Of a DNA stretch of 64,000 nt, positions 1 to 64,000 are shown piece by piece. Under the pieces are notes generated by a model. That model saw nothing but the letters and a program-made list of their open reading frames with translations, was not told where the DNA came from and ran no database searches. Positions within the stretch are counted from its first letter, which is position 1. Each line of letters begins with the position of its first letter. The position numbers were made by a program, and so were the translations under genes. Source of the DNA: Caulobacter sp. (GTDB lineage Bacteria; Pseudomonadota; Alphaproteobacteria; Caulobacterales; Caulobacteraceae); NCBI GenBank assembly GCA_028291055.1, contig JAQGIP010000032.1, forward strand, positions 1 through 64,000, read 5' to 3'.

Positions 1-594
1 CGCGCCCTGCGGACTGCCGGCCACGAAGCCCAGATTCCACCGATGGATGTTGTGCAGGTCGGCGTAGCCGCCGCCGGCGAAGGCCCGCAGCAGGTTGAGG
101 GTCGCCGCCGACTGGCCATAGGCCTGCAGCAGCCGCTGCGGGTCGGGGGTGCGCTCGGCCAGCTCGAATCCCTGGCCGTTGATGTTGTCGCCCCGGTACG
201 AGGGCAGGGTCACCCCGTCGATGGTTTCGACCGGCTCGGAGCGCGGCTTGGCGAACTGGCCGGCGATGCGGCCGACCTTCACCACCGGCTTGCCGCCGGC
301 GAAGGTCAGCACCACCGCCATCTGCAGGATCAGGCGGAAGGTGTCGCGGATGTTGTCGGCGTGGAACTCCTTGAAGCTCTCCGCGCAGTCGCCGCCTTGA
401 AGAAGGAAAGCCTTCCCCTGCGCCACGTCGCCGAGCAGCGACTTCAGGCGCCGGGCCTCACCGGCAAAAACCAGCGGCGGCATCCGGCGCAGTTCGGTCT
501 CGACGCGCTCCAGCGCTCCCATGTCCGGATAGTCGGACGGGATATGCTTGGCGGGTTTCGATCTCCAGCTCGCGGGGGTCCAACGCTCAGTCAT
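1..594 (-). CDS. 3-deoxy-7-phosphoheptulonate synthase, class II (3' end cut by window edge)
   Basis: Reverse-strand translation [25 protein letters not shown]...[14 protein letters not shown]...[24 protein letters not shown] and HNIHRWNL are typical of class II DAHP synthase. The +strand 193-aa ORF is antisense. Confidence 0.93.
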
Positions 595-644
595 AGCTCT
601 GCTCACAAAATGGATCGCGGCTGATACACCAGCCGGGGGTACAA

Positions 645-680
645 GGCAAAATAATGCGCCAAATACGGGCGTTTGGCCGC
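645..680 (-). terminator. Putative intrinsic terminator downstream of gor
   Basis: GCCAAA (658-663) / TTTGGC (672-677) stem, followed on the minus strand by ATTATTTT; lies directly after the gor stop at 707. Confidence 0.45.
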
Positions 681-706
681 AACGGGGGTAGAAGGTTGCG
701 CGAGCC

Positions 707-2089
707 CTACCCCATCCCGCCGATGTTCGGCGGCACATACTTCTCGCGCATGGTCACCAGCTCCTCCGCCGCCGTGGGGTGGACGGCGCAGGTGGAGTCC
801 CACTGCTGCTTGGTGACGCCCATCTTGATGGCGATGGCGGCCATTTGGATCATCTCGGGGCTGTCAGGGCCGACCACGTGGCAGCCCAGCACCTTCTGGG
901 TGGCGGCGTCGACCACCAGCTTCATCAGGGTGCGCTCCTCGCCGCCGTAGAAGGTCATCTTCATCGGGCGGAAGATGGCCTTGTAGATGTCGATCTTGCC
1001 GTGCTGGTGGCGCGCATCCGCCTCGGTCATCCCCACCGAACCGATCGGCGGCTGGGAGAAGACGGCGCTGGCCACCATGTCGTGGTCGAAGGTGGTGGGG
1101 GTGTCGCCGAACTCGGTCGCGGCGAAGGCGGCCCCCTCGCGGATGGCGACCGGGGTCAGGTTGATGCGATCGGTGACGTCGCCCACGGCCCAGATGTTGT
1201 CGATGTTGGTCTTGGAATAGGCGTCGACGATCACCGCGCCCCTGTCGTTCAGCTTCACCCCGGCCTTATCCAGGCCCAGGCCGGCCGTGTAGGGCTCGCG
1301 GCCGGTGGCGAACATCACCACGTCGGTCTCGTGGTCGTGGCCGCTGTTCAGGTGGCTGACCAGGCCGGTCTCGGTCTTCTCGATGGAGGCGTGCTCGCAG
1401 CCCAGGATCACCTTGATGCCGCGCCGCTCCAGCTCGCCGGCCAGGTGGCTGCGCACATCGTCGTCGAAGCCGCGCAGGATGTTGGGTCCGCGGTAGAGCA
1501 GCGTCACCTCCGACCCCAGGCCGTTGAAGATGCCCGCGAACTCCACGGCGATATAGCCGCCGCCCACCACCAGCACCCGCCTGGGCAGCTGCGGCAGGTG
1601 GAAGGCCTCGTTGGAGGTGATGGCGTGCTCGATGCCGGGCAGCTCCGGCATGGACGGCCGCCCCCCCGTGGCGATCAGGATCTTGTCGGCGGTGAGCGTG
1701 GCCTTGTCGTCGGTCAGATCGACGGTGTGGGCGTCCTTCAGCACCGCGCGGCTGTGGGCGATATCGGCCCCGGCGTTCTTCAGGTTGGTGACGTAAATCC
1801 CTGAAAGACGGGCAATTTCCACGTCCTTCATCTCGATGAACTTGGGCCAGTCGAAGCTGCGCTCACCCACCGTCCAGCCGAACCCCTCCGCCGCCTTGAA
1901 GGCCTGGGAGAACTCGCTCGCATAGACCATGAACTTCTTGGGCACGCAGCCGCGGATCACGCAGGTGCCCCCGACCCGATGTTCCTCCGCCACCCCGACG
2001 CGGGCGCCCGACAACGCGGCCATCCGCGCGGCCCGCACGCCGCCCGAACCGGCGCCGATGACGAAGAGGTCGTAGTCGTAGTTGGCCAT
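707..2089 (-). CDS. gor: Glutathione-disulfide reductase
   Basis: [25 protein letters not shown]...[16 protein letters not shown]-binding motif and redox-active CxxxxC of GR; full-length 460 aa. Confidence 0.93.
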
Positions 2090-2129
2090 CAGGGGCTCCG
2101 GGTCTCGAAACAGGACCGGTTACATAGGA

Positions 2130-2819
2130 TCAAGGCAGCATTCTCACCACCCCGTCGTCCGTGCCGATCAGCGCCAGGTCGGTGAGGTCGAGGAAGAGGC
2201 CGTGATCGACCACGCCCGTCAGCCCTTTCAGCGCTGAGGCGAGGGCGGCGGGGTCTTCGATCCTGCCGCAGGCCATGTCGTAGATGACGTTGCCGCCGTC
2301 GGTGAGCACTGGGCCGCCGCGGCCCTCGGTCATGCGCAGGCGCGCGGGGGGCATGTCGAATTCCACGGCGATGTCGGCGATGCGGTTGGCGGTGTGGCCG
2401 TGGCCGAAGCGGACCACCTCGATCGGCAGGGGGTAGCCCTTGCCCAGCAGCTTCACGGGCTTGCTGGCTTCGGCGATGCAGACGCAGCGCTTGGAGGCCT
2501 CCCAGACCAGCTTCTCGCGCAACAGGGCGGCGCCGGCGCCCTTGATCAGCGACAGGCCCGGGCCGATCTCGTCGGCCCCGTCGACGGTGAGGTCGATCTC
2601 CTGGACGCTGTCGAGTTCGACCACGGTCAGGCCCAGCTCGCGGGCCAGGGCGGCGGTGGCCTCCGAGGTGGGCACGCAGCGGATGTCCTTGGTGCGCGCG
2701 GCCACGGCCTTCACGAACCAGGCGGCGGTGGAGCCGGTGCCGAGGCCCACGATCATGCCGGGCTCGACCAGCTCGGCGGCGGCCGTGCCGGCGGCGCGTT
2801 TCTGTTCGTCGGGTGTCAT
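2130..2819 (-). CDS. rpiA: Ribose-5-phosphate isomerase A
   Basis: MTPDEQKRAAGTAAAELVEPGMIVGLGTGSTAAWFV...DGADEIGPGLSLIKGAGAALLREK; GLGTGST and DGADE motifs. ATG at 2819 preferred over the longer open frame, which reads through an inverted repeat. Confidence 0.93.
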   Translation of the reverse strand: MTPDEQKRAAGTAAAELVEPGMIVGLGTGSTAAWFVKAVAARTKDIRCVPTSEATAALARELGLTVVELDSVQEIDLTVDGADEIGPGLSLIKGAGAALLREKLVWEASKRCVCIAEASKPVKLLGKGYPLPIEVVRFGHGHTANRIADIAVEFDMPPARLRMTEGRGGPVLTDGGNVIYDMACGRIEDPAALASALKGLTGVVDHGLFLDLTDLALIGTDDGVVRMLP

Positions 2820-2821
2820 GA

Positions 2822-3024
2822 GCGCCCGCCTCCCCAGGGCCGCGAGGCCCGGCCGGGGAGGTGTCGCGAAGCGACGGAGGGGCTTACCGAGGCGGACGAG
2901 AACACGCGGGCGCCCGATGGCGCGCGGCATCCACGCTTGCAGCCAGCCCGAGACTCGGTAAGCCCCTCCGGCCGTTCCGGCCACCTCCCCGGCCGGCCGC
3001 TCGCGCGGCCTGGGGAGGCGAGCG
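2822..3024. repeat. Long imperfect inverted repeat (~70-bp arms, ~62-bp spacer), each arm itself hairpin-prone
   Basis: Left arm GCGCCCGCCTCCCCAGGGCCGCGAGGCCCGGCCGGGGAGG...GGAGGGGCTTACCGAG (2822-2891) is near reverse-complementary to CTCGGTAAGCCCCTCCGG...CCTCCCCGGCC...GGGGAGGCGAGCG (2954-3024). Confidence 0.85.
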
Positions 3025-3042
3025 TTTGTGCTGTCCCTGTCA

Positions 3043-4395
3043 TCACGTCTTCTCCGCCCTTGCCGCCCGTTTCTTCGCCCGGAAGTCCGCCGCCCAGCCG
3101 GGCTTTTCGACCTGGTGGCCCCGCGCGATGGCCAGCGCGTCGGCCGCCACATCCTTGGTGATCACCGAACCGGAGCCGGTGTAGGCCCCGGCGCCCACGC
3201 TGACCGGCGCGACCAGGGCGCTGTCGGAGCCGATGAAGGCCCCCTCGCCCACATGGGTCTCATACTTGTCGAAGCCGTCGTAGTTGCAGAAGATCACCCC
3301 GGCCCCGATGTTGGCCCCGGCCCCCACCGTGCCGTCGCCGAGATAGGACAGGTGGTTGGCCTTGGCGCCCTTGCCGACCTTGACCTTCTTGACCTCGACG
3401 AAGTTGCCGATGTGCGCGTCTTCGCCGATATCCGCGCCGGGGCGCAGGCGGGCGTAGGGGCCGATGATGGCGCCGGAATGGACCACGGCGCCCTCTAGGT
3501 GGCTGAAGGCGCGGATCGATGCGCCGCTCTCCACCGTGACGCCCGGGCCGAACACCACATTGGGTTCAACCGTGACACCGGGCGCCAGCGCGGTATCCCA
3601 CGACAGGAAGACGGTTTCCGGCGCGGTCATGCTGACGCCCTCGACCATCAGCGCGTGGCGGCGCTTCTTCTGGAAGACGCACTCGGCGGCGGCCAGCTCG
3701 ACCTGGGAATTGACCCCCTGGACCGACTCCTCATGAGCGAAGGCGACGCGGGTATGCAGGCCCCGGTCATGGGCCAGGCCCACCACGTCGGTCAGGTAGT
3801 ATTCCTTGTTGGCATTGTTGTCGGTGACGTTGGCCAGCAGGTCGAACAGCAGGGCCGCATCGGCGGCCAGCACGCCGGAATTGCAGTGGCGCACCTGGCG
3901 CACGGTGTCGTCGGCGTCCTTCGCCTCGACGATGCGCAGCAGCTCTCCCTTCGGCGTGATCACCAGCCGGCCATAGGCCCCGGGGTCCTTCGCCTCGAAG
4001 CCCAGAACGGCGACATCGGCCCCCTTCTCGCGCAGGGCAAACAGCGGCGCGATGGCCTCGGCGCTGAGCAGCGGGCAGTCGGCGAAGGTCACCACCACGT
4101 CGCCCACGAAGCCGGCGAGCGCATCCTTGGCGGCCAGCACGGCATGGCCGGTGCCCATCGGCGGATCCTGGATGGCGACGGCATCGGCGCCCAGCCGCTT
4201 GCGCGCATGCTCGGCAACGGCCGGGCTATGCGTGCCCGCCACCACAACGATGCGTTCGCAGCCCAGCGTCTCGGCGGCGTCGATGGCGTGGTCCAGCAGG
4301 GTGCGCCCGCCTACCCGGTGCAGCACCTTTGGCGTGGGCGACTTCATGCGCGTCCCCTGGCCGGCGGCTAGGATTACGGCAGCGCGTGCTGGCAT
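3043..4395 (-). CDS. glmU: Bifunctional UDP-N-acetylglucosamine pyrophosphorylase / glucosamine-1-phosphate N-acetyltransferase
   Basis: [31 protein letters not shown]-terminus plus C-terminal left-handed beta-helix repeats ([38 protein letters not shown]). Confidence 0.95.
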
Positions 4396-4518
4396 GGGAG
4401 GCGACTCCTTGGAAGGCGGCAACGGATCGGCTTTAGCCCAATCCCCGGCGCGTTTCGACCGCTTGCGGCGATGGGACGGGCGGGTCTAGCTTGCCGCCCT
4501 CTCCGGGGGAGTCTTTGC

Positions 4519-6786
4519 ATGCGTCAGTTCGCCGTCGTTACCGCCATCGCCGCCGCGCTGGCATTGTCCGCCGCCGCCGTCGCGGGAGCCGCGCCCAAGG
4601 TGGCGCCGCCCGCCATGACCCAGGCGGAGTTGGAGAAGCGCTTCGACGCCCTGATCGACACCAAGGACATGGACGGCTGGATGAAGGACATGGCCTCCCA
4701 GCCCAACCACGTGGGCTCGCCGCACGACAAGGCCAACGCCGAATACATGCTGGCCAAGTTCAAGGCCTGGGGCTGGGACGCCCACATCGAGACCTTCGAC
4801 GTCCTCTATCCCACCCCCATCAGCGAGACCCTGGAGATCGTCGGCCCCACGCCCTTCAAGGCCACGCTGCAGGAACCGCCGATCGTCGGCGACACCACCG
4901 AGCACGCCATGGCCGGCGCCCTGCCCGCCTGGGTCGCCTTCGGGGCCGACGGCGATGTGACCTCCGACCTGGTCTATGTGAACTTCGGCATGCCCGATGA
5001 CTACAAGGCGCTCGAGCGCCTCGGCATCGACGTGAAGGGCAAGATCGTCATCGCCCGCTACGGCGCCGGCTGGCGCGGCCTGAAGCCCAAACTGGCCCAG
5101 GACCACGGCGCCATCGGCTGCATCATCTATTCCGACCCGGCCCAGGACGGCTACGTCCAGGACGACGCCTATCCCAACGGGCCGGCGCGCCCGCCCCACA
5201 GCTTCCAGCGCGGCTCCGTGGCCGACATGCCCATCTATCCGGGCGATCCGCTGACCCCGGGCTACGGGTCCACCAAGGACGCCAAGCGCATCCCGATCGC
5301 TGAAGCCAAGACCATTCTCAAAATCCCGGTCCTGCCGATCAGCTATGCCGACGCCCAGGTCTTCCTGTCGCAGCTGAAGGGGCCCGTCGCGCCGCCGAGC
5401 TTCCGGGGCGGCCTGCCGATCACCTATCACGTGGGCCCCGGCCCGGCGAAGGTGCACCTGGCCACCAAGGCGGAGTGGACCAACAAGACCATCTACGACG
5501 TGGTCGCGGTGATGAAGGGCAGCCAGTATCCGGACCAGTGGATCGTGCGCGGCAACCACCACGACGGCTGGGTCTACGGCGCCTCCGACCCCCTGTCGGG
5601 CAACGTCGCCATGATGAGCGAGATGAAGGCCATCGGGACCCTGGTGAAGCAGGGCTGGCGGCCCAAGCGCACCTTGGTCTACGCCAGCTGGGACGCCGAG
5701 GAGCCGATGCTGCTGGGCTCCACCGAATATGCCGAGACCCACGCGGTTGAGCTGAAGGCGCACGCGCTGATCTACATCAACACCGACAACAACGGGCGCG
5801 GCTTCCTGGGCGTCGAGGGCAACCATGACTTCCAGCGCATGGTCAACGGCGTTGCCAACGACGTCATCGATCCGGAGGCCAACGTCTCCATCGGCCAGCG
5901 CCTGCGCGCCAACCTGATGGTCGACGCCGCCGCGCCCGGCGCCAACGGCCAGGCCCAGGCCATGGGCAAGCTGGCCGCCAGTGACCGCGACCTGCCGCTC
6001 GGCCCCCTGGGCTCCGGCTCCGACTACTCCGCCTTCCTGCAGCACCTGGGCGTGCCGGCCATCAACTTCGGCTTCGGCGGCGAAGACAGCGGCGGCGGCG
6101 TCTATCACTCCGCCTATGACACCTATGAGCACTACAGCCGCTTTGTGGATCCGGGCTTCGTCTATGGCGGGGTGATGGCCAAGACCGCCGGACGCATGGT
6201 GCTGCGGGTCTCGGAATCGGAGCTTCCCACCCAGCGGTTCGGCGACTTCGCCGACACCGTCAGCACCTACCTCGACGAGGTGAAGGGGCTGGCCAACAGC
6301 CGCCGCGACGCCGCCGAGGCCCAGGAACGCCTGCTGAAGACCGGCGCCTACAGGCTGGCCGACGACCCCCACCGCCCCGAGGCCGCGCCGGCGTTCGAAG
6401 GCCGCGTGCCCTTCATCAACTTCGCGCCCCTCGACAATTCGGTCGACCGGCTGAAGCGCAGCGCGAAGGCCTATGATGCGGCGCTGGCCGCAAAGGGCGG
6501 CGGTTTGTCGGCGGACAAGGTCGCCAAGCTGAACACCATGACCCGCGACATCGACCAACTGCTGTTGGACGATGTCGGCCTGCCCTTCCGGCCCTGGTAC
6601 CGCAACATGGTCTATGCCCCCGGCCGCTTCACCGGCTACGGCGCCAAGACCCTGCCGGGCGTGCGCGAGGCCATTGAGGAGCGGCGTTATGACGACGCCG
6701 CGCGCTATGTGGGCATCACCGCCAAGGTGTTGGACGCCTATTCCGACCGGCTGGACCAGGCGACCGCGCTGATCAATGGCAATTGA
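4519..6786 (+). CDS. Secreted M28-family metallopeptidase, glutamate carboxypeptidase II-like
   Basis: Signal peptide MRQFAVVTAIAAALALSAAAVAGA; PA-like insert; NHHDGWVYGASDPLSGNVAMM and SWDAEEPMLLGSTEY zinc-site motifs; C-terminal dimerisation-like region. Confidence 0.88.
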   Translation: MRQFAVVTAIAAALALSAAAVAGAAPKVAPPAMTQAELEKRFDALIDTKDMDGWMKDMASQPNHVGSPHDKANAEYMLAKFKAWGWDAHIETFDVLYPTPISETLEIVGPTPFKATLQEPPIVGDTTEHAMAGALPAWVAFGADGDVTSDLVYVNFGMPDDYKALERLGIDVKGKIVIARYGAGWRGLKPKLAQDHGAIGCIIYSDPAQDGYVQDDAYPNGPARPPHSFQRGSVADMPIYPGDPLTPGYGSTKDAKRIPIAEAKTILKIPVLPISYADAQVFLSQLKGPVAPPSFRGGLPITYHVGPGPAKVHLATKAEWTNKTIYDVVAVMKGSQYPDQWIVRGNHHDGWVYGASDPLSGNVAMMSEMKAIGTLVKQGWRPKRTLVYASWDAEEPMLLGSTEYAETHAVELKAHALIYINTDNNGRGFLGVEGNHDFQRMVNGVANDVIDPEANVSIGQRLRANLMVDAAAPGANGQAQAMGKLAASDRDLPLGPLGSGSDYSAFLQHLGVPAINFGFGGEDSGGGVYHSAYDTYEHYSRFVDPGFVYGGVMAKTAGRMVLRVSESELPTQRFGDFADTVSTYLDEVKGLANSRRDAAEAQERLLKTGAYRLADDPHRPEAAPAFEGRVPFINFAPLDNSVDRLKRSAKAYDAALAAKGGGLSADKVAKLNTMTRDIDQLLLDDVGLPFRPWYRNMVYAPGRFTGYGAKTLPGVREAIEERRYDDAARYVGITAKVLDAYSDRLDQATALINGN

Positions 6787-7483
6787 TCTGACGGTCCTCA
6801 AAGGGGCCACCATCGCGCTCGACCTTGACGGCACCCTGGTCGATACCGCGCCGGATGCGGTGGGCGCGCTGGCGACGCTGATGGCCGAGGAGGGGCTGGT
6901 GGGCCCGCCCCTGGCCGTGGGCCGGTTGATGATCGGCCATGGCGCCCGCGTCATGGTCGAGCGCGGCTTCGCAATGGCCGGCGTGGTCCTGGCGGGCGAG
7001 CCGCTGACCGCCATGACCGAACGCTTCGGCGCCCTCTACTTCGGGCGCATCGCGCATGAGAGCGTGGCCTATCCCGGCTGTCTGGACGCCCTCGACCAGC
7101 TGACCGACGCGGGCGCCATCCTCGCCGTCTGCACCAACAAACGCACCGTCTGGGCCCGCGCCATCCTCGATGCGCTGGGCATGACCGGCCGATTCGCCGC
7201 CATCATCGGCGCCGACCTGGCGCCGGCCGCCAAGCCGGACGCACGCCACCTGATCCATACCGTGGAGAGCGCCGGCGGCGACCTGACCCGTGCCATCCTG
7301 GTCGGCGACAGCGAAAACGACGTCTACGTCGCCCGCGCCGCCGGGACGCCCAGCGTCTTCGTCACCTTCGGTTATTGCGAGTTTACCGTGGCCGATCTGA
7401 AGCCCGACGCGGTCATCGACAGCTACGCCGAGCTGCCTGCGGTCTGTGCCCGTCTTCTGCAAGGGCGTCCGCTTGGCGCTTGA
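6776..7483 (+). CDS. HAD-family hydrolase, phosphoglycolate phosphatase-like
   Basis: ALDLDGTLVDTAPD motif I, VCTNKR motif II, VGDSENDVYVARAAG motif IV; overlaps the upstream stop by 11 nt. Confidence 0.87.
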   Translation: MAIDLTVLKGATIALDLDGTLVDTAPDAVGALATLMAEEGLVGPPLAVGRLMIGHGARVMVERGFAMAGVVLAGEPLTAMTERFGALYFGRIAHESVAYPGCLDALDQLTDAGAILAVCTNKRTVWARAILDALGMTGRFAAIIGADLAPAAKPDARHLIHTVESAGGDLTRAILVGDSENDVYVARAAGTPSVFVTFGYCEFTVADLKPDAVIDSYAELPAVCARLLQGRPLGA

Positions 7484-7552
7484 TACCCGCCGAACCAGCC
7501 GCTATAGACCCCGCCTTCCCGAGGCGCGGCCCTTGCCCGCGCCCAGATCGGC

Positions 7553-7627
7553 GGATGCGTAGCTCAGCGGGAGAGCACCTCGTTCACACCGAGGGGGTCA
7601 CAGGTTCAATCCCTGTCGCATCCACCA
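7553..7627 (+). tRNA. tRNA-Val (anticodon CAC)
   Basis: GGATGCG/CGCATCC acceptor stem, CCTCG-TTCACAC-CGAGG anticodon arm, GGTTCAATCC T-loop, encoded CCA. Confidence 0.95.
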
Positions 7628-7694
7628 TTCTCCGCTCCTCAAGACTCCCATATGAGTCTGGACCTGCATCTGGAAAACGGATCGACGTCCTGAC

Positions 7695-8030
7695 ATGAAG
7701 CGCTCCTTTCGCGTCACCCTGCCCCTGGTCTCGGCGGTCGCCGCCAGCCTCGGCCTGTCCGCCTGCAATCAGCAGGACGAATGGCAGGCCCAGACCCCCA
7801 GCCGCATCTGCACCGACGCCGAGGGCCGGCGCATCATGGACGCCGAATGCCAGCGCGGCGGGACAAGCCATTGGTACTATTACGCGGCCGGCGCCGCGAT
7901 CGTGGCCCATGGCCAGCGGGCCTATGGCGGCTCCTTCCAACCCCGCCCCGGCATCGCCTACGCCAGCCCCAGCAAGGTTTCGCGCGGCGGTTTCGGATCG
8001 TCGGCGCGCGGTTTCGGCGGCGGCGGCTAA
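7695..8030 (+). CDS. Small lipoprotein upstream of a glutathionylspermidine-synthase-like gene
   Basis: Lipobox LGLSAC; C-terminal Gly/Ser-rich RGGFGSSARGFGGGG; 3 nt before the next gene. Confidence 0.7.
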   Translation: MKRSFRVTLPLVSAVAASLGLSACNQQDEWQAQTPSRICTDAEGRRIMDAECQRGGTSHWYYYAAGAAIVAHGQRAYGGSFQPRPGIAYASPSKVSRGGFGSSARGFGGGG

Positions 8031-8033
8031 CCC

Positions 8034-9176
8034 ATGCGCCGGATCACCACCACGCCTCGGCCCGACTGGCAGGCCAAGGTGGAGGCGCTGGGCCTGGCCT
8101 GGCACACGGCGGGCGAGGAGCCCTATTGGAACGAGGCGGCCTACTACAGCTTCAGCGCCGATGAGATCGGCGAGATCGAGGCCGCCACCGCCGAGCTCTA
8201 TCGCCTATTCGTGGCGGCCGGCGACCATATCGTCGGCAACGACCTCTTCGATCGGTTCGCCCTGCCCGCCTGGACCACACCGCTGATCCGGCGCGCCTGG
8301 GAGGATGAGCCGCCGGCGCTGAACCATGGCCGCTTCGACCTTGGCTATGACGGCGAGGGCCCACCCAAACTCTTCGAGTTCAACTGCGACACCCCCACGG
8401 CCCTGCTGGAGGCCTCCGTCGTCCAGTGGGCCTGGAAGGATGAGGCCCATCCCGGGGCCGACCAGTTCAACAGCCTGCATGAGCGGCTGGTCGCGCGCTG
8501 GCGCGAGATCGCGCTGCGCCTGCCCTCCGACAGGGTCCACTTCGCCCACCTCAGCGAGGCCTCGGGCGAGGACGCCGTCACTACCGCCTATCTGGCCGAT
8601 ACCGCCCGCGAGGCCGGCCTCACCGCCCTGCCCGCCCTGATCGAGGATATCGGCTGGGACGGCCTGGGCCGGCGCTTCGTGGATATGGACGGCGCGCCCA
8701 TCACCACCCTGTGCAAGCTCTATCCCTGGGAATGGCTGGTCCACGACGGCTTCGCCCAGTTCATACCCGAGGCGCCCACCCTCTGGATCGAGCCGATCTG
8801 GAAGATGATCTGGTCCAACAAGGCGATCCTGCCGATCCTGTGGGAGCTGTTCCCCGGCCACCCCAACCTGCTGGCCGCCCACCGCACGCCCCAGACCCTG
8901 ACCTATGCCAAGAAGCCGCTGCTGGCGCGCGAGGGGGCCAATGTGCGGCTGCTGCGCGACGGCGCGACCCTGGCCTCCACCGGCGGCGACTATGGCGACG
9001 AGGGCTATGTCTATCAGGCGCTCTACGACCTGCCGGACTTCGGCCCCGACTCCGGCGGCGTTTATCCGGTGATCGGCAGCTGGGTGGTGGACGGGGCGCC
9101 GGCCGGCATGGGCATCCGCGAGGACGGCCTGATCACCGGCAACACGGCGCGCTTCACGCCGCATATCATCATCTAG
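8034..9176 (+). CDS. Glutathionylspermidine synthase family protein (YgiC-like ATP-grasp)
   Basis: WNEAAYYSF, LFEFNCDTPTALLEASVVQWAW, LCKLYPWEWL, YQALYDLPDF...PVIGSWVVDG: conserved GSP_synth family segments. Confidence 0.85.
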   Translation: MRRITTTPRPDWQAKVEALGLAWHTAGEEPYWNEAAYYSFSADEIGEIEAATAELYRLFVAAGDHIVGNDLFDRFALPAWTTPLIRRAWEDEPPALNHGRFDLGYDGEGPPKLFEFNCDTPTALLEASVVQWAWKDEAHPGADQFNSLHERLVARWREIALRLPSDRVHFAHLSEASGEDAVTTAYLADTAREAGLTALPALIEDIGWDGLGRRFVDMDGAPITTLCKLYPWEWLVHDGFAQFIPEAPTLWIEPIWKMIWSNKAILPILWELFPGHPNLLAAHRTPQTLTYAKKPLLAREGANVRLLRDGATLASTGGDYGDEGYVYQALYDLPDFGPDSGGVYPVIGSWVVDGAPAGMGIREDGLITGNTARFTPHIII

Positions 9177-9184
9177 ACATGGAG

Positions 9185-9219
9185 ACGCCGCGGCGCCCCT
9201 CGGGAAGGCGCCGCGGCGT
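9185..9219. terminator. Perfect 12-bp GC-rich hairpin downstream of the GSP_synth gene (possible terminator, no T-tract)
   Basis: ACGCCGCGGCGC - CCCTCGGGAAG - GCGCCGCGGCGT, starting 9 nt after the stop codon. Confidence 0.4.
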
Positions 9220-9390
9220 GACGAACGCAAGTTGTGGGACGCGCTCGCCGGACTTGGCTGTGAAATGGCGTTTCACAACACCCGCACCGTGCCCGTCGTC
9301 GGCGCTTGCGCGTAGTTGCAGCGGGCAGCATCGAAAGGCGCCAAGTTGCATGCGGGTTGAAAATTCCGGCCAGGACGGGATGCTGCTTCC

Positions 9391-10374
9391 GTGACGACAC
9401 AAACCTTTGCCGCGAAACTCGGGCTCGTGCTCAAGGCCCTGTCCATGAGCCGGGGCCGGCTGGCCGCCGATCTGGGCGTCGACAAGTCCGTGGTCGGCCG
9501 CTGGATGACCGGGGTGGTCAAGCCCTCCGGCCACAACCTCGCCCGGCTCACCGCGCTCGTGGCGCGCCAGCGCGAGGGCTTCAACGCCCTGGACTGGGAC
9601 CGCGGTCTGGAAGGCCTGGCGCGGCGCCTGGGCGCCGACCCCGCCGCCGTGGGCGACACCGGCGAGCCGCCGGCGCCCATGGGCATACCCCTGGCGCTGC
9701 TGGACCAGGTCTTGACCAACACCCGGCTGCGGGGCGCGGCCTATGAGGGCATCTTCCGCTCCACCCGCCCCGCCGCCATGGCGCCCGGGCGCTTCCTGCA
9801 TGACCACGGCCTGATCCGCCGGGCACCCAACGGCCTGCTGCGGCTGACCCTGCGATGCGCCGGCACGGTGGTGGACGGCTGGATGCTGCCCCTGGGCAAC
9901 CAGCTGTTTTGCGTGGCCGCCGACATCACCAGCGGGGCCATGCTGTTTGGGGTGTTCAACGGGGTCGCCACCCACCGCGCCGATATCGTCGATGGCCTGA
10001 TCCTGGGCTCGGCCCTGGACGCGGCGCGCACGCCCACGGCGGCGGCGATGATTTTCGAGCGCCTGCGCGACCTGTCCGGCGACGAAGCGGCCGACGCCAA
10101 GGCCTTCGAGGCCATGGCCGCCTGTGATCCCCTGGCGCCGGAAGGCTCGGTGCCCGAGCGCATCATCCACCTGCTGACGCGGGACTTCGGACCCAGCCAG
10201 CTGGCCCGGGGCGGCGAATGGCTGCTGCAGATGCCGCTGGCGCTGTCGATGGCCATGGGTCCGGCGTTCGGGGAGTTCCGGACGTTCGGGGGCGGCGACG
10301 CCCCCGGCGCGGCGGCGCCCACATCGCCTTCCCCGCTCAGCCCGCCCGCAAAACCCGCTCCAGAAAACGCCTGA
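9391..10374 (+). CDS. XRE/Cro-type helix-turn-helix protein with uncharacterised C-terminal region
   Basis: N-terminal KALSMSRGRLAADLGVDKSVVGRWMTGVVKPSGHNLARLTALV resembles an HTH_3 fold; remainder not recognised. Confidence 0.65.
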   Translation: MTTQTFAAKLGLVLKALSMSRGRLAADLGVDKSVVGRWMTGVVKPSGHNLARLTALVARQREGFNALDWDRGLEGLARRLGADPAAVGDTGEPPAPMGIPLALLDQVLTNTRLRGAAYEGIFRSTRPAAMAPGRFLHDHGLIRRAPNGLLRLTLRCAGTVVDGWMLPLGNQLFCVAADITSGAMLFGVFNGVATHRADIVDGLILGSALDAARTPTAAAMIFERLRDLSGDEAADAKAFEAMAACDPLAPEGSVPERIIHLLTRDFGPSQLARGGEWLLQMPLALSMAMGPAFGEFRTFGGGDAPGAAAPTSPSPLSPPAKPAPENA

Positions 10375-11074
10375 ACCGCTCGCTCTTCGGGTTGGCGAAG
10401 AGGTCGCGCGACGGTCCGGCCTCCACCACCGCGCCCTCGTCCATGAACAGGGTGCGCCCCGCCACCTCGCGGGCGAAGTCCATCTGGTGGGTGACGATGA
10501 CCAGGGTGCGGCCCTCCGCCGCCAGGTCGCGGATCACATCCAGCACCTCGGCCACCAGTTCTGGATCCAACGCCGAGGTGGGCTCGTCGAACAGCATCAC
10601 CTCCGGCTGCATGGCCAGCGCCCGGGCGATCGCACAGCGCTGCTGCTGGCCGCCGGACAGTTCGCTGGGATAGCCGTGCGCCCGGTCGGCCAGCCCCACC
10701 TTGGTCAGCATGGCCAGACCGGCCTCGCGGGCCTCAGCCCTGGAGACGCCCCGCACCTTCATGGGCGCCAGGGTGACGTTCTCCAGGGCGGTCAGGTGCG
10801 GAAACAGGTTGAAGCTCTGGAAGACGAAGCCGACACGGCCGGTAAGCGCGCGCGCATTGGCCTTGCCGGGCGACGCCTCCACGCCCGCCACGCTCAGCGC
10901 GCCCGCGTCGAAGGTCTCCAGCCCCGCCACGCAGCGCAGGAAGGTGCTCTTGCCCGAGCCGCTGGGCCCGACGATGGCCACCGCCTCGCCCGGCGCCACA
11001 GTCAGGTCGATGCCGCGCAGCACCGGCGTGTCGCCGAACGCCTTCTCCAGCCCGATGGCGTCAATCGCATTCAT
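10337..11074 (-). CDS. Polar amino-acid ABC transporter ATP-binding protein (GlnQ-like)
   Basis: Walker A GPSGSGKST, LSGGQQQR signature, Walker B LFDEPTSALD. Confidence 0.92.
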   Translation of the reverse strand: MNAIDAIGLEKAFGDTPVLRGIDLTVAPGEAVAIVGPSGSGKSTFLRCVAGLETFDAGALSVAGVEASPGKANARALTGRVGFVFQSFNLFPHLTALENVTLAPMKVRGVSRAEAREAGLAMLTKVGLADRAHGYPSELSGGQQQRCAIARALAMQPEVMLFDEPTSALDPELVAEVLDVIRDLAAEGRTLVIVTHQMDFAREVAGRTLFMDEGAVVEAGPSRDLFANPKSERFRRFLERVLRAG

Positions 11075-11730
11075 CGGCGTCCCCAGGCGGCGCGGCGCTC
11101 AAGCCGGCTCTGGCCCCAGGCCAGCAGGGCGCAGACCAGCCAGTAGATGGCCGCCGTGGCCAGATACATGGTGAAGATCTCCAGCGTGCGGGCGGTCACC
11201 AGCTGGGCCTGGCGGAACAGCTCCGGCACCTGGATGGTGGCGGCGAGCGAGGTATCCTTGACCAGGCTGATGAAGCTGTTGGACAGCGGCGCGATGGCCG
11301 TGCGCGCCGCCTGAGGCAGGATGATCAGCGCCATGGTCTGGGTCGGCGACAGGCCCAGCACGGCGGCGGCCTCGCGCTGGCCCCGGTCCACGGCGGCGAT
11401 GGCCGAGCGCAGGATCTCGCTGGCATAGGCCGCGACGTTCAGGGAAAAACCGATCCCGGCGGCCAAGAGCGGCGGCAGCTCGATGCCGAACTGCGGCAGG
11501 CCGTAGTAGATCAGGAACAGCTGCACCAGCAGCGGCGTGCCCCGGATAGCCGACACATAGGCGCCCGCCGGCCAGCGCAGAAAGGCCCGGGGCGACAGCC
11601 GCATCAACGCCAAGCCAAAGCCGAGCGCCAGGCCAAAGCCCATGCCGATCGCGCTGAGCGCCACGGTGTAGCCCAGCCCCTTCAGCAGGAGGGGCAGCGA
11701 CTGGCCGATCAGGTGGGCGGCGTCGTTCAT
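11071..11730 (-). CDS. Polar amino-acid ABC transporter permease
   Basis: YVSAIRGTPLLVQLFLIYYGLP and EILRSAIAAVDRGQREAAAVLGLS, typical of HisM/GlnP permeases; 4-nt overlap with the ATPase gene. Confidence 0.92.
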   Translation of the reverse strand: MNDAAHLIGQSLPLLLKGLGYTVALSAIGMGFGLALGFGLALMRLSPRAFLRWPAGAYVSAIRGTPLLVQLFLIYYGLPQFGIELPPLLAAGIGFSLNVAAYASEILRSAIAAVDRGQREAAAVLGLSPTQTMALIILPQAARTAIAPLSNSFISLVKDTSLAATIQVPELFRQAQLVTARTLEIFTMYLATAAIYWLVCALLAWGQSRLERRAAWGRR

Positions 11731-11767
11731 CGGTTAGCGCGCTGACCCACAATCCACCCCTACACGC

Positions 11768-11908
11768 TCCGCTCATCCCGACGAAAGTCGGGATCCATGG
11801 AGCCTATCAGAACCGGCTGTTCGATGAAGCCGGTCGCGGACGTCCCACCGAGCCCCACATCCTTGCGGAAAATCAGCATGGATCCCGACTTTCGTCGGGA
11901 CGAGCGGA
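11768..11908. repeat. Paired inverted palindromic element (REPIN-like)
   Basis: TCCGCTCATCCCGACGAAAGTCGGGATCCATG (11768-11799) inverted at 11877-11908 CATGGATCCCGACTTTCGTCGGGACGAGCGGA, one mismatch; each copy contains CCCGAC-GAAA-GTCGGG. Confidence 0.85.
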
Positions 11909-11978
11909 CGTTTTGAAGGGCTACGGAAAAGGGACTCGGCCGGTCAGGCTCCCTTGGCAGGCTCCCTTGGCAGGCGCC

Positions 11979-12764
11979 CTAGCGGGTGGCGTCCAGGCCG
12001 AACCACTTCTGGGAAATGGCCGCCAACTCCCCGCTGGCCCTCATGTCCGCCAGCGCCTTGTCCACGGCGGCTTTGAACGCCGGGTCCTTGCGGAAGGCCA
12101 CGCCCTGCTTCTGCGGCGAGAAGGCCGGGCCCGCCGCCACGAAGGGCCCGCCGGATTTCTTGATGAAGTCGGCGGCCACCAGCCTGTCGTTGAGCACGGC
12201 GTCGAGGCGCCCGGCCTTCAGGTCCTGGTACTTGGTGGGATCGTCGTCATAGGTCTTCACCACCGCGCCCGGCACATTGGCGCGCAGCCAGCTCTCATAG
12301 TTGGTGCCCAGGCCCACGCCGACCTTCTTGCCGGCGAGATCGGCGGGCGCGGCAATGCCTGAGCGCCCCTTCAGTACGATGATCTGGATGCCGGAGATCG
12401 TATAGGGCTCCGAGAAGCCGTACTTGGCCTCGCGTTCCGGGGTGATGGTGATCTGGTTGACGACCACGTCGGAGCGGCCCGATTCCAGCGCGCCCAACAG
12501 GCCGGCGAACTGGCCCGGCTGGATGTCCGCCTTGGCCCCCAGCTTGGCCGCCAGGGCGCGCGCGAAGTCCACGTCGAAGCCGGCCAGCTGGCCCTTGTCG
12601 TCCTGGAAGCTGAACGGCGGATAGGTCCCCTCCAGCCCCACGCGCAGGACGCCGCTCTTGCGCACCCGCTCCAGCGTCGAGACGGGCGCGGCCTGCTTGG
12701 CGCAGGCGGCGGCCAGCCCGGCCAGGCCCAACACGAGGAGCGAACGGCGAACGGGATCGGGCAT
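11979..12764 (-). CDS. Polar amino-acid ABC transporter substrate-binding lipoprotein
   Basis: LAGLAAACA lipobox; LRVGLEGTYPPFSFQDDKGQLAGFDVDFARAL SBP_bac_3 motif. Confidence 0.92.
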   Translation of the reverse strand: MPDPVRRSLLVLGLAGLAAACAKQAAPVSTLERVRKSGVLRVGLEGTYPPFSFQDDKGQLAGFDVDFARALAAKLGAKADIQPGQFAGLLGALESGRSDVVVNQITITPEREAKYGFSEPYTISGIQIIVLKGRSGIAAPADLAGKKVGVGLGTNYESWLRANVPGAVVKTYDDDPTKYQDLKAGRLDAVLNDRLVAADFIKKSGGPFVAAGPAFSPQKQGVAFRKDPAFKAAVDKALADMRASGELAAISQKWFGLDATR

Positions 12765-12857
12765 TGCGGCTCCGCAAACAGGTGTCGGCCAAGGCCTGAG
12801 CATGCGCAAATTCGCTCACCTGTCGTCAATCCCGCTTGTTCGGTTCATCCTCACCCC

Positions 12858-14420
12858 ATGACCGCTCCCACATCCCCCTGCCAGGTCCTGATCGCCGGCG
12901 CCGGCCCGACCGGCCTGGTGCTTGCGCTATGGCTCACGCTCCAGGGCGTGAAGGTCCGTATTGTCGACAAGACCGCCGAGCCCGGAACCACCTCCCGCGC
13001 CCTGGCCGTCCAGGCCCGCACCCTGGAGCTCTACCGCCAGGCCGGCCTCTCCGACACCGTGGTCGAGCGCGGCCACAAGACTCCGGGCGCGAATATGTGG
13101 GTGAAGGGGAAGCGGGTCGCGCGCATACCCCTGGATGAGATCGGCAAGGCGCTCAGCCCCTATGCCTTCATGCTGATCTTCCCGCAGGACCAGCATGAAA
13201 AGCTGCTGATCGAACGCCTGTCGGGGCTCGGCGTCGAGGTCGAACGCCGGACCGAACTGGTCAGCTTCGAAGACGCCGCCGACGGGATTGTCGCCCATCT
13301 GAAACGCGCCGACGGATCGGAGGAAACGGTTGGCGCCGACTACATCGCCGGCTGCGACGGCGCCCGTTCCGTGGTGCGCCACGCCATCAACGCCGAGTTC
13401 GCGGGCGGCACCTATCAGCAGGTCTTCTACGTCGCCGACGTTGAGGCGCACGGCCCCTCGGTGAACGGCGAACTGCACATCGATCTCGACGAGGCCGACT
13501 TCCTGGCCGTCTTCCCCATGGCCGGCGAGGGCCGCGCGCGCTTCATCGGCTCGGTGCGCGACGACAAGGTCCCGGCGGCCAGCGAGCCCGGTAAGACCGA
13601 CGCCCCGCTGCTGACCTTCGAAGACGTCGGCAAGCGCGGCCTGGAGCATATGAAGGTCCAGATCGACAGGGTGAACTGGTTCTCCACCTACCGCGTCCAT
13701 CACCGCGTCACCGACCGCTTCCGCCGGGGCCGCGCCTTCCTGGCCGGTGACGCCGCCCACATCCACAGCCCGGCCGGCGGCCAGGGCATGAACACCGGCA
13801 TCGGCGACGCCATCAACCTGGCCTGGAAGCTGGCCGCTGTCCTGAACGGCAAGGCGCCCGACGCCCTGCTGGACAGCTACGAGGCCGAGCGCCTCGGCTT
13901 CGCGCGCCGTCTTGTCGCCACCACCGACCGCGCCTTCACCCTGGCCACGTCGGAGGGCCACCTGGCCGGCCTCATCCGCACCCGCATCGCCCCCCTGCTG
14001 ATCCCCCGCATCGCCAAGCTGGACGCCGCGCGCGAGTTCCTGTTCCGCACCGTGGGCCAGCTGATCGTCCAATACCGGCAAGGCCCTCTGGCCTCCGGCA
14101 AGGCGGGACATGTGCACGGCGGCGACCGCCTGCCCTGGGCGCCGGTGGACGGCCACGACAACTTCGAGAGCCTCGCGGCCATCCGCTGGCAGGTTCACGT
14201 CTATGGCGATGCCCGGCCCGACCTAGCCGCCTGGTGCGGAGCCAACGCCGTACCGCTGACGGTCCTGCCCTGGCGGCCGGAATACGAGGAAGCAGGCCTG
14301 GCCAAGGACGCCCTCTACCTGCTGCGCCCCGACAGCTATGTCGCGCTGGCTGACCCGTCGGCCTCGCCCCAGGTCCTGGCCGATTGGTTCTCCGCGCGCC
14401 GGATCACTGCGCAGGCTTGA
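12858..14420 (+). CDS. FAD-dependent aromatic monooxygenase (PheA/MhpA-like)
   Basis: VLIAGAGPTGLVLALWLT (GxGxxG), AGCDGARSVVR (DG motif), RAFLAGDAAHIHSPAGGQGMNTGIGDAINLAWKLA (GD motif). Confidence 0.88.
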   Translation: MTAPTSPCQVLIAGAGPTGLVLALWLTLQGVKVRIVDKTAEPGTTSRALAVQARTLELYRQAGLSDTVVERGHKTPGANMWVKGKRVARIPLDEIGKALSPYAFMLIFPQDQHEKLLIERLSGLGVEVERRTELVSFEDAADGIVAHLKRADGSEETVGADYIAGCDGARSVVRHAINAEFAGGTYQQVFYVADVEAHGPSVNGELHIDLDEADFLAVFPMAGEGRARFIGSVRDDKVPAASEPGKTDAPLLTFEDVGKRGLEHMKVQIDRVNWFSTYRVHHRVTDRFRRGRAFLAGDAAHIHSPAGGQGMNTGIGDAINLAWKLAAVLNGKAPDALLDSYEAERLGFARRLVATTDRAFTLATSEGHLAGLIRTRIAPLLIPRIAKLDAAREFLFRTVGQLIVQYRQGPLASGKAGHVHGGDRLPWAPVDGHDNFESLAAIRWQVHVYGDARPDLAAWCGANAVPLTVLPWRPEYEEAGLAKDALYLLRPDSYVALADPSASPQVLADWFSARRITAQA

Positions 14421-14443
14421 GCGCCCGCACCATCTTCCCCCTT

Positions 14444-14566
14444 CGTCATCCCCGGACTTGTTCCGGGGACCCATGCACGCGGGCAGCCAAGGTGAGCGGC
14501 AGAGCGTCGGCGCGTTATTCCCGAGTCACGGTGTTCTTGGGTCCCGGGACAAGTCCGGGGATGACG
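14444..14566. repeat. Paired inverted palindromic element, second sequence family
   Basis: CGTCATCCCCGGACTTGTTCCGGGGACCCA (14444-14473) inverted at 14538-14566 TGGGTCCCGGGACAAGTCCGGGGATGACG. Confidence 0.8.
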
Positions 14567-14679
14567 GAGATTGGGGTGGGTGGCGCCACACCCTCCGACA
14601 ATTGGACGTGGCCCAGCCCCCTCACGCCCGTCTAGACTAGCTCGCGACAGCCGGCGCAGAACGGCCTGGGAGGGCGGCC

Positions 14680-15480
14680 TTGGACAGCACCATACGGCAG
14701 GCGCATGTGGAAGCCGTCCGGCGCGACGGCTTCACCATCATCAAGAACGCCATCGCGCCCGACCTGATCGATGAGCTGAACGACGCCCTGGCCCGGCTGG
14801 AGCGCGACCTGGGCGCCAAGCCCTCGACCAACAGCTTCGAGGGGCTGCACACGGTGCGCCTCTACAACCTGCTGGCCCACGGCGAGCCCTTTGCCGGCGT
14901 GCCGGTCCACGCCAATGTCCTGCCCGTGGTCGAAGGCGTGCTGGACGAGGGCTGCCTGATCTCGTCGCTCTCCTCGATCGCCATCGACCCGGGCGAGACC
15001 GCCCAGCCGATCCACGCCGACGACATGGTCATCCCGCTGGAAAAGCCCCACGCCCCGATCGTGTGCAACTCCATGTGGGCGCTGACCGACTTCACCGAAG
15101 AGAACGGCGCCACGCGGCTGATCCCCGGCAGCCACCACGAGCCCAACCCCGACTATGGCGGCGACTATGCCTCCGTCCCCGGCGAGATGAAGAAGGGCAG
15201 CGTACTCATCTGGGACGGCGCGCTCTGGCACGGCGGTGGGGCAAACCGGTCGGGCGAACGCCGCATGGGCATGGCCATGAACTATTGCGCCGGCTTCATC
15301 CGCCAACAGGAGAACCAGCAGCTGGGCCTCGACCCCGCCCTGGTGCGCACCTTCCCGCCGCGCCTGCAGGAGTTGATCGGCTACGGCGTCTATCGCGGCC
15401 TGATCGGCCATATCGAAAAGGCCAGCCCCGCCCAGCGCCTGAACGGCGCCGGCGCCTTCAAGAGTATCTGGGACCAATAG
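14680..15480 (+). CDS. Phytanoyl-CoA dioxygenase family protein
   Basis: RRDGFTIIKNAIAPDLIDELN start; Fe/2OG ligands IHADDMVIP...GSHH...WDGALWHGGGANRSGERR. TTG start at 14680 likely. Confidence 0.82.
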   Translation: MDSTIRQAHVEAVRRDGFTIIKNAIAPDLIDELNDALARLERDLGAKPSTNSFEGLHTVRLYNLLAHGEPFAGVPVHANVLPVVEGVLDEGCLISSLSSIAIDPGETAQPIHADDMVIPLEKPHAPIVCNSMWALTDFTEENGATRLIPGSHHEPNPDYGGDYASVPGEMKKGSVLIWDGALWHGGGANRSGERRMGMAMNYCAGFIRQQENQQLGLDPALVRTFPPRLQELIGYGVYRGLIGHIEKASPAQRLNGAGAFKSIWDQ

Positions 15481-15485
15481 TAGCC

Positions 15486-16556
15486 ATGCCCTCCCCCTCC
15501 ATGACCGGCCTGCCCGCCCTGCCCCCGCAACCCGCCGGCGTGGCCTGGCCCACACAGGACTGGCCGCTGGGCGATCTCCCCGCCCACGCCGACAGAGCCC
15601 GCATCGACGCCCTGCTGACCCAGGCCTTCGACGGCGACGGCAGCGTGCTGGGCGAAACCCATGCGCTGGTGGTGATCCAGGGCGGCAGGCTGATCCTGGA
15701 ACGCTATGGCAAGGGACGCGGGCCGCACGACACCTGCCACTCCTGGTCCAAGGCCAAGAGCATCACCCAGGCCCTGGTCGGGCTGCTGGTCGGCGATGGC
15801 AAGATCGACATCTACCGTCCCGCCGACGTCCCCGAATGGTCCGGCGCGGGCGATCCACGCGGCGCGATCACCCTGGACCAGATGCTGCGCATGTCGAGCG
15901 GCCTGAAGTTCAGCGAGGCCTATCTGCCGGACGAACCCTCCGACGTCATCCCCATGCTGTTCGGCCCCGGCCAGGACGATGTCGCCGCCTTCGCCGCCGG
16001 TTATCCGCTGGCCCACACGCCGGGAACCTTCTGGTCCTATTCCAGCGGGACCACCAACATCATCGCCCGGACCGCCGCCCGCGCGGCCAATGCCTTCGGC
16101 CCCGATTTCGAGGCCTTCATGCGCGAGCGCCTGTTCGATCCGCTGGGCATGACCAGCGCCGCGCCCAAGTTCGACGCGGCTGGAACCTTCATCGGCTCCT
16201 CCTTCTGCTTTTGCACCCCGCGCGACTTCGCCCGCTTCGGCCTGCTCTATCTGCGCGACGGAATGTGGGACGGGGCGCGGCTGCTGCCGGAAGGCTGGGT
16301 CGACTATGCCCGCGCCAAGACCTGGCAACAGGAGCCGGAGAACACCGACAGCCCTTACGGCGCCCAATGGTGGCTGGGCATGGCGGGCCCGGGTTCCTTC
16401 TCGGCCAACGGCTATGAGGGCCAGTACACCATCGTCGTGCCGGACCTGGACATGGTGGTGGTCCGCAACGGCGCGACGCCCCTGGACCTGAAGGACAATC
16501 CGCAAACCTGGCTCAGGGACCTGGTGGCGGCGTTCCGGCCCCACGATCCGGATTGA
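15486..16556 (+). CDS. Serine hydrolase of the beta-lactamase/class C family
   Basis: HSWSKAKSITQALVG (SxxK), WSYSSGTTN (YxN-like), FARFGLLYLRDGMWDG, QWWLGMAGPGSFSANGYEGQY. Confidence 0.85.
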   Translation: MPSPSMTGLPALPPQPAGVAWPTQDWPLGDLPAHADRARIDALLTQAFDGDGSVLGETHALVVIQGGRLILERYGKGRGPHDTCHSWSKAKSITQALVGLLVGDGKIDIYRPADVPEWSGAGDPRGAITLDQMLRMSSGLKFSEAYLPDEPSDVIPMLFGPGQDDVAAFAAGYPLAHTPGTFWSYSSGTTNIIARTAARAANAFGPDFEAFMRERLFDPLGMTSAAPKFDAAGTFIGSSFCFCTPRDFARFGLLYLRDGMWDGARLLPEGWVDYARAKTWQQEPENTDSPYGAQWWLGMAGPGSFSANGYEGQYTIVVPDLDMVVVRNGATPLDLKDNPQTWLRDLVAAFRPHDPD

Positions 16557-16632
16557 CGCCCGCGCGCGGCGGCCCATCTTGCCAAACCAGACCCCGCGCG
16601 ACATGTCGTGGCGGGGAAACGGGGAACTCACG

Positions 16633-18312
16633 ATGCGTATGATCGCCGCCATTTCGGCCGGCCTGCTGGCCCTGACGCCCACACTCACCGAGGCCGATAC
16701 CGCGCCCTTCGTCGCCGGCTTCAACGCCTTCTGCGGCGACGCCAATGCGGGCGGCGGCGGTGCGGCCCCGCCGCCGGCCACGGTGCTGCTGGAGGGCTAC
16801 GGCACGGGCGGCTTCACCATCGTCACCAGCAACCCCAAGGCCCAGGCCTTCTTCAACAACGGCATGCAGCTGGCCCACGCCTTCGCCCATGATGAGGCGG
16901 CTGCCGCCTTCAAGGAGGCCGAACGCCTCGACCCCGCCTGCGCCATGTGCGTCTGGGGCGAGGCCTGGTCGCGGGGACCGACCATCAACTACACGGTCGA
17001 CGCCCCCAAGCAGACGGAGTTGGCCGCCCTGGCGGTGAAGGCGCGCGACCTGGCCAAGGACGGCCCGCCGCTGGAACAGGCGCTGACCGGCGCGCTCGTC
17101 AAACGCTATGATCACGGCGGCGGCGCGGGGCTCGGCGACCTGGCCTTCGCCCAGGCGATGGACGACCTGGCCAAGACCCGGCCCGACGACAACGAAGTGG
17201 CCATCATCACCGCCGACGCCTGGATGATCCCGGCCTCCATGCGCAACGGCCAGGACAACCTGCCCCACGCCCGCGACCTGATCGAGGGCGCGCTGAAGCG
17301 AAACCCCAACGACACCGCCGCCATCCACTTCTACATCCATATCACCGAGATGACCGGCATGGGCCCCAAGGCCCTGCCCTATGCCGAGCGTCTGGGCGCC
17401 CTGGCCCCCGCCGCCAGCCACCTGACCCACATGCCGTCCCACACCTACTATTGGGTGGGGCAGTACCAGGACGCCGCGCGCGCCAATGTGGAGGCCGTGG
17501 CGCTGGACGTGGCCGACGCGCGCCGCCAGGGCCTCGACCCGCTCAGCGGCGCCTGGAAGCAATATTACCATGGCCACAACGTCCAATTCGGCATCGGCGG
17601 GGCGCTGATGTCCGACGACCGCGCCGACGCCCTGGCGCTGGCCGACCCGGTGACCGCCATGGTGGCGATGCTCAAGCCCTCTCAGGCCTGGCCCCAGATG
17701 GGCGCCGCCACCGCCTATTTCGCGCAGGGCCGCTTCGCCGATCCGGCCAGGGTGATGGCCCTGCCCGATCCGGGCGACAAGCTGCCCTTCGTGCGCGCCA
17801 TGTGGCGCTATGCCCGGGGCGAGGCCGCCTTCCGGCTGGGTGACGCCAAGGCCGTCCGCGCCGAGGCCGCCCTGGTGCGGACCAGCGGGTTCGACCTGAA
17901 GGCCTTCGGGGAATACCGGCCCCAGGGCGACGGCATGGTGCAGGTGGCGCATCTGGTGCTGCTGGGCCGCGCCTTCATGCTGGAAGGCAATCCGGCCGAG
18001 GCCGCCAAGGCCTACCGCAAGGCCGCCGAAATGCAGGAGGCGCGGCTGATGACCTTCACCGATCCGCCCGCCTGGTGGTACCCGGTCCGCCGCAGCCTGG
18101 CCGCCGCTCTGCTGCGCGCCGGCGACGCCAACGGCGCGGTGAAGGAAGCTCAGGCCGTGCTGGCCAAATGGCCGAAGGATCCGATGGCGCTCACCGTGCT
18201 GGCCGAGGCCGAAATGAGCCTGGGCCGCGCCGGCGACGCGGCCACCCATTTCGCGCAGGCGCGCAAAGGCTGGATGGGCGACCTGACCAAGGTCAGCCTG
18301 GCGTCGATCTGA
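16633..18312 (+). CDS. Secreted tetratricopeptide-repeat protein
   Basis: Signal peptide; NPKAQAFFNNGMQLAHAFAHDEAAAAFKEAERLDPACAMCVWGEAWSRG and C-terminal TPR-like repeats. Confidence 0.75.
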   Translation: MRMIAAISAGLLALTPTLTEADTAPFVAGFNAFCGDANAGGGGAAPPPATVLLEGYGTGGFTIVTSNPKAQAFFNNGMQLAHAFAHDEAAAAFKEAERLDPACAMCVWGEAWSRGPTINYTVDAPKQTELAALAVKARDLAKDGPPLEQALTGALVKRYDHGGGAGLGDLAFAQAMDDLAKTRPDDNEVAIITADAWMIPASMRNGQDNLPHARDLIEGALKRNPNDTAAIHFYIHITEMTGMGPKALPYAERLGALAPAASHLTHMPSHTYYWVGQYQDAARANVEAVALDVADARRQGLDPLSGAWKQYYHGHNVQFGIGGALMSDDRADALALADPVTAMVAMLKPSQAWPQMGAATAYFAQGRFADPARVMALPDPGDKLPFVRAMWRYARGEAAFRLGDAKAVRAEAALVRTSGFDLKAFGEYRPQGDGMVQVAHLVLLGRAFMLEGNPAEAAKAYRKAAEMQEARLMTFTDPPAWWYPVRRSLAAALLRAGDANGAVKEAQAVLAKWPKDPMALTVLAEAEMSLGRAGDAATHFAQARKGWMGDLTKVSLASI

Positions 18313-18356
18313 CGGGCTTAAGGATCCGTACTCAATCGGAAGCGCTGCTCTACATT

Positions 18357-18501
18357 CATCCGCTCATCCCGACGAAAGTCGGGACCCATAGTGACTCGCC
18401 GGAAGGTCATTGAGTTCCTGAAAGTCCCCGCCCGTCACCGGCCCGAAGGGCCAGTTCTGACAGGCCCCATGGGTCCCGACTTTCGTCGGGATGAGCGGAT
18501 G
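18357..18501. repeat. Paired inverted palindromic element, same family as 11768-11908
   Basis: CATCCGCTCATCCCGACGAAAGTCGGGACCCAT (18357-18389) has an exact 33-nt reverse complement at 18469-18501. Confidence 0.9.
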
Positions 18502-18517
18502 GGTTGGGGTCGGTGGA

Positions 18518-19651
18518 TTATTGCACCCGGACCCTGCCCGCCGTGAAGTGAAGGCCGGCGATGGTCCCCACCCCGGCCAGCAGCAGGATGACGCCCAGCA
18601 TCAGGGCGGTGCGCGGCTCACGGTCGGTGACCACCATCGACGCCAGGAACGGCCCCATCGCCGAACCCAGCAACTGGGCCCCGCCGGTCAGTTCGGCGGC
18701 GCGGCGCGTGGGGTCGGCCTCGATGGTCAGGGGCACGAAATAGGGCGAGGCGAACATGCCCAGAAACCCCGTCACGCCGAACACGCCCACGAAGACGGCG
18801 GTGGGCGGCGATCCGACCAGCAGCCACCAGACGGCCAGGTTGATGACCATCGCGGCCAGGAAGACCACCACATAGCGCAGCCGCCCGGCGATCACGGTCG
18901 CCGCCGCCGACCCCAGGATCTGGCCCGCCAGCGAGGCGGAGACGGCCATGCCCGCCACCCGCTCGCCCAGTCCCGCATGGTGCGCCAGCGGCTGCAGATA
19001 GATCCACACGGCCACGCCGCTGGCCGCGAACAGCAGGATGCCGCCCAGCGATATCCAGCCCCGCGCCGACGGCAGGTGCGACAGCCCCTCCCCCTTGGCC
19101 AGGGGCGCATAGCTGTCGGGGCCGAACAGGGCCAGCAGGGCCGCCAGCAGGCCTGCAATCCCCAAGGCCGCGAAGCCGCCGCCCACCCCGAACCGGACCA
19201 TGATCAGGCCCGACAGCGTGGCCGCCAGGGCCAGCTGGGCCAAGGTCTGGACCGTGAAATAGACCCCGGCCCATCGCTCCGGCGTGGCCGTGCGCACGAT
19301 GAAGCCGATCGAGATCCAGACCAGCACCCCTTCCGCAAGGCCCGCCAGCGCGCGGGCGGCCACCACGCCCAGGCCCGTCGCGCCGAAGGTCGCCAGGTTG
19401 GCCGCCGCCATGACCAGGCCGGCCAGCAGGCCGATCAGCTTGAGCCGCTCCGGCTTCAGCACCGCCCCCGCGCCGCCCGCCGCGATGCCCATGGCCAGCA
19501 GCTCGATCATCGCCGCCTGGCCGATGCCCGCCGCGCTGAGCCGCCCGGCGTCCGCCAGCGCGCCCAGCAGGATCGGGTTCACCCCTGTGATCAGCAGCGC
19601 CAGCGTACCCCCGGCCAGGGGGATGACGCCGTCCGGTATCCGTCTGATCAT
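18518..19651 (-). CDS. MFS transporter
   Basis: ~12 hydrophobic segments, MIRRIPDGVIPLAGGTLALLITGVNPILLGALAD; MFS-like charged loops. Confidence 0.75.
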   Translation of the reverse strand: MIRRIPDGVIPLAGGTLALLITGVNPILLGALADAGRLSAAGIGQAAMIELLAMGIAAGGAGAVLKPERLKLIGLLAGLVMAAANLATFGATGLGVVAARALAGLAEGVLVWISIGFIVRTATPERWAGVYFTVQTLAQLALAATLSGLIMVRFGVGGGFAALGIAGLLAALLALFGPDSYAPLAKGEGLSHLPSARGWISLGGILLFAASGVAVWIYLQPLAHHAGLGERVAGMAVSASLAGQILGSAAATVIAGRLRYVVVFLAAMVINLAVWWLLVGSPPTAVFVGVFGVTGFLGMFASPYFVPLTIEADPTRRAAELTGGAQLLGSAMGPFLASMVVTDREPRTALMLGVILLLAGVGTIAGLHFTAGRVRVQ

Positions 19652-21420
19652 CGTTCGATCGGCGCCGCAGCTTCAACCTTGGTAGCGCCCGCCGCCACCG
19701 GCGGCGCGGGCGTATCGCAGTCCGGCCGGGGCGTCAGCCCGAACCGCCGCCCGCCGATCTCCAGTTCACGCCACTTGGACGGCACGGTCTTGAAAGCCCC
19801 CGCCTTCAGGGCCTCCTTGCCGCCGGCCGCGCACACCTCCAGCGTCGCCACCTGCTTCCACGGACCGCTCGCCTGGGCCTGATAGACGTTGAGCGAACCA
19901 TAGCTGCTCTCATCCACCGCCACCTCGGGCCGTCCGTCGCCGTCCGCGTCCAGCACATAGAGGTCGCAGGCGTGCTCCTGCTCCTGACAGTTTATGTAAT
20001 CGCCGGGCAGCCGGTTGTTCACAAGGAAGCCGTCCGGGATGGCCGCGCCCTGCGGATAGACATGGAAGATCACCGGCTTATCGGCCACGGCGGGCACATA
20101 TTTGCCGGCCAGGGCGTCGGCGGCCCTGGCGCCCACGTCGCCGCCTCGCGCCTGAAGAGTCTTCAGCGCGCTCACCCCATATCGCCCCGACTGCGGGCCG
20201 AAGAAGGCATAGTCGATCTCGCCGGGCTTGGTGCGGCCTGAGACGATGCGCGCCATCTGGTCGTCGACCGACACCCGCGACGGGTCGGCCACCGGGGTCG
20301 TGAGCGCCAGGATCACCAGCACCGCCAGGGCGGCGGCGGCGACATTGGTGGGCTCCAGCGTCTTCATCCAAGGCCGGGGCCGTACGGCGGCGGCCAGGTA
20401 GCCCACGGCATAGACGGCGGCCAGCATCACGCAGGCGGCCGCATAGACCCGCTCCGGCGTCAGGCCGTACTGGCCGATACGCAAGACCAGGCCATAGCCG
20501 GCGATCCCCACCAGGGGCGCGATCAGCACCCCCGCGATCCGCGCCGCCCAGCGCAGCACCGCCGCCGGCGGGCTCTCGGGACGGCCGTCCTGATAGGCGG
20601 CGTTGATCAGCACGATCAGCAAGGCAGCGGCGGTCAGCACCACGGCGGTCGAGGCCTTGGTGTCCCACAGCGGCTTCAGCCCCGTGAACGGCAGGGTCAG
20701 CAGGAAGGCCGCCGCGATCAGGGTCAGCAGCGGCAGCAGCCACGACAGCAACACCAGCGCCACCGTGCGCACGCCCCGGATCAGGCCCACCCGCACGTCG
20801 GTCAGATGCACGGCGGCGGCGAAGGCCAGGGTGGTGGCCGGAATGTGGAACCAGTCGTGGTCGTAGAGCTTCAGCAGCGCATCGATGCCGATCAGCTTGA
20901 ACAGCCCCGCGCCCAGGAACAGCAGCGCCCAGAAGACGGCGGTGAAGGCCAGCGACAGGGCCAGCTGCACGCCATGTTTCCAGGCCCCGTCGAAATAGGT
21001 GGGATAGCGCGCCACCAGCCTGCGGTCCTCGTCGGCGGCGGCGATCAGATGGTGGGCGATGAAGAACAGCACCACGCCGCTCAGCGCCAGCACCGGGAAG
21101 TCGCCGCCGCGCATGGAGGCGAGATGGGCCCAGTAGCCGTAGCCGCCCAGCCCCGCCGCGATCAGCGCCGCCGCGATGGTCCAGACGGTGAGCGTCGTGC
21201 GCCGCAAGGTTCCCAGGCCGCCCATGAAGATCAGCGGGGCCACGAGCACGGCGGCCATGGCCCCCGAAATCGCCCAATTCCACGCTTCCGGGAACGGCTT
21301 GATCCAGAACTGGTGGATCAGCACCAGCGCGGCCAGCCCCTGGGCCAGACCCGCGCCCAGCCTCAAGGCCAGCATGCGCGGCGAGGCGGGCTTCGCCTCA
21401 AGCATCATATCCAAGCTCAT
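19648..21420 (-). CDS. DUF4153-like multi-pass membrane protein
   Basis: Hydrophobic N-terminal two thirds with FPEAWNWAISGAMAAVL; soluble C-terminus with DADGDGRPEVAVDESS; 4-nt overlap with the next gene. Confidence 0.7.
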   Translation of the reverse strand: MSLDMMLEAKPASPRMLALRLGAGLAQGLAALVLIHQFWIKPFPEAWNWAISGAMAAVLVAPLIFMGGLGTLRRTTLTVWTIAAALIAAGLGGYGYWAHLASMRGGDFPVLALSGVVLFFIAHHLIAAADEDRRLVARYPTYFDGAWKHGVQLALSLAFTAVFWALLFLGAGLFKLIGIDALLKLYDHDWFHIPATTLAFAAAVHLTDVRVGLIRGVRTVALVLLSWLLPLLTLIAAAFLLTLPFTGLKPLWDTKASTAVVLTAAALLIVLINAAYQDGRPESPPAAVLRWAARIAGVLIAPLVGIAGYGLVLRIGQYGLTPERVYAAACVMLAAVYAVGYLAAAVRPRPWMKTLEPTNVAAAALAVLVILALTTPVADPSRVSVDDQMARIVSGRTKPGEIDYAFFGPQSGRYGVSALKTLQARGGDVGARAADALAGKYVPAVADKPVIFHVYPQGAAIPDGFLVNNRLPGDYINCQEQEHACDLYVLDADGDGRPEVAVDESSYGSLNVYQAQASGPWKQVATLEVCAAGGKEALKAGAFKTVPSKWRELEIGGRRFGLTPRPDCDTPAPPVAAGATKVEAAAPIER

Positions 21421-21539
21421 GCGGCCCTCCCCGGCTGCAACGCCCGGGGACCCTCACCCGCGCGGCGCGGCGTGACAATGGGGCATGGGTGGAGGCGCGG
21501 CGCGGATTCGGCGCCGAAACCGTGCAGGCCGGGCCGTGG

Positions 21540-23045
21540 TCAGATCGCCTCGGCCAGCCCGATCTCACTGAACATCTCCGCCCGCCCGGGGCCCAGATTC
21601 GGGGGATAGTGGGCGGCGTTGCGGCGTTTGCCCTTGGCCCAGCTGGCCAGCACCGGGCCCATGTGACGCGGTTTCTTCAGCCAGTCGGTGGGTGCGTCCA
21701 GCATGTGGAAGCCGCGCAGCGCGGCGCGCAGGGTGGCGATGTCGGTGCGCAGCGCCACGCCCACCCCGTCGCGGGCGAAGCTGTTGAACAGGCGCGCGCG
21801 CAGGCCCGGCTTGTGGTCGGGGTTCCTGGCATTGGCGGCGCGGCGGATGGCCGAGCGGTCCTGGCGCAGCATGTCCTCGTAGAAGGGCCTCAGATCGCTG
21901 TCGATCTTCACCTGATAGCGGGCCAGCCGCCGGGCCGGATCGTCCGATCCTTCCAGCGCCGCGCGCAGGGCCTCGGCCTCGACGGCGGCGAAGGAGGTGC
22001 CGCGGCCATACAGGGGGTTGGTGCGCACCAGCCCGTCGCCGATGGCGAACAGGCCCAGCACCAGGGGCTGACCCTCAGCCAGCAGCGAACGCCAGCGGCT
22101 GCGCAGGTCGCCCATGCCGAACACCTTGGTCATCGGCTCGGAGATCGCCGGATCGGTCCAGCGCGCGATCCCGGGCAGCAGCTGGCAGACCTGCTGGAAT
22201 GTGTCGGGCCCGACGATGGCCGCGCGCAGTTCCGCCTCGATCTCGGGCACGGCGAGGGTGATCGAAAACCAGCCGGCGTCGGCGTTGAACAGGCCGTATT
22301 TGATGAAGCCCAGGTCGCCGGTGGCCGGCGGCGCGCCCTCCCGTGACGGCTCCGAAACGCCCGGCCGCAGGCGGTAGTGGCGGGTGTAGTAGAGGATGCC
22401 CGCGTCCTCCTCGGCCTCCGCGACGCTGACGCCGGCCTCGGCCAGCCAGTCGAACAGCTGGGTGCTTCGCCCCGCGGCGTCGACCACCACGTCGGCGCGC
22501 CACTCGCGCTCATGCTCGACGTCGCTGCCGGCCTCGCGGCCCGTCACGCCTACGACGCGGGGCGGTCCCTCCGTGGCGGGCTCGAGGATCAGGCCGTCCA
22601 CGAAGACGTCGGACTGGATGCGCACGTTGGCCTGGCGCTCCACGAAGCGGCGCATCACCAGCTCCAATGTGGTGCGGCGGCTGGTCAGCACGCCCAGGGC
22701 ATGGTCGCCCGGCTCCTCCACATAGGCCGCCTTCAGGTTGGGCGGCAGCATGTCGGCGAAGGTGATCTCGCGCACGCCGGCCGCATGCAGGTCGTCCATC
22801 AGCGCCGGGTGCGCCTCCAGCGCGGCGCGCAACCGGGCCAGGAAGGCGTGGCTGTGGCGCAGATGGCCCACGCCGCGGCGCTTCCAGTCGGCGAACACCA
22901 CGTCCACATCGCCTTCCGGCGGCGGTCCGTCGCGCTCCAGCAACAGGATGTCGCGCCCGGTGGGAAACAACGCCAGCGCCGTGAACAGGCCCGCGATGCC
23001 CGCGCCGGTCACCAAAACGGTCTCCGGCATATTTTTCGCCGTCAT
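21540..23045 (-). CDS. FAD-dependent oxidoreductase (epoxidase/halogenase-like flavoprotein)
   Basis: VLVTGAGIAGLFTALALFPTGRDILLLERD; ADVVVDAAGRSTQLFDWL; GLFAIGDGLVRTNPLYGRGTSFA. Start set at MTAKNMPETV because the longer ORF reads through intergenic hairpins. Confidence 0.75.
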   Translation of the reverse strand: MTAKNMPETVLVTGAGIAGLFTALALFPTGRDILLLERDGPPPEGDVDVVFADWKRRGVGHLRHSHAFLARLRAALEAHPALMDDLHAAGVREITFADMLPPNLKAAYVEEPGDHALGVLTSRRTTLELVMRRFVERQANVRIQSDVFVDGLILEPATEGPPRVVGVTGREAGSDVEHEREWRADVVVDAAGRSTQLFDWLAEAGVSVAEAEEDAGILYYTRHYRLRPGVSEPSREGAPPATGDLGFIKYGLFNADAGWFSITLAVPEIEAELRAAIVGPDTFQQVCQLLPGIARWTDPAISEPMTKVFGMGDLRSRWRSLLAEGQPLVLGLFAIGDGLVRTNPLYGRGTSFAAVEAEALRAALEGSDDPARRLARYQVKIDSDLRPFYEDMLRQDRSAIRRAANARNPDHKPGLRARLFNSFARDGVGVALRTDIATLRAALRGFHMLDAPTDWLKKPRHMGPVLASWAKGKRRNAAHYPPNLGPGRAEMFSEIGLAEAI

Positions 23046-23070
23046 TCTGTTGTCCTCACGCCCACGCTTC

Positions 23071-23140
23071 GCGTGCCGGATTTGAAGTTCGCCGGCACAT
23101 CGGTCGGGCTCCGGGCGAACTTCAAATCCGATGAGCACGC
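23071..23140. repeat. Hairpin element 1 in a divergent intergenic region
   Basis: GCGTGC-CGGATTTGAAGTTCGCC ... GGCGAACTTCAAATCCG-atga-GCACGC; 17-bp perfect inner arms. Confidence 0.85.
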
Positions 23141-23159
23141 GAACAGGCCCAGATTCACT

Positions 23160-23231
23160 AGTGTGGCTGGAATTTTGGAAATTCGCGCAGAGCCTCCACC
23201 AGGAGCAGGCGAATTTCCAAAAAGCCACACT
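23160..23231. repeat. Hairpin element 2 in a divergent intergenic region
   Basis: AGTGTGGCTGGAATTTTGGAAATTCGC (23160-23186) vs GCGAATTTCCAAAAAGCCACACT (23209-23231), inverted with small bulges. Confidence 0.85.
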
Positions 23232-23348
23232 AACCGTGAAAAGCTTCCTGTGGGGCAGTCAACCGGCCAATCGCGGTTCGACGATTGCCCTCCCCCACCC
23301 GTCCTCTGCTAGGGTCCGACTCGGTAGAATCCGCAGGAGCACCGCTGG

Positions 23349-24464
23349 GTGGACGTAGACGCCGACTTCAGCCTCGCCGACAAGGACGGGGAACCGGTCG
23401 CGCGCCTGACCGGCGACTGGACCGCTCACTGCCTGGGCAACGCCGGTCCGCGCCTGGCCGCGGCCATCCGCGACACCCGGCACACCGCCGTCGACATGAG
23501 CGGCGTCAAGCGCTGCGACACCGCCGGCGCCTATGCCGTTCTGCGCGCCGTCGAAGGGGTCAACGAGCCCCGCCAGCTGCAGGCGCGGCCGGAAACCCAC
23601 CGCCTGCTGGAACTGGTCGCCGAGGGCATCCAGCGCGAGCCCACCCCGGTCGTGAAGCAGCGCGGCTTCTACAACCTGATGGACCGGCTGGGCCGGGGCA
23701 TCTTCCATATCGCCGGCGAGCTCTACGAGATCTTCGACTTCCTGGGCCACCTGCTGGTGGCCATCTGGCATTCGATCCTCAATCCGCGCCGCATCCGCTG
23801 GGCGCCGACCTTTAACCTGGCTGAGCGCGCCGGCCTCGACGCCCTGCCGATCGTGGCCATCACCACCTTCTTCATCGGCGCGGTGGTGGGCCTGCTGGGC
23901 GTCAATACGCTCAGGCAATTCGGGGCCGAGGTGCTGGTGGTCGAGACCATCGGCATCGCCGTGCTGCGCGAATTCGGCATCGTCATCACTGCCGTGCTGC
24001 TGGCCGGCCGCTCGGCCTCCTCCTTCGCCGCCGAGATCGGCTCGATGAAGATGAACCAGGAGATCGACGCCATGCAGGTGATGGGGGTCGACCCGTTCGA
24101 CGCCCTGGTGGTGCCGCGCTTCGTGGCCCTGCTGATCACACTGCCCCTGCTGGTATTCGTGGCCGACCTGTCGGGCCTGTTCGGCGGCATGATCGTCTCC
24201 TGGTCGGTGCTGGACCTGTCGCCGACCTTCTTCATGCAGCGCATCGTCGACAACGTCGGCGTCACCCCCTTCTGGCTGGGCCTCTACAAGGCCCCCGTGG
24301 TGGCGCTGGTCGTGGCAGGCATCGGCTGCCGCCAGGGCCTGGACGTCGGCGACGATGTGGAATCCCTGGGCCTGAAGGTGACCTCGGCGGTGGTTCAGGC
24401 GATCTTCGCCATCATCCTGATCGATGCCGCCTTCGCCCTCGTCTACATGAAGGCCGGCCTATGA
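23349..24464 (+). CDS. MlaE-family lipid ABC transporter permease with N-terminal STAS-like domain
   Basis: N-term LTGDWTAHCLGNAGPRLAAAIRDTRHTAVDMSGVKRCDTAGAYAVL (STAS-like); C-term AGRSASSFAAEIGSMKMNQEIDAMQVMGVDPFDALVVPR (MlaE). GTG start. Confidence 0.9.
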   Translation: MDVDADFSLADKDGEPVARLTGDWTAHCLGNAGPRLAAAIRDTRHTAVDMSGVKRCDTAGAYAVLRAVEGVNEPRQLQARPETHRLLELVAEGIQREPTPVVKQRGFYNLMDRLGRGIFHIAGELYEIFDFLGHLLVAIWHSILNPRRIRWAPTFNLAERAGLDALPIVAITTFFIGAVVGLLGVNTLRQFGAEVLVVETIGIAVLREFGIVITAVLLAGRSASSFAAEIGSMKMNQEIDAMQVMGVDPFDALVVPRFVALLITLPLLVFVADLSGLFGGMIVSWSVLDLSPTFFMQRIVDNVGVTPFWLGLYKAPVVALVVAGIGCRQGLDVGDDVESLGLKVTSAVVQAIFAIILIDAAFALVYMKAGL

Positions 24465-25309
24465 CGGATACGCCGGTCCAACCCGATCACGTGCTCGCCG
24501 ACGACGAGCTGGACGAACGCGCCCCGCCCATCGAGGTGAAGGGCCTGAAGTCGCAATACGGGACCCAGGTCATCCACGAGGGCCTGGACCTGACCGTGCG
24601 CCACGGCGAGGTGCTGGGCGTGGTCGGCGGGTCCGGCACCGGCAAGTCGGTGCTGCTCAACACCATCATCGGCCTGAAACGCCCCGACGGCGGCACGGTG
24701 AAGATCTTCGGCCAGGATATCGAACACGCCTCGCGCAAGAAGTGGACGGCCATCGAGCGCCGCTGGGGCGTGCTGTTCCAGGCCGGCGCCCTGTTCTCCT
24801 CGTTGACCGTGCGCGAGAACGTCGCCGCCCCCCTCTACGAACACACCGACCTGTCCAAGAAGCAGATCGACGAGCTCGCCGACCTGAAGATCGCGCTCTC
24901 CGGCCTGCCCCCCGGCGCCGGGGCCAAGAAGCCGGCGGAGCTGTCGGGCGGCATGCGCAAGCGCGCCGGCCTGGCCCGCGCGCTGGCCCTGGACCCGGAA
25001 CTGCTGTTCCTCGACGAGCCTACCGCCGGCCTCGACCCGATCGGCGCGGCGGCCTTCGACGAACTGATCCACGACCTGTCGGACAGTCTCGACCTCACCG
25101 TCTTCATGATCACCCACGACCTGGACAGCCTCTATTCGATCACCGACCGGATCGCGGTGCTGGCCGATAAACAGATCGTCGCCGTGGCGCCGGTCGCCGA
25201 ACTCGAACAATCGGATCATCCCTGGATCCAGGAATATTTTCTGGGCCCCCGTGGCCGCGCCGCGACCAAGGCTTTGTCGAAGAAGCCTTCGCGAAGGAAG
25301 AAGAGCTGA
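24461..25309 (+). CDS. MlaF-family lipid ABC transporter ATP-binding protein
   Basis: GGSGTGKSV Walker A, LSGGMRKRAGLARAL signature, LDEPTAGLDPIGAAAFDELI. Confidence 0.92.
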   Translation: MTDTPVQPDHVLADDELDERAPPIEVKGLKSQYGTQVIHEGLDLTVRHGEVLGVVGGSGTGKSVLLNTIIGLKRPDGGTVKIFGQDIEHASRKKWTAIERRWGVLFQAGALFSSLTVRENVAAPLYEHTDLSKKQIDELADLKIALSGLPPGAGAKKPAELSGGMRKRAGLARALALDPELLFLDEPTAGLDPIGAAAFDELIHDLSDSLDLTVFMITHDLDSLYSITDRIAVLADKQIVAVAPVAELEQSDHPWIQEYFLGPRGRAATKALSKKPSRRKKS

Positions 25310-26247
25310 TGGAAAGAAACGCCAACTACGCCCTGGTGGGGTTTGCGTCGCTGCTGCTGTTTGTCGGCCTGCTGGTCTTCGTGGTCTGGCTGGCGCGCCT
25401 GCAGTCCGCCAAGGACTATGACCTCTACGACATCCTGTTCGTGGGTCCGGTTCGCGGCCTTTCCGTGGGCGGTGAAGTCCACTTCAACGGCATCAAGGTG
25501 GGCGAGGTCACCAAGATCACCCTCGACCCCGTCGACCCCAACCGCGTGATCGCCGCCATCCGCATCACCGCCAAGGTGCCGATCCGCCAGGACAGCTACG
25601 CGACCCTGGAGCCCCAGGGCATCACCGGCGTCAACTATGTGCAGATCACCGCCGGGTCGCCCAAGCTCAAGCTGCTGAAGGACATCACGCCAGCGGGGGT
25701 CAAGCCCGTCATCAAGAGCCAGCGAAGCGCGCTGGCCGACCTGCTCGAGGGCGGAGGCACGGTGCTGACCCGAACCATCGAGGCGCTCGACCGCGTCAAC
25801 AAGGTGCTGTCGGACAAGAACATCGCGGCCTTCGGCACGACACTCGGCAACGTCCAGGACGTGACCGCCCAGCTGAAAAGCAAGATGGCCATCCTGGACG
25901 ATGCGACCCGGGCCCTGAACGACATCGACAAGACCGCCAACGACATCGGCGAGCTGGCCCGGTCCAGCAAGAGCCTGGTCGACAACGACGGCCGCGCCGC
26001 GCTGACGAAGCTGGGCGACGCCGCGGACGAACTGAAGGGCGCCACGGCCGACGTGCGCAAGCTGGTCGCCAGGCTGCAAGGCCCGACCAGCGACTTCGCC
26101 ACCACCGGCCTGCCCCAGCTGACCTCCGCCATCGGCAGCCTGCAGACGGCCGCCGAGTCGCTCGACCGGCTGGTCAACGAGATCGAACAGAACCCGCGGG
26201 GCATGGTCTCCAAGGCGCCCGCCAAGGAAGTGGAGGTCAAGCCATGA
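25309..26247 (+). CDS. MlaD/MCE-domain protein
   Basis: MERNANYALVGFASLLLFVGLLVFVVWLA anchor; GPVRGLSVGGEVHFNGIKVGEVTKI MCE motif. Confidence 0.92.
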   Translation: MERNANYALVGFASLLLFVGLLVFVVWLARLQSAKDYDLYDILFVGPVRGLSVGGEVHFNGIKVGEVTKITLDPVDPNRVIAAIRITAKVPIRQDSYATLEPQGITGVNYVQITAGSPKLKLLKDITPAGVKPVIKSQRSALADLLEGGGTVLTRTIEALDRVNKVLSDKNIAAFGTTLGNVQDVTAQLKSKMAILDDATRALNDIDKTANDIGELARSSKSLVDNDGRAALTKLGDAADELKGATADVRKLVARLQGPTSDFATTGLPQLTSAIGSLQTAAESLDRLVNEIEQNPRGMVSKAPAKEVEVKP

Positions 26248-26897
26248 GCCGTCTGCCCAAGACCCCGGCGGCCCTGCGCCGCCTCGCCGTCCTGGCGGCC
26301 GTGACTGCCGCCTCCCTGGCGCTGACCGCCTGTATCTCGCTGCTGCCCAAGAGCGATCCGGCCCAGCTCTACCGCTTCGGCTTCAAGCCTGAGACGCCCG
26401 TATCGGCGGCGCCGGCCACGGGCGGGTTCGGGGTGCTCAAACCCCCGTCGGTCTTCCCGCGCGAAGCCGCGTCGGACCGGCTGCTGACCACCACGGGCAG
26501 CGAGGTCGCCTATGTCAGCGTGGCCCGCTGGGTCGCGCCCGCGCCGGTGCTGTTCGACGAGGCGGTGGCCGCCGCCTTCGCGGCCGACAAGGGCCCGGCC
26601 CGGCTGGTCATGCGCGGCGATCCGCGCCGCGCCGACTACACCCTGCGCCTGGACGTGCGCAGCTTCGAGGCCCGCTACACCCACGGACCCAAGGCGGGCC
26701 CGGACGTGGTCATCGTGGTCGACGCCGTGCTGCAGGGCACCGACCGCAGCCCGCCGCGCCTGCAGACCTTCGAGGTCAGCGTCACCGCGTCGGACAACCG
26801 CGTGGCCGCCATCGTCGAGGCCTACAACCAGGGCCTGGCCCAGCTGCTGCCGCAGCTGGCCGTCTGGGTCGACCAGGCCGGACCGCTGAAGGACTGA
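26244..26897 (+). CDS. ABC-type transport auxiliary lipoprotein (PqiC/MlaC-position component)
   Basis: LALTACISLLP lipobox; SEVAYVSVARWVAPAPVLFDEAVAAAF; 4-nt overlap with the mlaD-like gene. Confidence 0.82.
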   Translation: MSRLPKTPAALRRLAVLAAVTAASLALTACISLLPKSDPAQLYRFGFKPETPVSAAPATGGFGVLKPPSVFPREAASDRLLTTTGSEVAYVSVARWVAPAPVLFDEAVAAAFAADKGPARLVMRGDPRRADYTLRLDVRSFEARYTHGPKAGPDVVIVVDAVLQGTDRSPPRLQTFEVSVTASDNRVAAIVEAYNQGLAQLLPQLAVWVDQAGPLKD

Positions 26898-26903
26898 TCG
26901 GCC

Positions 26904-27311
26904 GTGGCAATACCGGCGGATACGATCGCGTGCCGAACCGACACGCTGTCGCTCACGTTTGAGCCGACGGATTGCGAAGACCGCTTCGGCTCCATCTGCT
27001 TTGACATCCACCTGGCGTTCGAAAGCCCCAGACAAGCCCTCACGTGGGAATGCTGCGGTGTCTGGATTGCCTACGACCGGCTGTTATCGTTCGAGGCGGC
27101 CCTCGGGCGTGGCCGTGCGGCCTTGATGGACATGGGCGACCACCAGATCATTTGCCTGGTTCCCGTCGGCGCTGGGATGCGGCTCTCGCTAAATCCGCCG
27201 GCCTTGCGCGTCTCGAACGCAGGCGCGGTCATGACCGTCTCCCTGCTCGTGGAACGCGAAGCCGCAGCCGCCCTGGCCGCCGCCTTCAAGGCCTATCCTC
27301 GCTGGTGGTAG
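26904..27311 (+). CDS. Hypothetical protein, no family recognised
   Basis: 135-aa ORF starting 6 nt after the lipoprotein gene; lower GC and different codon texture than neighbours; ends by overlapping the convergent DUF2339 gene. Confidence 0.6.
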   Translation: MAIPADTIACRTDTLSLTFEPTDCEDRFGSICFDIHLAFESPRQALTWECCGVWIAYDRLLSFEAALGRGRAALMDMGDHQIICLVPVGAGMRLSLNPPALRVSNAGAVMTVSLLVEREAAAALAAAFKAYPRWW

Positions 27312-30300
27312 CCTCCGCATCCCCCGCGCGGCGTCCCATGCGCCGCGCGGTCAGCGCGCCGGCCAGCATCAGCACGCCCACGGCGATGAACGAGGCCACC
27401 CGCACCATGCCCGACAGCTGGGCCATGTCGAAGAACAGCACCTTGGCCGCCGTCGCCAGCAGCAGGATCAGGCCATAGCGGGCCAGGTAGCGGCCCTTGC
27501 GGCCCGCCGCCAGCAGCCCGATACCCAGCGCAGCGCCCGCCGCCGAATAACTCCAGATCTCCGCCGCCAGATGGGGCTGGCCCCAGCGCATGTCGCCACC
27601 CCGGAAGGCCCAGCGGATCAGCAGCGCCGCCAGCGCCAGCCCCAGGAAGACCGCCACGCCCTCGGCCGCGTCGGCCTGGGATGTGCGTCCTTCAGCCCGC
27701 GCCCGCCAAGCGGTGCGTAGGATCAACGCCACGGCCACGGCATAGCCCGCCCAGACCGCCAGCGCTTCAAACGCGCCACCCAGAGGCGCCGCCGCCGCGC
27801 CCCACCAGGGGTTGGACCACAGGCCCAGCATAACCGTCGCGAACCCCAGCCCGAACCAGGCCAACGCCCGTTGCCCCCGCCCGGCCCCGGCCCCGCCCTC
27901 GGCATCGGCGGCCAAGCGCATGCGCTCGCGCAACCAGGGCAGCGCCTGCCCCGCACCCAGCCACAGCAGCGAATAGGCCACCGCTTCCAGCGCGCCGACC
28001 GTGCCCAGCCCGCCGCTCAGATCGGCCCCATGCGTCAAGCGCCGGATCTCCAGCACCGCCCAGCCCAGAATGAACCCCGCGCCGGCCCAGCCGTAGATCC
28101 GGCTCTGCTCGGGTGACAGGCTCCGCGCCCGCGATGCCGCGTAGGCGAAGATCAGACCCGGCGCCAGATAGGCCAGGGCCAGGGTGTCGAGCAGCGGCGG
28201 TCCGGCCACCGGTTGGGAGATGCCCCACCAGGGGTTCCACGCCAGCCCCTGCAGCAGCACCGCGTGCGCCAACCCCGCCAGCAAAAGCCCATGCGCCCGA
28301 AGTTTGGCGATGGCGCCGCTCTCCGCGCGTAGCATGCGCAATCCGGTCAGCCCGCCCACCGTCAGCAGCAGCGTACGGATCGACGCCTCACTCAGCGCAT
28401 CCAGCGCCACGCCCGCGCCCCCCGCGGCCACCCAGCGCAGGAAGACGAACAGCCCGGCCAACACGGCCACGGGCGTCAGTGTCATCATCGCCTCGGCCAA
28501 CCCTGGATCGTCGCCCCGGCGGCGGATGATCCGCGCCGCCACGAAGGCGCCGCCCGCCAGGACCAGGCTTGAGGCCAACTCCCAGGCCGCGCCCGGCAGG
28601 CCGGAGAAGGCATAGGCCCACAGCTTCCAGCCGAACAACGCCCCGAACGCGATGACGCCCGCGCCCGTCGCCGCCACCGACAGGCTGCGCCACCCGAACC
28701 TCAGGTGCGCGCCCGCCAATGCGACCGCCGTCAGGGCGAAGGCCATGGGCGCATACCGCCACTCCGCCGCTAGCCCCACGGCCAGCAGCAGCGACGCCGC
28801 CGCCGCGCCGGACACGATCTCGGCGGCCAAAACATCGTCCTTGGCGCCCGGCGCGCGGACCAGGCCTACCAGCCCGGCGGCGAGCATCAGACCCACCGCC
28901 AGAGGCGCGCTCGCGCCTGTCAGTCCCAAGCCCCACCAAGCCCCCGCGAACGCGCCCAACGGCAACATGCCCAGCACAGCCGCCGTGGCCGCCGGCGCGC
29001 GCGGCGCGCGCGTCCAGGTCGCCCACAGGATCGCGCCCCCCAGCACCGCAGCCTGCGCGAGCCACAACAGCGGCGCGCCCGGCTCATGCAGGCCCATGCG
29101 CCGGCCGACCAGACCCAACAGCGCCGCCAGCACCAGGGCCACGGCGGGGGCGGCCAACAGCTCGCTCCGGGCCGCGCGGCCCCGCACCGCCAGGGCGGTG
29201 AGCGCCGGCAGGATCAGGCCCGCCGCCGCGCCGATCCAAAGGGCCTGATGGCCGGCGATGCTCCAGGCCTGGGTCATGGCCGCCCAGCTCAGGACGGAGG
29301 CGAAAATCACCGCGCCGTCTCCATACCGGCGCGCATCGGTCTCGGGACGCAGGCGCGAGAGCAGCGCCACCACCGCCAGCGGCTCCAGCCCGAGCAGCAG
29401 GCACTTCAGCGCCGACGGCTCAAACAGCGCCAGCCCGGACCACAGGCCCGCGCCGAGGAAGGTCACCCAGCCACAGGCGCGCCAGTTGCGCTCGGCCGCC
29501 ACCACGAAGCCCACCGCGACCAGCAGGCCAAGGTAGGCGGTCATCACCGGCGCGCTCCAGTCGCCACCCGCCGCCACCAGGGGCGCGACATAGGCGCCGG
29601 CCAGGGCCAGCAAGGCGAGCGCCTGTCCACGCAGCAGGGCCAGACCCAGAAGCCCGGCCGCGATGGCCGCCAGCAGGCCGGCGCAAACCCCAGCCGGGAT
29701 GAAATGATAGAGGGCGTGCGACGCCCAGGCCGTGCCGTAGAGCACCGACGCCCCCGCGCCCGAGGCGATGGCCGACGCCAGCGGATGGCGCACGAACCGC
29801 GCCAGCCTGCCACGCCGCAGGGCCTCCCCGGTCAGGATCAGCAGCCCGCCAAGCACCGCCGCCGAGGCGATCCGCACGGGCGGGGTGAAGAAGCCCTGTT
29901 GCGCGGCAAAGCCGACCAGCAGGGCGCCGCCGATGACCAGGGCGGCCCCGCCGATCCAGGCCAGGCCGTTCTCGGACAGCCAGGTTTCCAGCGACAGGCG
30001 TGGCGCCGAAGGGCGTTCCGGCGCGGGGGCCCGCGTGGGCTCAAGGGCGGCGCGCACGATCGGCGGCAAGGGGTCGCGCGCCGGGGTGGCGACAAGGCGC
30101 CGGGCCGCCTCGACTTCGGCGGCCAGGGTGGCGGCATGCTCCGCCCTCGCCTCCTCCACAGCCCGCTGGATGTCGTCGGCAAGCGCCGCCGCCTGGCTCT
30201 CGACCGGCGGACGGACGGGTTCCGGCTGCACCGGCTCCGCCGGGGCTGTCACCGGCTTATAGACGTCTTTCGGCAGGGCCCTGAGATCGGCGACCTGATG

Positions 30301-30372
30301 CTCCAGGCTCGCCAGCCGGCGCTCCTGAAAGAAGATCCAGATCGCGAGACCGATGACGGCGAACCAAGGCAT
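27286..30372 (-). CDS. DUF2339-like giant multi-pass membrane protein
   Basis: MPWFAVIGLAIWIFFQERRLASLEHQVADL, then SLETWLSENGLAWIGGAALVIGGALLVGFAAQQGFFTPPVRI, then >20 hydrophobic segments. Confidence 0.82.
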   Translation of the reverse strand: MPWFAVIGLAIWIFFQERRLASLEHQVADLRALPKDVYKPVTAPAEPVQPEPVRPPVESQAAALADDIQRAVEEARAEHAATLAAEVEAARRLVATPARDPLPPIVRAALEPTRAPAPERPSAPRLSLETWLSENGLAWIGGAALVIGGALLVGFAAQQGFFTPPVRIASAAVLGGLLILTGEALRRGRLARFVRHPLASAIASGAGASVLYGTAWASHALYHFIPAGVCAGLLAAIAAGLLGLALLRGQALALLALAGAYVAPLVAAGGDWSAPVMTAYLGLLVAVGFVVAAERNWRACGWVTFLGAGLWSGLALFEPSALKCLLLGLEPLAVVALLSRLRPETDARRYGDGAVIFASVLSWAAMTQAWSIAGHQALWIGAAAGLILPALTALAVRGRAARSELLAAPAVALVLAALLGLVGRRMGLHEPGAPLLWLAQAAVLGGAILWATWTRAPRAPAATAAVLGMLPLGAFAGAWWGLGLTGASAPLAVGLMLAAGLVGLVRAPGAKDDVLAAEIVSGAAAASLLLAVGLAAEWRYAPMAFALTAVALAGAHLRFGWRSLSVAATGAGVIAFGALFGWKLWAYAFSGLPGAAWELASSLVLAGGAFVAARIIRRRGDDPGLAEAMMTLTPVAVLAGLFVFLRWVAAGGAGVALDALSEASIRTLLLTVGGLTGLRMLRAESGAIAKLRAHGLLLAGLAHAVLLQGLAWNPWWGISQPVAGPPLLDTLALAYLAPGLIFAYAASRARSLSPEQSRIYGWAGAGFILGWAVLEIRRLTHGADLSGGLGTVGALEAVAYSLLWLGAGQALPWLRERMRLAADAEGGAGAGRGQRALAWFGLGFATVMLGLWSNPWWGAAAAPLGGAFEALAVWAGYAVAVALILRTAWRARAEGRTSQADAAEGVAVFLGLALAALLIRWAFRGGDMRWGQPHLAAEIWSYSAAGAALGIGLLAAGRKGRYLARYGLILLLATAAKVLFFDMAQLSGMVRVASFIAVGVLMLAGALTARRMGRRAGDAEATTSEDRP

Positions 30373-30463
30373 GGCATGTGCTCCCATGCCGCCACCCTAA
30401 TGCGCTTCAGGAACCGTGGCCATAAGAATGTGAGTGATTGATCACATATTTTACGCGATCTCG

Positions 30464-31879
30464 TTAATCGAGCCCGAGCATCCCCTGTAGATACAGGTTC
30501 AGGAACCGCCCCTCCGGGTCCAGTTCCTTGCGCACGGTCAGCCAGTCGTTCCAGCGCGGATAGAGGGCGCCCAGCTGATCGCCGCGCAGGGAATGCAGCT
30601 TGCCCCAGTGGGGCCGGCCCCCATGGCGCAGGAAGATCGGCTGGATCATCGTGAACAGGAAGTCGTAGTCGTCCTTGTAGTAGCAGTGGACCGCGACCGA
30701 GCCGCGTGGCCCGCCTTCGAAGGGCGACAGCCAGGCGTCGTCGGGGGCGATACGCCTGACCTCGATGGGGAAGAAGACGTCGGGCCGATGCTTCTCGATG
30801 GTCTCGACCACCTCCTTGAGCGCCGCCAACTGGCTCTCGGGCGGTAGGTGGAACTCCATCTCGTTGAAGCGTACCGGGCGTTCGGTGGAGAGCAGCTTCC
30901 AGCCGTCGTCGATGGCTTCCTGCGGCTTCTCGCCGCCCAGCAAGCCCTTGGCGGCGGCCTTGCGCAGCGGGACCGACCAGCCCAGCAGGTTGCGCAAACC
31001 ACGAAGCGCATCGAGGAAGGCGGTATCGCTGTCGGGCTCACGGGCGCGGGCCGGCTCGTCGGTTTCGTCGTGGCTGATGCAGGCGGCCAGGTCGGTGAAG
31101 GGCACGGCGTAGAATTCGAAGTTGCGATGTTGGGCCCAGCGCTCCTCGGCCTTGGACAGGGCCTCCGCGAAGGGCTCGATCCACACGCGGCGGTGGACGC
31201 GCTTGTTTGGGATGGTCTTCAGCCGCGCCTCGGTGATCACGCCCAACGCGCCCAGGGAGACGCGGGCGGCATTGAAGACGTCGGGCCGGGTCTTGGCGTC
31301 ACAGTGGATCAGCTCGCCCTTGGCGGTGCACAGGGTGAGGGCCGTCACATCACCATGGATGGCCCGCAGCTTGGCGCCCGTGCCGTGGGTGCCGGTGCCG
31401 AGCGCGCCGCCCAGGGACTGCTTGTTGATGTCGGGCAGGTTGGCCATGGCCCGGCCGTTTGCCGCCAGCGCGGGGCCGAGGGCGCCCAGGCGCGTGCCGG
31501 CCTTGACCACCGCCTCGTCGCCCTCCCAGCGGGTGATGCCGCTCATCACGTCCAGGGACACCAGGGTTCCGGGCGTGACCGCCAGTGCGGTGAAGGAATG
31601 CCCCGCCCCCACCACGCGCACCGGCGCGGGGCCGGCCTTGATCACCTCGGCCAGCGCGGCCTCGTCGGCGGGCGCGGCGCGTTTGGCGGGATAGGCATGC
31701 TGGATGCCCGACCAGTTACGCCACAGGGTGTGGCCCTGCGCGTCCGTGGCGGCCGGCGAGGAAGGCTCGGGCTTGTCGCCTGTAGCCACCGCCACCACGC
31801 CGGCTCCCGCGCCGATCACCGCGACACCGCCAGCGCCCGCGATCAGGGCCGCGCGGCGCGAAATCCCGCGACGGGCCAC
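30464..31879 (-). CDS. D-arabinono-1,4-lactone oxidase family FAD protein with Tat signal
   Basis: MARRGISRRAALIAGAGGVAVIGAG (twin Arg); RVVGAGHSFTALAVTPGTLVSLD FAD motif; HWGKLHSL near the C-terminus. GTG start overlaps the upstream stop. Confidence 0.85.
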   Translation of the reverse strand: MARRGISRRAALIAGAGGVAVIGAGAGVVAVATGDKPEPSSPAATDAQGHTLWRNWSGIQHAYPAKRAAPADEAALAEVIKAGPAPVRVVGAGHSFTALAVTPGTLVSLDVMSGITRWEGDEAVVKAGTRLGALGPALAANGRAMANLPDINKQSLGGALGTGTHGTGAKLRAIHGDVTALTLCTAKGELIHCDAKTRPDVFNAARVSLGALGVITEARLKTIPNKRVHRRVWIEPFAEALSKAEERWAQHRNFEFYAVPFTDLAACISHDETDEPARAREPDSDTAFLDALRGLRNLLGWSVPLRKAAAKGLLGGEKPQEAIDDGWKLLSTERPVRFNEMEFHLPPESQLAALKEVVETIEKHRPDVFFPIEVRRIAPDDAWLSPFEGGPRGSVAVHCYYKDDYDFLFTMIQPIFLRHGGRPHWGKLHSLRGDQLGALYPRWNDWLTVRKELDPEGRFLNLYLQGMLGLD

Positions 31880-32244
31880 TACTGGCCCTCTTCCTGCTCG
31901 GACATGAACTTGACCAGTGCCGTGTAGTCGTCGGCGGAGCAGGCCGCGCACTGGCCGCCCGGCGGCATGCCCTTGTAGCCGGTGACCACATGGCTCACGA
32001 GCACCGGCAGGCCCCGGTTCAGGCGCGGGCTCCAGGCGGCCTTGTCGCCCACCAGGGGCGCACCGGCGGCCGGGTTGGCGTGGCAGCCCTTGCAGGAGGT
32101 CTCGTAAAGGGCGGCGAGACGGCCATCGGCGGGGGCCAGCGCGGCCAGTTGCGCGGCCGTGCGCGGCGGCGCGGGCTTGGGCCCACAGGCGGTCAGCAAA
32201 AGTCCTAGAACCGTAAGACCAAGACCCAGTCCCAAACGCCTCAT
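31879..32244 (-). CDS. Cytochrome c5-like lipoprotein
   Basis: LLLTAC lipobox; CKGCH haem motif; GYKGMPPGGQCAACSADDYTALVKFM typical of CccA/c5. Confidence 0.87.
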   Translation of the reverse strand: MRRLGLGLGLTVLGLLLTACGPKPAPPRTAAQLAALAPADGRLAALYETSCKGCHANPAAGAPLVGDKAAWSPRLNRGLPVLVSHVVTGYKGMPPGGQCAACSADDYTALVKFMSEQEEGQ

Positions 32245-32245
32245 G

Positions 32246-33142
32246 TCACCCCCCGATGCCGTGAATCCTCTTCGCGGCCTTGACCGTATTGTTGAGCAGG
32301 CAGGCCACCGTCATCAAGCCCACACCGCCCGGCACCGGCGTTACGGCGCCGGCGACACCCTGCGCCTGTTCGAAGTCCACGTCGCCGGTCAGGCGCGTCT
32401 TGCCCTCGGCGGCTTTCACCGGGTCGCGCGACGGTACGCGGTTCATGCCGACATCGATGACCACCGCGCCCGGCTTGATCCAGTCGGCCTTGACCATTTC
32501 GGGCCGGCCCACGGCCACCACCAGGATGTCGGCCTCGCGGCAGACTGCGGCCAAGTCGACGGTGCGCGAATGGGCCATGGTCACCGTGCAGTCGGCCTGC
32601 AGCAGCAGTTGGGCCACCGGCTTGCCGACCAAGTTGGAGCGGCCCACCACCACGGCGCGCTTGCCCTTCAGGTCCGGAATGACACCCCGGATCATGATCA
32701 TGCAGCCCTCCGGCGTGCAAGGCACCAGCCCCGGCAGGCCGCTGGCCAGGCGTCCGGCGTTGATGACGGTCAGGCCGTCCACGTCCTTGTCGGGGCTGAG
32801 CGCGGCGACCACGTCGGCTTGGCTGATGTGGTCGGGAACCGGGAACTGAACCAGCACGCCATGGATCTTGGGGTCGTCGTTCAGTTCGGAAACCAGCTTC
32901 AGCAGATCCGCCTGGGAGGTTTCCGCCGGCAGCCGGTGGGTCACCGACAGCATGCCGGCGGCCTCGGTCTGGATGCCCTTGTTGCGCACATAGACCTGGC
33001 TGGCCGCGTCCTCGCCGACCAGCACCACGGCCAAGCCCGGGGTCAGGCCATGCTCGGCCTTCAGGCGGGCCACCTCGGCGGTCACCTCGGCCTGCACCTT
33101 GGCGGAATAGATCTTGCCGTCGATCAGGGCTGCCTGGGGCAT
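32246..33142 (-). CDS. folD: Methylenetetrahydrofolate dehydrogenase/cyclohydrolase
   Basis: [65 protein letters not shown]. Confidence 0.95.
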
Positions 33143-33216
33143 GGTCGCGCTCTTTGCGGATGAAAGCGCCGCCCTACCTGCTGTTGCTGCGCCGCGCAAT
33201 CCGCTAGAGCCCCACT

Positions 33217-34404
33217 ATGAGTCCCGCCAGCCCCATCCGCGCCGACGTCGTCCTTGTGGGCGGCGGTCTGGCCAATGGGCTGATCGCGTTGCGGCTGAAG
33301 GCGCTGCGGCCCGATCTGAAGGTGATCATGGTGGAGCGCGAAGCCACCATCGGCGGCCAGCATACCTGGTGCCACTTCGCCAGCGACGTGGAGCCGGGCA
33401 TCAGCGGCTGGCTTCGCCCGCTGATCGTGCACCGGTGGGACGGCTATGACGTGCGCTTTCCGGCCCACAGGCGTTCGCTGACCACCGCCTATATGGCGAT
33501 CACCTCGGAGCGCCTCCACGCCGCCGTATCCGCCGCCCTCGGCGCGGACGCCTGGCTGGGCGTGGGCGTCAGCGACATCACCGACAAGCGGGTGAAGCTG
33601 GCCGACGGGCGCACGCTGGAAGGCAAGGCGGTCATCGACGGCCGGGGGCCGCGCAAGAGCAGGCAACTGGTGCTGGGCTGGCAGAAGTTCATTGGCCAGG
33701 AGGTCGTCACCGCCGCACCGCACGGCCTGACCCGCCCCATCGTCATGGACGCCACGGTCGACCAGTTGGACGGCTATCGCTTCCTCTACGTCCTGCCCTT
33801 CGGCCCCGACCGGCTGCTGATCGAGGACACCCGCTATGCGGACGGCCCGGCGCTGGACCGCCCCGCCCTGCGCGCCGATATCGCCGCCTACGCCGCCGCC
33901 CAGGGCTGGTCGATCAAGGCCGTCGTGCGCGAGGAGGAAGGCATCCTGCCCATCGCGCTGGCCGGCGACATCGACGCCTACTGGCGCGAGGCCAAGCCGG
34001 GCCTGCCCGAGGTGGGCCTGCGCGCGGCGCTGTTCCAGCCCACCACCGGCTATTCCCTGCCCGACGCGGCGCGGCTGGCGGAGACCATCGCGGGCCTGCC
34101 GAGGATCGACAGCGCCTCGGTGCGCGCGGCGGCCGAGAGCCGTTCGCGGGTCTGCTGGAAGCACCGCGCCTTCTACCGCCTGCTGAACCGCATGCTGTTT
34201 CGGGCCTGCGCGCCCGACCAGCGGTTCAAGGTGCTGGAGCGGTTCTACCGCCTGCCCCAGCCCCTGATCCAACGCTTCTACGCGGGCCGCGCCAGCTTGG
34301 CCGACAAGGCCCGCATCCTCATCGGCAAACCCCCCGTGCCCATCGGCGCGGCCATGGCGGTGATGTCGGAAAAATCGGTACGGACTATGGGAGTAAAGGC
34401 ATGA
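33217..34404 (+). CDS. crtY: Lycopene beta-cyclase
   Basis: DVVLVGGGLANGLIALRL, GGQHTWCHFASDV, FEPTTGYSLPDA-like LFQPTTGYSLPDA; position next to crtI/crtB. Confidence 0.92.
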   Translation: MSPASPIRADVVLVGGGLANGLIALRLKALRPDLKVIMVEREATIGGQHTWCHFASDVEPGISGWLRPLIVHRWDGYDVRFPAHRRSLTTAYMAITSERLHAAVSAALGADAWLGVGVSDITDKRVKLADGRTLEGKAVIDGRGPRKSRQLVLGWQKFIGQEVVTAAPHGLTRPIVMDATVDQLDGYRFLYVLPFGPDRLLIEDTRYADGPALDRPALRADIAAYAAAQGWSIKAVVREEEGILPIALAGDIDAYWREAKPGLPEVGLRAALFQPTTGYSLPDAARLAETIAGLPRIDSASVRAAAESRSRVCWKHRAFYRLLNRMLFRACAPDQRFKVLERFYRLPQPLIQRFYAGRASLADKARILIGKPPVPIGAAMAVMSEKSVRTMGVKA

Positions 34405-35882
34405 AGACGGCGGCGGTGATCGGGTCCGGCTTCGGAGGGTTGGCGCTGGCCGTGCGGCTGCAGTCGGCGGGGATCCAGACCACCCTGGTCGAGGCGCGCG
34501 AAAAGGCCGGCGGCCGCGCCTATGTCTGGAAGGACGAGGGCTACACCTTCGACGCCGGCCCCACGGTGATCACCGACCCGGCCTGCCTGAAGGAGCTGTT
34601 CGAACTCAGCGGCCGCAGGATCGAGGACTATGTCGACCTGGTCTCCGTCGATCCCTTCTACCGCCTGTGCTGGGAAGACGGCGATACCTTCGACTACGTC
34701 AACAACCAGGAAGAACTTGACCGCCAGATCGCCGCGCGCAACCCCGCCGACGTGGCCGGCTACAAGCGCTTCCTGGCCTATAGCGAGGAGCTGTTCCAGG
34801 AGGGCTACGTCAAGCTGGGCCACGTGCCCTTCCTCGACTTCGGCAGCATGATCGCCGCCGCCCCGGCGCTGATGAAGCTCCAGGCCTGGCGCAGCGTCTA
34901 TGACAAGGTCTGCAGCTTTGTGCAGGACCCTCACCTGCGCCAGGCGCTCAGCTTCCACACCCTGCTGGTCGGCGGCAGTCCCTTCTCCACCACCACCATC
35001 TACGCCCTGATCCATGCCCTGGAGCGGCGCGGCGGGGTGTGGTTCCCCAAGGGCGGCACCCATGCCCTGGTGGACGGCTTGGTGAAGCTGTTCGAAGACC
35101 TCGGCGGCACGCTGATCCTGGGCTCGCCGGTGCGTGAGATCACCACCGAAAACGGCCGCACCACCGGCATCATCCACGCCGACGGCCGGCGCGAAGCCTT
35201 CGACGCGGTGGCCTCCAACGCCGACATCGTCCACACCTATGCCGAGCTGCTGAAGAACGATCCGCGCGGAAGAAGCCGTGGCAAGGCGCTGAAAAACAAG
35301 CGCTTCAGCCCCTCGCTCTTCGTCACCTACTTCGGCCTGAAGACTGAGCACCCGGACATCCGCCACCACACCATCTGCTTCGGCGCCCGCTACCGCGAAC
35401 TGATCGGCGAGATCTACGGCAAGAACGGCCTGGCCGACGATTTCAGCCTCTACCTGCACCACCCGACCATCACCGACCCCAGCCTGGCGCCTCCGGGCGG
35501 CTCGACCTTCTATGCCCTCTCCCCCGTGCCCCACATGGGCACCGCCGACATCGATTGGGCTGTCGAGGGGCCGAAGTACAAGGAGCGCATCCTGTCCTAT
35601 CTGGAGGAGCGCTATATCCCCAACCTGCGCCGCGACCTGGTGGTCAGCCGCACCTTCATGCCCACGGATTTCCAGACCGAACTCAACGCCTGGCAGGGCT
35701 CGGCCTTCTCGCTGGAGCCGATCCTGACCCAGAGCGCCTACTTCCGCACCCACAACCGCGACGACGTCATCCCCAACCTCTACTTCGCCGGCGCGGGTTC
35801 GCATCCGGGCGCGGGCATCCCCGGCGTGGTGGGCTCGGCCAAGGCGACGGCGGGGCTGATGCTGGAGGACTTCGCGAAATGA
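34401..35882 (+). CDS. crtI: Phytoene desaturase
   Basis: AAVIGSGFGGLALAVRLQSAGIQTTLVEAREKAGGRAYVW; C-term NLYFAGAGSHPGAGIPGVVGSAKATAGLML. Confidence 0.96.
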   Translation: MKTAAVIGSGFGGLALAVRLQSAGIQTTLVEAREKAGGRAYVWKDEGYTFDAGPTVITDPACLKELFELSGRRIEDYVDLVSVDPFYRLCWEDGDTFDYVNNQEELDRQIAARNPADVAGYKRFLAYSEELFQEGYVKLGHVPFLDFGSMIAAAPALMKLQAWRSVYDKVCSFVQDPHLRQALSFHTLLVGGSPFSTTTIYALIHALERRGGVWFPKGGTHALVDGLVKLFEDLGGTLILGSPVREITTENGRTTGIIHADGRREAFDAVASNADIVHTYAELLKNDPRGRSRGKALKNKRFSPSLFVTYFGLKTEHPDIRHHTICFGARYRELIGEIYGKNGLADDFSLYLHHPTITDPSLAPPGGSTFYALSPVPHMGTADIDWAVEGPKYKERILSYLEERYIPNLRRDLVVSRTFMPTDFQTELNAWQGSAFSLEPILTQSAYFRTHNRDDVIPNLYFAGAGSHPGAGIPGVVGSAKATAGLMLEDFAK

Positions 35883-36817
35883 CCGACCTCCTCGCCGAAC
35901 AGAGCCGCGAGAGCATCCAGAAGGGCTCCAAGAGCTTCGCCGCCGCCGCCGGACTGTTCGATCCGGAAACGCGGGTGGATGCCGAGTTGCTCTACGCCTG
36001 GTGCCGCCACTGCGACGACGTGATCGACGGCCAGGAGCTGGGTCATGGCCACGAGGTGTTGAGCGAGGCCGAGGTGCAGTCGCGCCTCGTGGAGCTCTAC
36101 GCCCAGACCCGCGCGGCCCTGGCCGGCGCCAGCGTGGACGATCCGGTCTTCAAGGCCTTCCAGCGGGTGGCGCTGAAGCGGCGCATCCCGGAGCGCTACG
36201 CGCTGGACCTGATCGACGGCTTCGCCATGGATGTGGCGCGGCGGCGTTACGAGACGATCGAGGACACCCTCGATTACTGCTGGCACGTGGCCGGCGTGGT
36301 CGGCACGATGATGGCGGTGGTGATGGGCGTGACGCCCGAGAACCTGCCCGTGCTGCGCCGCGCCCAGGACCTGGGCCTGGCCTTCCAGCTGACCAATATC
36401 GCGCGCGACATCGTCGAGGACGCCGGCAACGGCCGCGTCTACCTGCCCGCCGCCTGGCTGGCCGAGATGGGGGTGCCGGAGGACGCCGTGGCCGATCCCG
36501 CCCACCGCGAGGCCATCGGCGTGCTGGGCCGCCGCCTGGTCGCCGCGGCGGAGCCCTACTACGCCTCCGCCCGCTGGGGCCTGCGCGACCTGCCGACGCG
36601 GTCGGCCTGGGCCATCGCCATGGCGCGCGGCGTCTATCGTCAGATCGGGCTGGAGGTTTCCAAGCTGGGGCCCCGCGCCTGGGACAAGCGCACGGTCGTC
36701 TCCACGCCGATGAAGGTGTGGCGCGCGCTCGAAGGCGGCGTCATCGCCCTGCGCGGCGCGACGCTGGACAGCTGGCGCCAGCCGCCGCAACGTCCCGAGA
36801 TGTGGTCGAAAATCTAG
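35879..36817 (+). CDS. crtB: Phytoene synthase
   Basis: WCRHCDDVIDGQ (DxxxD), YCWHVAGVVGTMMA, QLTNIARDIVEDAGNGRVYLP. Confidence 0.95.
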   Translation: MTDLLAEQSRESIQKGSKSFAAAAGLFDPETRVDAELLYAWCRHCDDVIDGQELGHGHEVLSEAEVQSRLVELYAQTRAALAGASVDDPVFKAFQRVALKRRIPERYALDLIDGFAMDVARRRYETIEDTLDYCWHVAGVVGTMMAVVMGVTPENLPVLRRAQDLGLAFQLTNIARDIVEDAGNGRVYLPAAWLAEMGVPEDAVADPAHREAIGVLGRRLVAAAEPYYASARWGLRDLPTRSAWAIAMARGVYRQIGLEVSKLGPRAWDKRTVVSTPMKVWRALEGGVIALRGATLDSWRQPPQRPEMWSKI

Positions 36818-36831
36818 CCGGAGTAACCCTC

Positions 36832-37317
36832 ATGTCCCGAATGCTGACCGCCCTGGCGATGACCCTCGCCCTGCCCGCGTTGGCGCAAGCCGCCACGCCG
36901 GCCCCCGCCCCGGCCAAGGCCCCCGCGCCCGCCTGGGACGTGGGCCCGATCCCCGAGGCGCCCGGCTCGTGCCGCGCCCGGCTTGCAGGCCCGCAGATCG
37001 ATCTGATCATGATGATCAACAACGACGGCAAGCTGGTGCTGATCGCCGGCAGCCCGGCCTGGAAGCACGACAAGGCCGATTTCGACAGCCTGCTGACGGT
37101 GAACGGCGGCGCGCCCATGCATCTGAGCGGCACGTCCCTGGGCCCTCTGTTCCTGACCCTGGTGACCGACGACCTCTACCCGAAGGTCCACGACGCCAAG
37201 ACGCTGGACTGGACCCTGCCCGACGGCCAGTTCCACGTCGCGACGCCCCGTATGGGCCCGGCCATCGACACGCTCCGGACCTGCACCAAGACCGAGGCCG
37301 CCAAGGCCAAGCCCTGA
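36832..37317 (+). CDS. Hypothetical secreted protein at the end of the crtYIB operon
   Basis: Signal peptide MSRMLTALAMTLALPALAQA then Ala/Pro linker; 14 nt after crtB stop. Confidence 0.65.
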   Translation: MSRMLTALAMTLALPALAQAATPAPAPAKAPAPAWDVGPIPEAPGSCRARLAGPQIDLIMMINNDGKLVLIAGSPAWKHDKADFDSLLTVNGGAPMHLSGTSLGPLFLTLVTDDLYPKVHDAKTLDWTLPDGQFHVATPRMGPAIDTLRTCTKTEAAKAKP

Positions 37318-37318
37318 T

Positions 37319-37798
37319 CTAGCCCTCGTCCCGGGCGATCTCCGCCAGCTGGGCCTTCAGCCGCCGCGCGGTCGGCGCGACCAGGAAGCCGAACGACACG
37401 GCGCCGGCCTTGGTGTGCACTGCGTGGTGCAGCCGGTGCGCCTGGATGGCCCGTTTCCAGATCGGGGAATGGACGCCCCACATGGGGAAGCGCCGGTGCA
37501 CCAGGCCGTCGTGGAACAGGAAGTACATCAGCCCATAGGCGGTGATCCCTAAGCCGATCGGCAGTAGCCACGGGATGCCGCCATTGGTCCCGAACCAGAT
37601 GGCGACGATGGCCGGGGCGGCGAAGACGACCGCGAACAGGTCGTTCAGCTCGAACATCGCCGCGCGCGGCTCATGATGCGAGCGGTGCCAGACCCACATG
37701 AAGCCGTGCATGACGTATTTGTGGGTGAACCAGGCGAAGCCCTCCATGAAGGCGAAGGCCCCCAGGAACAGTGCGATATCGATGGCGATCGTCTGCAT
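37319..37798 (-). CDS. crtZ: Beta-carotene hydroxylase (CrtZ-type)
   Basis: EGFAWFTHKYVMHGFMWVWHRSHHEPR...FFHDGLVHRRFP...AHRLHHAVHTKAGAVSFGFL: His boxes. Confidence 0.93.
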   Translation of the reverse strand: MQTIAIDIALFLGAFAFMEGFAWFTHKYVMHGFMWVWHRSHHEPRAAMFELNDLFAVVFAAPAIVAIWFGTNGGIPWLLPIGLGITAYGLMYFLFHDGLVHRRFPMWGVHSPIWKRAIQAHRLHHAVHTKAGAVSFGFLVAPTARRLKAQLAEIARDEG

Positions 37799-37804
37799 GG
37801 CCGT

Positions 37805-39016
37805 TCAGCGTCTGATGTAGCGGGCCGTCAGCCAGGCGATGGCCAGGCCGGTCAACCCCGCGCCCCCAAGCACCGCCCAGGAGAGGTAGACCGAGTTATA
37901 GCCCGCATCGCGCCACAGCACGCTCTGATAGGCCTCGATCACCCAGGCGTGAGGGGTCAACAGGCCGATCTGCTGCAGGAGCGGCGGCATCAGGAAGCGC
38001 GGCACCATGGAGCCGCCCACCGCCGCCAGGATGAGGATCAGGAAGGTGGAGATCATCTGGGCCTGGTCGCGCGTACGGCACAGCGACACGATGCCCAGCG
38101 CCAGGCCCGACGCGCAGACGGAGGCGAAGATGGTGGTCGCCGCCCAGGCCGCGAAATGGCTGAACACCGGCGTGCCATAGACCAGGTCGGCGGTGATGAA
38201 GATGGCGGCAGCCTGGGCCATGCACTGGCTGGCCAGGAAGATGAACTTGCCGAACACCACCGGCCCCATACCGGCCACGCCCGCCAGCAGCCGGTCGCTG
38301 ATGCCGGAGCGGCGCTCGTCCATCAGCGACAGCGCCCCTTGCATGGCCGAGAACATGGCGAACAGGATGGTCACCGCCCCGGCGTAATAGGCGATGGTGC
38401 CGCCGCCCTTCTGGGCGCCCTGAATATCCTCGCGGTCGAACATGTTGCCGTCTGGCGTCGGGCGGCCGGCCTTGGCGTCCTCGGCGGTGACGCTCTCGCT
38501 GTCGGCGGCGTTGACCTTCTGTTCGGCGGTGAATTCGCCAAGCGCCGGCTCGATCTGGTCCAGCGTGCGCTTCAGCATCACGTCGGGCAGCAGCTTGCCC
38601 AGCACCTGCTGCACGCGCGCCTGGGTCAGGGGCGCGGCCACGGCGCGGCTGGGGTCGGAAATGATCAGCAGCGGGTGGCCCGCGGCGGCCGGATCGGCGC
38701 GGATGACCAGGCCCGCGTCGGCCTTGCCGGTGCGCACCGCGCGGCGCACGCCCTCGGCGTCGTCGCCCTTGGCCGCGTAGGCCCGCAGGTCTGGAGAGGC
38801 CAGGACGGCGGCCACGAGGCGCGCGGAGGCCGGCGTATTGGCGTCGTCGGCGATGGCCACCTTCAGCTTCACGTCCTCGCCGGTCGTGCCGGAGAAGACC
38901 GAGGAGAAGATCAGGAAGACCAGGGGCGGCAACAGGAAGCTCATGGCCATGGCGGCGCGGTCGCGCCACAGCTCCAGCAGCATCACCCTGAACATGGCCA
39001 GCGACATCATCACCAT
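37805..39016 (-). CDS. ABC-2 type transporter permease
   Basis: MSFLLPPLVFLIFSSVFSG; FSAMQGALSLMDERRSGISDRLLAGVAG; six-TM ABC2_membrane pattern. Confidence 0.88.
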   Translation of the reverse strand: MVMMSLAMFRVMLLELWRDRAAMAMSFLLPPLVFLIFSSVFSGTTGEDVKLKVAIADDANTPASARLVAAVLASPDLRAYAAKGDDAEGVRRAVRTGKADAGLVIRADPAAAGHPLLIISDPSRAVAAPLTQARVQQVLGKLLPDVMLKRTLDQIEPALGEFTAEQKVNAADSESVTAEDAKAGRPTPDGNMFDREDIQGAQKGGGTIAYYAGAVTILFAMFSAMQGALSLMDERRSGISDRLLAGVAGMGPVVFGKFIFLASQCMAQAAAIFITADLVYGTPVFSHFAAWAATTIFASVCASGLALGIVSLCRTRDQAQMISTFLILILAAVGGSMVPRFLMPPLLQQIGLLTPHAWVIEAYQSVLWRDAGYNSVYLSWAVLGGAGLTGLAIAWLTARYIRR

Positions 39017-39954
39017 CAGATGGCCACCTTGCGGTCGGCGATCAGGGTGAAGAGGTTCTGCAGCGAGGGCTGGCGCACGCGGATTTCGCGCGGCGTCAGG
39101 CCCAGCTTGCGCAGGCGGGTGTCGAGCTTGCCGGCCGCCGCATAGCCACCCGGGTCGAGCTTGACCCAAAGATTGCCCGAGGACTTGTTCAGCCCCTCGG
39201 CCGCCAGGCGGATCTCGCCGCCGGTATCGGGCTCCTGGACCAGATGCACCAGGATCTCCATGTCCTCGCCGAAGGCGTGGGTGATGAGGTCGCGGGGCGA
39301 ACCCTCCAGCATCATGCGCCCCTCGCGCATGAAGCCGACCCGGTCGGCCAAGCCGTCGGCCTGTTCCAGGTCATGGGTGGTCAGCAGCACCGCCACCCCG
39401 ATATCGCGCAGGCCGCGGATGACATTGTCCACCGCCTCGCGGGCGTCCACATCGACCCCCACGGTGGGCTCGTCCAGGATCAGCACCTTGGGCTCATGCA
39501 GGATGGCGGCGGCGATGTTGACGCGGCGCTGATAGCCGCCCGACAGATGCTTGACCGGCACATGGGCGCGGTCGGCGGTGCGGGTCAGCGCCATGGCGCG
39601 GGTGATCGTGGCCTCGATCTCCGGGCCCTTGACGAGAGACAGCCGTGCGAAGGTCTGCAGGTTCTCGCGCACCGTCATGTGCGGATAAAGCGCCAGGTCC
39701 TGGGGCACCAGGCCAAGGCCCGCGCGCGCGGCGGGGACGGACCAGGGGTCCTGGCCGGCCAGCCTCACCTCGCCCTCCTTCAGGCGAAGGCGTCCGCAGA
39801 TGGCGCGCAGCAATGTGGTCTTGCCCGCCCCGTTAGGCCCCAGCAGCGCATAGATTTCGCCGGCGCTCACGCTCAGGTCCACGCCGCGCAGCACCTGGCG
39901 CGTGACGAAGGCGTGCTTGGCCCCGCTGACCGTCAGGATGGGGGGGTGGCTCAC
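39016..39954 (-). CDS. ABC transporter ATP-binding protein (NatA/CcmA-like)
   Basis: GPNGAGKTTLLRAICG, LSGGYQRRVNIAAAI, LILDEPTVGVD. Confidence 0.92.
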   Translation of the reverse strand: MSHPPILTVSGAKHAFVTRQVLRGVDLSVSAGEIYALLGPNGAGKTTLLRAICGRLRLKEGEVRLAGQDPWSVPAARAGLGLVPQDLALYPHMTVRENLQTFARLSLVKGPEIEATITRAMALTRTADRAHVPVKHLSGGYQRRVNIAAAILHEPKVLILDEPTVGVDVDAREAVDNVIRGLRDIGVAVLLTTHDLEQADGLADRVGFMREGRMMLEGSPRDLITHAFGEDMEILVHLVQEPDTGGEIRLAAEGLNKSSGNLWVKLDPGGYAAAGKLDTRLRKLGLTPREIRVRQPSLQNLFTLIADRKVAI

Positions 39955-40847
39955 GCCGCCGCCTTGCGACCTTCGAAGAGGCCGCGCGCATAGTGGGCCA
40001 GCAGGCTTTCACCGACGCCGACGCTGTCCAGCGCGGCCCAGGCGGCGTCCAGGTGGCGCTCCATGGCCTCCGCCGCGCCGCCGTGGCCGAGCGCGGTGAC
40101 CAGGGTGGTCATACCGGCGTCCTTGCCGGTGTCCTTGCCGGCCGCTTCGGGGCCCGACTCGGCGTCGATCAGGTCGTCGCGGATCTGGAAGGCGAGGCCC
40201 AGTTCCCGGGCGAAGACGCCGACGGCCTCAATGGCGGCGGCGGGGGCGCCGGCGGCCATCGCCCCGGCCTCGGCGGCGGCCATGATCAGCACGCCGGTCT
40301 TCTGGTGATTGAGCAGGTCGATCTCGGCGGGGCTGCGCGCGCGATCGCGGTCGGCGAGGTCACGGGCCTGTCCGGCCACCAGGCCTTCGAAGCCCACGGC
40401 ATGAGATAGCCGCGCGGCCAGGTCGGCGCGGGCAGGCGACAGGGCGGTGTCGGCGGCAATCACCCCATAGGCGCGGTTCAGCAGGCCGATGGCGGCGAGG
40501 ATGGCGGTGGCCTCGCCGAACACCTTGTGGGCCGTCGGGCGGCCCCGCCGCAGGCCCGCATCGTCCATGCACGGCAGGTCGTCGAGGATAAGCGAGGCGG
40601 CATGGACCATCTCTATGGCGCAGCCGGCGTCCAGCGCCGCGCCGTCGGCGGCGCCGAAGGCCTCGGCGGCCAACAGGGTCAGCATGGGGCGGAAACGCTT
40701 GCCCGGCGCCAGCAGCGCATAGCGCGCCGCCTCGGCCAGGCGCCCAGGTCCGGCTTCGGCAGGCAGCAGCAGATCACCCAGCCGGCGGTCGACCCGCACG
40801 CGCAAGGCATTGATCGTGTGTGCGAATGCGCTGCTGCTGTCGTCCAT
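39951..40847 (-). CDS. crtE: Polyprenyl (geranylgeranyl) diphosphate synthase
   Basis: LAPGKRFRPMLTLLAAEA, DDLPCMDDAGLRRGRPTAHKVFGEATAIL, FQIRDDLIDAE; location next to the crt genes. Confidence 0.92.
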   Translation of the reverse strand: MDDSSSAFAHTINALRVRVDRRLGDLLLPAEAGPGRLAEAARYALLAPGKRFRPMLTLLAAEAFGAADGAALDAGCAIEMVHAASLILDDLPCMDDAGLRRGRPTAHKVFGEATAILAAIGLLNRAYGVIAADTALSPARADLAARLSHAVGFEGLVAGQARDLADRDRARSPAEIDLLNHQKTGVLIMAAAEAGAMAAGAPAAAIEAVGVFARELGLAFQIRDDLIDAESGPEAAGKDTGKDAGMTTLVTALGHGGAAEAMERHLDAAWAALDSVGVGESLLAHYARGLFEGRKAAA

Positions 40848-40990
40848 CTGCCTGGAATCGCGCGGCGGCTGCGCCCCCGATGCGGAGCCGCCTCATTTGA
40901 CCGGACAGGGCGGGAGCGTCAACCCGGCCGCGGCGCGGCGCGGTGGCCGCCCTGCACGGTTTCTGCACGGCTGGCCCCAACGGGGAAGGA

Positions 40991-41896
40991 TCAGGCCGTC
41001 GCCTTCGCCCTCGCGACCACGCCCAGAATCGCCTTCGCCATCTGATCATGCAGCTCGACCGGCAGGTCATGCCCCATGCCCGGGATCAGCAGCAGCTCCG
41101 CGCCCGGGATGTTGGCCGCCGTGTCCTTGCCGCCCTCGACCGGCACCAGGGCGTCGTCCACCCCGTGGATCACCAGGGTCGGCGCGGAGATGGTCTTCAG
41201 CTTCGGCCGCCGGTCCGGCGAGGCCATCACCCCGGCGTACTGGCGCATGAAGCCCAGCGGCGAGAAGGACCGGTTGAAGTCGCTCAGCGCCCGCTCGCGG
41301 ATGCCGGCCTCGTCGCCCGGATAGCCGGGGGAGCCGATGGCGCGCGCCGATTTGACGGCGTTGGCCAGGAAGCCCTCGATGTCCTCGCGCGGATCGGGAC
41401 CGCGGTTGTTGAGCACGGCGATGGCCTCGGGCTTGGAGGGGGGCAGCTCGCGGTTGCCGGTGGTCGACATCACCGAGGTCAGCGACAGCACGCGGTCCGG
41501 ATAGTCCGCCGCCACCAGCTGGGCGATCATGCCGCCCATGGACGCGCCAACGATGTGGGCGCGGGCAATGCCAAGCGCATCCAGCAGGCCCACCGCGTCG
41601 GCGGCCATGTCCGCGAGCGTATAGGCGGCGGACGGCGTCTGGCCCGCCGCGAGCGCCTGCAGGATGGCGGGCACGTCCGGCATGCCAGCGGCCTCCAGCT
41701 TTTCCGAAAGACCCACGTCGCGGTTGTCGAACAGGATCACCCGGTGACCGGCCTCGACCAGCCTGGCGTAGAAGGCTGGCGGCCAGCGCGTCATCTGGGC
41801 GCCCAGGCCCATGATCAGCAGGATGGGTGCGGGATCGGCGGCGTTACCGTGGCTCTCGTAATAGAGGTCGATGCCGTTGGACTTGATGTGGGGCAT
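40991..41896 (-). CDS. Alpha/beta hydrolase
   Basis: LLIMGLGAQMTRWPP, VGASMGGMIAQLVAADYPDRV (GxSxG), C-terminal GMGHDLP. Confidence 0.9.
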   Translation of the reverse strand: MPHIKSNGIDLYYESHGNAADPAPILLIMGLGAQMTRWPPAFYARLVEAGHRVILFDNRDVGLSEKLEAAGMPDVPAILQALAAGQTPSAAYTLADMAADAVGLLDALGIARAHIVGASMGGMIAQLVAADYPDRVLSLTSVMSTTGNRELPPSKPEAIAVLNNRGPDPREDIEGFLANAVKSARAIGSPGYPGDEAGIRERALSDFNRSFSPLGFMRQYAGVMASPDRRPKLKTISAPTLVIHGVDDALVPVEGGKDTAANIPGAELLLIPGMGHDLPVELHDQMAKAILGVVARAKATA

Positions 41897-41999
41897 TGAT
41901 GCCTCTCCTGATGTTTCCCGCCCGCCAGAAAGCGGGAAGCGCAGGCGCGGTCAAGCGACCCCGACGAGGGGCCGCGCCGGCAACAGCGATACCGCAAAT

Positions 42000-42189
42000 G
42001 GGGACATGATCCTATTTCCGCTCACCCCCTCTCGTCAGCGCCGGCCTGGGCCGGAAATAGGTTCGTGTCCCCGATTTGCGGGCGCGGCGCTGAAAGGCTG
42101 GTGGCGGCAGGAATTGGGGACACGAACCCATTTCCGGCCAACACTCCGGACGGCGGTCAAGCCGCGCCCGGAAATGGGATCATGTCCCC
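42000..42189. repeat. Four copies of a 20-bp motif in alternating orientation
   Basis: GGGGACATGATCCTATTTCC 42000-42019(+), GGGGACACGAACCTATTTCC 42053-42072(-), GGGGACACGAACCCATTTCC 42116-42135(+), GGGGACATGATCCCATTTCC 42170-42189(-). Confidence 0.95.
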
Positions 42190-42265
42190 ATTTCCCGCGT
42201 CGGCCCCCAGCCATCGCCGGGACGAGCGCACGGATCTAGGGCAGCGCTTCCAATGGGTGCGCACC

Positions 42266-42889
42266 CTAAGCTGAAGTGGCCACGCCCCACTCGTTCCAGC
42301 CGGCGATGCGCGGCGTGCCCGGCAGATACATCTTCTCCACCCGGTCCATCAGGAAGCCCGCCTTGGCGATCGACGCCGCGACGGGCCGCGTCAGGTGGCA
42401 GCCGCCGGCGATCGCCTTCCAGACAGGCTCGACGCGGAACTGCCAGCGGCGCACGTCGATGTCGGGCGCCAGGCCGTGCTCGCAGAACAGCAACCGGCCC
42501 TTGGGCTTCAACACCCGCCTGGCCTCCGCCAGCGCCTTGTCGGGGTCCTGGACCGAGCAGAGGGTGAAGGTGCAGACCACGCAGTCGAAGCTGTGGTCCT
42601 CGTAGGGCAGCGACTCCGCCGTCCCATCGCGCAGCTTGACCTTCAGCCCCTCGGGCCGTGGGGCGGCTTCCGCCCGCGCGCGCAAGGCCGCCGAGGGATC
42701 AACCCCAGCCACGCTCGTCACCTTGGCGGGATCATAGAAGGCTAGGTTCAGGCCGCCGCCCATGCCCAGTTCCAGCACCCTGCCCTCGGCCAGCGGCACG
42801 ATCTTGGCCCGCTGCTTCATGATCGGCTTGCTGCCGCAGGCGCAGCCGATCAGGCGCGGCATGATGTGGCGGTCGTAGAAGGAAGTCAT
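42266..42889 (-). CDS. Class I SAM-dependent methyltransferase (METTL7/TMT1-like)
   Basis: GRVLELGMGGGLNLAFYDPAKVTSVAGVDPS motif I; N-term YDRHIMPRLIGCACGSKPIMKQR; CTFTLCSVQDPDKALAEARRVLKPKGRLLFCEHG. Confidence 0.87.
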   Translation of the reverse strand: MTSFYDRHIMPRLIGCACGSKPIMKQRAKIVPLAEGRVLELGMGGGLNLAFYDPAKVTSVAGVDPSAALRARAEAAPRPEGLKVKLRDGTAESLPYEDHSFDCVVCTFTLCSVQDPDKALAEARRVLKPKGRLLFCEHGLAPDIDVRRWQFRVEPVWKAIAGGCHLTRPVAASIAKAGFLMDRVEKMYLPGTPRIAGWNEWGVATSA

Positions 42890-43377
42890 GGGGTGCGGCT
42901 TTCGGCGAGGCGGGCGTTGAGCAGCCGCGCGAGCTTCTTGGCGGTCAGACCGAAATTCGACTCCAGCCGGCCGGCGGCCTCCTCATCGTCATCCTCGTCC
43001 GGAAGGCGCAGGATGAAGTCATTCGTCTCGTGCCGCCTTACCCAGCCCACCTGGTCGGCGCCGTCTTCGCTGCGGCTATTGATCACGATGAAGCGCTCCA
43101 CCCGTTCCCAGCCCAGCGTCATCGCTTTGCGTTCTCCAGCCCAGACAACAAGACCGGTGGTATCGTAGGTGAGCCGCGCTGGCCGGAGGCTGCTGACAAC
43201 AAACCCGACCCCGAAGCCGATCAGGATCAAGGCGAGCCCGATCGCCCTGGCCAACAGCCGCTCCGCCATGATCCACGATAGGGCCAGCGCGCCGAGCGCG
43301 AGCAGGAGCGCCACAGCCGCACCGGCAATCATGTCGGCGCGTCGCTCCGCGATCGCGCCCGCCTTCACCTGCCCCAT
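42886..43377 (-). CDS. Hypothetical two-TM membrane protein
   Basis: Two hydrophobic segments then a soluble PH-like/acidic tail (LPDEDDDEEAAGR); 4-nt overlap with the methyltransferase gene. Confidence 0.65.
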   Translation of the reverse strand: MGQVKAGAIAERRADMIAGAAVALLLALGALALSWIMAERLLARAIGLALILIGFGVGFVVSSLRPARLTYDTTGLVVWAGERKAMTLGWERVERFIVINSRSEDGADQVGWVRRHETNDFILRLPDEDDDEEAAGRLESNFGLTAKKLARLLNARLAESRTP

Positions 43378-43386
43378 CCCTGGACC

Positions 43387-43830
43387 CTAGCGCGCGCGCC
43401 ACCACATCGCCACCGCCCAGGCATGGCCGTCGTGGCGCAGGCGCCGGATGGCTTCTGCGGGCGGGATCCAGATCAAGTCGTGGTCGTCCTCGATCTTCAG
43501 GCCGGGCTGTTCGGCGGTGACCAAGACCTCGCGCACCCCGAACTGGTTGTTCACCGCCTCGCCGTCGGTCATCTCGAAATATTGGGCGGCGCGGGTGATC
43601 TCGCGGCCGGGCGTCACCACCAGCCCGGTCTCCTCGCCGAACTCGCGGACCAGCGCCTGCAGCTCATCCTCGCCGGGATCGATGGCGCCGCCCGGCAGGT
43701 CGATCCAGTCGCCGCCCTCCTCGGGGCGCACATGGACGACAGCGATGCGGCCGTCCTGCTCGGCGATGCCGAAGGCGGCGGGACGAGGCCGGTAGGTGAC
43801 GCCGGACCTGGGCTCACCAAACTGCTGCAT
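43387..43830 (-). CDS. NUDIX hydrolase
   Basis: GGAIDPGEDELQALVREFGEETGLVV matches the Nudix box. Confidence 0.9.
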   Translation of the reverse strand: MQQFGEPRSGVTYRPRPAAFGIAEQDGRIAVVHVRPEEGGDWIDLPGGAIDPGEDELQALVREFGEETGLVVTPGREITRAAQYFEMTDGEAVNNQFGVREVLVTAEQPGLKIEDDHDLIWIPPAEAIRRLRHDGHAWAVAMWWRAR

Positions 43831-43844
43831 CGCGCTCCTCCGGG

Positions 43845-44858
43845 TCAGTCGGCGCCGTGCATCGCCACATAGGGGTCAGCCTTGCCGGCGATGACGTCGG
43901 CCAGGGCGATGGGCTTGGGATAGCCGATCGGCACGGTGACGCTGCCGTTCCAGGCCAGCACGATCAGGTCGCGCAGTTCGCTGGAGCCGGCGGCCAGGCG
44001 GGCGGCGGCGAAGGCCTTGCCGCGCGCGTCGCCGTTGGCGAATCCGCCGTCCTTCCACAGCTGGTAGAGCGGGCGCACCTGCGAGCCCGTGGCGGTCAGA
44101 TAGTCGACCACCCGCTTTTCGATCGCGCAGCCGCAATCATGGAAGGGGCTCATGGCCGCGACGATCTCCGGCTCGGTGATGTTGGCGCTGACGAAGGCGC
44201 TTTCGAAGGGCGAGTGGATCTTGTCGGTGGTGAAGCCGTCCGGGTTGGGGAAGTCGCCCCAGCCGTTGTAGTGCAGGCTGACATGCAGCGGCTGGCTGCC
44301 GTCGCCGACATAGTGTGACAGGTAGCCGATGTCGGACATGATCAGGGTCTGCATCCGCGCGGCGGTGGCCTTCAGCCAGGCGCGGTGCTTGGGGTCCTTC
44401 ACCGTCTTGGCGCCGGCCGTGGCCATGCGCCAGTAACCGAAGTCGAACTGCAGCCGCTGCCAGGCCTCGGTGATGGAATAGGGCAGGAAGCCCGCCTCCC
44501 AGCTGTCGTGACCCTTGGCGCGCAAGGCGGTGTCGTAAAGCTGGTGGTTGGCCGGCAGGGCGTTCAGGGGCACGCCGAAGATGGTCCCGTCGTCGCCCAG
44601 GTCGAGGAAGTGGGCCGGCGCGATGTCGTTGTCGAACAGCTTGCTGACGCTGCGCAGGCGGTCGGGCTCGCGCGACAGTTCGCCGATGGTGGCGATGGCT
44701 TCCTTGCCTTTCAGGAAGGGCGGCACGTCCTTCGGAAGCGCAGCGGTGGCCGTCTCGCCGATCATCCGGTGGCCGCTCTGACCCCAGGCCAGCGCGGAAC
44801 CGGCGGGCGCAGAGGCGACCAGGGCGAGGGACAGGACGGCGGCAATCGTACGGCGCAT
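43845..44858 (-). CDS. S1/P1 nuclease family protein
   Basis: Mature N-terminus AWGQSGHRMIGETAT; LSHYVGDGSQPLHVSLHYNGWGDFPNPDG zinc ligands. Confidence 0.88.
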   Translation of the reverse strand: MRRTIAAVLSLALVASAPAGSALAWGQSGHRMIGETATAALPKDVPPFLKGKEAIATIGELSREPDRLRSVSKLFDNDIAPAHFLDLGDDGTIFGVPLNALPANHQLYDTALRAKGHDSWEAGFLPYSITEAWQRLQFDFGYWRMATAGAKTVKDPKHRAWLKATAARMQTLIMSDIGYLSHYVGDGSQPLHVSLHYNGWGDFPNPDGFTTDKIHSPFESAFVSANITEPEIVAAMSPFHDCGCAIEKRVVDYLTATGSQVRPLYQLWKDGGFANGDARGKAFAAARLAAGSSELRDLIVLAWNGSVTVPIGYPKPIALADVIAGKADPYVAMHGAD

Positions 44859-44885
44859 GGGAACTCCAGCCAGTAGGGGCGCGGA

Positions 44886-45476
44886 TCAGTCGGTGATCGG
44901 CAAGGCGGCCTCGACGCGGGCGACCCATGCCGCCACCGCCGGATAGTCCGCCAGGTCGAAGCCGCCCTGGTGCGCGACACGGGTGTAGGCCACCAGGGAA
45001 ATATCGGCCAGCGTCAGTGTGTTTCCGACCAGAAACGTGGAACCTTCGAGAACGTCGTTCATGCGCTTCAGCGCCGTTCCGCCGCGTTCGTACAGCTTGG
45101 CGTCCAGATCGGCCCTGGGCTTGCCGAGGTAGAACATCTGGAACCGCGCCACGGCGATATGGGGCTCGTGGCTGTATTGTTCCCAGAACAGCCACTCCAG
45201 CATGCGGGCCCGGTCATAGGCGTCGGCCGGAATCAGCGCCGAATCGTCGGCCAGATGCAGCAGGATGGCGTTGGACTGAGCCAGCGGCCGACCGTCGTTC
45301 AGTATAACCAGCGGCACTTGGCCCACAGGATTCTTCGCCAGAAATTCCGGGGTCCGGGTGTCGGCATTCAGCACGTCCAGCTCAGTCCAAACGTATGGAA
45401 TCCCAAGATGTTGTGCGGTCCACTTGACCTTGAGGCAGTTGCCCGACTTGCTGTCACCATAGATGTGGAGCGCCAT
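44886..45476 (-). CDS. Glutathione S-transferase family protein
   Basis: MALHIYGDSKSGNCLKVKWTAQHLGIPY; NPVGQVPLVILNDGRPLAQSNAILLHLAD. Confidence 0.9.
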   Translation of the reverse strand: MALHIYGDSKSGNCLKVKWTAQHLGIPYVWTELDVLNADTRTPEFLAKNPVGQVPLVILNDGRPLAQSNAILLHLADDSALIPADAYDRARMLEWLFWEQYSHEPHIAVARFQMFYLGKPRADLDAKLYERGGTALKRMNDVLEGSTFLVGNTLTLADISLVAYTRVAHQGGFDLADYPAVAAWVARVEAALPITD

Positions 45477-45567
45477 GCTGTGAGTCCTTTAGGGGTTGCC
45501 TTTTAGGGTTCGGTTAGCCTAACCAGCCGACGCGCGACAACTTCCGCGTGGGCGGGTCTTCCGTAAA

Positions 45568-46077
45568 ATGCGACGTTTCCCGGCGCTTGCCGCGCTTCTC
45601 GGGATGCTGCTGTGCGCCGCGCCAGCAGTTGCCGAACCCCAGGACGACCCCGTGGGTGAGCTGATCTCCCGCGTTCTTGCCGTTCCCGCCGATGCGGTGA
45701 ACTGGTTGATGAAGGCGACGCTCTATCATGCGGGCGCCAAGGGTGTGGGATCGCGCGACGCGCTGGGATGCCGACCTGTTCCAATGCGCACGGCCGCCGT
45801 GGACCGCCATCTGGCGCCGCTTCATTCCGTCCTCTTCATCAAGGAAACCGTCGGCATCGTGATGCCCGATGGCACCCTGCATGACGGCTACTGGTACGCC
45901 TCCGACACCGGCGGCGCCATCAAGGGCGGGCGGATCGACCTCTATACGGGCAACGGCTCGGGCTCCATGCGGGGCGCGATGAAGCTGAACCTGAAGACCC
46001 TGACCGTCGCCAAGGTCGGCGAGTTCAAGGGCTGCCCCACCACCGCCGGCTCCACCATCACCATCGCCAGCCGCTAG
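45568..46077 (+). CDS. Secreted 3D-domain protein
   Basis: Signal peptide; DGTLHDGYWYASDTGGAIKGGRIDLYTG resembles the 3D (Asp-Asp-Asp) double-psi-barrel motif. Confidence 0.75.
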   Translation: MRRFPALAALLGMLLCAAPAVAEPQDDPVGELISRVLAVPADAVNWLMKATLYHAGAKGVGSRDALGCRPVPMRTAAVDRHLAPLHSVLFIKETVGIVMPDGTLHDGYWYASDTGGAIKGGRIDLYTGNGSGSMRGAMKLNLKTLTVAKVGEFKGCPTTAGSTITIASR

Positions 46078-46078
46078 G

Positions 46079-47314
46079 TCAGGCAGCGGCGCTCTCCGCC
46101 TCCGCTCGCGCGCGCTTGCCGTGCTTGCGCAGGTAGAGGGCCGCGACAACCGCCGAGGCGAATCCCGACGCCGCGCCGACGCCCAGGGCCCATCGCGGCC
46201 CGAAGGTGTCCGCCACCCAGCCGACGATCGGCGCGCCTATCGGCGCCCCGCCCAGGGCCACCGCCAGCAGGATGGCCATCACCCTGCCCCGCATCGCCGG
46301 ATCGGTGGACAGCTGCACCGTGGCGTTCAGCGTGGTGTTGAAGGTCTGTGACGCCAGCCCGACCAGGGCCAGGGCCGCGCCGAACCACCAGTAGCCGGGC
46401 GCGAGCGCCGCCAGCGCCAGTCCACCGCCGAACACCGCCGAGCCGACGAACAGCAGGCTGATCCGGGGCCGCTCGCGCCGCGCCGACAGGAAGGCGCCCG
46501 CAACCGAGCCCACCGCCATCACCGAGGTGAGCAGGCCGTAGCGGTCGGAGCCCACCCGGAAGACGCTGACCGACATGGTCGAGACGAAGATCGGGAAGTT
46601 GAACCCGAAGGTCCCGGTCAGGAAGATCATCAGCATCATCGCCTTCAGATCCGGGCGCGCCCAGACGTAGCGCACGCCGTCCGCCAGCCCGCCCCGCCGG
46701 CGCACCGCCCGGTCGGTGGGCCGCAGCTCATGCAGGCGCAGAAGGCAAAGCGAGCCGATCACCGCCGCGAAGCTGGCCGCGTTGATGATGAAGACCCAGC
46801 CCGACCCCACCGCCGCGATCGCCACCCCGGCCAGGGCCGGCCCGATCAGCCGCGCGGCGTTGAAGGAGGTCGAGTTCAGCGCCACGGCATTGGAGAGATC
46901 CCCCTCCGCCACCAGGTCGGAGACAAAGGTCTGGCGCGCCGGCGCGTCGAAGGCGCCCACGCAGCCCGACAGGAAGGCCAGGACGTCGACCTCCCAAAGC
47001 TTCGCGACGCCCGACAGCAGCAACAGGCCCAGCGCCAACGCCAGCACGCCCATGCCCGCCTGGGTGGCGATCAGCAGCTTGCGCCGGTCCAGATGGTCGG
47101 CGGCGAACCCGGTGACCGGCAGCAGCAGAACCTGGGGCGCGAACTGCAGCCCGACCACCACGCCCACCGCCGTGGCGTTGTGGTGGGTCAGCTGGGTCAG
47201 CACCACCCAATCCTGGGCCGTGCGCTGCATCCAGGTGCCGACGTTGGACACGATCGCCCCGCCGGCCCAGACCCGGTAGTTGAAAACCCTCAGCGAGCGG
47301 AAGGCGCTACTCAC
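46079..47314 (-). CDS. MFS transporter (MFS_3/enterobactin-exporter-like)
   Basis: FNYRVWAGGAIVSNVGTWMQRTAQDWVVLTQLTHHNATAVGVVVGLQFAPQVLLLPVTGFAADHLDRRKLL. GTG start overlaps the upstream stop. Confidence 0.87.
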   Translation of the reverse strand: MSSAFRSLRVFNYRVWAGGAIVSNVGTWMQRTAQDWVVLTQLTHHNATAVGVVVGLQFAPQVLLLPVTGFAADHLDRRKLLIATQAGMGVLALALGLLLLSGVAKLWEVDVLAFLSGCVGAFDAPARQTFVSDLVAEGDLSNAVALNSTSFNAARLIGPALAGVAIAAVGSGWVFIINAASFAAVIGSLCLLRLHELRPTDRAVRRRGGLADGVRYVWARPDLKAMMLMIFLTGTFGFNFPIFVSTMSVSVFRVGSDRYGLLTSVMAVGSVAGAFLSARRERPRISLLFVGSAVFGGGLALAALAPGYWWFGAALALVGLASQTFNTTLNATVQLSTDPAMRGRVMAILLAVALGGAPIGAPIVGWVADTFGPRWALGVGAASGFASAVVAALYLRKHGKRARAEAESAAA

Positions 47315-47865
47315 CGGTCCAGCAGGGCGATGATCTCGGCCGCCGCGCCCGTCTCGCCCAGGCGCGGGAAGATGCGGGTGACGCTGTTGATGTGTGCGTC
47401 CGCATTGCCGTCCGTCATGGCGTCGATGGCCAGGGTGACGTTGAGGCCCAGCTCGTAGGCCTGGCGGGCCGTGGATTCCACGCCGACGCTGGTGGATATG
47501 CCCGCCAGGACGACCTGGGTCACCTCCAGCGCCTTCAGCCGCGCCGCCAGGTCCGTGCTGGCGAAGGCGCCCCAGGTGCGCTTGCTGACGGTCATGTCGC
47601 TCGGCTGCTGGTTCAGTTCGGGGATGAAGTCGGCGAACCCGTCCGGAAAGCCGCCGGCGCGCGGCGCCTGCTCGTTGCGGCCCGGCGCCATGCCGACCAC
47701 ATTGACCAGCACCACGGGCCGGCCGTGGCGGCGGAAGGCCTCGATGAGGGCGCCGGCCTGTTGGATCACACCCTCCTTCGGATGGGCGCTGGGAAAGCTG
47801 AGGATACCCTTCTGCAGGTCGATGACGATCAGGGCGGTCTTGGGATCGAGGGTGGTGACGGGCAT
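47311..47865 (-). CDS. Isochorismatase-family hydrolase
   Basis: TALIVIDLQKGILSFP; LAGISTSVGVESTARQAYELGLNVTLAIDAMTD (catalytic position Ser rather than the usual Cys). Confidence 0.88.
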   Translation of the reverse strand: MPVTTLDPKTALIVIDLQKGILSFPSAHPKEGVIQQAGALIEAFRRHGRPVVLVNVVGMAPGRNEQAPRAGGFPDGFADFIPELNQQPSDMTVSKRTWGAFASTDLAARLKALEVTQVVLAGISTSVGVESTARQAYELGLNVTLAIDAMTDGNADAHINSVTRIFPRLGETGAAAEIIALLDR

Positions 47866-47888
47866 GGCGGTTCCTTGAACTTGGACGG

Positions 47889-48341
47889 TCAGGTTTCGGC
47901 GAGGCGTTTGAGCAGGCCGACGGCGCGGGCCAGTTCATCCTGCTCGGCGGCGGTGAGTTGGTTGCGCATGGCCTGAAACAGCCAGTCCTCGCGCGCCGCC
48001 CGCCCGGCCGCCACCCGCTCGCGGCAGGCCTGGGTCAGGGCGAACAGCGTCTGGCGGCCATCGGTAGGGTCAGGTGTCCCGGCGACCCACCCCGCCGCCT
48101 GCAGCACCGCGACCGTGGCGCCCATCGACTGTGGCCGCACGCCCTCCAGCTTCGCCAGAGCCGTCACCGTCAGCGGTCCATCCCGCTCCAGGTGCAGCAG
48201 CACGGACGACTGTGAAAACGTCAGATCGCCCAGGTGGCCCTGCCCCCGCATCCGGCGGCGCAGGCTGCCCACGAGGACGCGCAGTTCGACCGCCGTGGCC
48301 AAGGCGCGGACGGCGACAGGATCGGAGGCTGTATCCGGCAT
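47889..48341 (-). CDS. MarR-family transcriptional regulator
   Basis: LTFSQSSVLLHLERDGPLTVTALAKLEGVRPQSMGATVAVLQAAGWVAGTPDPTDGRQTLFALT winged HTH. Confidence 0.9.
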   Translation of the reverse strand: MPDTASDPVAVRALATAVELRVLVGSLRRRMRGQGHLGDLTFSQSSVLLHLERDGPLTVTALAKLEGVRPQSMGATVAVLQAAGWVAGTPDPTDGRQTLFALTQACRERVAAGRAAREDWLFQAMRNQLTAAEQDELARAVGLLKRLAET

Positions 48342-48367
48342 GCCCCAAGGCTAGCAGGTCAGAAGGA

Positions 48368-48386
48368 TAACTACAAAGGTTACCTT
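48368..48386. promoter_or_regulatory. Putative MarR operator upstream of the marR-like gene
   Basis: TAAC-TACAAAG-GTTA dyad (48368-48382) overlapping AAGGT-T-ACCTT dyad (48376-48386), next to TATATA, ~30 nt upstream of the start at 48341. Confidence 0.4.
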
Positions 48387-48438
48387 CCTATATAGCCACG
48401 CGCGAACGCCTCGCGACCTGCCCAAAGTATATCGTGAA

Positions 48439-49179
48439 TTAAATCCCGCCCCCGACGTCAGACACCACGCCCGGCGCGCGGGCGGTGTGGATGCCGCACT
48501 CCGTCTTGTCCTGACCCTGCCAGCGCCCGGCGCGCACATCGGCGCCGGCGTCGACCGCCTTGGTGCAGGGCCAGCAGCCGATCGACGGGAAGCCCGCGGC
48601 CACCAGCGGGTGGGCCGGCAGGTGGTGCTTGACCACATAGGCGTCGAGGTCTTCCTTGGACCAGTTGGCCAGAGGGTTGAACTTCAGGTGACGCTCGGTC
48701 TCCTCAACCACCGGCAGGCGCAGGCGATCACCGCCATGGAAGCGCTTGCGGCCCGTCATCCAGGCGTCGAAATCATCCAGCGCCAGATCCAGCGGAACCA
48801 CCTTGCGGATTTCGCAGCAGGCGTCGGTGTCGGTCTTCCACAGCACCGCGTCCGGGTCGTTGGTGGCCAGGTCAGCAAAGCGCGGGCGCAGGTCGCGCAC
48901 GTCGCTCAGGCCCAGCTCGGCCGACAGGCTCTTGCGGTAGTCCAGCGTCTGGCCAAACAGCATGCCCGTATCGAGGAACATCACCGGGATGCCCTTGGAG
49001 ACCTGGGCCGCCAGGTGCAGCAGCACGGCGGACTCCGCCCCGAACGACGAAACCAGCGCCAGCTTCGGCCCATAGAGCTCGAAGGCCCGCCGGATGATCT
49101 CGGTGGGGTGGGCGTTTCGCAGTTCGTCGTTGAGCTGCTGGGCAAACGTTGGGGGGGATTGAACCTCGGCGAAGGCCAT
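48439..49179 (-). CDS. cysH: Phosphoadenylyl/adenylyl-sulfate reductase
   Basis: KLALVSSFGAESAVLLHLAAQVSKGIPVMFLDTG; CCEIRKVVPL; KTECGIH C-terminal motif. Confidence 0.93.
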   Translation of the reverse strand: MAFAEVQSPPTFAQQLNDELRNAHPTEIIRRAFELYGPKLALVSSFGAESAVLLHLAAQVSKGIPVMFLDTGMLFGQTLDYRKSLSAELGLSDVRDLRPRFADLATNDPDAVLWKTDTDACCEIRKVVPLDLALDDFDAWMTGRKRFHGGDRLRLPVVEETERHLKFNPLANWSKEDLDAYVVKHHLPAHPLVAAGFPSIGCWPCTKAVDAGADVRAGRWQGQDKTECGIHTARAPGVVSDVGGGI

Positions 49180-49679
49180 CAGGCCCTCCTCTCGGTGAAG
49201 GCGGGGGGCCGCGCGTCGGCCGCGCGTTGATAGACGTGACGATGGCGATGGATGGCGGCCCGCCATTCGGCCGGCGTGGCGCCGTCGGCGGGCTGGAAGG
49301 CGTCGAAACCGCAGCGAACCATGAAGCCCGCCTGCTCGCGCAACACGTCGCCCACCGCCCTCACTTCGCCGGTGAAGCCCAGGCGTTCGCGCAGCAGGGT
49401 GGCGGTCGTATAGGCGCGGCCGTCGCGGTACTTGGGGAAGACCGGGGCGACCAGAGACAGGCGCGGCAGGTCGTAGGCCAGGTCTTCCACGGCCTCGTCG
49501 GCCTGGATGCGGACGCCGATCTTGCGGCCGCCGGCAAGCAACCCCTCGCCTTCCGTCTGAAAGCGCGTCAGCGAGACGATCACGTCGCCTTCGGGAATGG
49601 CGTCTTCGTCGGCCACGTCGATGAAGGTGTCGTCGGCGACGATCACCTCGTCGCCGGCCAGCTTAAAGAGCGGGTGCAT
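49179..49679 (-). CDS. DUF934-like protein of the sulfite reductase operon
   Basis: MHPLFKLAGDEVIVADDTFIDVADEDAIPEGDVIVSLTRFQTE...LSLVAPVFPKYRDGRAYTTATLLRERLGFTGEVRAVGDVLREQ. Confidence 0.88.
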   Translation of the reverse strand: MHPLFKLAGDEVIVADDTFIDVADEDAIPEGDVIVSLTRFQTEGEGLLAGGRKIGVRIQADEAVEDLAYDLPRLSLVAPVFPKYRDGRAYTTATLLRERLGFTGEVRAVGDVLREQAGFMVRCGFDAFQPADGATPAEWRAAIHRHRHVYQRAADARPPAFTERRA

Positions 49680-51321
49680 AGACGGCCTCCTTGAACGGGG
49701 CCATACCCAGGCGGCGGAAGGTGTCGAGGAAGCGTTCCTCGCCCTGGCGCTCTCGCAGATAGGCCTCGACCAGCTGGTCGACCGCCTCGGCCACGCGGTT
49801 GGCGGGCAGGGCCGGACCGAGGATCTGGGCCAGGCTGGCGTCCTCGGCGCCGGAGCCGCCCAGGCTGAGCTGGTAGAACTCCTCGCCCTTTTTATCGACG
49901 CCCAGGATGCCGATGTGGCCCACATGGTGGTGGCCGCAGGCATTGATGCAGCCACTGATCTTGATCTTCAGCTCGCCCACCTTCTCGGCATGGTCGGCGT
50001 CGGAGAAACGCTCGGCGATATGCTGGGCGATGGGGATGGCGCGGGCATTGGCCAGCGCGCAGTAGTCCAGGCCGGGACAGGCGATGATGTCGCTGGCCAG
50101 GTTGATGTTGGCGCTGGCCAGCCCTGTAGCGGCCAGCTGGGCGTGGACGGCGGGAATGTCGTCCAGCTTCACATGCGGCAGCACCAGGTTCTGCTCGTGC
50201 GTCACCCGGATGTCGTCCAGGCCGTAGCGCTCGGCCAGGTCGGCCACCACGTCCATCTGCTCGGCGGTGATGTCGCCCGGCGTGGCGCCGATGGTCTTCA
50301 GCGACACCTCGACAATGCCATAGCCGGCGACCTTGTGGGCCTTGACGTTGTTGCGGGCAAAGCGGGCCAGGGCCGGATCGGAGGCCTTGGCCAGTTCATA
50401 GGCGCCGGCGTGGGGCGCCAGGGTCTCGAAGGCCAGCGGCGTGAAGGCCGCACGGATGCGGGCCAGTTCGGTGTCCGGCAGGTCGTTCGTGGGCGCATCG
50501 ATCTTGGCCCATTCCTCCTCCACCTGGCGGGCGAACTCCTCCGCGCCCAGGGAGGCCACCAGGATCTTGATGCGGGCCTTGTAGATGTTGTCGCGCCGGC
50601 CGTGGCGATTGTAGACGCGCAGGATGGCCTGGATGTAGCTGAGCAGGTGGCCCACCGGCAGGTGCTCGCGGATCGTCGAGGCCAGATAGGGCGTACGTCC
50701 CTGCCCGCCGCCCACCATCACCTCGAACCCCAGCGTCCCGTCGCGCGAACGGCGCAGGGCCAGGCCGATGTCGTGCACCTTGGCCGCCGTGCGGTCCTTG
50801 GCCGAGGCGGTGACGGCGAACTTGAACTTGCGCGGCAGATAGCTGAATTCGGGATGCAGGGTCGACCACTGACGGATCACCTCCGACCACACCCGCGGAT
50901 CGTCCACCTCCTCCGCCGTCGCGCCGGCGAACGGATCGGAGGTCACGTTGCGGATGCAGTTGCCGCTGGTCTGGATGGCGTGCAGGTCCACTTCCGCCAG
51001 CCGATCCAGGATGTCGGGCGTATCGGCCAGCTTGATCCAGTGGAACTGCAGGTTCTGGCGGGTGGTGAAGTGGCCATAGCCCTTGTCGTACTGCCGCGCG
51101 ATGTCGGCGAACCGGCGCATCTGGGCGGCATTGACCGAGCCATAGGGGATGGCGATGCGCAGCATGTAGGCGTGCAGCTGCAGATAAAGGCCGTTCATCA
51201 GGCGCAGCGGCTTGAACTGGTCTTCGGTCAGGTCCCCGCCCAGGCGGCGTTCGACCTGGCCCCGGAACTCGGCGGCCCGGTCGGCGACGATCTCGCGGTC
51301 GATGGCGTCGTAACGGTACAT
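49663..51321 (-). CDS. cysI: Nitrite/sulfite reductase hemoprotein
   Basis: HFTTRQNLQFHWIKL, TSGNCIRNVTSDPFAG, VMVGGGQGRTPYLA, KIKISGCINACGHHHVGHIGILG (4Fe-4S/siroheme ligands). Confidence 0.93.
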   Translation of the reverse strand: MYRYDAIDREIVADRAAEFRGQVERRLGGDLTEDQFKPLRLMNGLYLQLHAYMLRIAIPYGSVNAAQMRRFADIARQYDKGYGHFTTRQNLQFHWIKLADTPDILDRLAEVDLHAIQTSGNCIRNVTSDPFAGATAEEVDDPRVWSEVIRQWSTLHPEFSYLPRKFKFAVTASAKDRTAAKVHDIGLALRRSRDGTLGFEVMVGGGQGRTPYLASTIREHLPVGHLLSYIQAILRVYNRHGRRDNIYKARIKILVASLGAEEFARQVEEEWAKIDAPTNDLPDTELARIRAAFTPLAFETLAPHAGAYELAKASDPALARFARNNVKAHKVAGYGIVEVSLKTIGATPGDITAEQMDVVADLAERYGLDDIRVTHEQNLVLPHVKLDDIPAVHAQLAATGLASANINLASDIIACPGLDYCALANARAIPIAQHIAERFSDADHAEKVGELKIKISGCINACGHHHVGHIGILGVDKKGEEFYQLSLGGSGAEDASLAQILGPALPANRVAEAVDQLVEAYLRERQGEERFLDTFRRLGMAPFKEAVYAPAL

Positions 51322-51323
51322 GA

Positions 51324-51683
51324 CTACTTCCTGCGGATCAGATCGACGCGGCCGGTGGAGCGCGCCGCGCCCGTGGCCGCCAGCAGCGCCTCGATGGCCG
51401 CGCCGCCCTCGGCCTGCTTGCCGTGGGTCGGTTCGTTGGTCGGGCCCAGCGCGCGCAGACGTTCGCGGTAGCTCACGGGCGCCACGCCCGCGCCGGCCTC
51501 GGTCACGTCGATGGCATAGGGCTCCACTACGACGGTGGGCTGGCCCTTGCCGACCGCCACGGCCTCTTCGGCCGCCGCGTCGTCGGCGAACAGCTGCGCC
51601 TCGCCGAAGCGTTCCACCCAGCGGCCTTCGCGCCAGAAGACGACCTCGCCGTCGAGCAGCCGGTTGGCGGTGATGGCCTTCAT
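51324..51683 (-). CDS. DUF2849-like protein
   Basis: MKAITANRLLDGEVVFWREGRWVERFGEAQLFADDAAAEEAV; position between cobA/cysG and cysI. Confidence 0.85.
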   Translation of the reverse strand: MKAITANRLLDGEVVFWREGRWVERFGEAQLFADDAAAEEAVAVGKGQPTVVVEPYAIDVTEAGAGVAPVSYRERLRALGPTNEPTHGKQAEGGAAIEALLAATGAARSTGRVDLIRRK

Positions 51684-52522
51684 GCGGAAACACTCGCGAT
51701 ACGGATCAGATCGTCCACTTCGGCGGGGACGGACGCCTGGGCCAGCGCCATCGCCTCGCCCACGATCAACAGGGCCGGACCCTTGAGGCCTTCGGTGGCG
51801 GCGGGCAGGCCCGCCAGCGTCGTGACGAAGCGCTGCTCGTCGGCGCGGCTGGCGTTGAGGACCACCAGCGCGGGCGTCGCGGCGTCGCGGCCGGCTTCGA
51901 TCAGGCGCGCGGAAATCAGATGGGAGGTCGTCAGGCCCATGTAGACGACGACGGTGTGGTTCGCGCGCGCCAGGGCCGGCCAGTCCAGGTCCGGCTCGTC
52001 ATGCGCCGCATGGCCGGTGACGAAGGTCACCGCCTGGGCCGCGCCGCGATGGGTCAGGGGCGCGCCGGCCGAGGCGCTGGCCGCCAGGGCGGCGGTGATG
52101 CCCGGCACGACCCGGCACTCGACGCCAGCGTCGCGGCAGGCCTGCAGTTCTTCTCCGCCGCGCCCGAAGATGAAGGGGTCGCCGCCCTTGAGCCGCACCA
52201 CGGTCAGGCCTTCGAGCGCGAAGGCGATGAGCAGTTGATTGATTTGATCCTGCGGCAGGGTATGGCGCGCCTTGCGCTTGGCCACCGAGATCAGCCGCGC
52301 CGTCTGGGGCGCCAGCGAGAGAATCTCATCGGAGACCAGGCCGTCGTGGACCACGACATCGGCCGTGTTCAGCACCTTCAACGCCCTGATGGTCAGCAGA
52401 TCCGGATCGCCCGGCCCCGCGCCGACCAGCCACACGACCCCCGCCTCGCGCTTCGCACGTCTTCCGCCGCCCAGCAGAACCAGGCGATTTGGATGGGCGG
52501 CATTGGCAGCCTGACGGGACAT
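51680..52522 (-). CDS. cobA: Uroporphyrinogen-III C-methyltransferase
   Basis: VWLVGAGPGDPDLLTIRALKVLNTADVVVHDGLVS; RLKGGDPFIFGRGGEE; VVPGITAALAASASAGAPLTHRG. Confidence 0.93.
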   Translation of the reverse strand: MSRQAANAAHPNRLVLLGGGRRAKREAGVVWLVGAGPGDPDLLTIRALKVLNTADVVVHDGLVSDEILSLAPQTARLISVAKRKARHTLPQDQINQLLIAFALEGLTVVRLKGGDPFIFGRGGEELQACRDAGVECRVVPGITAALAASASAGAPLTHRGAAQAVTFVTGHAAHDEPDLDWPALARANHTVVVYMGLTTSHLISARLIEAGRDAATPALVVLNASRADEQRFVTTLAGLPAATEGLKGPALLIVGEAMALAQASVPAEVDDLIRIASVSA

Positions 52523-52699
52523 CCGGCTTTAGGTCCTCTAAAAGACGATTTGGCTTTGAGTCTAACGGGGCGGACGTTTCCGCCCGCCCCGCCGAAGTCC
52601 GGAAGCGTAAGGGCCGTTACGCCTCTGGACGCTTGCAAATTGGGAACGGCGGACCCACTTCGCAAACCAAGAGTTCTGCCGGGGGTGTCAGTTATTCTT

Positions 52700-53656
52700 A
52701 TGGAACGACCGACCGAGCGCCGGAGGCTTCCGCCGCTCAACGCATTGAGGGCCTTCGAGGCCGCCGCACGGCATCTGAATTTCAGCCGCGCCGCTGACGA
52801 ACTGTCGGTGACGCCCGGCGCGGTGAGCCAGCAGATCCAGAACCTGGAAGACTATGTCGGCGCGGCGCTGTTCAAGCGCACGCCCAAGGGCCTGTTGCTG
52901 ACCGACGCGGCCCAGACCGCGCTGCCCGCCCTGCGCGAAGCCTTCGACCGTCTTGCCGAGGCCGCCAGCCTGCTGACCGCCGCCGTCGATGGCCGCCGCC
53001 TGACGCTCACCGCCGCGCCCTCATTTGCCGCCAAATGGCTGGTGCCACGCCTGGGCCACTTCGAGGAGAAGCACCCCCAGGTCGACGTCTGGCTGTCGGC
53101 CGGCATGGAGGTCGTGGACTTCGCCACCGGCGAGGTCGACATCGCCATCCGATATGGCGGCGGCCGCTATCCGGGCCTGGAAGTCACCCGGCTGATGAGC
53201 GAGACGGTGATCCCGGTCGCCGCGCCGTCGCTGCTGGAAGGCAACGCCCTGCTCAGCCCCGACGACCTGTCGCACCATATCCTGCTGCACGACGGCTCGC
53301 CCGACGCCGACGACAGCTGCCCCGACTGGGCCATGTGGCTGGCCGCTCGGGGCATCCGCGGCGTGGACGGCGCGCGCGGCCCGCGCTTCAACCAGTCCAG
53401 CCTGGTGATCGAGGCGGCCGCCAACGGACGCGGCATCGCCCTGGCCAAACGCGCCCTGGCCCAGGCGGATCTGGAATCGGGGCGCCTCGTGACGCCCTTC
53501 GATATCGCCACGGCGGTGGACTTCGCCTATTACGTCGTCCACCCCAAGGCCAAGGGACGGCTGCCTCAGGTGAAGGCCTTCGTCTCATGGCTGATCGAGG
53601 AAGCCGCCGCCCACGAGGTGGCGCTTCAGACCCAGGACAACGGCGCCGGAATCTAG
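52700..53656 (+). CDS. LysR-family regulator, GcvA-like
   Basis: LPPLNALRAFEAAARHLNFSRAADELSVTPGAVSQQIQNLEDYVGAALFKR; divergent from cobA. Confidence 0.9.
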   Translation: MERPTERRRLPPLNALRAFEAAARHLNFSRAADELSVTPGAVSQQIQNLEDYVGAALFKRTPKGLLLTDAAQTALPALREAFDRLAEAASLLTAAVDGRRLTLTAAPSFAAKWLVPRLGHFEEKHPQVDVWLSAGMEVVDFATGEVDIAIRYGGGRYPGLEVTRLMSETVIPVAAPSLLEGNALLSPDDLSHHILLHDGSPDADDSCPDWAMWLAARGIRGVDGARGPRFNQSSLVIEAAANGRGIALAKRALAQADLESGRLVTPFDIATAVDFAYYVVHPKAKGRLPQVKAFVSWLIEEAAAHEVALQTQDNGAGI

Positions 53657-53676
53657 TTCGAAGCATGCCCCGAGAC

Positions 53677-53991
53677 ATGAGTAGCGACGACCCCCTGGCG
53701 CCCCAGGACTGCACCACGATGCCGGAGGTCCGCGCCGGCGTGGACGCCACCGACCGCGCCCTGGTGGCGCTGCTGGTCACCCGCCAGGGCTATATGGACG
53801 CCGCCGCGCGCATCAAGCCCGACCGCAACGTCGTGCTCGACAAGGCCCGCATCGAGGACGTGATCACCAAGGTCCGCGCCGCCGCGCGCGAAGCCGGCCT
53901 GTCGGAAGCCATCGCCGAACCGGTGTGGCGCACGCTCGTGGACCGCTGCATCGCCTATGAATTCGGGGTCTGGGACCGCACGCGGACCTAG
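53677..53991 (+). CDS. Chorismate mutase (AroQ type)
   Basis: VRAGVDATDRALVALLVTRQGYMDAAARIKPDRNVVLDKARIEDVITKVRAAAREAGL. Confidence 0.82.
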   Translation: MSSDDPLAPQDCTTMPEVRAGVDATDRALVALLVTRQGYMDAAARIKPDRNVVLDKARIEDVITKVRAAAREAGLSEAIAEPVWRTLVDRCIAYEFGVWDRTRT

Positions 53992-54539
53992 CGCCGGCCA
54001 GCAGCCTCGTCGGCATAGGCCTTGGCGATATTGTCGCGGTCGCTCTTTTCGGAGGCCGCCGCCGCCTGGTCCACCGACGCCCGGAGCCCCCCCATATTCT
54101 CCATCGTGGCGGCCGTCAGCGACGGATAGATGCGCGCCATGTTGAAGGCGCGGTGCTCCAGGGCCGAGGCGACCTGCTCATCCATGGCGACCAGGTACAT
54201 GTCCGCGATCTTGGGATGCTCGGCCAGCTTTTGCGCGTAGTTGGCGCCCGCCTTCATCTCCAGCTTCACGCGGGTGGCGCCGTCGCCCTCCCCGCTCAGA
54301 TGGGCGACATAGCGGAACAACTCCTCGCCGTTGCGCCGCGCGATCCAGGTGATCTGCGAAGAGCCGTCGGCCTGGGCCTCCACGTCCGGCGGCTGGCTGC
54401 CGAACACCAGGGGCGGAAGGCCTGTGGCCAGGAGGGTCTGCCGGGCCTCCGCGATCGGCGCCTTATAGACCACGCCCTGCTCGGTGCAGGCCGAGATCAG
54501 GACAAGGCAGGCGATGGCGGCGAGGTGTCGCAACATCAT
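53988..54539 (-). CDS. Hypothetical lipoprotein (paralogue A)
   Basis: Lipobox LVLISAC; tandem with a similar lipoprotein gene. Confidence 0.65.
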   Translation of the reverse strand: MMLRHLAAIACLVLISACTEQGVVYKAPIAEARQTLLATGLPPLVFGSQPPDVEAQADGSSQITWIARRNGEELFRYVAHLSGEGDGATRVKLEMKAGANYAQKLAEHPKIADMYLVAMDEQVASALEHRAFNMARIYPSLTAATMENMGGLRASVDQAAAASEKSDRDNIAKAYADEAAGRR

Positions 54540-54549
54540 GGTCGATCTC

Positions 54550-55095
54550 CTAGTGGGGCTCGCCGGGCTTGTCGTCGACGCGGAAACGGATGCCGCTCTC
54601 GAGACCGCCGCGCTGGACGTTGCAGACGCTGTCCCTGCCGGGCCCCACTCTCTGGACGTCGAACTTGCGGCCTTCGAGGAGAGCGGAGACCTGTTCCTCG
54701 ACCGCAGGCTTCAGGGGCTGGTTGAAGGCGGGGCGGTTGTAGAACTTCTCCCCGTCATAGACTTCGCCACCCTTGGGATCGGCCGGCATCTTGATCTCGA
54801 CCTTGGTCTGCCGGTCGCCGAGCGGCGTCAGCAGCGCCGTGAACCGCACCACCTCCTGGCCGCTGCTGGCGACGTGCCAGGTGACATAGCGGTTGGTAAT
54901 GCCTTCGGGCGTCACATGGACCAGGATCCCGCACTGCTTGGCGTAGACCATGTCGGCGAGGTCGCTGGCGTACAGGCGCTGGAAGGCCTCCGCGACGGGG
55001 ATGTCATAGACGCCGGGCGTGGGCGCCTTGGGCTTTTCACAGCCGGCGAGGCTGATGGTCGCGAGAAGAAGAATCATCGATCCGTAACGCGTCAT
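54550..55095 (-). CDS. Hypothetical lipoprotein (paralogue B)
   Basis: Lipobox ISLAGC; shares VY-x2-P-[IV]-AEA, [IV]TW and V-[DE]-EQV-x-[AS]-x-LE-x-R-x-F layout with 53988-54539. Confidence 0.65.
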   Translation of the reverse strand: MTRYGSMILLLATISLAGCEKPKAPTPGVYDIPVAEAFQRLYASDLADMVYAKQCGILVHVTPEGITNRYVTWHVASSGQEVVRFTALLTPLGDRQTKVEIKMPADPKGGEVYDGEKFYNRPAFNQPLKPAVEEQVSALLEGRKFDVQRVGPGRDSVCNVQRGGLESGIRFRVDDKPGEPH

Positions 55096-55184
55096 GTCCC
55101 GGCCCCATCTCGACGTGGCGAACACTGTTACGCGTACAGCGGTGAACAACGGGTTTCGCCAGCGCCTCCAACGGGGAGCAGGCG

Positions 55185-56093
55185 TCACGCATAGCTGGCC
55201 TCCACCTCCGGCGGCGTCCTCAGCGCCTCGCCCAGCCAGTCCGTGAACAGCCCCACCTGGGGAGACATCGGCCGCGCCCGGTTGGGGATGGCCGCGAACC
55301 CTTCCTCGAAGGCCGTGAAGCTGCTGACCCGCGTCAGGCGGCCTGCCTCCAGGTCGCCCCAGACCATGCGGCGCTCCGCGATGGCGATGCCCATTCCGGC
55401 CACGGCGGCCCCGACGCACAGGTGGGTGTGGGGGAAGGACAGAGTCCTGCGGGCGCTGACCTTGACGCCGCTGAGGCGGCTCCAGCCGTCCCAGGCGCTG
55501 GAGGTGTGGTCGTGGACAATCCGGCACGGCGCCGTCACCTCGCCCTCGGCCGTCAGCTCGGCCGCATAGCCCGGCGCGGCCACCACCCCGAACTCCGTAT
55601 CCGCCAGCCGTATGGCGCGGGCCTGGTCCTCGGGCGGATAGGCGGCGCGGTCCCACAGGATGACGAGATCGGCCTCGCGCTCGTCGCGCATCTCCCGCGC
55701 CGAGGTCATGGTCAGGCGGATACGGGTTTCAGGGTGTCGGCGCGAGAAGTCGGGCAGGTGCGGGACCAGCCAGCCCATGGCGAAGCTGGCGCTGCAGGCC
55801 ACATGCACGGCCGGCGAGCGGGCGTCGCGCACCACTTCGCCATAGCTCTGCGACAAGGCCGCCAGCGCCTCGCCCACCGCCGCGGACAACCGCCGGCCCG
55901 CCGCGTTGGGACGCAGGCCCGTGCCCACCTTGTCGAACAATGGCAGGCCGGCGTGATCGTGCAGCGTGCGCAGCTGCTTGCTGACCGCGCCGTGGGTGCG
56001 GCCGAGCTCGTCTGCCGCCCGGCTGACGGAGCCGAGGCGTGCCACCGCCTCGAAGGCGCGCAGGGATGAAAGCGGTGGGAGGCGGTTGATCAT
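55185..56093 (-). CDS. LysR-family regulator
   Basis: LPPLSSLRAFEAVARLGSVSRAADELGRTHGAVSKQLRTLHDHAGLPLFDK. Confidence 0.9.
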   Translation of the reverse strand: MINRLPPLSSLRAFEAVARLGSVSRAADELGRTHGAVSKQLRTLHDHAGLPLFDKVGTGLRPNAAGRRLSAAVGEALAALSQSYGEVVRDARSPAVHVACSASFAMGWLVPHLPDFSRRHPETRIRLTMTSAREMRDEREADLVILWDRAAYPPEDQARAIRLADTEFGVVAAPGYAAELTAEGEVTAPCRIVHDHTSSAWDGWSRLSGVKVSARRTLSFPHTHLCVGAAVAGMGIAIAERRMVWGDLEAGRLTRVSSFTAFEEGFAAIPNRARPMSPQVGLFTDWLGEALRTPPEVEASYA

Positions 56094-56207
56094 GGTTACT
56101 ATGGTGAAGTTTCCTCACAGGTAGCACGACCGCTTCTCGATTTTCACCCCCTCGCCTCACGGGCCATGCTGCCGATCTCGAAAACAACCGTGAAGGGAAC
56201 GCCCAGA

Positions 56208-56975
56208 ATGGCGATCGGCGGAGACGTGGACTACGACAGCCGTGGCGCGGGGTATGCCCGTCACAGGCGGGCGGATCGGAGGATCGCGACGCACATCCAC
56301 GCGGCTCTGGGCGATGCGCGCACCGTGTTGAACGTGGGTGCGGGCGCGGGGTCGTATGAGCCCCAAGACCGCTATGTGTTGGCGCTGGAGCCATCGGATG
56401 TGATGCGGGCGCAGCGGCCGAGGACGGCCGCGCCGGCGGTGCGCGGGGTGGCGGGCGCCCTGCCCTTCGACGACGGATCGTTCGACGCGGTGATGGCGGT
56501 GATGACTGTGCATCAGTGGCCGGACCTGGAGGCCGGGCTGGCCGAACTGCGGCGGGCGTCGCGCGGCCCGGTCGTGGTGGTGGCCGGCAATGGTGAGCGG
56601 TTGGAACGCTTCTGGCTCAACGACTATGCGCCGGAACTGATCGCGGCGGAGAAGCGGCGCTACCCTTCATTGGAGCGGATCGCGGCGCGGATCGGGGCCA
56701 GGGCGAGCATCGCGCCCATTCCCATTCCGATCGACTGCACGGACGGGCTTTGCGAGGCCTTCTATGGCCGACCGGAGCGGCTGCTCGATCCGGCGGTCAG
56801 GGCGGCGCAGTCGTCCTGGAGCTTCCTCGATCCCGATGTCGAGCCGCGTTTCGTGGCGGCCTTATCGGCCGACTTGGCCTCGGGGCGGTGGGACGAACGC
56901 CATGGGGAATACCGCCACGCACCGACCTTCTGCGGGTCGCTGTCTCTGGTCGTCGGCTACAGGGCTGAAACATAA
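56208..56975 (+). CDS. SAM-dependent methyltransferase
   Basis: RTVLNVGAGAGSYEPQDRYVLALEPSDVMRAQRP; GALPFDDGSFDAVMAVMTVHQWPDLEAGLAELRR. Confidence 0.85.
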   Translation: MAIGGDVDYDSRGAGYARHRRADRRIATHIHAALGDARTVLNVGAGAGSYEPQDRYVLALEPSDVMRAQRPRTAAPAVRGVAGALPFDDGSFDAVMAVMTVHQWPDLEAGLAELRRASRGPVVVVAGNGERLERFWLNDYAPELIAAEKRRYPSLERIAARIGARASIAPIPIPIDCTDGLCEAFYGRPERLLDPAVRAAQSSWSFLDPDVEPRFVAALSADLASGRWDERHGEYRHAPTFCGSLSLVVGYRAET

Positions 56976-57048
56976 CTCCGCGCGACAGCCACCGGACCAG
57001 ACGCTAGCCTTCCCGCCTTGGACTCGTTGAATTTGGTTGGGGGCAGGC

Positions 57049-59193
57049 ATGCGCAAACTCGTCGCACTGGCGATCACTTTGACTCTGGCAGGCTTGGGGG
57101 CCGGAGCCGGCACCGCCGCCTTCGCCCAATCCACGGCCCCGGCGAAGAAGCCGATCACGCACGAGTCCCTATGGATGATGAAGCGGGTCGGCGCCCCCGT
57201 CGTCAGTCCCGACGGGGTGTGGGTGCTCTATAACCTCAACGAACCCGCCTATGAGGGCGACAAGGCGGTGCAGGACCTGTGGCTGGTGCGCGCCGACGGC
57301 TCCGCGCCGCCGCGCCGGATCACCAGCAGCAAGGCGGCGGAAAGCGATCCAACCTGGTCGCCGGACAGCCAGCGCATCGCCTTTTCCACCAAGCGCGAGG
57401 GCGACGATCAGGCCCAGATCTACGTGCTCGACCTGGCCGGCGGCGAAGCCCGGCGCGTGACGGCAAGCGCCACCGGCGCCAGCAATCCGCAATGGCGGCC
57501 CGACGGCCAGGCCATCCTGTTCGAGGCCAGCGCCTATCCCGGCGCCATGGACGACGAGGCCAACCGCAAGGCTGCTGCAGACCGTAAGGCCCGCAAGTTC
57601 AACGTGCGGGTCTATGAGCACTTCCCCATCCGCTACTGGAACCAGTGGCTGGACGACATGCGCCCGACCATCTGGGTGCAGACCCTGGCCGACGGCAAGG
57701 CCAGGGACATCCTAAGCCCCACCAAGCTGGCCCAGACGCCGGGCTTCTACGGGTCGGCCAACGGCGACGGCGGCGTGTCGATGGGGGCGATCTGGAGCCC
57801 GGACGGCAAGGAGATCCTGTTCGTCGCCACCACCGAGCGGTGGCGCGCGGCCTATGCCAATGTCAGCTACCACCTCTACCGCATGCCCGCCGACGGCGGC
57901 GAACCGACGCCGGTGACTCCGGCCAATGGCGACTATGGCGACGCGGCCTTCACGCCGGACGGCCATACCCTCCTGTTCACCTACTCGGTCCAGGACGACC
58001 AGGTCTACAACCTGTCGCGCATCCAGCGGGTCAGCTGGCCGCAGGGCGGCGCGGCCACCGAGGTCACCCCCGGCTTCGACCGCCAGACGGCGCGCTTCGT
58101 GGCCACGCCGGACAGCAAGACCCTCTACATGCTGGTCCCCGACGCGGCGCAGGAGAACCTCTATCGCGTGCCCGTGAAGGGTGGCGTGCCCGAGCTGGTC
58201 ATGGCCCCGGCGGTCGGCGGCTATACCGGCCTCGACATCCCGGAGAAGGCCGGCAAGCTGGAACTGATCGGCATGTATGGCAGCTCGGTCAATCCGGCCG
58301 AGATCGTGCGTATCGACCCGGCGAAGAAAACCCACGTCAACCTGACCAATGTGGACACCGCCGCGGCCGCGGCCATCGACTGGAAGCCGCCGGAGCACTT
58401 CTGGTTCACCAGCGCCAAGGGCCGCAAGATCCACAACATGGTGGTGCTGCCGCCCAACTTCGATCCGTCGAAGAAGTATCCGATGCTGGTGCTGATCCAC
58501 GGCGGCCCGGCCAGCAGCAACCCCGACCAGATCGGCCTGCGCTGGAACTACCACCTGCTGGCCGCCCCCGGCTATGTGGTGCTGATGACCGACTACACGG
58601 GCTCCACGGGCTATGGCGAAGCCTTCGCCCAGGCCATCAAGGGCGACCCACTGAAGACGCCGGGCGATGAGATCAACCAGGCGGTGGACGAGGCGCTGAA
58701 GCGCTATCCCTATATCGACGCGACCCGCATGTGCGCGGGCGGCGCCAGCTATGGCGGCCACCTGAGCAACTGGCTGGAGGCCACCACCACGCGCTTCAAA
58801 TGCCTGGTCAGCCACGCCGGCGAGGTCGACCTGACCACCCAGTGGGGCGAGAGCGACTTCAACTATGGCCGCGAAATGGTCAACGGCGGCCCGCCCTGGG
58901 CCGGTAACCCGGTGTGGAAGGACCAGAGCCCGATCACCTACGGCGCCCAGTGGAAGACGCCCATGCTGCTGTCCATCGGCGAGCGCGACTACCGCGTGCC
59001 GCTCGGCAACACCCTGGAGAACTGGTCGACCCTACAACGCATGCAGGTGCCCAGCCGCCTGCTGGTGTGGCCCGACGCCTGGCACTGGATCACCAAGCCG
59101 GAAGACAGCCGCCAGTTCTACAAGGAGGTCCACAGCTGGCTGGGCCACTATCTGAAGGACGAACCGGAGGCGCCGGAAGGGCCGGTGAGTTAG
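57049..59193 (+). CDS. Secreted S9-family prolyl oligopeptidase-like peptidase
   Basis: Signal peptide; WD40/TolB-like repeats; CAGGASYGGHLSNWL nucleophile (GxSxGG) and WPDAWHWI catalytic His. Confidence 0.92.
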   Translation: MRKLVALAITLTLAGLGAGAGTAAFAQSTAPAKKPITHESLWMMKRVGAPVVSPDGVWVLYNLNEPAYEGDKAVQDLWLVRADGSAPPRRITSSKAAESDPTWSPDSQRIAFSTKREGDDQAQIYVLDLAGGEARRVTASATGASNPQWRPDGQAILFEASAYPGAMDDEANRKAAADRKARKFNVRVYEHFPIRYWNQWLDDMRPTIWVQTLADGKARDILSPTKLAQTPGFYGSANGDGGVSMGAIWSPDGKEILFVATTERWRAAYANVSYHLYRMPADGGEPTPVTPANGDYGDAAFTPDGHTLLFTYSVQDDQVYNLSRIQRVSWPQGGAATEVTPGFDRQTARFVATPDSKTLYMLVPDAAQENLYRVPVKGGVPELVMAPAVGGYTGLDIPEKAGKLELIGMYGSSVNPAEIVRIDPAKKTHVNLTNVDTAAAAAIDWKPPEHFWFTSAKGRKIHNMVVLPPNFDPSKKYPMLVLIHGGPASSNPDQIGLRWNYHLLAAPGYVVLMTDYTGSTGYGEAFAQAIKGDPLKTPGDEINQAVDEALKRYPYIDATRMCAGGASYGGHLSNWLEATTTRFKCLVSHAGEVDLTTQWGESDFNYGREMVNGGPPWAGNPVWKDQSPITYGAQWKTPMLLSIGERDYRVPLGNTLENWSTLQRMQVPSRLLVWPDAWHWITKPEDSRQFYKEVHSWLGHYLKDEPEAPEGPVS

Positions 59194-59207
59194 CGGCGCG
59201 ATCGTCG

Positions 59208-59438
59208 ATGACCGTCTTTGGCTATCCGCTTGATCGCAGGTGGGTTGAGGCCTTCGTCGTCTTGGGCTGCCTGCTATGGGTAGGAGCTGGCCTGATACAG
59301 GGGAAGGTCATGGGCCCGCGGGGGATGCCGGATATGGAGCGGTCGAAGAATCCTGGCGGCTATTGGGCGGTGATAGGCGTGATGACGGCCTTCGGGGCAA
59401 TTGCGGCGTTTGCGTTGATCTCTCAGTTGGGCCTCTAG
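59208..59438 (+). CDS. Small two-TM membrane protein
   Basis: 76 aa with two hydrophobic segments, begins 14 nt after the S9 peptidase stop. Confidence 0.55.
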   Translation: MTVFGYPLDRRWVEAFVVLGCLLWVGAGLIQGKVMGPRGMPDMERSKNPGGYWAVIGVMTAFGAIAAFALISQLGL

Positions 59439-59534
59439 GCGAGGCAAACCCCTCTCTTGCTCCGGCCACCCATGAACACGGCGCGCAGGGAACAACGCGC
59501 CGACGTTCAGTGGCCCATCCTCGCCGCCCGTATT

Positions 59535-59578
59535 CTTGGATCACCGGGACGAGCCCGGTGATGACGACGATTGGGAAG
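59535..59578. repeat. Single palindromic element related to 14538-14566
   Basis: TTCTTGGATCACCGGGACGAGCCCGGTGATGACGACGATTGGG vs TTCTTGGGTCCCGGGACAAGTCCGGGGATGACGGAGATTGGG at the 14.5-kb copy. Confidence 0.75.
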
Positions 59579-59588
59579 GCCCGGTGAA

Positions 59589-59930
59589 CTAGCCCTTCAG
59601 CGACTTCAGCGCGCGCTCATGGGCATAGGCGGCGATGTCCATGAGCGCGGCGTCGAGCGCGGCATGAACCACGCCCAGGCCGGACGCCCCGTCGCGCTCG
59701 CAACGCTCGCACGCGTCGCCCAGCGCAAACGCCCCCACGCCCCTCGCCGCGCCCTTCACGGTATGGACCGCGTCACGCCATCCATCGACGCCCGGTTCGA
59801 GCATCGGAGACCACATGGCGGCCTGCTCGCGGAAGATGGCCAGCACCTCATCGATGAGGGTTTCGTCGCTTCCCGCGAAGGCTTCCAGATAGGGGAAATC
59901 GACCGCCCCGGTGATGTCTCGTCTGGCCAC
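59589..59930 (-). CDS. Hpt (histidine phosphotransfer) domain protein
   Basis: DAVHTVKGAARGVGAFALGDACERCER: HxxKG phospho-acceptor motif in a small helical protein; GTG start. Confidence 0.8.
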   Translation of the reverse strand: MARRDITGAVDFPYLEAFAGSDETLIDEVLAIFREQAAMWSPMLEPGVDGWRDAVHTVKGAARGVGAFALGDACERCERDGASGLGVVHAALDAALMDIAAYAHERALKSLKG

Positions 59931-60014
59931 GTTTTCCCGCCTTGCGCTCGGATCGAATTCAAGTATGTTCCGCGCCCTTGCCGAGGGCCCCACCAAGGGT
60001 CCGGACGTCGGTAC

Positions 60015-60090
<76 letters not shown>

Positions 60091-60192
60091 ATTTCCAATC
60101 ATTGGGATTAGGTGGCCCGACCGCCGCCGCTGGGCGAGAGCGCCGAAGCGCGGGCCTGCTCATGCCTGTAGCGCGCCGTCATAAAACAGAAT

Positions 60193-60202
60193 ACGAATTC
60201 GT
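60193..60202. promoter_or_regulatory. Perfect palindrome ACGAATTCGT in an AT-rich upstream region
   Basis: ATAAAACAGAATACGAATTCGTTTTATATTTATTGGGAGGCGGATC immediately upstream of the ATG at 60227. Confidence 0.4.
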
Positions 60203-60226
60203 TTTATATTTATTGGGAGGCGGATC

Positions 60227-61903
60227 ATGGGACGCTGGCGGGCATTGTCGACCGGGGCCGCCGCCCTGGCCGTGGCGGCCATGGCGGTGTTGGCGGCGGC
60301 CGGCGCGAAGCCGGCTTCTGACCCCCGCCCGGATTTCGACCTGCTGATCCGGGGCGGAAGCATCGTTGATGGGACCGGACGCCTGCCCTTCGTGGCGGAC
60401 CTGGGTGTGCGGGACGGCAAGGTGGTCTTCATCGGCAACGCGGGACGCCGCTCGGCGCGCCGGGTTGTGGAGGCTCACGGCCTCGTGGTGACGCCCGGCT
60501 TCATCGATTCCCACAACCATGCGGACGAAGCCATCGACAAGCCCGCCAACCGGCTGAACGAGAACGCCCTCGTGCAGGGCGTAACCACCGTGGTCGGCGG
60601 ACCCGATGGAGAATATGCGCCCGCCCAGCTCAGGACCCTGATCACCACCTTCCGGCACAACGGAATCGGGACCAACTACGCCTTCTACGTGGGTCACAAC
60701 GGCATCCGCAGCGAGGTGATGGGCGCCTCGCAGCAGCGGGCGCCGACGCCGCCGGAGCTGGCCCGGATGGAGCGCCTGGTCCGCGACGGCATGGACATGG
60801 GAGCGTTGGGGCTTTCCACGGGCCTGATGTACGAGCCGGGCCTGTTCAGCACGACCGACGAGGTGGTCGCCCTGACCCGCCAGGTGGCGCCCTACGACGG
60901 CCTCTACGACACCCACACCCGCGACCCCGGCAAGAACATGGTCGCCTCGGAGGGAGAGGCCATCGAGATCGGCCGCCGCGCCGGCGTGCGCGTCAAGCTG
61001 GGGCATCTGAAGGCCGTCGGGCTGCGCAATCGCGGCCACATCGGCGACGTCATCCGCATGGTCAACGCCGCCCGCTCCGCCGGACGCGAGGTGGTGGCCG
61101 ACCAATATCCCTATGACGGCGCTCAGACCGGCTTCCTCAACGACGTGCTGATCGTGCCGGACGATCCGCGGTGGAAGGACGGCCAGGTTCCCCTGGAGGC
61201 GGTCAAGGCCGCCCTGCGAGATCCGGCGCGACGCCGGCTGGTCAAGGCGGCCAGCGAGCAGGGCGTCGGGGGCGGATTCAGCTGGATCAAGGCGGTCGGC
61301 TACGACGGCTTCCGCGTCGTCGACAGTTCCAGCGACCGGACCCTGGAGGGACAGTTCATCCAGCTCCGCGCCCAGGCCGACACCCTGGACCCCTTCGATG
61401 AGATCGCCGCCATGGTCCTGGGCAGCGAGCGACCCATCCTGATCACCCTGGGGGCGGTGGACGAGGCGGACGTACAGGAATTGTTGCGCCAGCCTTGGGT
61501 GATGATCTGCAGCGACGGCGGCTATGCGCCGCCGGCCGGTCCCTTCCCGGGCGGCCACCCTCGCGCCACGGGAACCTTCGCCCGGATCCTGAGCCGCTAT
61601 GTGCGCGACCTGGCGCTGATGGACCTGGCCGAGGGGGTGCGCCGGATGACGGGATTGCCGGCCGAGTTCCTGCGCCTTCGCGATCGCGGGCGGCTGGCCC
61701 CGGGATACGCCGCCGACATCGATGTCTTTGATCCCGCCGCCGTGGAGGCCAGGAGCACCTGGACCGACCCCGGCGCCTATGCCGTCGGCATGCGCTACGT
61801 GATCGTCAACGGCAAGGTGGCGGTGGAAGACGGACGAGTGACCGGCATCGCCGCCGGCCAGGTGCTGAAGCGCACGCTCGCGCGGCCATCCCCCAACGCC
61901 TAG
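60227..61903 (+). CDS. N-acyl-D-amino-acid deacylase / amidohydrolase family protein
   Basis: FDLLIRGGSIVDGTGRLPFVADLGVRDGKVV; GLVVTPGFIDSHNHADEAI; GLMYEPGLFSTTDEVVAL; RRMTGLPAEFLRLRDRGRLAPGYAADIDVFDP. Confidence 0.88.
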   Translation: MGRWRALSTGAAALAVAAMAVLAAAGAKPASDPRPDFDLLIRGGSIVDGTGRLPFVADLGVRDGKVVFIGNAGRRSARRVVEAHGLVVTPGFIDSHNHADEAIDKPANRLNENALVQGVTTVVGGPDGEYAPAQLRTLITTFRHNGIGTNYAFYVGHNGIRSEVMGASQQRAPTPPELARMERLVRDGMDMGALGLSTGLMYEPGLFSTTDEVVALTRQVAPYDGLYDTHTRDPGKNMVASEGEAIEIGRRAGVRVKLGHLKAVGLRNRGHIGDVIRMVNAARSAGREVVADQYPYDGAQTGFLNDVLIVPDDPRWKDGQVPLEAVKAALRDPARRRLVKAASEQGVGGGFSWIKAVGYDGFRVVDSSSDRTLEGQFIQLRAQADTLDPFDEIAAMVLGSERPILITLGAVDEADVQELLRQPWVMICSDGGYAPPAGPFPGGHPRATGTFARILSRYVRDLALMDLAEGVRRMTGLPAEFLRLRDRGRLAPGYAADIDVFDPAAVEARSTWTDPGAYAVGMRYVIVNGKVAVEDGRVTGIAAGQVLKRTLARPSPNA

Positions 61904-63504
61904 GCCGCTCCTCCCCGAGCGATCTCCCGCAGGCGGTGCTTGTCGACCTTGCCGATCGGCAGCATCGGCATCGCCGCCAGCACATGGATCCGCTTGGGCG
62001 CCTTGTAGTTGGCCAGCCGCTCCTTGAGGTGAGCGATCAGCGCGCGCTCGGAAGGCCGGGCGCCGGGATGGGCGCAGACGAAGGCGTGGCCCACTTCGAA
62101 GTAGAGCGGGTCGGGGATCTCCACTACCGTCGCCAGGGCCACATCCGGATGTTCTTCCAGGGCCTGCTCGATCTCGCGGGGATAGATATTGTAGCCGCCC
62201 GACTTGAACATCTCGCCGCGCCGCCCCTTCAGCGTCCACAGGCCCTCGGGCGTCGCATAGGCCAGGTCGCCGGTCTTCAGCCACCCGTCCCGCGTGAGGG
62301 CCGCGGCGGTGGCCGCGGGGTCGTTCCAATAGCCCAGGAAGAGACCCGGACCGCGAAGCTGAATCTCGCCGATCTCTCCGGGCGGGGCCAGGCCGCCCTC
62401 CTCCAAGGCCAGGCGATGCTCCATCAGATCCACCGGCGCGCCGACGGTCGTGGCCAGGGTCTCCAGATCGCTGTCGGGCGGCGTGGCGCTGACGATGGCT
62501 CCGCCTTCCGTGAGACCGTAGTTGGTGAAGAGGTGGGCGCCCGTGCCCGCCAAGATGCTCACCAGTCCGGCGGGGGCCGGCGCGCCGCCCCAGCCGATCA
62601 TCTTCAGGCTGGACAGGTCCGCCGTGGCGAAGGCCGGATCCTGGACCACCATCTGCAGCATGGCCGGCACGCCTCCGAAGACGGTGACCCGCTCACGGGC
62701 GATGGCGGCGATCGCCTCGGCCGGGTTGAACCGATCGGCGAGGATGAGGGCGCCGCCGCGAATGATGGTGTTGCCGACCATCTCCGACAGGCAGCCGATA
62801 TGGTTGGGCGGCAGGTTGCACAGGATGCGCATGCCCTCGCGCACATACTCCTTGCCCACGAAGGAGCGGCTGACCGCCTCGTAGGCGTAGACCAGGGCGC
62901 CGTGGCCGAGCACGGCGCCCTTGGGGCGCCCGGTGGTGCCGGAGGTGTAGACGATGACGGCGGCGTCCGTGGGCGAGGCCGTGTGGGGCGCAGGCCGGCA
63001 ATCGCCTTGCGCTTCCTGGATCAGGTCGGCCAGGGAGGGGCCGATGGCATCATCACGGTCGGGGAAGGTAATGATCTCGAATGGGGAGACCCAGGGCCGC
63101 GCCTTGAGGGCTACGAGATCGGGCCGGTAGTCGCGCCCGTCGGGGTCGCGCAGCAGACTCAGGAAGACGCGCGGCCGGCTGTCGTCCAGAATGTGGGCCA
63201 TCTCCTCGAGGCGGTAGCGAGGATTGATCCCGATCCAGACCGCCCCCAGCCTAAGGGTGGCCATCAGCGTCACGATGAACTCGGTACGCGGGGTGGTCAG
63301 CATCGCCACCCGGTCGCCCAGCCCCACGCCGGCCCTCGCCAGCGCCCGCGCGCAGCGATCCACTTCCAAGTCCAGCTGGGCATAGGTCAGGCGCTGCGCG
63401 CCGAACACGACCGCCTCCGACTCCGGGCGGGTCGAGGCATAGTGACCGACATAGTCGCTCAGCCGCACCAGACGCGGCGGGCCGCCCGGCAAACCGTCGC
63501 TCAC
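61900..63504 (-). CDS. AMP-dependent acyl-CoA synthetase
   Basis: VIVYTSGTTGRPKGAVLGH; FTNYGLTEGGAIV; DGWLKTGDLAYATPEGLWTLKGRRGEMFKSGGYNIYPREIE. GTG start overlaps the upstream stop. Confidence 0.93.
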   Translation of the reverse strand: MSDGLPGGPPRLVRLSDYVGHYASTRPESEAVVFGAQRLTYAQLDLEVDRCARALARAGVGLGDRVAMLTTPRTEFIVTLMATLRLGAVWIGINPRYRLEEMAHILDDSRPRVFLSLLRDPDGRDYRPDLVALKARPWVSPFEIITFPDRDDAIGPSLADLIQEAQGDCRPAPHTASPTDAAVIVYTSGTTGRPKGAVLGHGALVYAYEAVSRSFVGKEYVREGMRILCNLPPNHIGCLSEMVGNTIIRGGALILADRFNPAEAIAAIARERVTVFGGVPAMLQMVVQDPAFATADLSSLKMIGWGGAPAPAGLVSILAGTGAHLFTNYGLTEGGAIVSATPPDSDLETLATTVGAPVDLMEHRLALEEGGLAPPGEIGEIQLRGPGLFLGYWNDPAATAAALTRDGWLKTGDLAYATPEGLWTLKGRRGEMFKSGGYNIYPREIEQALEEHPDVALATVVEIPDPLYFEVGHAFVCAHPGARPSERALIAHLKERLANYKAPKRIHVLAAMPMLPIGKVDKHRLREIARGGAA

Positions 63505-63980
63505 GACTTGGCCGGCCACAGCAGGTTGACCCATTCGGCGATCAGGACGGGCCGGGATTCCTCCGCCAGTTCGAACTGGTTTCGTGTCACGATGGCGGTA
63601 TTGCCGTCCGATCGGCGCTCGACATCGATCAGGGTCACGCGGTTGCGGAACGGCGTATCGAGGGGCAGCGGCGAGATGAACCGGACACGGTTGAAGCCAT
63701 AGTTCATGGCCAGGCCCACTCCTTCGATATTCAGGTCGGCGCCGCGGGTGAGTGACGGCAACAGCGCCATCATATGCAGACCGGCGGCCACCGTACGGCC
63801 ATAGGGGCTGTGAGCCCCTGCCCACTGCGGGTCAACATGCATGGGATCGGGATCGCGGGTCAGGCCGCCGAACGCAACAGCGTCCTCCTGGCTGATCTGG
63901 CCCCACGCACTGAGGGCGACCTGCCTGCCCACGAACGCCTCGAGATTCCCGTAGGCAAGCGCCTCACACACTTCAGACAT
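63501..63980 (-). CDS. MaoC-family dehydratase
   Basis: SQEDAVAFGGLTRDPDPMHVDPQWAGAHSPYGRTVAAGLHMMALLPSL hot-dog fold hydratase motif. Confidence 0.88.
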   Translation of the reverse strand: MSEVCEALAYGNLEAFVGRQVALSAWGQISQEDAVAFGGLTRDPDPMHVDPQWAGAHSPYGRTVAAGLHMMALLPSLTRGADLNIEGVGLAMNYGFNRVRFISPLPLDTPFRNRVTLIDVERRSDGNTAIVTRNQFELAEESRPVLIAEWVNLLWPAKS

Positions 63981-64000
63981 GGACCGCCTCTCACCACCGG

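Follow-up and report, generated by a model that had tools for sequence, protein, structure and literature searches.

Di Nocera et al. (2013, PMC3733652) described, under the name TIRYT, RAYT-like genes flanked on both sides by terminal inverted repeats with a common GGGGWSAS head, together with TIRtron repeats, which are found singly, as dimers or in groups. Most TIRYT fall in subclass 2.1 of the TnpA-Y1 transposases, with a C-terminal HTH (Quentin et al. 2018, PMC6006769), and the E. coli enzyme requires a bulge in the stem of its REP (PMC8266576). There is as yet no settled account of the way in which REP-like repeats spread, and studies of the GGGGAC-ended (TIRYT) branch are scarce; a literature search recovered no relevant paper joining GGGGAC with RAYT. 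Here we analyze a 64,000-nucleotide stretch of DNA from Caulobacter sp. (the window), whose host genome (G000) comprises 4.99 Mb in 154 contigs. The feature described below is interpreted, with a probability of about 0.8, as a copy of a repeat of the TIRYT/REP kind that is species-specific and non-autonomous and is dispersed as a 210-bp inverted-hairpin unit.

The initial annotation of the window reported four copies of a 20-nt motif in +,-,+,- order, lying between a hydrolase and a methyltransferase gene. All four 20-mers were recovered as exact matches, with the half-site letters as given, and the number of motif sites in the window at three or fewer mismatches (4) compares with 0.02 expected by chance. 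Each 20-mer is a single arm within a longer stem, and the conserved unit reaches from 41992 to 42201 ( Table 1 ). Together the four repeats form the arms of a single composite element, made of two imperfect hairpins in opposite orientation, alpha and beta, which differ in their loops and flanks. In window-family hairpins 73-75 nt separate the outer arm ends. The location was also borne out: the element sits between the methyltransferase stop and the hydrolase start, both genes being on the - strand.

Table 1. Features of the composite element and its neighbors (positions in the window).
Feature	Position	Strand	Description or basis
Whole composite element, 210 bp	41992..42201	+	CCGCAAAT-alpha hairpin-centre-beta hairpin-ATTTCCCGCGTC
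Alpha hairpin, ATG arm followed by ACG arm, flanks CCGCAAAT / GATTTGCGG	41992..42081	+	Arms and flanks kept in seven copies; folding
Arm 1, outer, ATG type, GGGGACATGATCCTATTTCC	42000..42019	+	Exact motif match
Arm 2, inner, ACG type, GGGGACACGAACCTATTTCC	42053..42072	-	Exact motif match
Centre between hairpins	42082..42107	+	Kept between copies in alignment
Beta hairpin, read on the - strand as ATG arm followed by ACG arm, flanks CAGGAATT / ATTTCCCGCGTC	42108..42201	-	Alignment; copies of beta alone at C116 and C15
Arm 3, inner, ACG type, GGGGACACGAACCCATTTCC	42116..42135	+	Exact motif match
Arm 4, outer, ATG type, GGGGACATGATCCCATTTCC	42170..42189	-	Exact motif match
Neighboring alpha/beta hydrolase gene, start facing element, outside it	40991..41896	-	ORF; listed NCBIfam esterase/hydrolase matches all under cut-off
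Neighboring class I SAM methyltransferase gene, stop 64 bp beyond element, outside it	42266..42889	-	ORF; listed NCBIfam methyltransferase matches all under cut-off

At three or fewer mismatches the motif occurs at 83 sites throughout the host genome, including 34 exact ones, where the reversed-pattern control gives 0 and 1; all arm families together form 104 ATG-to-ACG hairpins, the reversed pattern giving none. Seven full-length copies of 206-210 bp with sharp ends were found; turned to one orientation, they align from CCGCAAAT to ATTTCCCGCG, and the sequences beyond both ends are unrelated. BLAST of 41992-42201 returned a 99% copy at C119:16382-16591 and five further copies at 86-89%, as well as solo beta-hairpin copies at C116 and C15. 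Since the C119 copy is nearly identical to that of the window (207 of 210 positions, 3 differences) and has unrelated flanks, the element moves or disperses as a whole unit. Dispersed copies occur as singles, dimers and groups, as TIRtron repeats do.

Partial copies are also present. Two solo copies with two arms (L131, L134) combine the alpha left flank and the beta right flank with a hybrid second arm (ATG plus AACC), a structure that fits the product expected from recombination between arms 2 and 4, which would delete the intervening sequence. A third locus (L140) is compatible with the same event, with the switch placed earlier, while L144 retains a collapsed alpha hairpin and L135 lacks alpha. 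The genome also carries no fewer than five other arm families whose head is the same or similar (L150-L190), namely GTACG, CACCC/CACGG, ATCGG, AWACC and the symmetric AGGGACACACACC. Longer arrays comprise eight arms arising from tandem repeats of one hairpin (L164, C53:14512-14814) and seven arms (L159, C41:19240-19547).

The two halves of the motif behave differently. The left half (ATGATCC or ACGAACC) is the arm identity, with ATG in the outer and ACG in the inner arms. About 60 loci, picked from motif-pattern matches, were read and 29 gave clean four-arm runs; of these, 27 follow the order ATG-ACG-ACG-ATG (25 exactly, plus L154 and L165, each with an extra neighboring arm), the exceptions being L155 (T-T-C-T) and L166 (C-T-T-C). 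The latter (C57:14280-14419) is the sole clean four-arm run in reverse order, ACG outer and ATG inner, which is also the order in the hairpins immediately adjoining the transposase gene described below. The same outer/inner rule is found in families that differ in their remaining sequence (GGGGACAYGTACG, GGGGACAYGAWACC, GGGGACRYGAWCGG). At position 14, in the right half, all four bases occur across the family. Partners within a hairpin match at this position in 15 of 23 pairs (shuffled mean 7.5, p about 0.0008), or in 8/14 against 5.4 when four-arm copies alone are considered (p=0.11), and partners in a nested arrangement (arms 1-4 and 2-3) in 4/14 (shuffled mean 4.6). These counts, which come from copies that share ancestry, are only suggestive of a tendency to match the hairpin partner. 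The match of outer and inner pairs proposed in the initial annotation thus holds for the ATG/ACG half and fails at position 14. As to whether the halves assort at random elsewhere, which would make the arrangement coincidental, the left half does not (27/29), and the right half varies by copy and tends to track its hairpin partner and not the 2x2 scheme. The 2x2 pattern is for the most part a fixed rule of the element's design, the left half being the rule and the right half variable.

The difference between arms produces, on one strand of each hairpin, a T.G wobble at position 8 and a T.T mismatch at position 11, and on the opposite strand A.C and A.A. These T.G/T.T irregularities mark the 'top' strand of the hairpin, and two ATG-to-ACG hairpins set in inverted order present ATG outside and ACG inside. 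In other species of the genus, compact hairpins with the position-8 asymmetry carry T/A at position 11 in 21 of 30 cases; these 30 were hand-picked as the YG arm type from listed matches, so that the position-8 count is itself no evidence. Families with symmetric arms are also present (G019, G034, G021), and some belong to RAYT-like genes of the genus, which indicates that the ATG/ACG asymmetry is not universal. By analogy with the bulge that the E. coli enzyme needs, the stem irregularities may plausibly act as a recognition feature for a transposase.

That alternative foldings are available, as had been anticipated, was supported by energies computed on both strands. With DNA parameters the nested fold reaches -70.9 kcal/mol on the + strand against -62.2 for the sum of the two half-folds, and -67.6 against -67.2 kcal/mol on the - strand; with RNA parameters the values are -127.0 and -111.0 (+) and -119.8 and -116.8 (-). 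Compared with shuffled sequence the structure is much more stable (z = -8.5, DNA parameters, + strand). The nested fold is the energy minimum on both strands, yet position 14 lacks nested covariation, and it was rejected as the selected structure. With DNA parameters the two-hairpin fold comes close to this minimum, the gap being 0.4 kcal/mol for the - strand and 8.7 kcal/mol for the + strand. Both architectures are possible according to these models, and the local hairpins would require only nearby sequence. Rfam matches to the plant microRNA families MIR8670 and MIR1858 and to RsmW were far below gathering scores and were set aside as chance matches to a hairpin.

A single gene of the host genome exceeds the cut-off for PF01797 (Y1_Tnp, HUH), at C46:14877-15503 (51.8 bits against 23); the same protein scores 71.9 bits with the NCBIfam model REP_Tyr_transpos, under its cut-off of 80. 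Two complete GGGGACAYGTACG-family elements, each with four arms, lie one on either side of this gene (C46:14771-14902 and C46:15556-15691), and the first of them overlaps the 3' end of the gene by 26 bp, so that the last codons are inside an arm of the adjoining element (L161, C46:14877-14902). Alignment of this sister family by its centre failed, the arms alone being conserved and the loops and centres variable. The proposal of a REP-like repeat involving RAYT-like transposases is supported. The expected bracketing of a RAYT/Y1 gene, characteristic of TIRYT, is seen for the sister family; no Y1 gene bracketed by window-family arms (GGGGACAYGAWCC) was found. The cognate enzyme of the window family may have been lost, may be unassembled, or may be that of the sister family. 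A tree of 36 RAYT-like proteins places the C46 protein in a clade of 13 members from Caulobacterales (support 85/100), within which five of six proteins with asymmetric arms group together, the C46 protein being outside this group. RAYT-like proteins from four genomes of the genus (G021, G018, G029 and G025) are identical to proteins in Caulobacter sp. records (AP07 and metagenome bins).

Elsewhere, RAYT-like genes bracketed by GGGGAC-headed inverted repeats occur in congeners and in distant phyla, and most of the RAYT-like relatives in the genome collection have inward-facing GGGGAC heads on both sides. Two such genes of Caulobacterales (L054, L057) are arranged as ATG-ACG, gene, ACG-ATG, that is, the four-arm order with the gene in mid-unit. 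One RAYT-like gene of G019 is surrounded by arms (GGGGACACGCACCATTTTCC) that recur as pairs at other sites of that genome. RAYT-like genes of many phyla (L058-L130) show a single GGGGAC head on each side, often in a AATTCCGGGGACACCATACTTAATT-like context, and at one of them (L088) the small stem AAATNGG/CCNATTT differs between the two ends with pairing preserved. In the genus, GGGGACA hairpins were detected in 11 of 16 genomes with a Y1 gene, a count to which the gene's own flanking repeats contribute, and in 10 of 45 without (one-sided Fisher p=0.0013). One contig of the same genus (G076:C1) contains 20 compact GGGGACA hairpins, nearly all ATG/ACG, and no Y1 transposase gene was recognized in that genome; this orphan family makes the association imperfect. 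Among the 397 other genomes searched within the order, none matched the 20-mer of the window family, and 60 relatives had only stray single sites at 2 mismatches.

The elements accumulate just 3' of gene ends. With gene calls based on a codon-usage score trained on 27 window genes, 53 elements were classified: convergent genes flank 24 of them, co-directional genes 27 and divergent genes 2, and the majority of the co-directional copies are closer to the stop of the upstream gene than to the next start. A precise empty site for the window insertion was not found, the hydrolase and methyltransferase genes being non-adjacent in the congeners checked. The best DNA matches of the genus to the locus have at most 80% identity and cover one neighbor gene or the other, and where both genes were seen in one genome they were on different contigs or far apart.

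Several explanations of these patterns were considered. The initial annotation favored a local origin, by duplication and inversion of a REP doublet on site or by segmental conversion between arms. Four similar arms of alternating orientation and the traces of arm-to-arm recombination at L131 and L134 are what this would leave; however, the same two distinct hairpins with the same centre recur at seven loci, and the outer/inner rule extends to families of different sequence, which renders such an origin hardly credible. Terminal inverted repeats, sharp ends, small size and dispersal would equally suit a MITE of a classical DDE transposon, its arms recognized double-stranded by a DDE transposase. 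This we consider very unlikely, given that arms of the same kind surround Y1 (HUH) genes in this genome and many others, and that the ends of the aligned copies bear no evident direct target repeat, there being no empty site to compare.

Whatever their origin, the elements could now function mainly as host 3'-end structures, such as transcription terminators or mRNA stabilizers. The strong avoidance of divergent intergenic regions, the position of most co-directional copies and the stability relative to shuffled sequence are consistent with this role, but selection purging promoter insertions would give the same placement, and the absence of the window family from all other genomes searched in the order argues against a conserved host role; as a principal explanation it is unlikely. 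For the dispersed TIRYT/REP-kind unit, we infer that the window family was moved by the C46 transposase, or by a relative of it since lost, through a single-strand mechanism. An HUH (Y1) transposase of the REP-associated type would recognize the folded single strand, the probable cues being the GGGGAC foot and the irregularities of the stem, and would mobilize the whole unit, copies building up just past the 3' ends of genes. It is possible, though we lean against it, that the irregularities at positions 8 and 11 are kept as marks of strand polarity for the HUH enzyme, resisting the homogenization seen at position 14; the four-arm unit would then be a single-strand substrate, one top-strand plus one bottom-strand hairpin, derived from or mimicking the ends of the transposase gene's own element, stripped of the gene. 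One transposase gene, some 100 hairpins belonging to several related families, recent copies that are nearly identical, and recombinant derivatives are all found in this genome; with the fixed rule of stem mismatches, this material makes substrate recognition directly testable.

Compared with known systems, the element resembles REPIN/BIME and RAYT of E. coli and Pseudomonas (PMC3116915, PMC8266576) in being extragenic and built of polar, imperfect hairpins in inverted pairs (27/29 four-arm runs), in the single transposase gene flanked by repeats, here of the sister family, and in stem irregularities reminiscent of the bulge required by the E. coli REP enzyme (PMC8266576). It departs from them in lacking the classical GTAG/GGAG foot, its flanks being CCGCAAAT, GATTTGCGG, CAGGAATT and ATTTCCCGCGTC, and in hairpins (arms of at least 20 nt, loops of about 33 nt) much longer than REPs of 20-50 nt; hairpins of 28-37 nt occur in congeners. 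With IS200/IS605 it shares the HUH Y1 transposase and subterminal hairpins as recognition structures, but the transposase is single-copy and of the REP-associated type, and the ends are mostly in inverted order. The closest likeness is to TIRYT/TIRtron, in the GGGGAC-headed inverted repeats around a Y1/HUH transposase, some of them double palindromic, and in the dispersed copies; since the 208-aa C46 protein has no detectable C-terminal HTH (Pfam gives only Y1_Tnp at E up to 0.05), the family is assigned to the TIRtron kind and not to subclass 2.1. The ACG arms (GGGGACAC) fit the GGGGWSAS head, whereas the ATG arms (GGGGACAT) miss its last letter, and the main unit is a four-arm composite of fixed ATG-ACG-ACG-ATG order. 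All this fits a kind of repeat that is already known, TIRYT/TIRtron organized like inverted REP pairs, represented here by a new family of tidy architecture.
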